From Desulfovibrionales bacterium (GTDB taxonomy: Bacteria; Desulfobacterota; Desulfovibrionia; Desulfovibrionales; Desulfonatronaceae), in the NCBI GenBank assembly GCA_007693505.1, contig REDL01000058.1, forward strand, positions 1-36,948: a stretch of 36,948 nucleotides of DNA. Direction: 5' to 3'. Below, in pieces: positions 1 to 36,948 of this stretch. The translations under genes and the position numbers were made by a program. The notes below the pieces were generated by a model. The model ran no database searches. It was not told the DNA's origin and saw only the letters and a list, made by a program, of their open reading frames with translations. Numbering within the stretch: position 1 is the first letter of the stretch; each line of letters starts with the position of its first letter.

Positions 1-1
1 C

Positions 2-217
2 CTCGGAGCCATGCAGAATCGGCTCGCCAACACCATCACCAACCTTTCCATCCAGGCTGAAAACCTGATGGCCGCTGAATCCAGAGTATCCGACGCCGAT
101 ATCGCCTTGGAAATGACTACCTTTGTCCGCAACCAGATCCTGACCCAAAGCGCGGTGGCCATGCTTGCCCAGGCCAACTCCCTGCCCAGGATGGCCATGC
201 AAGTGATTCAAGGGTAG
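2..217 (+). CDS. Flagellin, C-terminal fragment
   Basis: The reading frame is open from the window edge and ends at TAG 215-217. The visible 71 residues are the conserved C-terminal D0/D1 helix of bacterial flagellins: the NRL..TI.NLS..AENL segment, then ESR..DAD.A.EM, and the heptad-patterned tail ending in LAQANSLP and MAMQVIQG. Flagellin is exported by the flagellar type III apparatus and polymerises into the filament. The variable middle and the N-terminal D0/D1 half lie outside the window. It ends about 150 bp before the pilus operon, with a strong inverted repeat between them, so it is probably a separate transcription unit. Confidence 0.93.
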   Translation, partial: LGAMQNRLANTITNLSIQAENLMAAESRVSDADIALEMTTFVRNQILTQSAVAMLAQANSLPRMAMQVIQG

Positions 218-230
218 CTGTCACTTGAGG

Positions 231-288
231 GTGCCAGGAAAATTGTTCTTGGACAATTTTCTCGTTCAAATTCAGTCATTCCTGGCAC
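231..288 (+). terminator. Nested inverted repeat after flagellin gene, probable terminator
   Basis: A perfect 10-bp pair (231-240 GTGCCAGGAA with 279-288 TTCCTGGCAC) encloses a perfect 9-bp hairpin (238-246 with 253-261, loop TCTTGG). It lies 14 bp after the flagellin stop codon. There is no good T-tract, so rho-independent termination is plausible but not proven. It would separate flagellin transcription from the pilus operon. Confidence 0.5.
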
Positions 289-368
289 TGGATGTGCATT
301 TCCAGAGGAAACCGGCAGTGTTTTCCGCCGGGCGACCTCCTTTAAACGCATATCCAGGCGGCACAGGC

Positions 369-1733
369 ATGTTACAGGCGCGACGAGCGACAGAATCCAT
401 TGGGCCGGAACAGGCCAGGGACAGATTGCTGGCGTCTTTGGGCCTGGGTTTCAATCCGTTTTCCATTGCCATCAACCAGGACAGCTATTATGAAACCGCG
501 GCCACCCGCCGGATCATGGAGCTGATCGTCTATGGTGCGGAGACCCGCAAAGGGTTTTTGCTGCTCAGCGGCGAAGTGGGGGTGGGGAAGTCCTCCCTGC
601 TGTTGCGGTTGCTGGCCCGGCTGAAAGCCCGGGGTATGGTCACGGCCATGGTGGTCAATTCCCTGCTGGACAAGCGGGAGCTGCTGGAAAGCATTTGCGC
701 GGATTTCGGCTTGAAGCACCGGCCCGGATTGACCACGTCCCACCTGCTGATCGTTCTGCACACGTTTCTTTTGCATCACTTTAAGAAAGGGCGAAATTGC
801 GTCATCCTGGTGGACGAGGCCCATCATCTGGGATTCGAGGCCCTGGAATCCCTGCGCATGTTGGCCAATCTGGAAACCGGCGGGGTGAAGCTGGTCCAGG
901 TGGTCATCTGTGGTCAGCCGGAACTGCGGGAAGAGTTGCGAACCCCTCGGTTGCGTCAATTCGCCAGCCGAATCAGTATTGCCGCTGATCTTCCGGCATT
1001 GTCCAGGGCCGAGACCGGCGGGTATGTGGAATTCAAACTGGCCCAGGCCGGATCGCAGATTCGGCCCTCGCCCCGGGCCCTGGAATTGTTATGGCAAGCC
1101 GCCCAGGGCAACCCCAGGACCGTAAACCTGCTCATGGAGCGCTGTCTATACGCCATGGTGGCCCGAGGGCGAGACGTGATCGACGAGCGGATCATGCAGG
1201 CCGCGATCATGGACCTGGATGCCTGTCGCTCGGGATCAGTTTCAAAGACCAGGTCAATGGCCGGAAAACGAACACGCAGGACCGGTCTGAGCGCTGTTCG
1301 CGGGCTGGGCACGATACTGACGGCCGTAGCGGCCCTGCTGCTTGGCTGGTTCATCGGCCAGGGCGGGGCGTCATCCCTCTTGGGTGAGCGGTCGCCGGTC
1401 GGCTTGGAGCAACCTTTGGCCATGATCGACAGGGCAGAGGAAAAGCCTCAGCTCCGGGATGTCGGCTCCACACTGACGGTGGATGCTCCGGAAGGGATCG
1501 AGGAGGCCCGGCGCATGGCGGACAGGGTTCGCAATGTGGGGCTGGAGGTCTGTGTCGTGCCCCGCGAATCCCAGGGGCAAAAGGGATTTGTTCTGGAACT
1601 TGGGCGGGGTTTGTCTCAGGACCAGGCCCAGGCTCTGGCCAACCATTACTACCGGTATTTCGCGGACACGGTGTATCTGGAAACGCCAGGGCCGGGGCTG
1701 AGCCATTCGGAGCCCCTGTATTGTCCTGAGTAG
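369..1733 (+). CDS. mshM: ExeA/MshM-type AAA+ ATPase with C-terminal periplasmic domain
   Basis: A 454-residue protein of the GspA/ExeA/MshM family, inner-membrane ATPases that help assemble the secretin or pilus machine across the peptidoglycan. The N-terminal AAA domain has a Walker A motif GEVGVGKSS near residue 68 and a Walker B motif ending VDEAHH near residue 147. One membrane segment follows at about residues 312-332. The last ~90 residues look like a SPOR-like domain (repeated alpha/beta pattern, LELGRGLSQDQAQALA). I chose ATG 369 because the frame upstream to a TTG at 225 runs through the flagellin terminator hairpin and has no family-like sequence. It opens an operon with the E, G, I, K, L and N type genes. 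Confidence 0.8.
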   Translation: MLQARRATESIGPEQARDRLLASLGLGFNPFSIAINQDSYYETAATRRIMELIVYGAETRKGFLLLSGEVGVGKSSLLLRLLARLKARGMVTAMVVNSLLDKRELLESICADFGLKHRPGLTTSHLLIVLHTFLLHHFKKGRNCVILVDEAHHLGFEALESLRMLANLETGGVKLVQVVICGQPELREELRTPRLRQFASRISIAADLPALSRAETGGYVEFKLAQAGSQIRPSPRALELLWQAAQGNPRTVNLLMERCLYAMVARGRDVIDERIMQAAIMDLDACRSGSVSKTRSMAGKRTRRTGLSAVRGLGTILTAVAALLLGWFIGQGGASSLLGERSPVGLEQPLAMIDRAEEKPQLRDVGSTLTVDAPEGIEEARRMADRVRNVGLEVCVVPRESQGQKGFVLELGRGLSQDQAQALANHYYRYFADTVYLETPGPGLSHSEPLYCPE

Positions 1734-1801
1734 GCAGGAAGAGGGAACCGCCCGCTACCCACCATTGACCATGCCTTCAACCGATCCCGGAATCATTCAT
1801 C

Positions 1802-3460
1802 ATGAGCACCGAGCCTCGACGCAAACTGGGTGAAATGTTGGTGGCGGCCGGGCTGGCCAGACCGTCGCACATTGCCTACGCCCTGGTGGTTCAGGAGGCC
1901 ACCCGGCAGCGGATCGGGGAGGTGTTGTCGTCCTTGGGGCTGGTGGCTGAGAACGACGTCTACACCATGCTGGGTCGCCAGCACGGACTGCCGGTGGTCC
2001 AGCTGGCCCGGGACATGCTGGACCTGGACGGCGTGGAGCGGCTGGGCAAGGGGCGCTGTTTGTCCCTGGGTCTGGCTCCGGTCCGGATCAACGGCAAGTC
2101 CGCGGTGGTCGGGCCGGAACTGATGGACGAGAGGCGACGCGAGGCCCTGGCCTCGGCCTACCAGCGAGTGCCGCCCTATGCCTTGACCCCTCGGTCCGTT
2201 TTCGAGGACGTTCTGGCCGGACATGTGGCTTTCAAAAAGGCTTCCCTGGAAGAGACGCTGCGTCGGGAAATCCAGGCCCTGGCCGAGGACGAGAGCCAGA
2301 CCCGGGCTCCGGGCGAGTGCATCAACGCCATCCTGCATCTGGCTGCCACCAGCCAGGCCACGGATATTCATTTCCAACCCATGCCCAGCGGCATCGGGGT
2401 GGCCTTGCGTGTTGACGGCATATTGCAGCAGCGCCTGCACCTGCCGGCGGAACTGGCCCGAATGATCAACGCCTTGAAATTCAGGGCCGGGATGGACATG
2501 GGTGAGCAGCGTCTGCCTCAGGATGGCCGCTTTTCCGTGGAACTCTTCGGCAAGGGCTACGATGTCCGCGTCTCCACAGTGGCCACGCCCTACGGCGAAG
2601 ACGTGGTCCTTCGCCTGCTGCCCAAGCGGCGGACCGCCCTGACCCTGACCTCCCTGGGCTTTTTTCCCGAGGACCGCAACCGCCTGGAGACGGCGTTTCG
2701 CGAACCGGCCGGAGTGGTCATTCTGGCTGGACCCACTGGAGCAGGCAAGTCTACGACCATGGTCGCGGGTCTCAGCTCCCTGGATCTGACCGCCCTGAAA
2801 GTGCTCACCGTGGAAAATCCCATCGAGCACGTGGTGCCCATGGCCCGGCAGACCCAGGTGAATACCGAGGCCGGGTATACCTTTGAAACGGCCATGCGCC
2901 AGTTTCTGCGCCACGACCCGGACGTGATCCTCGTTGGGGAGATCCGGGATACGGCCACGGCCCGCACGGCCATGACCGCGGCCCTGACCGGACACCTGGT
3001 TCTGACCACGGTCCATGCCACCACGGCTGCCGGGGTTCTGGCCCGGCTACGCACGTTTGATATCGACCCGCTGACCATGGCCGAAACCCTGGTCAGCATT
3101 GTCAGTCAGCGTCTTGTCCGGGTTCCCTGTCCGCGATGTGGCGCCAAACGATCCGGGTACCAGCAACCGGCTCCTGATGTGGTGGAAGCGGGAAACGAGG
3201 GCGCTCTTGAATGCGCGGACTGTTCCGGTACCGGCTACAAGGGGCGCACGGTGATTTATGAAATCTTGGATTTTGATGCCGGACTCAAGGCCCTGGTGCT
3301 CAGCGGCGCGTCTCCGGAAGATCTGGTGACCGCGGCCCGACAACGTGGCTTCCTGGGCATGCTTGAGGTCGGTCGCAAGAAGGTGGCCCTGGGCCAAACC
3401 ACCCAGGAGGAGTTGCGCCGGGTTTTGGGGCGTACAGCTGATGCCTCGCCACCCGGGTAA
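1802..3460 (+). CDS. mshE: GspE/PilB/MshE-type assembly ATPase
   Basis: A 552-residue secretion/pilus extension ATPase, the cytoplasmic hexamer that powers pilin or pseudopilin insertion. The N-terminal GspE-II domain (residues 1-130) starts LGEMLVAAGLA and includes the usual LGLV...L.....LPVV pattern. The catalytic domain has Walker A GPTGAGKSTT near residue 310, the Asp box region ENPIEHV, Walker B VILVGEIRD, and the His box HLVLTTVHATT. A zinc-binding tetracysteine knuckle (CPRC...CADC) sits near residue 440-480, as in MshE, PilB and GspE. The order M-E-G matches MSHA-like loci. The following 138 bp contain a hexamer-phased repeat. Confidence 0.93.
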   Translation: MSTEPRRKLGEMLVAAGLARPSHIAYALVVQEATRQRIGEVLSSLGLVAENDVYTMLGRQHGLPVVQLARDMLDLDGVERLGKGRCLSLGLAPVRINGKSAVVGPELMDERRREALASAYQRVPPYALTPRSVFEDVLAGHVAFKKASLEETLRREIQALAEDESQTRAPGECINAILHLAATSQATDIHFQPMPSGIGVALRVDGILQQRLHLPAELARMINALKFRAGMDMGEQRLPQDGRFSVELFGKGYDVRVSTVATPYGEDVVLRLLPKRRTALTLTSLGFFPEDRNRLETAFREPAGVVILAGPTGAGKSTTMVAGLSSLDLTALKVLTVENPIEHVVPMARQTQVNTEAGYTFETAMRQFLRHDPDVILVGEIRDTATARTAMTAALTGHLVLTTVHATTAAGVLARLRTFDIDPLTMAETLVSIVSQRLVRVPCPRCGAKRSGYQQPAPDVVEAGNEGALECADCSGTGYKGRTVIYEILDFDAGLKALVLSGASPEDLVTAARQRGFLGMLEVGRKKVALGQTTQEELRRVLGRTADASPPG

Positions 3461-3470
3461 TCCAGGCTTC

Positions 3471-3566
3471 ATCGCGGTCGGAATCGGAATCGGAATTGGC
3501 ATCGGGATTCAGACAGGCAATCATGACACGTTTTATGTCGACGCCGACGCTGTATCGATTCGGAAT
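3471..3566. repeat. Hexamer-phased ATCG element, copy 1 (inside pilus operon)
   Basis: Between mshE and mshG the bases GGAATC recur every six positions (3480-3511), followed by about 25 bases of other sequence and then a second arm with TCG/GAC every six bases (3538-3563). The two arms are roughly complementary in the same hexamer phase. The same kind of element occurs at 4848, 29927 and 31488. It encodes no credible protein. Confidence 0.6.
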
Positions 3567-3598
3567 TTGAAATGGAAAGCAGGCAGGAAAGGCGGATA

Positions 3599-4822
3599 AT
3601 GGCTTCGTATAGGTTTCATCGCTTGACGGCAGCCGGACTTCCCGAACGGGGAATGCTGCGGCTGGCTTCCGGCGATCCGGTGACCGCCATGGAATATCTG
3701 GAACGGGACGGGTCCGTGGTCCTGAAGGTGACCCCTGTCCCCGCCCTGTTCCGCTTCTGGGCCCGGCTGAGTGTCTATGGGTTCCAGGGCGTTTCCCGCT
3801 CCGAGACTGCTCAATGCCTGGAAACCCTGGCCGCGTACCTGGCCAGCGGTATTGCCCTGGCCGACGCGCTGGGAGACCTGCGCACCCAAACCAGGGAACC
3901 GGAGTTGCGCCAGGTTCTCGGACATCTGCTGGTGGATGTCAGCTCCGGCGTGGCCTTGAGCCGGGCCATGGCCCGGCACGAACACATTTTCAGTCCGGTG
4001 ACGACGACCATGGTCGGAGTGGGCGAGGAAGTGGGCGAACTGTCGGCCCAAATCAGGGCAGCGGCGGAGCATCTGCGCCATATGGAGGAGATCGCCAAGC
4101 TGGCCCGGCGGACCCTGGTTTACCCGGTAATCACTCTCAGCGTGCTGCTGGGGGTGCTTCTGTTCTGGGTTTTGATGGTGGTTCCGGCCCTGGCAGGCAC
4201 TTTTGAGGATCTGGGCAGGGAGTTGCCCGGAACCATGCGGTTCATGCTGGGCGTATCAGCAATGTTGCACGAGCACGGCCTGGCCTTGGCCATGGCGTTG
4301 GGACTGGCCGTGCCACTGCTTTGGCTGACCGTCAAAAAGTCAACGCTGGTCCGTGGCTGGCGAGACAAGCTGTCGATCCGGTTGCCGTTTGTGGGGCCCG
4401 TTGTGGCCCAGGCCGCGGCAGCCCGGGCTCTGGAGCTCCTGGGGGTGCTGCTGGGCAATGGAGTGGCGCCGGATAAATCCCTGGATCTGACCTGCAAGGC
4501 CACGCACAACGCCCACTACCGGGACATACTGAAACGAGCCCGCCGTCTGATCAGCGGCGGAGTGCCCCTGTCCACGGCTTTGGCCCGGAGCAAGGGCTTT
4601 GACGATGCTGCCGTTCGCCTGTTGCATGCCGGGGAGCGTACCGGGCGGCTCAAGGAGCAGTGTGAGGCGGCGGCTGCGGAATATCGGCGACGACTGAGCC
4701 ATTCGGTGCAAATGCTTTCCAAGATGGTGGAACCAATCTTGCTTGTAGTGCTTACCCTTTTATTGGCTTTTTTCATTCTGGGCTTCCTGGCCCCGATATA
4801 CCAGACCCTGGGGGGAATGTAG
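3599..4822 (+). CDS. mshG: GspF/PilC/MshG-type inner-membrane platform protein
   Basis: A 407-residue polytopic platform protein that couples the assembly ATPase to the growing pilus. It has the duplicated GspF domain: the first copy begins FQGVSRSETAQCLETLAAYLASGIALADAL and the second AAAARALELLGVLLGNGVAPDKSLDL. Hydrophobic segments lie around VYPVITLSVLLGVLLFWVLMVVPAL, GLALAMALGLAVPLLWL, and the C-terminal ILLVVLTLLLAFFILGFLAPIYQ, the usual three-helix topology. I chose ATG 3599, which follows AGGAAAGG at good distance, over the ATG nine codons upstream. It follows mshE in the same operon and is flanked on both sides by hexamer-phased repeats. Confidence 0.92.
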   Translation: MASYRFHRLTAAGLPERGMLRLASGDPVTAMEYLERDGSVVLKVTPVPALFRFWARLSVYGFQGVSRSETAQCLETLAAYLASGIALADALGDLRTQTREPELRQVLGHLLVDVSSGVALSRAMARHEHIFSPVTTTMVGVGEEVGELSAQIRAAAEHLRHMEEIAKLARRTLVYPVITLSVLLGVLLFWVLMVVPALAGTFEDLGRELPGTMRFMLGVSAMLHEHGLALAMALGLAVPLLWLTVKKSTLVRGWRDKLSIRLPFVGPVVAQAAAARALELLGVLLGNGVAPDKSLDLTCKATHNAHYRDILKRARRLISGGVPLSTALARSKGFDDAAVRLLHAGERTGRLKEQCEAAAAEYRRRLSHSVQMLSKMVEPILLVVLTLLLAFFILGFLAPIYQTLGGM

Positions 4823-4847
4823 CCAGGGCTGATTTTCGTTAACTTTT

Positions 4848-4906
4848 CCGATTTCGAGAGCGATTTCGACCCGATCACAATCTCAATGGCGATACGGATA
4901 CCGGCA
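4848..4906. repeat. Hexamer-phased ATCG element, copy 2 (inside pilus operon)
   Basis: After mshG, CGATTTCGAGAGCGATTTCG (4849-4868) repeats the CGATTT unit at 12-base spacing. A second arm, GGCGATACGGATACCGG (4888-4904), is broadly its inverse. It belongs to the same family as the elements at 3471, 29927 and 31488. Confidence 0.55.
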
Positions 4907-4920
4907 ATGGAGAACCTGGC

Positions 4921-5382
4921 ATGCACGGCCTTTTGATCCGATCCCTTTGCACGGCACTGGCCGTGGGTGTCCTTTTTGCCGGGGTGTTTTTTGCCCAGTC
5001 CGGCTATCGGAATCAGGCCCGGGCCCAGGCAGCGTTGGATCGGGTTCAGCTGGAGCTTGCGGAAATGGAGCGCCAGCGTGTTGCTCTGGAAACGGCTCAA
5101 AGGCGCCTGGACCAGGCCGGAATGGTTTTGAGCGGCCTGGGGCCCGTTCCAGGGGCCTGGACCAGCTTCCCCCTGGTGACGCGAGCCGTGCTGGACCAAG
5201 AGCAGACGGGCAGGATTCTGGCGTTGCTGGGCCGGCGGGAGGATTGGACCATTTTGCGTACAGAATCCCTGACCCTGCGCCCGGAGTGCGGCCTGGAACC
5301 CTGCCAGCAGTTCTTCGTGGACTTGCAGGCCGTGGTTTTCGCTCCGGTTCCGGCCTGGAGTAAACCCCTGGAGGGGCCTTGA
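4921..5382 (+). CDS. Small bitopic pilus-assembly protein, MshJ/PilO-like by position
   Basis: A 153-residue protein with a short cytoplasmic start, one membrane helix at about residues 9-26 (LCTALAVGVLFAGVFFA), then a Gln/Glu/Arg-rich heptad stretch (residues 32-68) that should form a coiled coil, and a small C-terminal domain containing two close cysteines (ECGLEPC). This is the shape of PilN/PilO/GspM/MshJ inner-membrane alignment proteins, but no family motif is strong enough to name it. Its TGA overlaps the ATG of the next gene by one base, so translation is probably coupled. Function is inferred from position only. Confidence 0.6.
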   Translation: MHGLLIRSLCTALAVGVLFAGVFFAQSGYRNQARAQAALDRVQLELAEMERQRVALETAQRRLDQAGMVLSGLGPVPGAWTSFPLVTRAVLDQEQTGRILALLGRREDWTILRTESLTLRPECGLEPCQQFFVDLQAVVFAPVPAWSKPLEGP

Positions 5383-6731
5383 TGGCCCGGGTATATCTGG
5401 AAACCGGGAGTGCCCGGTATCAGATGGACAAGGGCCGGTTGCTGCCAGTGGAGACCTGGGGACAGGGCTTTGCCCACGTCTTTACCACGCATGACCGGGA
5501 CTGGAGCTTCGGCGTGCTGGAGGTTCAGGGCCCGCTGAAGTTTGCCGAGCCGCTGGTCCGTCGCGTGTTGCGTGAGCGTCGGGAGCTGACCGAGGGCGAT
5601 CGGCTTCTGCTCTATCGGGTGGTTCGTATGGGTGACCGCCTGCAGGCAGTGTATGGGATCATTTCCGGTGAGCGCTACAATGCCCTGACCCTGGTTCGGG
5701 ACGAGCATATCGACGGGATGGCGCTGTTCGATGCCGTATCCGTGGTCCTGGGGCTCCTTCAGGGGTGTCGCCCCGGCAGGGCACGGGGCGTGGTCGTGCT
5801 GACACCAGGTTCCGCGGTGGTAGGTATCGGGGATTGTCGAACCTGTCACTGGCTGGTGCCCATGGTGGTGCAGGATGGCCGGCTCGAGCCGGTTCTGGAG
5901 CGGATCAGGGCCGAGGCGGCCTGGCGAAAGTTGGCCATTCACGGCATCGATCTGGTCCGCGCTCTGGACGATTCCGGGGCCACGGTTCTGCCTGGAGATG
6001 CGCGGCAATGGCCAACGCGTGAGGTTCTGCTGGGCAAGGACCGATTCCTCTCCAGCCTGGAGGCCCTGTTTCCCGAGCTGCCCCTGGGGTGCAATCCCAT
6101 CACCAGGGAAGAACGTCTGTATCGGCCTCTGGAGCGTGCCGAGCCATTGGCCTGGGCCCTCATGGCCATGGCCGGGATCATGTTGTTCGGGGTTGGGTAC
6201 TGGCAGAAGGAGCAGGCCGCGGAGATCGAAACCCGGACTGTCGCTCTGCGCGGTCAGTTGCAACGGGTGTCCGTACCTGTCCAGGGTGTTTCCTCCGGTG
6301 ATGCTCCGGCAAAGGGGCTGGCTGCCCATCCATCTTGGGCGGAGCTGCACCGGCTCTCCACAGCCGTGGGCCCGGCTCTGGACCGCCCCCTGGCCGGAGA
6401 GGCACTGGCCCGATTGGCCACGGCCAATCAGGGGCTGGGGCGGATTTCCGAAATCGTGATCACGGAAGGCCCGGACGCCCTGCTTCTGCGGATCTCCGGA
6501 GGCCTGCCCCAGGATAGGCCACGAAATTCAGCCGGTGTACCCTCTGGAGCTCAGGATGCCGGAGCCGTGTTTCAGCGGTTTCTTCTGGGATTGTCTGCAC
6601 AGGGGTTTACGGTTGAGGAACGGCTGCTGGAGCTGACGTCCGATAAAGCGATGTTCACGGTCACCGCAGCCCTGGGCAGGGATATCCGAGGCAGAACCTC
6701 TGCCGGACCGGGGTTGGAGGTCGGGCCATGA
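5382..6731 (+). CDS. mshI: MshI/GspL-like pilus assembly protein (actin-like N-domain plus membrane helix)
   Basis: A 449-residue protein. The first ~250 residues are soluble and resemble the actin-like cytoplasmic half of GspL/PilM/MshI (RVYLETGSARYQ..., then a stretch of small beta strands ending VVLTPGSAVVGIGD). A single hydrophobic helix follows (about residues 254-270, LAWALMAMAGIMLFGVGYW) with a coiled-coil start after it (AAEIETRTVALRGQL), then a PilN-like periplasmic tail. That layout is typical of MshI and GspL fusions. I chose ATG 5382, which overlaps the preceding stop (TGATG), instead of the TTG one codon earlier. The family call is moderate; the order I-K-L-N downstream supports it. 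Confidence 0.6.
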   Translation: MARVYLETGSARYQMDKGRLLPVETWGQGFAHVFTTHDRDWSFGVLEVQGPLKFAEPLVRRVLRERRELTEGDRLLLYRVVRMGDRLQAVYGIISGERYNALTLVRDEHIDGMALFDAVSVVLGLLQGCRPGRARGVVVLTPGSAVVGIGDCRTCHWLVPMVVQDGRLEPVLERIRAEAAWRKLAIHGIDLVRALDDSGATVLPGDARQWPTREVLLGKDRFLSSLEALFPELPLGCNPITREERLYRPLERAEPLAWALMAMAGIMLFGVGYWQKEQAAEIETRTVALRGQLQRVSVPVQGVSSGDAPAKGLAAHPSWAELHRLSTAVGPALDRPLAGEALARLATANQGLGRISEIVITEGPDALLLRISGGLPQDRPRNSAGVPSGAQDAGAVFQRFLLGLSAQGFTVEERLLELTSDKAMFTVTAALGRDIRGRTSAGPGLEVGP

Positions 6732-7219
6732 CATTTTTTCGCCGGATGATTCCCCTGCGCTGGCTGATGATGCTGGTCTGTGCCGGACTGGCCTCGGCCA
6801 TGCTCTGGAATACCCTGGCCGACGAGAACACGAGGCGCGCCGTGATGGATCAGGACCGGGACAAGAAGTTGCAGCAGGTCGAGAACCTTTTGGCTGTGGC
6901 CCACGGCATGGCAAGTGTGCGCAATGCGCCCTCGGCCCCGGAACTGTCCGCCCTGTTCACGGTCAAGGCACCGGTTATGCCGATCCCTACGATTGCAACA
7001 CGGGCTCCAGCGCCACAGCCCATGGCCTTTGCCGTGGATATGATCATTGCCGCCGGGGATCAGGGCCGGGCCATCATTTCCGGGCGACTGACACGTCCAG
7101 GGGATGTGCTCCGGGACGGTTCCCGGGTTTTGAGCATCCAGGCTGACGGCGTCATCCTGGAGCGACAAGGCCGGACACGCCGACTGGCGGCCCCGTCGGG
7201 CCGCATCGATTCGCCATAG
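6728..7219 (+). CDS. mshK: MshK/PilP/GspC-like periplasmic linker protein
   Basis: A 163-residue protein that starts with ATGA overlapping the end of mshI. It has an N-terminal membrane helix (residues 9-26, LRWLMMLVCAGLASAMLW), a Pro/Ala-rich linker, and a C-terminal small beta domain (about 110-158) with the pattern ISGRLTRPGDVLRDGSRVLSIQADGVILERQGRTRRL. That pattern is typical of the HR/PilP-type domains that link the inner-membrane platform to the secretin. It sits immediately before the secretin gene, as mshK does in MSHA loci. Confidence 0.68.
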   Translation: MTFFRRMIPLRWLMMLVCAGLASAMLWNTLADENTRRAVMDQDRDKKLQQVENLLAVAHGMASVRNAPSAPELSALFTVKAPVMPIPTIATRAPAPQPMAFAVDMIIAAGDQGRAIISGRLTRPGDVLRDGSRVLSIQADGVILERQGRTRRLAAPSGRIDSP

Positions 7220-7230
7220 AGGGAGGAAGT

Positions 7231-8826
7231 ATGCGTAAGCCCCAATTAGATCTGACCCGGAGCCTTCCCCTTGGACAGCTGATCGTCATGGTTCTCCTGG
7301 CCTGGATTGCATCCGGCTGCGTCTCGCCCGCGCAGCAACCCATCCCCGCGGATGGCGGCCACGCATCCCTTGTGGAGCATGTGGCGGAAATCCGCGCCCT
7401 GCGGGATCGGCAGCAGGCCCTGAATCAAGGACGGAGCGCGGCCGAACCGCTGCAGCCAATCCTGCCCGTGGCCGATCCGCTGGACGGGATGCGGGTCACG
7501 CTTTCGGCCCAGGACCAGCGGCTTACGGACGTACTTTACGCACTGGCGGACAGTGTCGGCCTGAGCCTGGTGATCAACCCGGACGTTCGGCTCGCGGACA
7601 GGGTGACCATCCGGCTGGTGGATACGCCGGCGTCCACGGTTTTGGACAGCCTGCTGGCGTCCCATGACGTGGCCTATGAGCGCCGGGACAATTTTTTGGT
7701 CATCCAGCGATACATCGAGCAGGCCTACGAGCTGGGCTTTCTGAATCGGGAGGTTAAGGTCTCCCTGGATGCCGGGGGCGATATTCTCGGGAACACGAAC
7801 CTCATGAGCCGCGGAAATGATCGTGATACTCGCAGATCCGAGAGCAGAGGCACCAATGCCTTCAAGATTTCCTCCAGCATGGGGCAGGGCATTACGGACA
7901 ACTCGCTGTACGGGATGCTGCACTCAAACATCCAGGACATTATCGGTTCGCATGGAAATCAGGACGCCTCGGGCCAATACTTCACTCTGGACCCCACAGC
8001 GGGAACCCTCTATGTCCGGGCCACGCCGTCCCGGCATCGGGCCGTGGCCGATCTGGTCCGCAACATCAAGCGCAAGGTCTCCCGGCAGGTCGTCATCGAC
8101 GCCTGGATGGTGGAGGTACGCCTTTCATCGGAGTACCGTCTGGGTGTTGACTGGCAACTCCTGACGCATTGGCTGTCCAATTTGCGGGGGGTGAGGCTGG
8201 AAGCCGGTTGGAACGCGCCCGTGGGTGGACAGTCCCCGATGTTCGTGGCCGGGGCGTCAACCATTGGGAATGAGGCCACCGCGGCCTCGGCCACCATGGA
8301 GGCCCTGGAGCGCTTCGGCCAGGTCAGCCTGATTTCCAGCCCGCATGTCCGGGTCAAGCACGGCCAGCCGGCCCTGTTCACATCCGGTCGCACCCAGAAT
8401 TATGTCCACAGCCTGTCCCGGGATCGGGCCATCGATGTGGACCGGGAGACCTTCAGCGTGGAAGTGCGCAGTCTTTTCGACGGCATCATGCTCGGCGTGG
8501 TGCCGTATGTGGATGACCACGGTGTCGTGGATCTGCATGTCTATCCCGTGGAAAGCCAGGTCAATCCGGCAAGCCTGGAACTGGTGGACATCACGGGAAG
8601 CGGAGACCGCATCACCCTGCCTGAGGTCTCCGTGCGCAACATTACCACCAATGTCCGGGCCAGGGATGGGGATACCGTGGTGTTGGGAGGGTTGATCGGC
8701 AAAACCGATTCCCGCAATCGCAGCGGCTTGATTGCAGCGTCCCGCTTTCCGCTTACCGGGGTCAACACCGGGCAGGCCAACATATCGGAATTGGTGATCA
8801 TCATGGATATTCGGGTGGTGGATTGA
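7231..8826 (+). CDS. mshL: Outer-membrane secretin, MshL/GspD family lipoprotein
   Basis: A 531-residue secretin that forms the gated outer-membrane ring through which the pilus or substrate passes. It carries a lipoprotein signal with lipobox IASGC (Cys30). A STN/N0 domain lies at about residues 85-150 (VTLSAQDQRLTDVLYALADSVGLSLVINPDV), then an N1/short-domain region (TLYVRATPSRHRAVADLVRNIKRKVSRQVVIDAWMVEV), then the secretin C-domain with SLISSPHVRVKHGQPALFTSG, the LPEVSVRN box and VVLGGLIG. A polar insert at about residues 185-245 (RGNDRDTRRSESRGTN) is typical of MshL. It has an RBS GGAGGAAGT before ATG 7231. The mshN-type gene overlaps its end. Confidence 0.92.
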   Translation: MRKPQLDLTRSLPLGQLIVMVLLAWIASGCVSPAQQPIPADGGHASLVEHVAEIRALRDRQQALNQGRSAAEPLQPILPVADPLDGMRVTLSAQDQRLTDVLYALADSVGLSLVINPDVRLADRVTIRLVDTPASTVLDSLLASHDVAYERRDNFLVIQRYIEQAYELGFLNREVKVSLDAGGDILGNTNLMSRGNDRDTRRSESRGTNAFKISSSMGQGITDNSLYGMLHSNIQDIIGSHGNQDASGQYFTLDPTAGTLYVRATPSRHRAVADLVRNIKRKVSRQVVIDAWMVEVRLSSEYRLGVDWQLLTHWLSNLRGVRLEAGWNAPVGGQSPMFVAGASTIGNEATAASATMEALERFGQVSLISSPHVRVKHGQPALFTSGRTQNYVHSLSRDRAIDVDRETFSVEVRSLFDGIMLGVVPYVDDHGVVDLHVYPVESQVNPASLELVDITGSGDRITLPEVSVRNITTNVRARDGDTVVLGGLIGKTDSRNRSGLIAASRFPLTGVNTGQANISELVIIMDIRVVD

Positions 8827-9941
8827 GCATTCTGCATGACAGCCTCGAGCGACATCGCCGGGATACAGCCGCCACGACGACTCCGACCGCGCCGTGGTCC
8901 TTGCCCGAACCCGAGGCCCCGCGTCGATCGGCGCACGGTCTTTTAACCCGCCGGACCCGATTGTTGCTGGGCGGACTGGTGCTGTTCAGCCTGGGAGCAT
9001 GGGGAATCGTCCAGATATGGCCGATGTCAGAAATGCCTCCTGGGGGAATGGGAGCGGGGAACCACCCTGAGGTCACCTCGTCCTCCATGTCAACGGCTTC
9101 CACAACGACTGAAGCGGCAGGGGCCGTCCGCGAGCCCATCGTGCAGTTCGTGGAAGTCCGGGACGAGCCTGTATCCCGCCCAACCGCATCATCCCCATCG
9201 CCAGCCCCGCCTCGACCCCATGCCCCGGCCGACGTTCAATCGCTGGCTGTGAGCGCCAGCGATGGTGTCAGGGACAAACCACTGGACGCATCCCCGTTCA
9301 TACTGGATCAGCGGGTCGTACATGAGTTGAATCTGCGCTTGTCGACACTCCTGGCCGCCTTGGACCACACCACCGACACATCTGGGGGTCAAGCGTCCAA
9401 CGCTGTTCCAGATCAGGCAAAGACCATGGGGGCGGATGGCGAACCAGGCCTGGATGCATTCCTGCCGGGGGAAGGCCATGTGACGCATCCAGGGGGGACC
9501 CCAAGGGGCATTGTCGATGGAAAGGCTCCGGAGTTGCCAGAGGTGCATATCTCCGTGCGCACCAGTGCATCATCGGATATGACAACGGTCAGAGTTCTGG
9601 AGGAAGAGTTGGGACTGGCCTTGCGGGCCGGGAACTGGGCGTCTTTTGACATGGCCTACAATCAGCTGGCGAGCCTGCGTAAGGGCGAGATTTTGTCCCG
9701 CTGGCAGGCGGCCCGGGCCATGGCCCAGGGGGATTTTGAGCAGGCCAGGCAGCTTTTGGAGGTGCTGCATCGGGCGAACCCGTATGACCTCCAGGCGGGC
9801 GTGAACCTGACCCTGGTCTACAAGGCCCAGGGCCGGATCGTGGAGGCCCGGGCCATTGCCCGCAATTTGGCGAACCGGCACCCCCTTGACCCCGGACTTC
9901 AGGCCGTGCTGGATCGCCTGGAAAGCGCAAGAGCCCAGTAG
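8823..9941 (+). CDS. mshN: MshN/GspB-like bitopic protein with TPR-like tail
   Basis: A 372-residue protein. The proposed TTG start (8823) overlaps the stop of the secretin gene, and its product begins MSILHDSLERHRRD, the short amphipathic start seen in MshN (MS.IN..L..L..R) and GspB. A single membrane helix lies at about residues 46-66 (LLLGGLVLFSLGAWGIVQIW). A long Pro/Ser/Thr-rich periplasmic linker follows. The last ~100 residues form TPR-like helices (EEELGLALRAGNWASFDMAYNQL..., RWQAARAMAQGDFEQARQLLEVLHRANPYDLQAGVNLTLVYKAQGRIVEARAIARNL, described by pattern). It closes the pilus operon, followed by a bidirectional terminator. Confidence 0.7.
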   Translation: MSILHDSLERHRRDTAATTTPTAPWSLPEPEAPRRSAHGLLTRRTRLLLGGLVLFSLGAWGIVQIWPMSEMPPGGMGAGNHPEVTSSSMSTASTTTEAAGAVREPIVQFVEVRDEPVSRPTASSPSPAPPRPHAPADVQSLAVSASDGVRDKPLDASPFILDQRVVHELNLRLSTLLAALDHTTDTSGGQASNAVPDQAKTMGADGEPGLDAFLPGEGHVTHPGGTPRGIVDGKAPELPEVHISVRTSASSDMTTVRVLEEELGLALRAGNWASFDMAYNQLASLRKGEILSRWQAARAMAQGDFEQARQLLEVLHRANPYDLQAGVNLTLVYKAQGRIVEARAIARNLANRHPLDPGLQAVLDRLESARAQ

Positions 9942-10017
9942 GTGCGGTTTGCGAGGGTACGATACCCCTGGGCCCCGTATCCAGACCTGGATTCGATACT
10001 GAGGAGAAAATGCGAAC

Positions 10018-10045
10018 AAATGCGGCCCGGGATCGGGCCGCATTT
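10018..10045. terminator. Bidirectional terminator between pilus operon and bacterioferritin gene
   Basis: A perfect 11-bp stem, AAATGCGGCCC (10018-10028) with GGGCCGCATTT (10035-10045), loop GGGATC. It lies between two convergent genes. The A-rich 5' flank and T-rich 3' end can act in either direction; it is 13 bp past the bacterioferritin stop and 77 bp past the mshN stop. Confidence 0.8.
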
Positions 10046-10058
10046 GGGGCTGTGATGC

Positions 10059-10610
10059 TTACGCCGCGCCCTGGTTGAGGGCAAAGCCTTTGCCGTACCC
10101 GCCGGTGGAAGCGGAGGTGCCGGCAATCTTGGAGAGGTAGACGTTGCCCAGGGTTTTGATGTGGTCGGCAACGTTGTCGAAGTGGTTGAAGTGGGCCTGT
10201 TCTTCGTCGATGATCTGCTCGAAGAGCTTCATGCTGATGCTGTCGCCGTTATCACGACAGACCAGCAGGAACTGGTTGTAGACATCAACGGTGTTGTCTT
10301 CCAGGTTGGCGTCAAAGGTGAAGATGGTCTCCACATCTTGACCTCGCTGGGTCTTTGCCGCCGGGTCAGTGGTCGGCTCTCCGCCGAGTTCCTTGATCCG
10401 CTCGGCGAACATTTCCGCATGGCGCATCTCGTCAATGGCGATCAACTTCTGGTTTGCCGCCAATTCGCCGTAATCCATGTCATCAAGGCCGTAGTGCTGG
10501 TTCATGTACTGGGAAATGGCGTGCAGTTCCATGGCCCGAGCCTTGTTCAGGACCTCAATGACCTTGGCCCTGCGTTCTTCCTTGCTTGCGGATCCTGTGG
10601 CTGTTTCCAC
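10059..10610 (-). CDS. bfr: Bacterioferritin, Desulfovibrio type
   Basis: A 183-residue ferritin-like protein that stores and detoxifies iron by oxidising Fe(II) at a di-iron centre. It resembles Desulfovibrio bacterioferritin throughout (KVIEVLNKARAMELHAISQYMNQHY, LDDMDYGELAANQKLIAIDEMRHAE, RIKELGGEPTT, IIDEEQAHFNHF). The second-helix ferroxidase motif EMRH, which also holds the heme-binding Met, is intact, as is EEQAH in helix D. The third-helix Glu that I expect in IEAYSQFL of relatives reads Asp here (VDVYNQFL), a conservative change in a likely iron ligand. I chose GTG 10610, which follows GGAGGAG at 5-base spacing, over an ATG 28 codons upstream. It is a single-gene unit with its own promoter and terminator. 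Confidence 0.93.
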   Translation of the reverse strand: METATGSASKEERRAKVIEVLNKARAMELHAISQYMNQHYGLDDMDYGELAANQKLIAIDEMRHAEMFAERIKELGGEPTTDPAAKTQRGQDVETIFTFDANLEDNTVDVYNQFLLVCRDNGDSISMKLFEQIIDEEQAHFNHFDNVADHIKTLGNVYLSKIAGTSASTGGYGKGFALNQGAA

Positions 10611-10685
10611 GATGTCTCCTCCTTGGGATGCCTGGTCTTCGATGTTACGTGCCGTAATTGGCAAGTGATTTGTATGGAATGGTTG

Positions 10686-10730
10686 TCGTTGCAACGAACC
10701 TCATGGTAGTCGCAAGGGGGGCAAAGTCAA
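10686..10730 (-). promoter_or_regulatory. Candidate bfr promoter with palindromic operator
   Basis: On the minus strand TTGACT (10730-10725) and TACCAT (10708-10703) are 16 bases apart, a fair sigma-70 promoter about 95 bp before the bfr start. A perfect 12-bp palindrome, TCGTTGCAACGA (10686-10697), lies just where transcription would begin, a position that suits a repressor. Which regulator would bind is unknown; it does not look like a standard Fur box. The rest of 10731-10916 shows no gene. Confidence 0.4.
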
Positions 10731-10916
10731 TGGACGCGGGGAAGCGGTTCAGAGAGAAACTGGAACGGTTTCGCAACCACGACAAGCCCTTTCAAGCTGG
10801 AAACCAGGGCCATGCACCCGGCAACGGCCCGGCAAGGAGCGTGTGCACAATGCTTTTTGCTCCAGGTGTTGGCCATTGGTGGGGAGAAGCGGCCTTCCAG
10901 ATGTCCTGCCGGACCG

Positions 10917-13205
10917 TCAGAAGGACCTGGAGGCATTGGAACCCCTGAATGCTTCCTGATTTTCCAGCTCAGTGACCAGGGAGGGCACATCAAGAATCAG
11001 GGCCAACGCGCCGTTACCCATGATTGTGGCTCCGGAAAGGCCTTGCATTCCGTTGAAGACCCGGCCCAGGCCTTTGATGACGGTTTGGAGTTGGCCAACA
11101 ATATTGTCCACGACCAGGCCTACACGTCGGGTTCCGGCCTGAACCACGACCACTTGTTCGATTTCCGGCCCCTGTGTGTGCAACCTGTACCAGTTTCTCA
11201 GTATCAGACAGGGCAAGAGTTCGCCGCGAACGTCATAGGCCCTGGCAATACGATTCCGCTCTGCCGGTCCGCGCTGTATTTCAACACACTCCTGAACGTC
11301 GGAGAGGGGAATAACGTAGTATTCCTCATCCATGCTCACCAGCAAACCTTCAATAATCGCCAATGTTAAAGGAAGACCGATGCTGATGGTCGTTCCATTG
11401 CCAGGGCGGCTGTCGATTTCCACCGTGCCTTTAAGGGATTCCAGGGAACGTTTGACCACGTCCATGCCGACGCCCCTTCCGGATACGGCGGTAACGGTTT
11501 CTGCGGTGGAAAAACCAGGGTGAAAGATCAACTGCAGGACTTCCCGATCAGAGGGCCTGGTGTCGGATTTGGCCAAACCACGCTCCAGGGCCTTGGCGTA
11601 GATCCTGTCCGGGTCGATGCCGCCACCGTCGTCCTCGATGATGATCCGGACCTGTCCGGCGCTCTGCATTGCGGACAGCGTGATTTTGCCTTTGGCTGCC
11701 TTGCCCCGCTCGCGCCGGATCTCTGCGGTTTCTATGCCATGGTCGATGCTGTTGCGGAGAATGTGCACCAGAGGATCACTGAGCTTTTCGATGACGGTCT
11801 TGTCCAGCTCGGTTTCCGCGCCATGGGTCTTCAGGTCAATTTCCTTGTTCAGTTCCGTGGAAAGATCCCGGACCAGGCGGCGGAATCTGTTAAACGTCGT
11901 GCCAATGGGCACCATGCGCAGGGAAAGGGTTCGTTCCCGCAGGTCGCTGCTCAACCGTTCGATCTCCTCGCTGACCGAAGTCAACAGCGGGTTGTGGAGT
12001 TCGGATTCGATCTGTTTCAGCCGGGCCTGGGCAATGACCAACTGGCCGACCAGGTCCACCATATCGTCCAGCTTGGGCGCACTGACCCGGATGGAGGCGA
12101 TCTCCTCGCTTTTTCCTGAACCGGATCCAACCGGAGGGAGCTGCTGAGCTTCGGAAAAGGGAGATTCAGGATTGTCAGATGGGGCGGAGGGGTCGGGAGT
12201 CGCGGAGCTGGCCGCAAGACCCGCAGGTGTGAGTTTTTTTTCCGATTGCGGTGATCGTGGTGTTGTCAGGGCATGTTGTTCGACCTGTTCCGATGGAGCG
12301 CCAGCGTCAACCTGGGCAGAGACGTTTGCCCAGGAGGCCGCGGCCAGAAGGTTGTCCGCTTCCTGACGGTGCGCGTGACGCAGTGCAGCGGCTTCAGCCG
12401 CGTTGATTTCCTGAAACTCGACCACGTCTCCGGGGTCGTCCAGAAAAAGAAATGTGTCACGGACTGTTTCTTCGTTGACATTGGTCTCGAGAATCACGTC
12501 CCATACCGTCCAGCACCGAGTTGGATCCAAAACTTCCAGGGCAGGGATGTGCCGCAACGAAGCGAGAATATCACAACTGCCGAGAGCAAGAATCTGGTCC
12601 AGGAAGATTTGGGGGTCAACGGTATCCAGGGGTTTGTGCAGGGGTTGGTAGCGCAGGTGATACAGCCTGAGGTCAATATCGTGGTTTTCACTGTCGTTTT
12701 GGCGACAAGGCGAACAGTCCAAGGAATCCGTTTGTAAGGGAGGAGTTGCGGAGACAGGCTCGGTTTGGGGCATGCTCTTGCGCGGGAGGTGGTCCTGGCC
12801 CGGTGCGTGGATTTCAGAACGTCTGGTCTGGGTTTCCTCCTTCAGAACCTGTTCCAAATCCGCCAGGATCATCTGGGTTTGCTCCAGGGCCAGTCCCTGT
12901 TCCGGGGCGCGAAGGTAGTCGTGGACAAGATCCTTGTAGCGAAAAGACAGGGTGATGATCGCCTGGGAACAGGGAGTTTTCCCGGCCCGTATCCGATCAT
13001 AGAGGGTTTCCAGGTCATTGGTCAGCTCCCGGATATCTTCCAGGCCAAGCATGGCCGAAGAGCCCTTGATGGTATGCAGGGCGCGGAAAATGCGGTGAAT
13101 ACCGTCGATATTATTCGGTTCGTCCTCCAGTTCCAGCAGGGCACTCTCCAGTTCCGCCAGCATTTCCCGGCATTCTTCAATGAACAGTTGCATTTTGCCG
13201 CTCAT
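10917..13205 (-). CDS. cheA: CheA-type hybrid histidine kinase
   Basis: A 762-residue chemotaxis-type histidine kinase. Domain order: Hpt/P1 with the phospho-accepting His44 (IFRALHTIKGSSAML); a middle P2-like domain (about 165-275); a Pro/Ser/Gln-rich linker; P3 dimerisation helices; an HHATPase domain with N-box LVHILRNSIDHGIE, G1 EDDGGGIDPDRI, F-box LIFHPGFSTAETVTAVSGRGVGMDVVK; and a C-terminal CheW-like P5 domain (YYVIPLSDVQECVEI...). I chose ATG 13205 because it overlaps the stop of the upstream Hpt-STAS gene (ATGA) and has GGAG upstream. No CheW, CheR, CheB, CheY or receptor gene is adjacent. Instead the cluster has a receiver-PP2C phosphatase, so its output may be partner switching and not the flagellar motor. 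Confidence 0.93.
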   Translation of the reverse strand: MSGKMQLFIEECREMLAELESALLELEDEPNNIDGIHRIFRALHTIKGSSAMLGLEDIRELTNDLETLYDRIRAGKTPCSQAIITLSFRYKDLVHDYLRAPEQGLALEQTQMILADLEQVLKEETQTRRSEIHAPGQDHLPRKSMPQTEPVSATPPLQTDSLDCSPCRQNDSENHDIDLRLYHLRYQPLHKPLDTVDPQIFLDQILALGSCDILASLRHIPALEVLDPTRCWTVWDVILETNVNEETVRDTFLFLDDPGDVVEFQEINAAEAAALRHAHRQEADNLLAAASWANVSAQVDAGAPSEQVEQHALTTPRSPQSEKKLTPAGLAASSATPDPSAPSDNPESPFSEAQQLPPVGSGSGKSEEIASIRVSAPKLDDMVDLVGQLVIAQARLKQIESELHNPLLTSVSEEIERLSSDLRERTLSLRMVPIGTTFNRFRRLVRDLSTELNKEIDLKTHGAETELDKTVIEKLSDPLVHILRNSIDHGIETAEIRRERGKAAKGKITLSAMQSAGQVRIIIEDDGGGIDPDRIYAKALERGLAKSDTRPSDREVLQLIFHPGFSTAETVTAVSGRGVGMDVVKRSLESLKGTVEIDSRPGNGTTISIGLPLTLAIIEGLLVSMDEEYYVIPLSDVQECVEIQRGPAERNRIARAYDVRGELLPCLILRNWYRLHTQGPEIEQVVVVQAGTRRVGLVVDNIVGQLQTVIKGLGRVFNGMQGLSGATIMGNGALALILDVPSLVTELENQEAFRGSNASRSF

Positions 13206-14311
13206 ATTGCATCTCCCAGCAGCCATGCAAATCCAAGATTCTGAAATTGTTCCCGGAGATGTTCCGTGGAAACAAGACTCATGCTTCGCTTATGACCGGC
13301 ACAGGTCCGCAGAGCCGCGACCAGGGCTTGAAGGCCGGTAATGTCGATGCGTTGGGTCCCGCTGAGGTCGATGCGCAAGTGCGCTACGTCGTTGGGCGGA
13401 TGAAGAACCAGGCGGCAAAAAGATTGTGCCTGGATCAGGCCGAACTGTTCACCTAGACTCAGAACTGCCTGATCATTGGTCACCCTCCATGGAGAGTTCC
13501 CGTTGGAAACAGCAACTTCATCCACCGGGCAAGCGGCCGTTTGTTCCGCACTGGGATGGAACTGAAACATGGAGCGCTCCAACCTTCTGATGCTCTCTGC
13601 TGGAACATCGACCAGGGCTCCGATCACCTCCGGGTCAATGATCGAGGCAAAGAGGACATTCAAAGGGATGCGCTGCGCAAAACCGCTTTCCAAGGTACCT
13701 GTGGCCTCGATATCCACGTTGCAGTCCAGAATCAGGCCGGTATCCTGCAAGGTTTTGATGATGTCGTAGGGGGTTTTGTCCTTGCGGTGAATGTCATGGA
13801 TCAGGTCGAACTCGATGTGATAAAGAAATTTTCCACCTTTAAGCCCCTGGTCCAGGGTAAACATGTCCACGTCGAAGATGGAGTAGCCGTGCTTTGAATA
13901 CAACTGTAACGGCGTTTCTGTTTCGACCTTGCTGGCTGGAGTCAAGAGTCCTTGAATCAACTCAAGAATGTTCGTGATGTCCAGGCACTCCCCAGCAAGC
14001 GGTTCATTGATCATTGTACAGAGTTGATCAAAGCCTTCAAGCAGAACCTGACAGGTTTGGTGGTCCGGGCGCAGCTTTTGGTCGCGGAGCAAGTGCAGCG
14101 CGTTCTCCAGTTTATGTGCCAGACGGCCGATGGCCTCCAGGCCGAAAAAACCCGCAGCGCCCTTGATGGAGTGGGCAGTGCGGAAAATCCGGTTGACCAA
14201 CTCCTCGTCAAATGCCCCTTTGAGGTTCTCCAGTGCCATGATGTCGGATTCGATAGACTCCAGGTGCTCCTTGGAATCTTCGATAAATGCGGACATCAAG
14301 TCATCGGACAT
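13202..14311 (-). CDS. Hpt domain protein with CheA-like middle domain and C-terminal STAS domain
   Basis: A 369-residue protein that looks like the front of a CheA joined to a STAS domain. The N-terminal Hpt domain has the phospho-accepting His47 (IFRTAHSIKGAAGFFGLEAIGRLAHKLENAL). The middle (about 140-240) resembles the P2-like region of the neighbouring CheA (YSIFDVDMFTLDQGL, then a DPEVIGALVDVP stretch). The last ~90 residues are STAS-like (AHLRIDLSGTQRIDITGLQALVAAL), with Thr at the position where anti-sigma antagonists are usually phosphorylated. There is no kinase catalytic domain. ATG 14311 has GAGGAGAG upstream. It overlaps cheA by four bases, so the two are probably made together, with this protein receiving or buffering phosphate. 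Confidence 0.8.
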   Translation of the reverse strand: MSDDLMSAFIEDSKEHLESIESDIMALENLKGAFDEELVNRIFRTAHSIKGAAGFFGLEAIGRLAHKLENALHLLRDQKLRPDHQTCQVLLEGFDQLCTMINEPLAGECLDITNILELIQGLLTPASKVETETPLQLYSKHGYSIFDVDMFTLDQGLKGGKFLYHIEFDLIHDIHRKDKTPYDIIKTLQDTGLILDCNVDIEATGTLESGFAQRIPLNVLFASIIDPEVIGALVDVPAESIRRLERSMFQFHPSAEQTAACPVDEVAVSNGNSPWRVTNDQAVLSLGEQFGLIQAQSFCRLVLHPPNDVAHLRIDLSGTQRIDITGLQALVAALRTCAGHKRSMSLVSTEHLREQFQNLGFAWLLGDAI

Positions 14312-14351
14312 GGCGGTGTCTCTCCTCGGCAATGCGTGTTACCAGTTTGGT

Positions 14352-14516
14352 GAAAAACTTCCAATTGCTGATGTTACTGCAGAAAGTCGCAAAACCTTGA
14401 AATTCGTCATTCTGGCGAAAGCCGGAATCCAGTCTTTCCAAGGTATTGAGCAAAATCACATCACACGCTTTCGCAGGAAAAGGGACTTTTTGCAGTGACC
14501 TCAATTGCTGCGTCGC
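14352..14516. repeat. Dispersed REP-like element with inverted ends
   Basis: This fills most of the 248-bp gap between two signalling genes. The core 14405-14432 is the common genomic repeat CGTCATTCTGGCGAAAGCCG... whose centre folds as TTCTGGC-GAAA-GCCGGAA. It is framed by near-identical inverted ends (14373-14388 and 14484-14499, 14 of 16 bases complementary, TTACTGCAGAAAGTC type). Flanking bases 14352-14370 and 14502-14516 match the element at 36824-36848 (18 of 19 and 15 of 15 bases). Confidence 0.75.
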
Positions 14517-14559
14517 TGCTCCGACACGGACTTATGGATATGGACTTTTCAATACATAG

Positions 14560-15297
14560 TCAGGCGGATTGCCTAATCGTGAAGTGCTTGTCCAGACGCA
14601 TGGTCGTCAAGACATTGTAGATATCCGGATGGACATTGACAACGCTGAGTTGGCCCTGCTTGGCTTTCAGGGAATTGTGCGTTGCCACCAGCAGTCCCAT
14701 ACCCAGGGAATCGACCATTTCCACACCCTGAAGGTCAATGGTCACGTCGGTGTGTCCTCCGGAGATCACGTCGTTCAAGGCATCACGCAATCCATCAATG
14801 CGCGATCCAATCATATTCTCGGTGACGCGTGCCACGGTTTTTGGTCCTTGGTGTTCGATTTGCAGCATCGTATTCACTCCTGAAGGGTTGAGTCGCTTTC
14901 GGAGGGTGACTTGATTTCCGCATTGGTTGAATGCGATCTGGTCAAAACTGTTCCGCATGATTTCCAAGCCCCTGCCGGACACACTGTTGGGGGGGGGGAG
15001 CTCCCATTTTCGGGAGTGCCAGGGAAAGCCCGCACCCTGGTCACTCACAATGATTTCAAGAAGATCCTTTCTGATGCTAATATGACAGTCCACCACCTTC
15101 AAGGGTATTTTCTTGTTGCCATGAATCACGGCATTTGTCAGAGCTTCACGCAAGGCGAGGAGGACATGGAAAAAATCTTTTTTAGGCAGCCGTTCCTGCA
15201 AAAAATCCTGAGCCAACAACGCGGCCTGATCCACGTTTTCCAGCGTTGATGGCAACCGCATGTTCAGGTCATGATCGCTTTGGGTTGCAATCTGCAT
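14560..15297 (-). CDS. Anti-sigma-factor kinase (RsbW-like) fused to STAS antagonist domain
   Basis: A 245-residue two-domain protein. Residues 10-140 form a GHKL/HATPase of the RsbW/SpoIIAB type with N-box REALTNAVIHGN, G1 DQGAGF and G2 GRGLEIMR. Residues 150-245 form a STAS domain (LQIEHQGPKTVARV..., LQGVEMVDSLGMGLLVATHNSL) with Ser in the DSLG phosphosite. In ordinary partner switches kinase and antagonist are separate proteins; here they are one chain. The start codon 15297 has GGAGG eight bases upstream, overlapping the stop region of the phosphatase gene. A run of ten C on the coding strand (14989-14998) encodes Pro-Pro-Pro between the domain's G1 and G2 boxes. Confidence 0.88.
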   Translation of the reverse strand: MQIATQSDHDLNMRLPSTLENVDQAALLAQDFLQERLPKKDFFHVLLALREALTNAVIHGNKKIPLKVVDCHISIRKDLLEIIVSDQGAGFPWHSRKWELPPPNSVSGRGLEIMRNSFDQIAFNQCGNQVTLRKRLNPSGVNTMLQIEHQGPKTVARVTENMIGSRIDGLRDALNDVISGGHTDVTIDLQGVEMVDSLGMGLLVATHNSLKAKQGQLSVVNVHPDIYNVLTTMRLDKHFTIRQSA

Positions 15298-15300
15298 TGG

Positions 15301-16425
15301 TCAGACCTCCACAACCATCAGTACGGCATCATCTTTGGCCTTGGGACTGGTAGTCAGCCGTCGTTGGATTTGTTCCGGACATGCCGCCAATGGATCGGGG
15401 CGACTTGCCTCGCATGCAAGGATCAGCTCCCGGATAGCAGTGCTGGATGTGCCTGATTTCCCTTGGTGGGTGTCCAGCAAGCCGTCGGTGTAGAGAAAAA
15501 TCCGATCCCCCGCGACGACTGGCCTGGAAATCTGGTTGAGAAAGATATCGGCAAAGGGTCCCAGAATGTCACCTTCAGCGCGAAGTATTTCCACTTCCCC
15601 ATTCACTCCCAGAAAAATTGCCGGAGGGTGTCCGGCAGAGAGAATCGTGAGCAGATTCCGTCCAGGGTTGATGACGGCATAGGTCGCTGTCAAGAATGTT
15701 CCCTGAGGCAGAACGGTGTGCAGGACCTTGTTGATGGTGGTCAAGGTTTCCATCGGGGTGAAGAGCGGGCCCGTGTTCTGACGTAATAATGTCTTGATAC
15801 CTGAAGTGATGAATGAGGTTTTCAGGTCATGTCCACTGATGTCCGCGACAATGTAGCCAAACCCCCCGCTGACCGGAAAAACGTCATAATAGTCGCCTCC
15901 GGCTTCCAGAACCGGTTCGTAGCTGACGGCGAATCGGGCCTCAGGGTGGTCTTCCGGCTTGGTGAGCATGGCCTGCTGCGCCTCACCGATCTGGCGAAGA
16001 CGTGCAGCCTGTTCCGCAATAACGATGCGATAGGCCTGCACAACCTTGAGGTTGATCCGTACCCTGGCCAGAACTTCCAAAGGCTCGAAGGGTTTGGTCA
16101 CAAAATCCACGGCACCCAGTTCAAACCCTCGAACCTTGGACCCCAGATCGTCCAATGCGGAGAGAAAGATGACCGGGATGGCGGAAGTCATTGTGTCCAC
16201 TTTGAGCTGCTGCAGCGTTTCAAATCCACTTTCTCCGGGCATCATGATGTCCAGGATGATCAAGTCCGGAGTGGCCAGCCTGGCTTTTTTTCGGCCTGCG
16301 GTCCCATTCTCGGCCTGGATTACTGCAAACCCTGAAGTTCGGAGAATGCGGTCAAGGATGAGTCGATTGGTTGGATCATCGTCAATAATCAGAATCAGCG
16401 GAGTGTCGCGGGGGGCGGTATCCAT
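15301..16425 (-). CDS. Response regulator with PP2C (RsbU/SpoIIE-type) phosphatase output
   Basis: A 374-residue protein. Residues 8-125 are a CheY-like receiver with acidic pocket DDD (15-17), phospho-acceptor Asp59 (LIILDIMMPG) and conserved Lys in VTKPFEP. Residues 150-374 are a PP2C-type phosphatase with metal-binding signatures GGDYYD, DISGHD, DRIFLYTDGL and KDDAVLMVVEV. Such proteins dephosphorylate STAS antagonists once their receiver is phosphorylated. It is first in the cluster and its stop is three bases before the kinase-STAS start. The CheA and Hpt-STAS proteins downstream are natural candidates to phosphorylate Asp59. No clear RBS precedes the ATG. Confidence 0.9.
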   Translation of the reverse strand: MDTAPRDTPLILIIDDDPTNRLILDRILRTSGFAVIQAENGTAGRKKARLATPDLIILDIMMPGESGFETLQQLKVDTMTSAIPVIFLSALDDLGSKVRGFELGAVDFVTKPFEPLEVLARVRINLKVVQAYRIVIAEQAARLRQIGEAQQAMLTKPEDHPEARFAVSYEPVLEAGGDYYDVFPVSGGFGYIVADISGHDLKTSFITSGIKTLLRQNTGPLFTPMETLTTINKVLHTVLPQGTFLTATYAVINPGRNLLTILSAGHPPAIFLGVNGEVEILRAEGDILGPFADIFLNQISRPVVAGDRIFLYTDGLLDTHQGKSGTSSTAIRELILACEASRPDPLAACPEQIQRRLTTSPKAKDDAVLMVVEV

Positions 16426-16562
16426 GGTGCACCATGTACTGAAGATTGCGATACATTTTGCACGGTCCCGGAGAAGGGGGCGTGTTTCATTGCCGTCAAA
16501 GAAGAGCCAGCGGCCCGACAGCTGCCAAAAGGTTGCCTACCGCGGGCCATGCCCGCAACCCA

Positions 16563-16619
16563 GTTATCAGTTATTTGTTATCAGAAAGACCAATTAACAA
16601 ACAACCAATAACTGACAAC
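16563..16619. repeat. Imperfect inverted repeat in the gap before the receiver-phosphatase gene
   Basis: GTTATCAGTTATTTGTTAT (16563-16581) and ACAACCAATAACTGACAAC (16601-16619) are inverted copies, 16 of 19 positions complementary, around a 19-base loop. The left arm is itself a short tandem of GTTAT units. The full gap 16426-16820 holds no gene; it includes this repeat and probably the promoter of the signalling cluster. Confidence 0.6.
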
Positions 16620-16797
16620 AATTCCTTGTTTTTATGACTGGGTCTCATGGGTAAGTCACTATAAAGTTGGACGACCGAAGGTAACCGCCATGCATCTTGA
16701 GGCCACCTAGCCTTAAACGGTACTATAGAAACCATTGTTTCGCCAGACCAGAAGGGTGAGAAAAGAAAAGCAAAATCCGCAAGGGGTGTCGCCGAAA

Positions 16798-16818
16798 TTT
16801 ACCAAAAAAATTGGCAAA
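16798..16818 (-). terminator. Possible murJ terminator hairpin
   Basis: TTTACCAA (16798-16805) can pair with TTGGCAAA (16811-16818) across a five-A loop, two bases past the murJ stop. The minus strand then reads TTTCGG, so the U-run is poor. Support is weak. Confidence 0.3.
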
Positions 16819-16820
16819 GA

Positions 16821-18401
16821 TTATTGTTTGTTCTTGGAGCGATGTTGAAGTTTTCCGTGCAGGCTTTTGAAGAGGTTCCAGGTCATCCGGGCTTCGGTGA
16901 TATTCCACTTCAGGGCCAGGACGCCATAAAGGCAAGCCATTGGAAGGATGAGGAGTATGGCTGGTTTTCCCAGCGAAGAGGCAGCCAAGGCAGCGCCACC
17001 CAGGACAATGCTGAGCACGATCATTCGGTTCAGTTGCGGTCCAGCGGTCAACCAGGGACCGATACGCCGACGCAGAATGATTCCAAGAAACAGGACATTG
17101 GCCCAGGACGAGACCGCAGCGGCCAAGGCCAGGCCGACGTGGGACAAGACACGCATCAGCACCAGGCTCAGGGCAACATTGATCAGCATGCAGACCGCGG
17201 CCACCAGGACCGGGGACCGGGTGTCCTCCATGGCGTAGAAGGCCGATATCAATGGGCGGACGCACGCGAAGGCCGGCAAGCCGACGCTGTACCCCACCAA
17301 GGCCCAAGCTGTAGCCCGCACGGCCTCATCGCCAAAAGCGCCGCGCCCAAAAACCGCATCGACAATTGGCAGACTCATACCGGCCAGGCCAGCGGCTGAC
17401 GGCAGGCAAACGAAAAGGGTCATGCTCAGGGTGGTGCTCAGGGTCTGGCGAAATCCTTCCATATCTTTGCCCGCCGCAAGCTGGGACAGGCTGGGGAGCG
17501 CGGCAGTGCTCAACGCCACGCCAAAGACCCCAAGAGGCAATTGCACCAAGCGATCCGCGTAATAGAGATAGGAAATACTGCCGGCCGCCAGCAGCGAAGC
17601 CAGGAGGGTGCCGATGAGAATATTGATCTGATAAACTGCGGCTCCGAACACCGTGGGCAGCATCAGGGCGCCGATCCGTTTGACGCCGGCATGCATCAGG
17701 TCCACCGGGCCGCTCCAGGATAGGCCAAAACGGCGCAGGTACGGCTGTTGGAGCAGCCATTGTCCCACCCCGGACAGGCAGACTCCCCAGGCCAGGGTCA
17801 ACGCCACATCCCAGCCCATGACCATGGCCAGCAGGCCAGAGATAATCAGCCCCAGGTTCAGGACGCACGGCGCCACTGCCGGAGCCCAGAAATGGCCCAT
17901 GGAATTGAGGACTCCCATGCACAGCGCCACGGCCGAAATAAAGAGGATGTACGGGAAACAAATGCGGACAAGGGCTACGGTCCCGGCCAGCACTTCAGGG
18001 TCTCGGGCAAATCCCGGTGCAATGAGCAGCGTCAACGGCTCGGCCCAGATGATGGCCGCGACGCAGATGATGGAAAGAATGAGGAGTAGCCAAATCAGAG
18101 TGGACCGGGCCAGAATAAAGGCTTCATGATCGCCTTTTTCCCGCCTGGCTCGCGAAAAAACCGGAATAAAGGCCAAGGTTAACGAGCCTTCGGCGAACAG
18201 TCTGCGCAACAAATTTGGCAGTCGGAAAGCCACGAAAAAGGCATCGGCCCAGATGCCCGCACCAAGGGCGAAGGCAATGGTCATGTCCCGTAAAAAACCC
18301 AGAATCCGACTGGCTACGGTACCCGCGGCAACCACCGAGGCATTCCGGGCGATTTTGCCTGTAAGGGTGGGAGCAGGTGGGGGGGCGTGCTCGGTCAACA
18401 A
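16821..18401 (-). CDS. murJ: Lipid II flippase MurJ (MviN)
   Basis: A 526-residue polytopic membrane protein of the MOP superfamily that flips lipid II across the inner membrane for peptidoglycan synthesis. The family signature is present: IARNASVVAAGTVASRILGFLRDMTIAFALGAG near the start, ADAFFVAFRLPNLLRRLFAEGSLTLAFIPVFS, then about 14 hydrophobic segments, with SYLYYADRLVQLPLGVFGVALSTAALPSLS in the middle. The start is probably TTG 18401 (AGGA about eight bases upstream); the nearby ATG is out of frame. The N-terminal tail has a run of seven C encoding Pro-Pro. It lies at the end of the colinear minus-strand run, 47 bp after the deaminase gene. Confidence 0.95.
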   Translation of the reverse strand: MLTEHAPPPAPTLTGKIARNASVVAAGTVASRILGFLRDMTIAFALGAGIWADAFFVAFRLPNLLRRLFAEGSLTLAFIPVFSRARREKGDHEAFILARSTLIWLLLILSIICVAAIIWAEPLTLLIAPGFARDPEVLAGTVALVRICFPYILFISAVALCMGVLNSMGHFWAPAVAPCVLNLGLIISGLLAMVMGWDVALTLAWGVCLSGVGQWLLQQPYLRRFGLSWSGPVDLMHAGVKRIGALMLPTVFGAAVYQINILIGTLLASLLAAGSISYLYYADRLVQLPLGVFGVALSTAALPSLSQLAAGKDMEGFRQTLSTTLSMTLFVCLPSAAGLAGMSLPIVDAVFGRGAFGDEAVRATAWALVGYSVGLPAFACVRPLISAFYAMEDTRSPVLVAAVCMLINVALSLVLMRVLSHVGLALAAAVSSWANVLFLGIILRRRIGPWLTAGPQLNRMIVLSIVLGGAALAASSLGKPAILLILPMACLYGVLALKWNITEARMTWNLFKSLHGKLQHRSKNKQ

Positions 18402-18448
18402 AGCATCCTGAGGGCAATTGTTAGGGCCGCGATGATTTCCTGGCTGGG

Positions 18449-19705
18449 CTATCGGCGAAGCAGGGCATCGACACGGGCCTTGACCTCCTGAACGATATCA
18501 CGTTCTCCGGGTACATGGCGGTCACGCATCAGGATCTTACCGGCACAGATGGTGGTATCCACGCAGTCGCCGTTGGCAGCGTAGACCATATTGGAGATGA
18601 GATTGTGGTTCGGGACGAGTTGGGGATGGTTGAGATCCAGCAGAAGACAGTCGGCAAGCATTCCCGGGGCAATGCGTCCGGCATTCAGGCCAAAAATCCG
18701 GGCACCGTTAACCGTGGCGCACTGCCAGACCTCGGCCGCCGGCATGGCCGTGGGATCGTTGGTCATGGCCTTGCGTTTCAGGGTGGCGAACTTCATTTCC
18801 TCAAACATGTCCAGGTTGTTGTTGGAGGAGCAGCCGTCCGTTCCCAGGCCGATGCACACGCCGCGGGCGTGCAGACGGCGATAGGGGAACGAACCGGAGC
18901 ACAGCTTGGTGTTGGAGATAGGGAGATGGGCGATCTTGACGTCATATTCGGCCAGGAGATCCATTTCCTGATCATCCAGCCAGATGGCGTGGGCCGCGAG
19001 GATATTCGGGCCGAGAAAGCCGATGTCCCTGAGATAGCGGACCGGGGTTGTGCCATGGGCGGCCACGCAGTCATCCACCTCCCGCTTGGTTTCGGAGAGA
19101 TGGATATGGATCAGCAGATTATGCTCCCGGGCGAATTCAGCCAGCCAGATCAGCGATTCCCTGGACACCGTATAGATGGCATGCGGGCCAAGGGCGAACT
19201 GTACTCGAGACGTGGATGTATTCTGTTGTGCAAAGAACTCCCTGGTCCGGGTCTTGAAATGGGCGATTTTTTTGGGATCCCCGAAATCAATGAACACCGA
19301 GGAGAGCATCGCTCGCAGGCCCATGTCTTCCACGGCCCGGATCGTGCTGCCCATATGCCAGTACATGTCGCAAAAAAACGTGGTTCCGGTCTTGATCATC
19401 TCCAGACAGGCCAGCTTTGCTCCCCAGTAGACATCTTCCCTGGTCAACTTGTGTTCCATGGGCCAGATATGGTTTTGGAGCCACTCATGCAGTTCCATGT
19501 CGTCGGCATACCCGCGCAGCAGGGTCATGGCCGCATGGGTGTGGGCGTTGATCAGCGAGGGCACAATGGCTTTGTCTGTGCCGTCAATAACCGTTTCCGC
19601 GGCCACCGAGGAGAGATTCGGTCCTATCTGGGCAATCTCCTCACCCTGGATGGCAACGTCTACAAGTGACCCGTCATGCAATACGTTCTTGATCAGAATG
19701 CTCAT
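18449..19705 (-). CDS. mtaD: 5-methylthioadenosine/S-adenosylhomocysteine deaminase-type amidohydrolase
   Basis: A 418-residue metal-dependent amidohydrolase of the TrzA/MtaD family. These enzymes deaminate S-adenosylhomocysteine or methylthioadenosine to inosyl products in the methyl cycle. Metal and substrate residues are visible: NAHTHAAM near residue 55, HIHLSETKREVDD, LAAHAIWL, and GTDGCSSNNNLDMFEEM for the catalytic Asp. The N-terminal composite beta domain and the C-terminal return of the sandwich are complete, so length is normal. GGGAAGGAAGT precedes ATG 19705. The 138-bp space to the MoxR gene shows nothing else. Guanine or triazine deaminases share these motifs, so the exact substrate is inferred. 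Confidence 0.85.
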   Translation of the reverse strand: MSILIKNVLHDGSLVDVAIQGEEIAQIGPNLSSVAAETVIDGTDKAIVPSLINAHTHAAMTLLRGYADDMELHEWLQNHIWPMEHKLTREDVYWGAKLACLEMIKTGTTFFCDMYWHMGSTIRAVEDMGLRAMLSSVFIDFGDPKKIAHFKTRTREFFAQQNTSTSRVQFALGPHAIYTVSRESLIWLAEFAREHNLLIHIHLSETKREVDDCVAAHGTTPVRYLRDIGFLGPNILAAHAIWLDDQEMDLLAEYDVKIAHLPISNTKLCSGSFPYRRLHARGVCIGLGTDGCSSNNNLDMFEEMKFATLKRKAMTNDPTAMPAAEVWQCATVNGARIFGLNAGRIAPGMLADCLLLDLNHPQLVPNHNLISNMVYAANGDCVDTTICAGKILMRDRHVPGERDIVQEVKARVDALLRR

Positions 19706-19843
19706 ACTTCCTTCCCATCTGGCTAGGTGGTGGATTCGCCAAGAAAACGAAATCCAGAGGAGGTAAACAAAAGATTTTTACTGGTCAATGCGCTCCCGGC
19801 AATGGAGAATCGTTCAGACAGCATACAGGCTGACCTGGTGTGG

Positions 19844-20794
19844 TCACGGATGGGGCAAGGGGGTGCGCAAAAGAATGGTGGCCGGGTCCATGACGCTGCC
19901 AGCGGACGGGCCGTCCAGGGCAAGGGGGCCGGACTCCGGCAGAAAAGCGGATTGCAGGCGGTGATTGACCACAGCCGGGAGGACAGCCTGAACGTGCTCC
20001 GGCAGAACCATGGCTAGTCCTTCCAGGAAGGCCCAGGCGCGAGCTGCATGGAGGAGTGCGCGGCCGGCTCGTGGCGACAAGCCGGTCTGGAATGTTGTTG
20101 AGCGACGAGATGTCAAGAGCAGGGACTGGACATAATCCAGCAACGCGTCGGAGACGAGAACGTTTTGGGCCTCTTTCTGCAAATCGATCAAACGCTCTGG
20201 TTGGAGGGCGGCCGGTGCTTCACGCAAATTCTCTCGGGTGTCCCCGATACGCAGGAGATCCCGCTCCGTGGCCGCATCCGGGTATCCCAGGCTGATCCGC
20301 ATCAGAAAACGGTCCAACTGGGACTCCGGCAAAGGGTATGTGCCGATCTGGTGCAGGGGATTTTGGGTGGCGATGACAAAAAATGGGACCGACAATGCAC
20401 GGGTTTGACCGTCCATGGTCACTTGACCTTCTTCCATGGCTTCCAGCAGGGCGCTCTGGGTTTTGGGAGTGGCCCTGTTGATTTCGTCAGCCAAGATAAC
20501 TTGCGCAAAAATGGGGCCAGGGTGGAAGTGGAACAGCTCATGCGTGCGGTCGTAGACAGAGATGCCAAGGATATCCGCGGGCAGAAGATCGCTGGTAAAC
20601 TGGATACGCTGCATCTTCAAGCCGAGGATCCGGGCCATGGCCTCGGCCAGCGTGGTCTTGCCCACACCGGGAATATCCTCGATCAGCAGATGGCCTTTTG
20701 CCAAAAGGCAGGCCAAGGACAATTTTATTTCCCGGTCCTTGCCCAGCAGATGGCCGCTGATGCCCGCTACAACATGCTGAAGTTCTGGATGCAT
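19844..20794 (-). CDS. MoxR-family AAA+ ATPase
   Basis: A 316-residue AAA+ chaperone-like ATPase of the MoxR family. Walker A is IPGVGKTT (43-47 core), Walker B VILADEINRA near residue 100, sensor 1 FFVIATQNP, and the arginine-finger region LPESQLDRFLMRISLGYP. MoxR proteins usually act with a DUF58 and von Willebrand-A proteins to insert metals or mature enzymes. None of these partners is encoded next to it here; its neighbours are NAD synthetase and the deaminase. Its own target is therefore unknown. Length is normal for the family. Confidence 0.92.
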   Translation of the reverse strand: MHPELQHVVAGISGHLLGKDREIKLSLACLLAKGHLLIEDIPGVGKTTLAEAMARILGLKMQRIQFTSDLLPADILGISVYDRTHELFHFHPGPIFAQVILADEINRATPKTQSALLEAMEEGQVTMDGQTRALSVPFFVIATQNPLHQIGTYPLPESQLDRFLMRISLGYPDAATERDLLRIGDTRENLREAPAALQPERLIDLQKEAQNVLVSDALLDYVQSLLLTSRRSTTFQTGLSPRAGRALLHAARAWAFLEGLAMVLPEHVQAVLPAVVNHRLQSAFLPESGPLALDGPSAGSVMDPATILLRTPLPHP

Positions 20795-20966
20795 TGGGGG
20801 GTTCCGTTACGTGCGTGTTGATAACGTCCTTCTTCCACAACAGATAAAAACCTAGGCCAAAGAGCAATCCGGCACCTGCATGAGTTGTTCCGATCGAAAT
20901 ACAATGTACATTTTCGAAGCAAGTCGGCGCCGGAGCAGGGACGCAGCAATTGGGTATTTTGCATTG

Positions 20967-22739
20967 CTAAATCGGCCAGCGAGCCGCAATGGGCATTCGC
21001 CAGCCTGAGCCAAAGGCCACATCGGTAATTTTCAGTCCAGGAGCGGCCTGGCGGCGCTTGAATTCGGCATTCTTGATCAATCCGATCACCCTATGGACCG
21101 CTTCCGGACTAAAGCCTTCCGCAATGATTTCCTCGCTGGAGCGGTGCAGTTGCACGACGCGTTCCAGGATCGCATCCAGAATATCATAGTCCGGCAGGCT
21201 GTCCTGGTCGGTCTGGTTCGGACGCAGTTCCGCAGTGGGTGGTCGAGTCAAGATACGTTCCGGTATGACCGGGCCCCGATAGTTGTTCAGCCACCGGGAT
21301 GTGGCGTAGACCAAAGTCTTGGGTACATCGGCGATGACCGCCAGCCCTCCGGCCATATCCCCGTACATGGTACAGTAGCCCACGGCCAACTCCGACTTGT
21401 TGCCCGTGGTCAGCAGCATGGATCGGTACTTGTTGGAAAGGGCCATCAACAGGTTGCCTCGAATTCTGGCCTGGATGTTCTCCTCGGTCACGTCCGCTGC
21501 ATACCCGCTGAAGGCTGGAGCCAGGCTTTGCGCAAAGCCCTGCATCAGGGGGTCAATGGCCAGGATGCGGTAGGCGATGCCAAGATTCGCGGCCAGTTCG
21601 AGAGCGTCGTCAATGCTGGCCTGGCTGGTATACGGCGAGGGCAGGAGAACGGCCAGAACGTTCTTCGCGCCCAACGCCTCGGCAGCGATGGCCGCGGTCA
21701 GAGCCGAGTCAATCCCCCCTGATAACCCCAACAAGGCCTGGTTGAAGCCAATTTTGCCCAGGTAATCCCGTACACCCAAAACCAGGGCGTTCCAGGTTTC
21801 CTCTTCTCGTGACTCGGGATGACAACCGTGGAAACGGACCGTTCGCGCCGGAAGCGGCGTCAGGGAAAGGCATTCCGGCCCCACACTGCGCGGGCCATGC
21901 CGCACCATCCGGTTGACCTGAGCGCTCTCGGTGCTTTGGCCACTTTCAACCAAGGGGTTCGTACTGGTCCAAGCAGCGATATCCACAAGAACAAGGTCCT
22001 CGGCAAAGGCTGCTGCGGCGGCGATCTGGCTGCCATTCGGGTCAAACGCGCAGCTGCGGCCATCGAAAATCAAATCATCGTTTCCGCCCACCTGGTTCAC
22101 ATAGATCAGCGGCAAACGGTGTTTGAGAGCCATCTCCGAAAGCATGCGCTGCCGGAAGGCATGTTTTTCCAGGTGGAAGGGAGAGGCGGAAAGGTTGACG
22201 ATGCAGTGCACATCCTGTTGCGCCAGAAGGTCCACCGGATCGGCCCGATAGCGCCTGGATGTCCAAAAATCCTTGTCGTTCCAAATATCTTCGCAAATGG
22301 TCACCCCGATCCGTCGTCCCAAAAGTTCAAACCATCCCGGCGCGTCAAAGGGTTCAAAATATCGGTCTTCATCAAAAACGTCATAGGTGGGCAACAGGGT
22401 TTTGTGGAAAACGTCTCGAACGTCGCCCTGGTGCAGCAATGCCGCGCTGTTCCAGAGCGGGCGTCCCAGGCAGGTGGCATTCACCTCGGCCAGCCCGACC
22501 AGGACCGGTGGGGCGACGGCAAGCTCTCGGCCCAGAGAACGCAGAACCTGCCAGCTGGAATCGATGAACCCCTTGTTCAGGAGCAGGTCTCGGGGCGGGT
22601 AGCCCAGCAGAGACAGTTCCGAACAGACACAGAGGTCAGCGGTGTGTTCCGCGGCCCTGTGGACCGCATCGGATATCTTGCGGGCATTTCCATCAAGATC
22701 GCCGACGATGAAGTTGATTTGCAACAGGGCGATGCGCAT
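20967..22739 (-). CDS. nadE: Glutamine-dependent NAD+ synthetase
   Basis: A 590-residue two-domain enzyme that makes NAD+ from nicotinate adenine dinucleotide, ATP and glutamine. The N-terminal nitrilase-type glutaminase (1-270) shows the catalytic Glu region (ELSLLGYPPRDLL), Lys (HKTLLPTYDVFDEDRYF) and Cys (GVTICEDIWND). The C-terminal synthetase (about 310-590) has the ATP pyrophosphatase P-loop LGLSGGIDSAL, and conserved TTGNKSELAVGYCTMYGDMAGGLAVIADVPKT and RPPTAELRPNQTDQDSLPDYD regions. ATG 22739 begins 16 bp after the ybeY stop, so both are likely in one operon. The 172-bp gap to the MoxR gene shows no gene. Confidence 0.96.
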   Translation of the reverse strand: MRIALLQINFIVGDLDGNARKISDAVHRAAEHTADLCVCSELSLLGYPPRDLLLNKGFIDSSWQVLRSLGRELAVAPPVLVGLAEVNATCLGRPLWNSAALLHQGDVRDVFHKTLLPTYDVFDEDRYFEPFDAPGWFELLGRRIGVTICEDIWNDKDFWTSRRYRADPVDLLAQQDVHCIVNLSASPFHLEKHAFRQRMLSEMALKHRLPLIYVNQVGGNDDLIFDGRSCAFDPNGSQIAAAAAFAEDLVLVDIAAWTSTNPLVESGQSTESAQVNRMVRHGPRSVGPECLSLTPLPARTVRFHGCHPESREEETWNALVLGVRDYLGKIGFNQALLGLSGGIDSALTAAIAAEALGAKNVLAVLLPSPYTSQASIDDALELAANLGIAYRILAIDPLMQGFAQSLAPAFSGYAADVTEENIQARIRGNLLMALSNKYRSMLLTTGNKSELAVGYCTMYGDMAGGLAVIADVPKTLVYATSRWLNNYRGPVIPERILTRPPTAELRPNQTDQDSLPDYDILDAILERVVQLHRSSEEIIAEGFSPEAVHRVIGLIKNAEFKRRQAAPGLKITDVAFGSGWRMPIAARWPI

Positions 22740-22755
22740 AGCGTGGTTTCCGAGG

Positions 22756-23229
22756 TCATGGTTGGCTTGAGGCAGAGGAGGAAAAAGGATGTTCCCGGAA
22801 GTGAGCGACCACCTGATCGGTCAATTCGTCCATGGCGGCGCTGTGGGAAAAGCCCGCCAAGTGCAGCATGGCATGCGTCAGGAGGCGGATGAAATGCTCA
22901 CGGGGAGCCTGGCCATACAGTATGGCTTCCCGGAGTACAGCGTCCACACTGATCACGATGGCACCGGAGAATGCGTTCCAAGTCGTGCCGGAGGCGTTTT
23001 CCTGGAACTCTGGGAAGCTGAGTACGTTGGTCGGTCCTGCTCCACCGAGATGCTGGCGGTGCAACTTTGTGATGACCTGGTCCGAAGTGACGCGCAGTTC
23101 CAGATTGGATGCATCTCTGGATCCAGCGCAAAGATTCGCCGCATCGAAAATCCGATTTATGATATCCCGCAACACCAAACGGCTCAAGGGCAAAACAGGA
23201 TGGCGTAAGGCCGCGGTGTCGACCAGCAC
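22756..23229 (-). CDS. ybeY: Endoribonuclease YbeY
   Basis: A 157-residue metal-dependent RNase for 16S rRNA 3' maturation and ribosome quality control. The metal-binding triad is present in a variant form of the usual H..LHL.G.DH motif: THAMLHLAGFSH, with Ser where Asp is common. GPTNVLSFPEF, the other family signature, is intact. I prefer GTG 23229, seven bases after the pgpH stop, because upstream in-frame codons (ATG 23307, TTG 23316) lie inside pgpH and add a low-complexity Arg/Pro-rich tail not seen in the family. It follows phoH and pgpH, a very common bacterial order. Confidence 0.9.
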   Translation of the reverse strand: MLVDTAALRHPVLPLSRLVLRDIINRIFDAANLCAGSRDASNLELRVTSDQVITKLHRQHLGGAGPTNVLSFPEFQENASGTTWNAFSGAIVISVDAVLREAILYGQAPREHFIRLLTHAMLHLAGFSHSAAMDELTDQVVAHFREHPFSSSASSQP

Positions 23230-23236
23230 AGTGGGT

Positions 23237-25540
23237 TCAGCGGGCCGGCGCAAGGCGCGGGGCAATCCCTTTCGCTGCTTCGGGCCTGGGCGGCGAGGGC
23301 GCGGCATGGGCTCCAACTTTGGGATAATCGATGCGTTGATGGAAAATACCGGTCAGGATGCGCTGAAAGGTTTCGCTGAGGATGCTCAGGTCCTTCAGAC
23401 TGAGGTCTGAGTCATCCAGTTGACCTTCATTAAAGACAGCGCGCACAAGGTTTTGGATATGATTGCGCACTCGACTGGGCGTCGGATCAACCAAAGTTCG
23501 GCTGGAGGCCTCAATGGCATCAGCCAGGAGGATGATCCCGGCTTCCTTGGACTGTGGTTTCGGACCAGGGTAGCGGAAATCGTCCTCACGAACGCATTCC
23601 ATACCTTTTTCTTCACAGATTTTCAGGGCTTTCTGGTAAAAATAGACAATCAGCCGGGAACCGTGGTGCTGTTGGATCAGATCCGTGATTTCCGCGCCCA
23701 GCTTGTGCTCTGTGGCTAATTCTACGCCTTTCTTGACATGGGAAATCAGGATCAGGGCACTCATCGACGGAGCCAATTTGTCATGCCGATTTTCGCACCC
23801 GAATTGGTTTTCGATAAAGTAGTGCGGATTCTTGATCTTGCCAATGTCATGATACAAAGCCGCGACCTTGGCCAAGAGCGGGTTTGCACCAATGGCTTTG
23901 GCCCCGGCCTCGGCCATGTTGGCCACAATCAAGCAGTGATGGTAGGTTCCCGGAGCGTTGACCATCAGGGACTGGAGCAAGGGTTGGTCAAGGCTCATCA
24001 TTTCCAGCAGCTTGAATCGTGATGTGTAACCGAAGAGGTATTCCACGACAGGGCTGAAGGCTAAAAGCAGCAAAATGGACAAAATCGCTCCGGTTACACT
24101 GAACAACGAGCCGGCGACGAACAATGAAAATCCCTGGAAATCAAGGAGATTGAGGGCGGCCCAGGTGCCCAGAAAGAGGCCCAGCAGGGGGAAACTGCAG
24201 CGAAGGATGTCCGTTCTGGTCTGGGCTCCGCGCAGCAGCAGCGCGCAACCGACCGCTCCGATGAGATAGAACAGAAAAAGATCAAAACCGGCCTGAAGCA
24301 TCTGGATGCAGAGGAAGGCCATTAACGCGCCGGAAAAAATACAGACCAGCAATGGGAAAAACAGGGCAAGCACTCCGGTTGCTCCAGCAACCGGCAGGCT
24401 ATAGACGAAAATGTCCGGAGTCATGGTCAGCAGTTCGCGACTCAGGGGAAATCGGTACATGGCCACCAATTTGGCCATGGCCGCGACGGTGAACATTACC
24501 GAAGCCAGCAGCAGGGCATCCTTGGTGGTCAGGCGATGCCGTGCTTTGCCCGTGGTCTGGAAAATCGCCAAGCTGAAAATCAGGGAGAGAAGCAACACGC
24601 CGCTGAAGCGATCCCAGTCGTAGCCGCCGTCACGCCCGGCAAAGACGGCTTGCATTTTTTGCTGTTGTTCAGGGGTAACGCGTTCGCCTTTGCGGACGAT
24701 TATTTCGCCCTTTTTGATCTGATAGAAAACCGGTTCCACGGATTGGACCGCACTGGCCATTCTCGCTTGGGTCGCTTCCTGGTTCGGCGTCAAGTTTGGG
24801 CGCAACAGGGGGGTCACCAGCTCTTCCACGGCGCGGCGGACATTGACTGGGAGGTTCAAGCTGGTGCGCAGGTGCAGGTCCAAGGTGCGCATCAATCCAT
24901 CCAGGTCTGGAAAATCCGCGGGACTGAGATGAAGCTGTTCGTTTTCCGTGGTCAGGTCGCGAACGATCATCCCGGAGGTGATGTCCGAGGCAAAACGACG
25001 ATCAGCCAGTACGCCGCGTTGATAGGTCTCTTCCAGCCAGGGCAGAATCTGCAGCACCAGCAGGTTATGAAAGGGCTGCCGGCTCCATTCGCTCCAGATT
25101 CCAGCAGGAATGCGGATGTTCAAATCCTCGGCAACCAGGTTTTGAACCTGGGGCGTTGTTTCCGGAGTGGCCGAGGCGATGACGTCCAGCAAGTTGACGA
25201 TTCTGCGGGCCATCTGGGCAAAAGGCATCTGGGCCAGATCAAAAACCGGGGGCTGGCTTTGGGCCACCATCTCCCGGCGAGCCATGGTGGACTCCTGGTC
25301 TTCGATCAGCATATCCCGGGGCGCGGTAACGTCCTGGGCCGCAATCTCTCCCTCCACGTAGATGCGACCACCCGGCTCGATGCTCAGACCGGACAGGGCG
25401 GCGACCAGAAGCATGCAGCCCATGAATACCAACAGACTGCCAAATCGGCTTTCTGGAGGCGGTCCCACCTTGGAGTACAAGGGCGGCGACGTTTTGGTGT
25501 TAGCCTTTCTGGTGGGCGTCTTGGCGTGGGTATCGGTCAT
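23237..25540 (-). CDS. pgpH: 7TM-HD domain phosphohydrolase, PgpH-type c-di-AMP phosphodiesterase
   Basis: A 767-residue membrane protein: one N-terminal membrane helix (about 35-52), a large extracytoplasmic 7TMR-HDED domain (about 60-300), about seven membrane helices (roughly 310-475), and a cytoplasmic HD domain (about 500-690) with HHCLIVANMAEAGAKAIG and ALYHDIGK, the metal-binding His and HD pair. PgpH homologues hydrolyse cyclic di-AMP to pApA; whether this host makes c-di-AMP cannot be seen here. The start is uncertain: ATG 25540 or 25546, both overlapping the end of phoH by about 40 bases, with no strong RBS. It lies between phoH and ybeY, the usual place. Confidence 0.9.
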   Translation of the reverse strand: MTDTHAKTPTRKANTKTSPPLYSKVGPPPESRFGSLLVFMGCMLLVAALSGLSIEPGGRIYVEGEIAAQDVTAPRDMLIEDQESTMARREMVAQSQPPVFDLAQMPFAQMARRIVNLLDVIASATPETTPQVQNLVAEDLNIRIPAGIWSEWSRQPFHNLLVLQILPWLEETYQRGVLADRRFASDITSGMIVRDLTTENEQLHLSPADFPDLDGLMRTLDLHLRTSLNLPVNVRRAVEELVTPLLRPNLTPNQEATQARMASAVQSVEPVFYQIKKGEIIVRKGERVTPEQQQKMQAVFAGRDGGYDWDRFSGVLLLSLIFSLAIFQTTGKARHRLTTKDALLLASVMFTVAAMAKLVAMYRFPLSRELLTMTPDIFVYSLPVAGATGVLALFFPLLVCIFSGALMAFLCIQMLQAGFDLFLFYLIGAVGCALLLRGAQTRTDILRCSFPLLGLFLGTWAALNLLDFQGFSLFVAGSLFSVTGAILSILLLLAFSPVVEYLFGYTSRFKLLEMMSLDQPLLQSLMVNAPGTYHHCLIVANMAEAGAKAIGANPLLAKVAALYHDIGKIKNPHYFIENQFGCENRHDKLAPSMSALILISHVKKGVELATEHKLGAEITDLIQQHHGSRLIVYFYQKALKICEEKGMECVREDDFRYPGPKPQSKEAGIILLADAIEASSRTLVDPTPSRVRNHIQNLVRAVFNEGQLDDSDLSLKDLSILSETFQRILTGIFHQRIDYPKVGAHAAPSPPRPEAAKGIAPRLAPAR

Positions 25541-26477
25541 AGGCATGGACGATGCGGCCAACCAGGGGATGCCTGATCACATCTTCCTCATGAAAATGAA
25601 TAAATTGAAGCCCGGATACGGTGGAAAGCACTTTTTCCGCCTGGACCAAACCGGACCGGGCGTGCACCGGCAAATCGATCTGGGTGATATCCCCGGTGAC
25701 CACGGCCTTGGAGCCGAAGCCCAAGCGGGTCAGGAACATCTTCATCTGTTCCTGGGTTGTATTCTGGGCCTCATCAAGAATGATGAACGCGTCGTTCAAC
25801 GTGCGTCCGCGCATGAACGCCAGGGGTGCGATCTCGATGACGCCGGTTTCCACCATTTCCTGGACCTTTCGGAATTCCAGCATGTCATGAAGGGCATCAT
25901 ACAGAGGGCGCAGGTACGGGTTGACCTTTTCCACCAGGTCTCCGGGCAGAAAACCCAGCTTTTCTCCTGCTTCCACTGCGGGCCGGGTCAACACCAAGCG
26001 CTTGACCTCTTTTTTGGTCAGGGCGGATACGGCCATGGCCACCGCCAGATAGGTTTTGCCGGTGCCCGCGGGGCCAATGCCGAAAACCAGGTCGTTGCGG
26101 CGGATAGCCTCCAGGTAGCTGCGCTGACTGATGGTCCGGGGCGTGATTGTCCGTTTGGGAGAGACCGCAAAGACGACATCCTTGAAAACGGTTTTGATGT
26201 CCGCCTGGGGATCACGGCATAATATCCTCCATGCATGATCCACGTCCTGCGGCAGGATGAGCTTGTCGGTGCGCTGCAGGGCGTGCAGTTGCACCAGGCA
26301 GTTGGCCGCCAGATCCACGGTCTGCTGATCGTCCCCGCGGAGCACGGCAACGGATCCGGAACTGTCAGCGGTGACTCCGCTCAAATCCGCAAGCTGTCGC
26401 AGATGCGCATTATGCGGGCCAAACAATTTTTGCGCCTCAGTAGCGCTTTGGAACTCCAATCGACGTTCAATGGACAT
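25500..26477 (-). CDS. phoH: PhoH-like ATPase
   Basis: A 325-residue cytoplasmic P-loop ATPase/possible RNA helicase of the PhoH family. The PhoH domain has Walker A GPAGTGKTYLAVAMAV near residue 130, LTRPAVEAGEKLGFLPGD, Walker B AFIILDEAQNTTQEQMKMFLTR, and GFGSKAVVTGD. An N-terminal KH-like extension precedes it (GSVAVLRGDDQQTVDLAANCL). Length is normal. ATG 26477 lies 6 bp after the moaA stop; pgpH overlaps its 3' end. The phoH-pgpH-ybeY block is a widespread arrangement tied to RNA processing. Confidence 0.94.
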   Translation of the reverse strand: MSIERRLEFQSATEAQKLFGPHNAHLRQLADLSGVTADSSGSVAVLRGDDQQTVDLAANCLVQLHALQRTDKLILPQDVDHAWRILCRDPQADIKTVFKDVVFAVSPKRTITPRTISQRSYLEAIRRNDLVFGIGPAGTGKTYLAVAMAVSALTKKEVKRLVLTRPAVEAGEKLGFLPGDLVEKVNPYLRPLYDALHDMLEFRKVQEMVETGVIEIAPLAFMRGRTLNDAFIILDEAQNTTQEQMKMFLTRLGFGSKAVVTGDITQIDLPVHARSGLVQAEKVLSTVSGLQFIHFHEEDVIRHPLVGRIVHAYDRYPRQDAHQKG

Positions 26478-26483
26478 GGCGGG

Positions 26484-27533
26484 CTATCCCCCGATGGCAG
26501 ACATGATTTTACGGCAAACGGAGCGATCCCGGCCCTGGGCAGCCAAAATTTCATGACCCATTGGTTTGACTTTTCCAGCCCGGATGATCACCCGGCGCAA
26601 ATGCTCCCGGCCCAGCTTGGGCGAACGCAGAATCGGTCGCAGACGATATTCCTTATCCGAGAAGAGACAGGTACGCAGCCGACCGTCAGGGGTGATGCGC
26701 AATCTGTTGCACTGACCGCAAAAATGTGAACTGAGTGGGGAGATGACCCCAATCCGGCCCTGACCGTTTCGAATGGTGAACATCCGCGCTGGACCATGTC
26801 GCTTTTCCAGGCCGACAACTGGATCGAGGTGGACGATTTCACCGGCGTCTCGGAGAATTTCCGTTGCCGTCCAAAGTTGCTCCGGATGCCAGACGGTCCG
26901 TTCGCCCACGGGCATGAATTCGATGAACCGCAAGTCCAAGGGAAACTGCTCCGCAAACCGGACAAAGGCCGGCAACTCGTCGTCGTTGATGCCTTTCAGG
27001 GCCACCACATTAATTTTGACCCGAAGTCCGTGATCCAGGCACTGGTCAATGGCACCACGCACTTGAGGGAAAAAATCTCGACCAGTGATCCGGTGGAATT
27101 TTTCCCGATTCAACGTATCCAGGGAAATGTTTAGGCCCTGGATGCCAATATCCTTGAGCGCGGAAATCTTGCCGGAAAGCAGTGTGGCATTGGTGGTCAG
27201 ACGCATGTCCAGGTGCGGGTGGCGTTGCAGGACTTTTTCTAAAAAATGCAAAAAATTTCGGCGGATAAACGGTTCACCCCCAGTGAAACGCACCTTGGAT
27301 ATGCTCAGTTCCGAGGCCACAGCGATCAATTCGAGGCATTCCTCATAGCTGAGCATTTGATCGTGGGGCAGCATTTTCAGATCTGAGCAGGACGAGCGGC
27401 AGTAAAGACAGCGCAGGTTGCACCTGTCCGTGATGCTCAGCCGGAGATAATTGATGCTACGGCCATGATGGTCGATCATGGTTTCGGATATTGGAAGGCC
27501 GCTGTGCTGAACCGGAGGTGAGAGAAGCGTCAT
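26484..27533 (-). CDS. moaA: GTP 3',8-cyclase MoaA
   Basis: A 349-residue radical SAM enzyme for the first step of molybdenum cofactor synthesis. The N-terminal cluster motif is CNLRCLYC (C-x3-C-x2-C). FTGGEPFIRRN, LTTNATLL and ISLDTL follow in order. The second 4Fe-4S site is CGQCNRLRITPDGRLRTC (C-x2-C-x13-C). The usual C-terminal double glycine is present (SAIGG). I chose ATG 27533; an upstream frame would overlap the preceding gene and has no family sequence. Mo/W enzymes such as formate dehydrogenase are common in sulfate reducers. Confidence 0.95.
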   Translation of the reverse strand: MTLLSPPVQHSGLPISETMIDHHGRSINYLRLSITDRCNLRCLYCRSSCSDLKMLPHDQMLSYEECLELIAVASELSISKVRFTGGEPFIRRNFLHFLEKVLQRHPHLDMRLTTNATLLSGKISALKDIGIQGLNISLDTLNREKFHRITGRDFFPQVRGAIDQCLDHGLRVKINVVALKGINDDELPAFVRFAEQFPLDLRFIEFMPVGERTVWHPEQLWTATEILRDAGEIVHLDPVVGLEKRHGPARMFTIRNGQGRIGVISPLSSHFCGQCNRLRITPDGRLRTCLFSDKEYRLRPILRSPKLGREHLRRVIIRAGKVKPMGHEILAAQGRDRSVCRKIMSAIGG

Positions 27534-27579
27534 GCGTGTTGTCCGGGGAAAAGGGGGAATCGTGAAAAAGGAGCTGAGG

Positions 27580-29196
27580 TCACGATGCGATCCGCAGTTT
27601 GTTCTCCAGGTCAGGGTCCAGGGGGACATGCAGGGTCTTCAGGACCCTGTCCACTATTGCCATGCCCGGCGTCCCCTTTACCGGCCGAACATGCTTGACC
27701 TGGGCACAGATGATCGAGGCCTGGCCGGCAGCCGCGAAGTGACTGGCCAGCCCGGCCAGTGCGGCGGCTTGTTCCAGGGATCGATCCGGAACATCCTGGT
27801 AGGGTGTGTCGCGTTTCAGGATCAGATGCGCTCCAGGCCCGTTTGCGGCGTGAAACCAGAAATCAAAGGGGCTGGCAAGTTTGGTCAGAAGCTGATGGTT
27901 GGCCTTTTGATTCTTGCCGCGTAACAGGACAAAGCCGTCGCTACTCAAAAAGCGATGCAGGGGCAAGGAGCGTTCTTTCTTGTTTCGGTTCCCAGAGGTC
28001 GAGTTTGGTTGGAGGGGGCGAGTCGGTTGCGCATCGCGATCCCCATGGGGCAGCGATTCGCCTTGCGCCTCCAGTAACTTTTTTTCAAGAGATTCGCGTC
28101 GGTGCTGGACATGGACCAAGCCGCGACGGCCTTTTTCGGCCAACCGAAACCAGCGCTGCATGTTTTCCAGGATCGTCACCCTGGGATCAAGACCCAACTC
28201 AATGGTTTGTCCCTGCGTATCGGTCAAGATCAGTTTTTCCACCTTGGATCGCGGCGTCAACTGCTGCAGGGGAAGCTGATAGAGGTGGTGGCGGACCATT
28301 TCGGCTTGTGCCGCCAGCTGGATGTATCCGCGCAGTCGGTGCTCGTCAGCCTCCAGGTTGCGCCGCAGCCGGACCATGCGTTTGTGTTCCAGGGCATTTG
28401 GGTGCGAGGCTCCTGGAGCGCTTTGCCGGAAAAAAAAGAGTTCCTCGGCCAAATGACGTGCTGCCTCCAACGCAGACGAACACACCTGTTCCACCTGGTT
28501 CTGTCGGACACGATCCGGCAGAGGCCAGGGAGTCGCAATGAGCGGTTTTCGGGCTTGCGATACTGCGCGGTAGACATAGTAGCCTTCGGGAGGGCCGCCG
28601 GATCGCAGATCGTCAAGCAGAGAGCGGCCCTGCTCCTCGGCCAGGACGTCCAGGGTATGGCGTAGCAGTGGTGAAATATGCGGATGGGTTTGCCAAATAT
28701 TCGGATTGGAACGGATCTCTTCCCAGGATGGCCAGACGCACTCCTTGGGTCTTGTCCCGGTCGCGGATTTATCCGGGGGAAGCCCACGGATGCCGGATGT
28801 GTGCGGGGGGGGGCAGTTTTGTATCCGGTTGATGACGGAAACACCATGTCGGGCGTCCAGGGAAAGCCAAACCGGTGCTTCTCCGTGACCAAGGCCGAGA
28901 TATAAACAGCGGTGGACCCAATCGGAGTGCAGTTCCTGAATCCGGCGCCCCTGTACCTGTTTACGCAAGCGCATCACCTGGGACGTGGGATGGTCAGGAT
29001 TTCTGGGCGCCTCTGATGCCAGCATCAACGCAACCGCGGACGGGTGATGGCTGAATAAGAGAAACCGGGGATGATCAGAGGGTTGCAGACGGAAGGTCCA
29101 CCACCCCGGCTGTGGAGCATAGATCCGTTCCAATCGTCTGCCCACCAGCATGGGGCGTATTTCATCCATGACATGGCGGAAGAGCAGGGCCTCCAT
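27580..29196 (-). CDS. rqcH: NFACT-family protein (RqcH/FbpA-like)
   Basis: A 538-residue NFACT protein. The N-terminal NFACT-N domain starts LLFRHVMDEIRPMLVGRRLERIYAP and includes the L..H..AVALML stretch. A coiled-coil middle follows (about 220-340). The C-terminal NFACT-R domain reads GFVLLRGKNQKANHQLLTKLASPFDFWFHAANGPGAHLILKRDTP. RqcH homologues bind tRNA-Ala and stalled 60S/50S subunits and add C-terminal alanine tails. The Asp-Arg pair known as essential in B. subtilis RqcH appears to read His-Arg here (WVHRCLYL), so activity may differ. ATG 29196 was chosen over TTG one codon upstream. A nine-C run lies in the coding strand (28805-28813). Confidence 0.85.
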   Translation of the reverse strand: MEALLFRHVMDEIRPMLVGRRLERIYAPQPGWWTFRLQPSDHPRFLLFSHHPSAVALMLASEAPRNPDHPTSQVMRLRKQVQGRRIQELHSDWVHRCLYLGLGHGEAPVWLSLDARHGVSVINRIQNCPPPHTSGIRGLPPDKSATGTRPKECVWPSWEEIRSNPNIWQTHPHISPLLRHTLDVLAEEQGRSLLDDLRSGGPPEGYYVYRAVSQARKPLIATPWPLPDRVRQNQVEQVCSSALEAARHLAEELFFFRQSAPGASHPNALEHKRMVRLRRNLEADEHRLRGYIQLAAQAEMVRHHLYQLPLQQLTPRSKVEKLILTDTQGQTIELGLDPRVTILENMQRWFRLAEKGRRGLVHVQHRRESLEKKLLEAQGESLPHGDRDAQPTRPLQPNSTSGNRNKKERSLPLHRFLSSDGFVLLRGKNQKANHQLLTKLASPFDFWFHAANGPGAHLILKRDTPYQDVPDRSLEQAAALAGLASHFAAAGQASIICAQVKHVRPVKGTPGMAIVDRVLKTLHVPLDPDLENKLRIAS

Positions 29197-29286
29197 CAAT
29201 TATGACAACGTGTCGGCGAACGCATGCATGAAAGAGATGCCACCGGGCATGGGCCGTTTCCGACATACCCACGCATGGCGCACATC

Positions 29287-29649
29287 CTAGTCGCCACGCA
29301 ACTGTTCCTCTTCTTCCCGGGCGCTTTTGCACTTGATGCACAAGGTGGTCACTGGTCTGGCCTTGAGGCGTTCAATGCTGATATCGTCTCCGCAATCCTC
29401 GCACATCCCATAGGTTCCGTTTTGGATCCGTCCCATTGCCTCCTGGATTTTGGGGATCAGCTTTCGTTCCCGATCCCGGAGACGTAGCATAAAGGAACGG
29501 TCGGTCTCCATGGTCGCCCGGTCCGCGGGATCAGCATGGACTTCCCGGTGGTCGGTCATGTCGTCCAGAGTGTCGGAACCGCGCTGGTTGATGTCCTGAA
29601 TGGTATCCTTGAGCATTTTCTCAAAATAATCCAAATCTTTCTGGTCCAT
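29287..29649 (-). CDS. dksA: DksA/TraR-family RNA polymerase-binding zinc-finger protein
   Basis: A 120-residue transcription factor that enters the RNA polymerase secondary channel and, with ppGpp, retunes promoters in starvation. The coiled-coil tip keeps the two key acidic residues (ADPADRAT). The LRLRDRERKLIPKIQEAMGRI helix follows. The zinc finger has four cysteines, CEDC and CIKC spaced as in E. coli DksA, with ARPVTTLC between. The length is slightly shorter than E. coli DksA, which has an N-terminal extension. GGAGGG precedes ATG 29649, and a good promoter lies upstream. Confidence 0.93.
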   Translation of the reverse strand: MDQKDLDYFEKMLKDTIQDINQRGSDTLDDMTDHREVHADPADRATMETDRSFMLRLRDRERKLIPKIQEAMGRIQNGTYGMCEDCGDDISIERLKARPVTTLCIKCKSAREEEEQLRGD

Positions 29650-29692
29650 GATCCCTCCGTGAAGATGATAACCGATTGGCGCAATGGAACGG

Positions 29693-29720
29693 ATACTATG
29701 TTCTCAGCCGGCGTTGGCAA
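29693..29720 (-). promoter_or_regulatory. Candidate dksA promoter
   Basis: On the minus strand TTGCCA (29720-29715) is 16 bases from TAGTAT (29698-29693), 43 bp before the dksA ATG. It fits sigma-70 spacing. No operator-like repeat was seen beside it. The rest of the 533-bp gap 29650-30182 holds a hexamer-phased repeat and no gene. Confidence 0.5.
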
Positions 29721-29926
29721 GAGATGGGCAAGATGTCTTGTCAGACTAAAGATCAGACTGGCCGAACAGGAGGTGTTTGCAATGCGCCTCATTGCGCTAA
29801 AGTTGTTGTGCCGCGAGCCCCATCGGCTTGAGTGTAATTGAAAATTATACGAACCTCGGCAGGGAATAGCAATATTCAGCCAGAGGTCGTTCTGGGCAGA
29901 TTTTTCTCAAGCCACAGTTGCTCAGT

Positions 29927-29997
29927 ATCGCAATCGAAATCGGTATCGAATCGTTTTCTGGTAACATTCTGATTTCGATTCCAATTCCAGTGATTGC
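29927..29997. repeat. Hexamer-phased ATCG element, copy 3
   Basis: ATCG recurs every six bases at 29927, 29933, 29939 and 29945, then 17 bases of spacer, then an inverse-oriented arm GATTTCGATTCCAATTCC (29971-29988). The two arms are roughly complementary. It lies in the gap between dksA and the Tim44-domain gene, next to no RNA-like or protein gene. Confidence 0.65.
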
Positions 29998-30182
29998 AAC
30001 CCCACCCGGAAGGTGCTCTTGGACACACTGCGATCTACAGTTTTGAAATTATAGAGTTTTTGAAAAAGAACTATAAAGCCTTGAGGCCTTGTTTTTGTCG
30101 TGCAAAAACATTGGGAGCAGTTCCGGTGCTGAGTCTGAAAATCCGGACCTGCTCCCGAATGAACGACATATGTTTCAAGGGG

Positions 30183-31178
30183 TCAGTCGACTTGCTGAAT
30201 GCCCTCCAGCAACCAGATGCCGCTACCGTCTGCAGGTCTGGAGAAGTGCCAGATCTCCTGGACTTGGGAAGGCTGGCTCACACCGGCATCCTCACGGAGC
30301 AAAACGTCGAAAAGCACGCTGCATACCGTGTCATCTCCCTCCTCCCGGACTTCCAACAGGGAAGCTTCGACGTTCAAGAGCTCGGTTTGGCCCATCATGG
30401 GGGCTGAACCCTGCTGGCGCTTGATTTCCGCGAAAACTTCACGGGTTGTAAAATTACGGATATCCTCCAAGTCCCGGTTGTTCCAGGATTGCTGCATGCG
30501 GCTGTAAGCCGTCTTGGCACCGGAGAGAAATTCATCGACGTCAAATCCCTCGGGAACGGTGATGCCGGAGGATGGTGTACCGGAAGGTTCGGTATTCAGA
30601 GCGTCCCAGGCGCTTTTTCCCGGTGAAGAAGCAGAAGGAGTGCTGGAAGAGGCCGATGGTGCATTGCGGTGCAGGATCAGCTCAGGGCGTTCCCCCACAG
30701 TACCCTGCGCAGACCCTTGGGCCGTCACCAGGCCGGCAGGCTGGGCAGCCATGCGACGGGAGCGGATAAAGCGGTAAATCAGATAGAGAATCAAGCCAAT
30801 GACCAGGACGTCGATGAAGTTAATTCCGGAAAAAGCCCCCAAGCCCCCGAAGAGCAGGGAGCCTATCAGCCCGCCAAGAAGCATGCCCCCCAACATCCCG
30901 CCAAGCATGCCGCCAAGGCCTCCCCGCGCAGGAGCCTGCTGCGCGGATTGTTGGCTCTGCTGCTGACTTTGTTGGCCGGTTTGCTGCTGTGACTGCTGTT
31001 GCTGGGTTTGGCGCTGCGTCGGTTGCGCGGGTTGCTGCGCTGGACGCTGGTAGCTGGGCCGTGAACCAAAGGACCGGCTTCCGCCCATTCTCTGAGCTTC
31101 GGCAATTTCCGTGAGAATAAATCCACCAATGGCAAACATACAGACAAAACAACCAAGAAAAACCGTCAATCGTGACAC
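30183..31178 (-). CDS. Exported protein with Tim44-like C-terminal domain
   Basis: A 331-residue protein. GTG 31178 follows GGGAGGTG at five bases and gives a good Sec signal peptide (SRLTVFLGCFVCMFAIGGFI, cleavage probably near AEA). A Gln/Pro/Ser-rich low-complexity region follows (about 40-80), then a Gly/Leu-rich stretch with repeated GGMLGGML, and a membrane helix (about 115-140, INFIDVLVIGLILYLIYRFI). The last ~150 residues form a Tim44/mitochondrial-L45-like alpha-beta domain (FLSGAKTAYSRMQQSWNNRDLEDIRNFTTREVFAEIKRQ). Bacterial Tim44-like proteins are common but their role is unknown. Confidence 0.82.
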   Translation of the reverse strand: MSRLTVFLGCFVCMFAIGGFILTEIAEAQRMGGSRSFGSRPSYQRPAQQPAQPTQRQTQQQQSQQQTGQQSQQQSQQSAQQAPARGGLGGMLGGMLGGMLLGGLIGSLLFGGLGAFSGINFIDVLVIGLILYLIYRFIRSRRMAAQPAGLVTAQGSAQGTVGERPELILHRNAPSASSSTPSASSPGKSAWDALNTEPSGTPSSGITVPEGFDVDEFLSGAKTAYSRMQQSWNNRDLEDIRNFTTREVFAEIKRQQGSAPMMGQTELLNVEASLLEVREEGDDTVCSVLFDVLLREDAGVSQPSQVQEIWHFSRPADGSGIWLLEGIQQVD

Positions 31179-31487
31179 GTCGCACCTCCCGAAAAATTTT
31201 TGGAACTGTAATGAACAGATCGATGGTGTCAAGTTTTGCACGTGGTGCTTGAATCGCGCACAACAGGCCCTGGAGTGGACATAAGCAAGAAAGTTACCTT
31301 GATGGTCCTCGCTTATTTGGATGTGTGGAGTCATCTTTGAACTTTGCGAAGTGTTGCAGTAAGCTGTATGGATGACACCTCCTAATGGTGCTGATCAGGG
31401 CTGATTTGTTCTTTAAAAATAATAATTTCAAAATATTAGTTTGCAGTGTGTCCAGGGGTGTACCCAGGTTGGGCTGCAACCACCAAA

Positions 31488-31535
31488 ATCGCTATCGAAC
31501 TCGGAGAGTTGTCAGAAATCGATGTCGATAGCGAT
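31488..31535. repeat. Hexamer-phased ATCG element, copy 4, perfect 11-bp inverted repeat
   Basis: ATCGCTATCGA (31488-31498) and TCGATAGCGAT (31525-31535) are exact inverted copies around 26 bases. The six-base ATCG phase is visible in each arm. It lies in the 450-bp gap 31179-31628 between divergent genes; the gap is otherwise AT-richer and has no gene I can support. Confidence 0.65.
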
Positions 31536-31628
31536 GCAGAATGTCCTGAGGCTCGAAAAAATCTGCCCTGCGGTGTTGATTCGGGAGACCTTTGAAAACT
31601 TTCAACGCTTATTTTAGAGGACAGAAAT

Positions 31629-33338
31629 ATGCATGTTGTGATTATTGGCGGGGTGGCGTTGGGGCCCAAGGCGGCATGTCGCTTGAAACGGCTGATGCCG
31701 ACCGCCCGGGTGACCATCCTTGACCAGGGATCCCGGGTTTCCTACGGGGGGTGCGGTATTCCGTATTTTGTTTCCGGGGACGTCGCGGATGTCAAGGAGC
31801 TGCAAGCCACCAGCTTCCATATGCAGCGCGATCCGAAATTTTTTCGTGAGGCCAAGGGCGTGGATGTGTTGACCCGTAAGCGGGCCGAGCGCATTGATCG
31901 GGAGGCCAGGGTCGTTCATGCTCGGGACCTGGATTCCGGGGAGAGCATGGCACTGTCCTATGATAAACTGGTCCTGGCCACAGGCAGTCGTCCACGCAAG
32001 CCGGATTTTCCCGGTGTCAACCTGAAGGGGACTTTTGCCGTGTCCAACCTGGAGGAGGCCGAAGGCATCCGCTCCCTGATTGAGGCAGGCAAAGTGGGCA
32101 AGGCCGTGGTGGTCGGCGCCGGGTTCATCGGCCTGGAGATCGCCGAGGCGCTTGCGGACATGTGGGGCGTGGAGACGACGGTGGTGGAAATCGCTGATCA
32201 GATCCTGCCCGGCTTCGTCAGCCGGGAATTGGCCCAAATGGCCCAACACCACATGCAGGAAAAGGGGGTAACGTTCCGGCTGTCGGCCACGGTCAAGGGG
32301 TTTGCCGGAGACACTGGCGTGGAACGCGTGCTGCTGGACGGCGAGGAACTGGTCGCGGATCTGGTGATCCTCTCCGTGGGCGTGATTCCCAATTCCGAGC
32401 TGGCCCGGGACGCCGGGCTGGAGGTGTCGCCCCGGGGCGGCATCGTCGTGGATACGTACCTGCGGACCTCGGACCCGGACATTTACGCCGGCGGCAACTG
32501 TGTCCAGGTCACCAACCTGGTCACGGGCCAACCAGGGTATTACCCTTTGGGGTCATTGGCCAACCGTCAGGGCCGGGTGATCGGCACCAACCTTGCTGGC
32601 GGCGCGACCGAATTCCTCGGGGCAGTAGGTAGCTTTGCGGTCAAGCTATTCGAGATTTCCGTGGCCGGGGCAGGGTTGTGTCCGGAGGCGGCGCAGCAGG
32701 CCGGTCTGGATGCCGTCCATTCCCACGTGGTCCAGTCGGACCGGGCCCACTTTTTCCCGGAAAACGAATTGATGCACCTGGAAATGGTCGTGGAAAAGAG
32801 CGGCCCCCAAAAAGGCCGGGTTCTAGGCGTGCAGGGACTGTGCGCCAAGGGAGACGGTCTGGTGGGCCGGGTCGGGGCCGTGGCCGCTGTCCTGGGCAAC
32901 CACCCGCATGTCTCGGTAATCGGCAACCTGGAATATCCCTATTCGCCGCCTTTTTCCTCGGCCATGGACATCGTCAACACTGCTGCCAACGCCGCGGAGA
33001 ACATCCTGGAAGGCCGCTGCGCGGCCATGACCATCTCCGAATTTGAGCGACTTTGGAACGACCCAAGTCGCGATTTTCGGGTCCTGGACTGCCGCGGCAA
33101 CGCCAATGCCCAACCGTTCCTCGAAAAGCATCCCGAGGTCTGGATGAATATTCCCCAGGACGAGCTGGGGGCCAGGCTGGACGAAGTGCCCCGGGACAAG
33201 CCCCTGGTCCTGGTCTGCAACGCCGGGGGCCGCTCCTATGAATCTCAAATTACCCTCAAAGAAGCGGGCATCACGGACTCACTGAATCTGCAAGGAGGTG
33301 TGGCGGCGATTCGCAAGAGTGGTGTAGAGGAGGTGTAG
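31629..33338 (+). CDS. CoA-disulfide reductase / NAD(P)H-dependent polysulfide reductase fused to rhodanese
   Basis: A 569-residue flavoenzyme. The N-terminal FAD/NAD(P) oxidoreductase has GGVALGPKAACRLKR (FAD loop), active Cys42 in SYGGCGIPYFVSGDV (CoA-disulfide reductase type), NADH-binding VVVGAGFIGLEIAEAL near residue 160, and the DIYAGGNCVQV FAD box. A dimerisation domain follows, then a C-terminal rhodanese domain (about 470-569) with catalytic Cys530 in VCNAGGRS. Such fusions are NADH-dependent persulfide/polysulfide reductases (Npsr type) that shuttle sulfane sulfur as CoA persulfide. AGAGGA precedes the start. It is transcribed away from the Tim44-like gene. Confidence 0.93.
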   Translation: MHVVIIGGVALGPKAACRLKRLMPTARVTILDQGSRVSYGGCGIPYFVSGDVADVKELQATSFHMQRDPKFFREAKGVDVLTRKRAERIDREARVVHARDLDSGESMALSYDKLVLATGSRPRKPDFPGVNLKGTFAVSNLEEAEGIRSLIEAGKVGKAVVVGAGFIGLEIAEALADMWGVETTVVEIADQILPGFVSRELAQMAQHHMQEKGVTFRLSATVKGFAGDTGVERVLLDGEELVADLVILSVGVIPNSELARDAGLEVSPRGGIVVDTYLRTSDPDIYAGGNCVQVTNLVTGQPGYYPLGSLANRQGRVIGTNLAGGATEFLGAVGSFAVKLFEISVAGAGLCPEAAQQAGLDAVHSHVVQSDRAHFFPENELMHLEMVVEKSGPQKGRVLGVQGLCAKGDGLVGRVGAVAAVLGNHPHVSVIGNLEYPYSPPFSSAMDIVNTAANAAENILEGRCAAMTISEFERLWNDPSRDFRVLDCRGNANAQPFLEKHPEVWMNIPQDELGARLDEVPRDKPLVLVCNAGGRSYESQITLKEAGITDSLNLQGGVAAIRKSGVEEV

Positions 33339-33388
33339 AGAGACGGTGAAATGCCGTGCGGATATGACAACGGGTTAAGAATGAGCAA

Positions 33389-33661
33389 ATGGCCAACCTG
33401 CAGGTCAAAGGCATTGACGACAGACTTTATGACCAGTTGAAACGACAAGCTGCCCTGGAGAACAGGTCCGTGAGTCAGGAGGCCATTTTGATGATCAAAT
33501 ACCACCTTGGAACCCGCACTGCCCAGCGAACCGCGGCTTCACCCGCTGAAACGCTTCTTCAGCTTGCCGGCTCTTGGGAGGACGACCGTCCGGCGGAAGT
33601 CATCATAGATGAAATCAAGGCGTCTCGAAGCAACAGCCAACGCTTCCCTGACGGTTTCTGA
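33389..33661 (+). CDS. Ribbon-helix-helix antitoxin, FitA/VapB-type
   Basis: A 90-residue protein with an N-terminal ribbon-helix-helix motif (ANLQVKGIDDRLYDQLKRQAALENRSVSQEAILMIKYHL), as in FitA/VapB antitoxins that bind the operator of their own operon, then a short acidic tail (WEDDRPAEVIIDEIKASR) of the sort that blocks a PIN toxin. Its TGA overlaps the start of a truncated PIN reading frame. The promoter must lie in the 50 bp after the reductase gene or be shared with it. Confidence 0.82.
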   Translation: MANLQVKGIDDRLYDQLKRQAALENRSVSQEAILMIKYHLGTRTAQRTAASPAETLLQLAGSWEDDRPAEVIIDEIKASRSNSQRFPDGF

Positions 33662-33747
33662 TGTTTCTCCTGGGCACCGACATCGTGATCTCCGCCTTGA
33701 AAGGCCGGGCGGAGATTGTCTCCAACCTCCGCATCCATTGTTTTTAG
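33661..33747 (+). pseudogene. Remnant of a VapC/PIN-domain toxin
   Basis: An ATG overlapping the antitoxin stop (TGATG) opens a 28-codon frame reading MFLLGTDIVISALKGRAEIV, then ends at TAG. PIN toxins start MFLLDTDI..., with the first catalytic Asp in LDTD; here this Asp is Gly. The rest of the ~130-residue PIN domain is absent, and the next gene begins 13 bp later. So the toxin is deleted and its first active-site residue is lost. The antitoxin may remain as an orphan. Confidence 0.75.
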
Positions 33748-33759
33748 AGGTAGCGCAAC

Positions 33760-34515
33760 GTGAAGGTTATCACGAGCCGTGACAATCCCGACATCGTCTC
33801 CGGCATCCACAACTACTGCGACAAGTGGTGTCAGCGCTGCGAGATGACCCGGCGGTGCGCCGTTTACGCCATGGAAGAGGCTGAAGTCCATGACGCTGGG
33901 GATGGGGATGCGGACAATGAGGTTTTTTGGGGAAAGATAGCCGAGTCCCTGACTTCGGCCATGGAGATGCTCCGGGATATGGCTGACCAGGCCGGCGTTG
34001 ATCTGGATGCCGTGGACTGGGAAGCGGAAAAGGAGCGCCAGGGAGCCAGCCAACGGGAAGTCCATGCGCATCCCCTGGTCCGCTCGGCTCAGGAATACAT
34101 GAGCGGGGTGGAAAAATGGTTCGACGCCCTGGAAACGCGGGCAAGCACTGGTCACCTGGACGTCAATCCATCCCTGGATGAACTTCTTCTGAAGGATATG
34201 ATTGATGTCATAATCTGGTATCATACCGTGATCCCCACCAAACTCAGTCGGGCCGTGTGGAACGTGGTGGAGGGGAACGAAGAGTTTTTTTCGGAAGACG
34301 AGAGCGACGCCCAGGGCTCGGCCAAGGTGGCCCTGATCTGCATCGAACGCTCCATGGCCGCCTGGTGGCGGATCCTGGGCCTGTTTCCCGATTGTTCCGG
34401 CCAGATCAAAAAGTTCCTGATGCAACTGGACCGGCTGCGCCGCGAAACGGACAAGGCCGTTCCCCTGGCTAGGTCCTTTCAACGCCCCGGGTTTGATTTC
34501 CTGCCCGCTCGATGA
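33760..34515 (+). CDS. Conserved Cys-rich protein of unknown function
   Basis: A 251-residue soluble protein from GTG 33760 (AGAGG upstream). Near the N-terminus YCDKWCQRCEMTRRC holds four cysteines in a C-x3-C-x2-C-x5-C pattern, probably a metal site. The remainder is helical and acidic with several conserved-looking Trp positions (DVIIWYHTVIPTKLSRAVW, SMAAWWRILGLFPD). I think similar proteins occur in other deltaproteobacteria and Bacteroidetes, but know of no function. It is too short and lacks other motifs of radical SAM enzymes. Its position after the decayed toxin-antitoxin locus says little. Confidence 0.75.
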   Translation: MKVITSRDNPDIVSGIHNYCDKWCQRCEMTRRCAVYAMEEAEVHDAGDGDADNEVFWGKIAESLTSAMEMLRDMADQAGVDLDAVDWEAEKERQGASQREVHAHPLVRSAQEYMSGVEKWFDALETRASTGHLDVNPSLDELLLKDMIDVIIWYHTVIPTKLSRAVWNVVEGNEEFFSEDESDAQGSAKVALICIERSMAAWWRILGLFPDCSGQIKKFLMQLDRLRRETDKAVPLARSFQRPGFDFLPAR

Positions 34516-34559
34516 CGGCATGTATATGGTGGATATACACCGGGTATGAGCCTCCAACG

Positions 34560-34724
34560 TCAAAGCTCACCCGACGCGGGCCGTGTAGTGGCGTTACGCG
34601 GACGGGTGTTTTCCCAATAGGAGTGGTAGTAGATTCGCGTCGCTGGCTTGCCACCAATTTCTACGATCTCGACCCATTTGATGTTGGCGAGGCGTTTTTT
34701 AGGTAATTGGTCTTTCTGGGAGCA
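34560..34724 (-). other. Short unassigned open frame in accessory gap
   Basis: Between 34516 and 34767 the only thing that looks protein-like is this 54-codon minus-strand frame with no ATG, reading LPKKRLANIKWVEIVEIGG and then ATRIYYHSYW. It might be the end of a lost gene. Nothing identifies it. The sequence just after, on the minus strand (about 34592-34543), vaguely resembles an attC site (TAAC ... GTTGGAG), but the core boxes do not match well. Confidence 0.2.
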
Positions 34725-34767
34725 TTACGCGTTTATGACATAATTCTGCGTTTGCTGATGTAGGTCG

Positions 34768-34945
34768 CCCTTACAGGGCTCTTCCTGCTTTCCCATCGTT
34801 GTCCCAGGGCCGTTGCCCTGGGCTGTGCTTGTTTCGCCCCTTCAGGGCTTGATTTCAGCCCCAAAGGGGCGACATGTTATATCCCAGGGCAACGCCCTGG
34901 GATATCAATGAGATATTTTATCCAGCCCTGAAGGGGCGGCCTAAA
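34768..34945. repeat. Cluster of palindromic GGGGC/CCAGGGC repeats
   Basis: Contains CCCAGGGC-CGTT-GCCCTGGG (34803-34822); exact 14-base inverted copies GCCCCTTCAGGGCT (34836-34849) and AGCCCTGAAGGGGC (34924-34937); GCCCCAAAGGGGC near 34858-34870; and a perfect 12-bp hairpin, ATATCCCAGGGC-AAC-GCCCTGGGATAT (34879-34905). Such arrays are found in many unrelated genomes. They encode nothing here and seem to interrupt the small gene on their right. Confidence 0.8.
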
Positions 34946-35050
34946 AGGGTGAGGCTCATCAAAAAATACGTAATGCTCCCGGTCTTTCTTGTTATCAGCC
35001 TTCTGTATCTCATCGAAAGCCTTTACAACTTCCCCTCTCATGTCGGTCAT

Positions 35051-35185
35051 TCACCCTGGATCATTTCCACCTGAAATCCAAGAAACAACAGGGATCACCA
35101 GACACACAATGCCGATTACCAGGCCTACCGTAGTGTATTTGCTTGGCAGGCTCCAATTCTTCCATTGCTTCATGCTCGGAATCAT
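35051..35185 (-). CDS. Small membrane protein, perhaps a truncated cassette gene
   Basis: A 44-residue minus-strand frame beginning MIPSMKQWKNWSLPSKYT with one strong hydrophobic helix (TVGLVIGIVCLVIPVVSWI). The same frame continues after its TGA for about 43 more codons of hydrophilic sequence (MTDMRGEVVKAFDEIQKADN...) until it runs into the palindromic repeat cluster, so a longer gene may have been broken by a nonsense change and the repeat. It begins 10 bp past an attC-like site, as cassette genes do. No known family. Confidence 0.4.
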   Translation of the reverse strand: MIPSMKQWKNWSLPSKYTTVGLVIGIVCLVIPVVSWISGGNDPG

Positions 35186-35194
35186 TTCTTTTCA

Positions 35195-35266
35195 GCCCAA
35201 TGACTAAGTTCATTGGCGGCAATGGAGCTGTAGCGGAATTGTCGTCTTGCGGATTCTTAGTTAGAC
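35195..35266 (-). other. Possible degenerate attC site of second cassette
   Basis: On the minus strand GTCTAAC (35266-35260) matches the attC core RYYYAAC exactly and contains the stop codon of the DUF2442 gene, a frequent feature of cassettes. ATTGGGC (35201-35195) matches GTTRRRY at six of seven. The bases between can pair only in part (ACTAAG with CTTAGT, GCAA with TTGC). Weak alone; supported by position. Confidence 0.35.
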
Positions 35267-35500
35267 ATTTTTAACTGAATCCAGATACAGCGTGTCAGGG
35301 CAGATATCTTGATTGTGGGGCCATACTACTGTCCCATCCCACGCCTTGGCCTGCTTGAAATAAACAGTATCGTTCAATTCCTTAAAGACACCGAAATGGA
35401 GCAGGTGGGAACAATCGTATATTCCTTCCTCGTCATTATTAAATTGAATTTTCAATTTGTAGTCATCAATCGCAGAAACGCTTTTAACTCTTGGATTCAT
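35261..35500 (-). CDS. DUF2442 protein
   Basis: A 79-residue DUF2442 protein (MNPRVKSVSAIDDYKLKIQFNNDEEGIYDC..., ending DTLYLDS). Members often sit beside DUF4160 genes and have been considered components of toxin-antitoxin-like pairs; function is unproven. It starts four bases after the end of the (broken) DUF4160 gene. AT-richer composition than the core genes suggests recent arrival. Its TAA stop lies inside an attC-like box. Confidence 0.85.
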   Translation of the reverse strand: MNPRVKSVSAIDDYKLKIQFNNDEEGIYDCSHLLHFGVFKELNDTVYFKQAKAWDGTVVWPHNQDICPDTLYLDSVKNV

Positions 35501-35505
35501 TGTTG

Positions 35506-35773
35506 CTACCTCAAAGGATCAATTTTGTATGGTTGCTCACCAGATACTGCAATATTCCAGTTGGCAACAAGTTCTTCTTTATGCAGTTCGATCCAGGCTT
35601 GGAGCAATTTCATTTTTGAGTTTGGTATACTAATCAAGTACGGTGCCATCATGGATTTGCACGATTACTTCATTATCCTGGTGTTTTACATGAATATGAG
35701 GCAACTTGTGTTGTTTGTTGTCCATGAAATACATGTAGACGATCAATCCGTAAAACATTGAAATTGATGGCAT
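35506..35773 (-). pseudogene. DUF4160 gene broken by a frameshift
   Basis: From ATG 35773 (GAGGTAAAG upstream) the frame reads MPSISMFYGLIVYMYFMDN, then KQHKLPHIHVKHQDNEVIV, the DUF4160 start, and stops at TAG 35632-35630 after DGTVLD. The remainder of the domain is intact in another frame from about 35629: SIPNSKMKLLQAWIELHKEE, then LVANWNIAVSGEQPYKIDPLR, ending TAG 35508-35506. A net +1 or -2 change near 35630-35636 explains it. The shifted half has no start codon of its own, so the toxin-like partner of DUF2442 is probably dead. Confidence 0.85.
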
Positions 35774-35798
35774 ATCTTTACCTCGTTTTTTGCTTTAT

Positions 35799-35855
35799 CC
35801 TTAACGCCCAAATCAGCCGCGCGCTTTTTGCGTCGGCTGCATTTGCTTGTTAGCT
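35799..35855 (-). other. Integron attC site of BrnT/BrnA cassette
   Basis: A 57-bp minus-strand site in the order R'-L'-loop-L''-R'': AGCTAAC, AAGC, AAATGCAGCCG, a 14-base tip with its own CGC/GCG stem, CGGCTGATTT, GGGC, GTTAAGG. L' and L'' pair fully except for one unpaired G, the extrahelical base typical of attC. The core boxes each differ from RYYYAAC and GTTRRRY at one base. The cassette left end (GTTAGCT, 36451-36445) is the exact complement of this R' box, as expected if the cassette was cut at its own attC. Confidence 0.8.
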
Positions 35856-36127
35856 GTGAGATCTTGCAAAGAACCCGAAATGTATTTGTGAATGATGCTC
35901 GATACAAAGGTCTGGTAAGGAATACCCTCCTCTGTGGCTCTAGACTGAATAGCCGTTAAATCTCTGTTGGAGATTCGAATATTTATTCTTTTATCTTTCT
36001 TAAATGTATTACTAGCAATTGCAACTAGCTCTTCTCTGCGAGATTCAGTTAATACTGACTCAAATTGCCCAGCCTCGACAGCATCAAGGAGATCCTTCTC
36101 TTCTTCGGATAACTTAGACTTGCTCAT
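35813..36127 (-). CDS. BrnA/CopG-like antitoxin with C-terminus encoded in attC
   Basis: A 104-residue antitoxin of the CopG/BrnA type. An N-terminal acidic-basic helix (SKSKLSEEEKDLLDAVEAGQF) is followed by a ribbon-helix-helix (KRINIRISNRDLTAIQSRATEEGIPYQTFVSSIIHKYISG). It binds and blocks the upstream toxin and represses the operon. Its ATG overlaps the toxin stop (ATGA). The last ~14 residues (TANKQMQPTQKARG) are encoded by the attC site, so the tail is a by-product of cassette structure. The codon use and AT content differ from the core genome. Confidence 0.82.
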   Translation of the reverse strand: MSKSKLSEEEKDLLDAVEAGQFESVLTESRREELVAIASNTFKKDKRINIRISNRDLTAIQSRATEEGIPYQTFVSSIIHKYISGSLQDLTANKQMQPTQKARG

Positions 36128-36402
36128 GATCTACCTCCAAGGTACAGCTTAGTAAATTTTCTACTCGGAATGATAGTTTTCAAAAATATCTCATCATCCC
36201 TTTCTACATAAGGGACAAGATAAACGTACTCCCTGATACAAATGACGAAAATCCGCTGATTGGGATAATTTGAAGCATTGGGGTGGGCGATATCATCTAA
36301 TAAACCACCATGTTCAATGTGAAAGATCGCCTCCTCAAAGGATACGCTCCTATCGACTATGAGTGCCTGATTTTTATCAGGGTTCCAATTGTAGATTTTC
36401 AT
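36124..36402 (-). CDS. BrnT-family (RelE-like) toxin
   Basis: A 92-residue toxin of the BrnT/RelE fold, probably a translation-blocking ribonuclease. The start YNWNPDKNQALIVDRSVSFEEAI is the typical BrnT W.P.K......V.FEEA pattern; RIFVICIREYVYLVPYVERDDE and IIPSRKFTKLYL cover the later strands and basic C-terminus. Toxin-before-antitoxin order is normal for brnTA. The 5' end of the cassette is 48 bases before the start. Such TA pairs are frequent cargo of chromosomal integrons, where they stabilise the array. Confidence 0.8.
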   Translation of the reverse strand: MKIYNWNPDKNQALIVDRSVSFEEAIFHIEHGGLLDDIAHPNASNYPNQRIFVICIREYVYLVPYVERDDEIFLKTIIPSRKFTKLYLGGRS

Positions 36403-36444
36403 AGATAGAAGCCTAGCACAAATGTGTGCACTTTGTCATCAAGC

Positions 36445-36451
36445 AGCTAAC
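36445..36451 (-). other. Cassette/attI recombination junction
   Basis: On the minus strand GTTAGCT (36451-36445); integron recombination would cut after the G. TTAGCT is exactly what this cassette should carry if it was excised at its own attC (R' box AGCTAAC at 35855). The bases before the G then belong to attI, whose extent cannot be set from this window. Confidence 0.6.
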
Positions 36452-36513
36452 AGTGTTATTATGCGGAACTCACAAAAATCCGCCCCCCAAAATTCCCGGC
36501 CTTAACACCTGCT

Positions 36514-36591
36514 GATTTGGCAAGCACTTTTTGAAAAAATGGTCAGTATTTGCCATTTTATTTCAATGTATTAAAAAATGCTTGTCAAATC
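36514..36591. repeat. 78-bp imperfect palindrome in attI region
   Basis: GATTTGGCAAGCACTTTTT (36514-36532) and AAAAAATGCTTGTCAAATC (36573-36591) are inverted copies with 17 of 19 positions matching. Inside, GAAAAAATGG (36533-36542) faces CCATTTTATTTC (36553-36564) around a small loop. It lies between the first cassette and the integrase. It may be structural, a transposon remnant, or part of cassette promoter control. Confidence 0.7.
36560..36588 (-). promoter_or_regulatory. Candidate cassette promoter (Pc)
   Basis: On the minus strand a perfect TTGACA (36588-36583) is followed after 17 bases by TGAAAT (36565-36560; four of six to consensus). It points into the cassette genes, about 110 bp from the recombination junction, as Pc does in integrons. 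The -35 box lies in one arm of the 78-bp palindrome. Confidence 0.5.
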
Positions 36592-36601
36592 CTTCTTGAC
36601 T

Positions 36602-36690
36602 CCGAGGTCAGCTTTATGCTTTGTGCTGAACTTAGCTTTATGCGGCAGCAATATAATCACCACAAGGACGGGGCATAAAGCCAACCTCGG
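36602..36690. promoter_or_regulatory. Inverted repeat around integrase leader
   Basis: CCGAGGTCAGCTTTATGC (36602-36619) and GCATAAAGCCAACCTCGG (36673-36690) are inverted copies, 16 of 18 matching. A further AGCTTTATGC copy lies at 36634-36643, and TATAAT at 36652-36657. The right arm runs into the integrase RBS (GGAGG 36689-36693), so a folded leader could hide it. No clear LexA box was found. Confidence 0.6.
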
Positions 36691-36698
36691 AGGAAATG

Positions 36699-36948
36699 AT
36701 GGATCAAACCGTGATCACTTTTGACGACTGGGAGAAGGTCTTGAAGGCCAGTGTCCCACCGGAACGATATCACGCATACCGGGAAGCCATCGTCAAATTC
36801 CGGTACTGGTTTAGCAGTCCGTTGAAAAACTCCCAATTGCTGCGTCGCCACAAAAAGTTCAAACTCTCACGTATGAATAAATACGCTTCGACATTGATTC
36901 GATTGCCAGGACGGCAAATCGAAAATGTGGCGAAGCCACAGCCCGCAG
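36699..36948 (+). CDS. intI: Tyrosine recombinase start, probable integron integrase (5' part, interrupted)
   Basis: From ATG 36699 (GGAGG five bases upstream) the frame reads MDQTVITFDDWEKVLKASV, then PPERYHAYREAIVKFRYWF. This N-terminal helical stretch resembles the long integron integrases I know from Planctomycetes and Verrucomicrobia. The catalytic domain lies outside the window. From about 36813 the frame stays open but the DNA is a dispersed repeat, so the gene is probably truncated or interrupted. The call rests on the N-terminal likeness and above all on context: an attC-bearing cassette array pointing away, a Pc-like promoter, and large leader repeats. A different phage-type tyrosine recombinase is the alternative. 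Confidence 0.55.
   Translation, partial: MDQTVITFDDWEKVLKASVPPERYHAYREAIVKFRYWFSSPLKNSQLLRRHKKFKLSRMNKYASTLIRLPGRQIENVAKPQPA
36815..36948. repeat. Dispersed repeat entering the integrase gene
   Basis: GAAAAACTCCCAATTGCTG (36824-36842) matches 14352-14370 at 18 of 19 bases, and CAATTGCTGCGTCGC (36834-36848) matches 14502-14516 exactly. A CGTATGAATAAATACG palindrome lies at 36870-36885. The element continues past the window. Confidence 0.65.

Follow-up and report, generated by a model that had tools for sequence, protein, structure and literature searches.

The window, as we call the whole stretch of 36,948 nucleotides analysed (contig C1 of a draft genome, G000, of 3.94 Mb in 136 contigs), ends in an integron, and the locus is very probably one of a family of paralogous chromosomal integrons of Desulfonatronum with an extended attI and an integrase gene split by a MITE-like repeat. 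Membership of this platform in the integrons is firm. The chromosomal integron platform originally predicted at the contig end was borne out by the attC, attI, cassettes and 5' end of intI located within 35799-36811. The attribution to a probable sulfate reducer, here of Desulfonatronum type, has good support: among named records, the nearest one with this IntI is Desulfonatronum sp. SpSt-1171. Cassettes would enter at attI (36450/36451) by integrase-mediated attI x attC recombination and would presumably be transcribed from a promoter in the interval between attI and intI.

The attI site in related genomes

The attI core lies on the minus strand at 36451-36474 and was delimited by the homology break against a congener (G004) and by a 21-bp core pattern. 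The window and G004 are 95.8% identical from 36449 to 36948, and the match ends exactly at the crossover, G^TT, between 36451 and 36450, beside intI. The other copies of the platform share this edge. Beyond it, G004 holds its own array of about five cassettes, different from those of the window. The same flanking gene (31629-33351) borders the two arrays, indicating that the locus is orthologous. It is also present in another relative, G006, and a further one, G003, has the empty site, in which about 150 bp at most separate the flank gene from the gene downstream of the integron. Between G000 and G004 the platform is 96-97% identical, compared with 86% for the flank gene and 77-82% for nadE, so that the platform may have been exchanged between species.

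In the G004 array, the product of one cassette (L112 2742-4334) is a defence reverse transcriptase of DRT4 type (PADLOC Drt4, E 2e-157); next to it lie DUF4145, a HI1419/HI1420-type toxin-antitoxin pair, NYN-LOTUS and an FMN reductase. In addition, a unit of about 185 bp without ORFs (GTTCCCGCGACGC...CCCGGCCCGTTA) was found at L112 825-1010 and 1692-1880 and also in L195, L186 and L199. In several platforms its position is precisely where attI or an attC would otherwise meet the following cassette. It resembles a non-coding mini-cassette that has been amplified and that brings an attC-like hairpin of its own.

Gene cassettes and candidate promoter

Leaving attI on the minus strand, the gene order is a BrnT-like/CopG pair (36402-35813), an attC (35855-35799), DUF4160 and DUF2442. 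Cassette 1 (35805-36450) codes for a BrnT-like toxin of 92 aa (36124-36402; PF04365, E 2e-6, 28.4 bits, below the Pfam cut-off of 34.5) and a CopG/BrnA-type antitoxin of 104 aa (35813-36127; PF12441, E 1.6e-6, above the cut-off) whose reading frame terminates within the attC of the cassette. Its own R' (36451-36444) matches its own R'': as had been claimed, the junction GTTAGCTG on the minus strand exactly complements the CAGCTAAC of the cassette itself. The cargo is AT-rich, also as anticipated, with a GC content of 0.395 and 0.408 against 0.573 in the window.

The attC proposed after the first cassette (35799-35855, minus strand, AGCTAACAAGCAAATGCAGCCGACGCAAAAAGCGCGCGGCTGATTTGGGCGTTAAGG) shows R and L stems on folding, with an extrahelical G. 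It was found with a score of 32.8 by a profile trained only on 18 attC sites from the arrays of relatives, none of them from the window. The maxima of 200 shuffled windows had a median of 21.3 and reached 29.0 at most, and when the 3-kb cassette region was shuffled 300 times the observed score was never attained. This profile was used instead of a first hand-made score that had been unselective (19.0 observed against a null median of 19.05); a covariance model for attC was abandoned because the MAFFT alignments of the attC arms were too poor. Furthermore, the complete cassette 1 recurs with 81% identity in an array of a third species (G002, C1:435 kb), second or later in the array, behind another attC-like junction and with limits exactly at the recombination sites. 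Found in different platforms, it behaves as a mobile unit would.

Cassette 2 (35190-35804, minus strand) was delineated by PF10387 and its reading frames and contains DUF4160 (about 35510-35775) and DUF2442 (35261-35500), the stop codon of the latter lying inside an R''-like GTCTAAC. DUF4160 is frameshifted and the pair is therefore probably non-functional. The attC end of this cassette (about 35190-35267) is degenerate, and the trained profile made no attC call there. Just past the array, 17-bp inverted repeats (GGGAGCATTACGCGTTT / AAATACGTAATGCTCCC) surround nested palindromes (CGCCCCTTCAGGGCTTGAT...) at 34718-34980, an element that appears MITE-like. A FitA-like antitoxin gene (MANLQVKGIDD...) adjoins the array (33389-33661) and also a platform copy in G003 (L173 1989-2279).

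The sequence TTGACA-17-TGAAAT (36560-36588, minus strand) is present and aimed at the cassettes, as the original prediction had it for a promoter. A stricter scan omits it, promoter-like sites are about as many as expected by chance, and over 17 platform copies the -10 hexamer is conserved (0.89) and the -35 is not (0.68). As a consensus match it makes a weak case for a candidate Pc. Of the full intI-attI-Pc-cassette layout once proposed, the integron stands; a complete working layout does not, since intI is interrupted. Pc is a consensus match.

An integrase gene split by a dispersed repeat

The intI reading frame starts on the plus strand with an ATG at 36696/36699, facing away from the minus-strand genes as predicted, and is open up to the contig end. 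Its beginning aligns with that of the intact 493-aa IntI of Desulfonatronum sp. SpSt-1171 (L056 368-1846); this 5' end (36696-36814), belonging to an extra N-terminal domain, is interrupted after about 38 codons. The stretch from 36815 to 36948 at the contig end, missed at first, is not integrase and represents the left part, on the plus strand, of a MITE-like dispersed repeat of ~238 bp (CAGTCCGTTGAAAAA...TTTTTCAACACTCAG), inside which the contig ends. The repeat has 45 matches in its own genome and occurs as copies and as internally deleted variants, and TTAG at 36811-36814 is the target-site duplication. G004 contains the whole insert, about 238 bp, TTAG-flanked and out of frame, plus an additional TAG, and G006 is without it at the corresponding position of intI. 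Reading the sequence, excision of the insert together with one TTAG would restore the frame in register with L056.

The rest of intI begins contig C116, about 124 bp past the last base of the window in G004 coordinates. The link between C1 and C116 is given by synteny with this congener, the right half of the insert and the 124 bp being unassembled in G000, and by synteny the interruption in the window species is firm. The gene past 36948 proved to be an integron integrase with a complete catalytic part (TIGR02249, 352.6 bits against a cut-off of 265), and the alignment contains both the IntI-specific region, looked for as a check on the prediction, and the catalytic R..K..HxxR..Y. It is the only IntI over the cut-off in G000. 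Among solved structures its nearest relative is 2a3v, an integron integrase (E 6e-59; Z 23.1), and no close IntI relative appeared in the viral contigs searched. A phage or transposon integrase accompanied by chance hairpins resembling attC is extremely improbable: nothing speaks for it beyond the shared tyrosine-recombinase domains, and it is contradicted by the TIGR02249 score, the attC arrays in close relatives and the exact attI break.

The insert lies in the N-terminal domain and the catalytic core is intact. An intact intI is not required for the integron class and many known chromosomal integrons carry intI pseudogenes, so that the interruption lowers the case for a complete, working integron and not that for an integron. 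The repeat has cut the extra domain in the window species, leaving downstream an integrase core of canonical length. If expressed, this core would be the sole integrase of the genome that could serve all of its platform copies.

The locus could also be a fossil, with intI as a dead pseudogene, its core untranslated and the arrays frozen leftovers, and we give this a serious though somewhat less than even chance. The N-terminal frame is broken in both G000 and G004 (in the latter with the extra TAG), the catalytic domain is deleted in G006, G002 has only scraps of intI, and intI decay is common, affecting about a third in one survey (PMC2426708) and 43-46% in another (PMC3108266). Against it, the cassettes at attI differ between G000 and G004 and the catalytic part has evolved under constraint since the ancestor of these two loci. 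Between them, 20 codons of the catalytic part show synonymous and 10 non-synonymous differences (P 1.8e-6 against neutrality), compared with 3 and 9 in the broken extension (Fisher P 0.02), strong indication at the sequence level of purifying selection on the core. Both loci carry the insert, and constraint on the core therefore outlasted the break, which suggests that the truncated core is still made. That the core on C116 is active seems to us about an even bet.

Several platforms per genome

A covariance model of the hairpin element preceding intI (boxes A and C, see below) matches the intI leaders plus several further loci per genome. The attI edge from which these extra loci start is the same, and what is left of intI in them varies in length, ending anywhere between about residues 60 and 283. 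An independent attI pattern of 21 bp, with zero control hits, was found in 9 genomes. The complete 3.76-Mb chromosome of G006 has six perfect attI cores, the same six loci matched by the leader model, and no IntI over the cut-off. There were nine matches in G004 and three in G000, namely the window and degenerate copies on C111 and C130. Leaving aside that of the window, 11 of 13 platform copies have an attC-like site behind them on the cassette strand, as does each of the six in G006; ten of these sites beat all 100 shuffles and the one at the G006 main locus is marginal (1/100 shuffles reaches it). An attC call was absent at two copies (G003_C6 and G004_C23), and the opposite strand of the 13 had no attC-like site of comparable score. 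From these comparisons the multi-copy nature of attI and its 245-bp flank in the genus can be considered firm. The tree of the platforms was poorly resolved, with 15 of its 27 inner branches open.

The many copies per genome, and the abundance of dispersed repeats in these genomes, might suggest that a transposable element carrying attI spread the platforms, rather than duplication of whole integrons. We find this improbable: the copies have exactly the same attI edge but vary in their intI-side ends, attC-bearing cassettes come after most of them, and those that were read showed no common right boundary marked by terminal repeats. Several copies of the box element were also observed in each of the Verrucomicrobiota-type genomes G594, G499, G043, G803 and G576, so that multi-platform integrons may not be limited to Desulfonatronum.

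Conserved boxes between attI and intI

The platform would be an extended site, made of the attI core and of one box that occurs three times within the 245 bp ahead of intI. Box A (36602-36619, plus strand) and its direct copy, box B (36626-36648, plus strand), were recognized by comparison across relatives and platform copies, and in most relatives a TTGAC-like hexamer (36596-36601) stands just before box A. Box C (36673-36692, minus strand), supported by folding, by covariation and by conservation in 17 platform copies, is an inverted copy of box A and abuts the ribosome-binding site of intI. This architecture before intI is common to relatives from Desulfonatronum to records of Kiritimatiellae and Lentisphaerae. 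In arms A and C 89% of the cells are paired, a percentage somewhat favoured by the box ends having been picked by eye before the covariation test, and 7 pairs changed on both sides. The A-C covariation score was reached by 0 of 500 shuffles and is lost on a one-column slide. An Rfam search gave no match.

The inverted boxes could form a hairpin in the RNA, masking the ribosome-binding site and regulating the translation of intI. The stable fold of the A/C region (z -5.7), the compensatory changes across phyla and the position of the 3' arm against the Shine-Dalgarno sequence would fit, and we still rate it as rather unlikely. In the 15 copies without an intact catalytic core the mean pairwise identity is 0.90 in the boxes, near the 0.93 of the attI core, and 0.69 in the remaining bases, and in the 17-copy set, out of 231 circular shifts, none ranked above the actual placement of the boxes. 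Conservation where intI is gone has no easy explanation in selection on intI translation and makes an extended attI likelier. Furthermore, the third, direct copy (box B) is conserved too, and an attI-proximal box shares GCC-N-ACTTC in several relatives, as judged by eye. A hairpin serving as intI leader only is also weakened by the matches of the model at many loci without intact intI. Judged by sequence conservation, the boxes are most likely components of an extended attI and not only of the leader of intI.

Box B may resemble the direct repeats of attI1. The integrase has accessory sites in attI1 (PMC3053210), and by analogy the likeliest binder of the boxes would be the integrase, perhaps via its extra domain.

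The extra domain of the integrase

Ahead of the usual IntI, most of the Desulfobacterota and PVC integrases examined have about 90 additional residues, an extension that would give this type of integrase an additional SAM-like core-binding domain at the N terminus. It aligns with the enzyme's own core-binding domain (hhalign 96.6%), and the fold predicted for it (pLDDT 88) has its counterparts in XerD (Z 8.0), 2a3v (Z 7.8) and an archaeal Xer recombinase (Z 7.8). These matches rank above unrelated chains, with Z values that are only moderate for a small helical domain, and the seven best were all N-terminal (core-binding) regions of tyrosine recombinases or integrases. Taken together, profile alignment and fold matches indicate that the extra domain is probably a duplicated SAM-like DNA-binding domain. 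That it reads the extended attI is plausible by analogy. A wider proposal, possible although we hold it a little more doubtful than its opposite, is that the attI of this clade is large and composite, consisting of a core and three accessory boxes read by the extra SAM-like domain like the arm-type sites of phage integrases, and that many attI platforms share one integrase in trans or outlive its loss as a distributed multi-site integron.

Comparison with known integrons

Like the sedentary chromosomal integrons of Vibrio cholerae or Xanthomonas, these have an intI facing away from attI, attC cassettes and frequent intI decay. They differ in the several paralogous platforms per chromosome with one attI type and few cassettes each, in the extra N-terminal domain of IntI and in the three boxes flanking attI. 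The IntI of deltaproteobacterial 'clade 15' was described in 2008 by Nemergut et al. as about 120 aa longer than others, and a gene fusion was proposed (PMC2426708). The integrases studied here are similarly longer; the extension appears to be a second SAM-like core-binding domain and is cut off in the window species. In attI1 of class 1 integrons there are also additional direct repeats, bound by the integrase (PMC3053210), whereas the putative sites described here are 150-245 bp from the crossover, beside intI, and include an inverted pair. CALIN are likewise dispersed attC cassettes without intI, but the clusters found here keep attI and the flanking boxes.

The classical integron part of the locus is ordinary. 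The multiplicity of platforms and the box array are undescribed within the literature we could reach; neither a paper on integrons of Desulfonatronum nor an account of an intI leader of the A/C type turned up in the open-licence literature. Outside class 1, attI sites are poorly described, IntegronFinder seeks attI only for that class (PMC9024848), and how integrases are controlled beyond beta/gamma-Proteobacteria was not settled in earlier work (PMC3108266). With the extra domain naturally truncated and selection still acting on the core, the role of this domain becomes accessible to testing. Integrase-less platforms with captured genes would not be reported as integrons by current finders. 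A recognisable attI with conserved boxes allows direct searches for attI, which reveal multiple platforms per chromosome that integrase-based searches miss.
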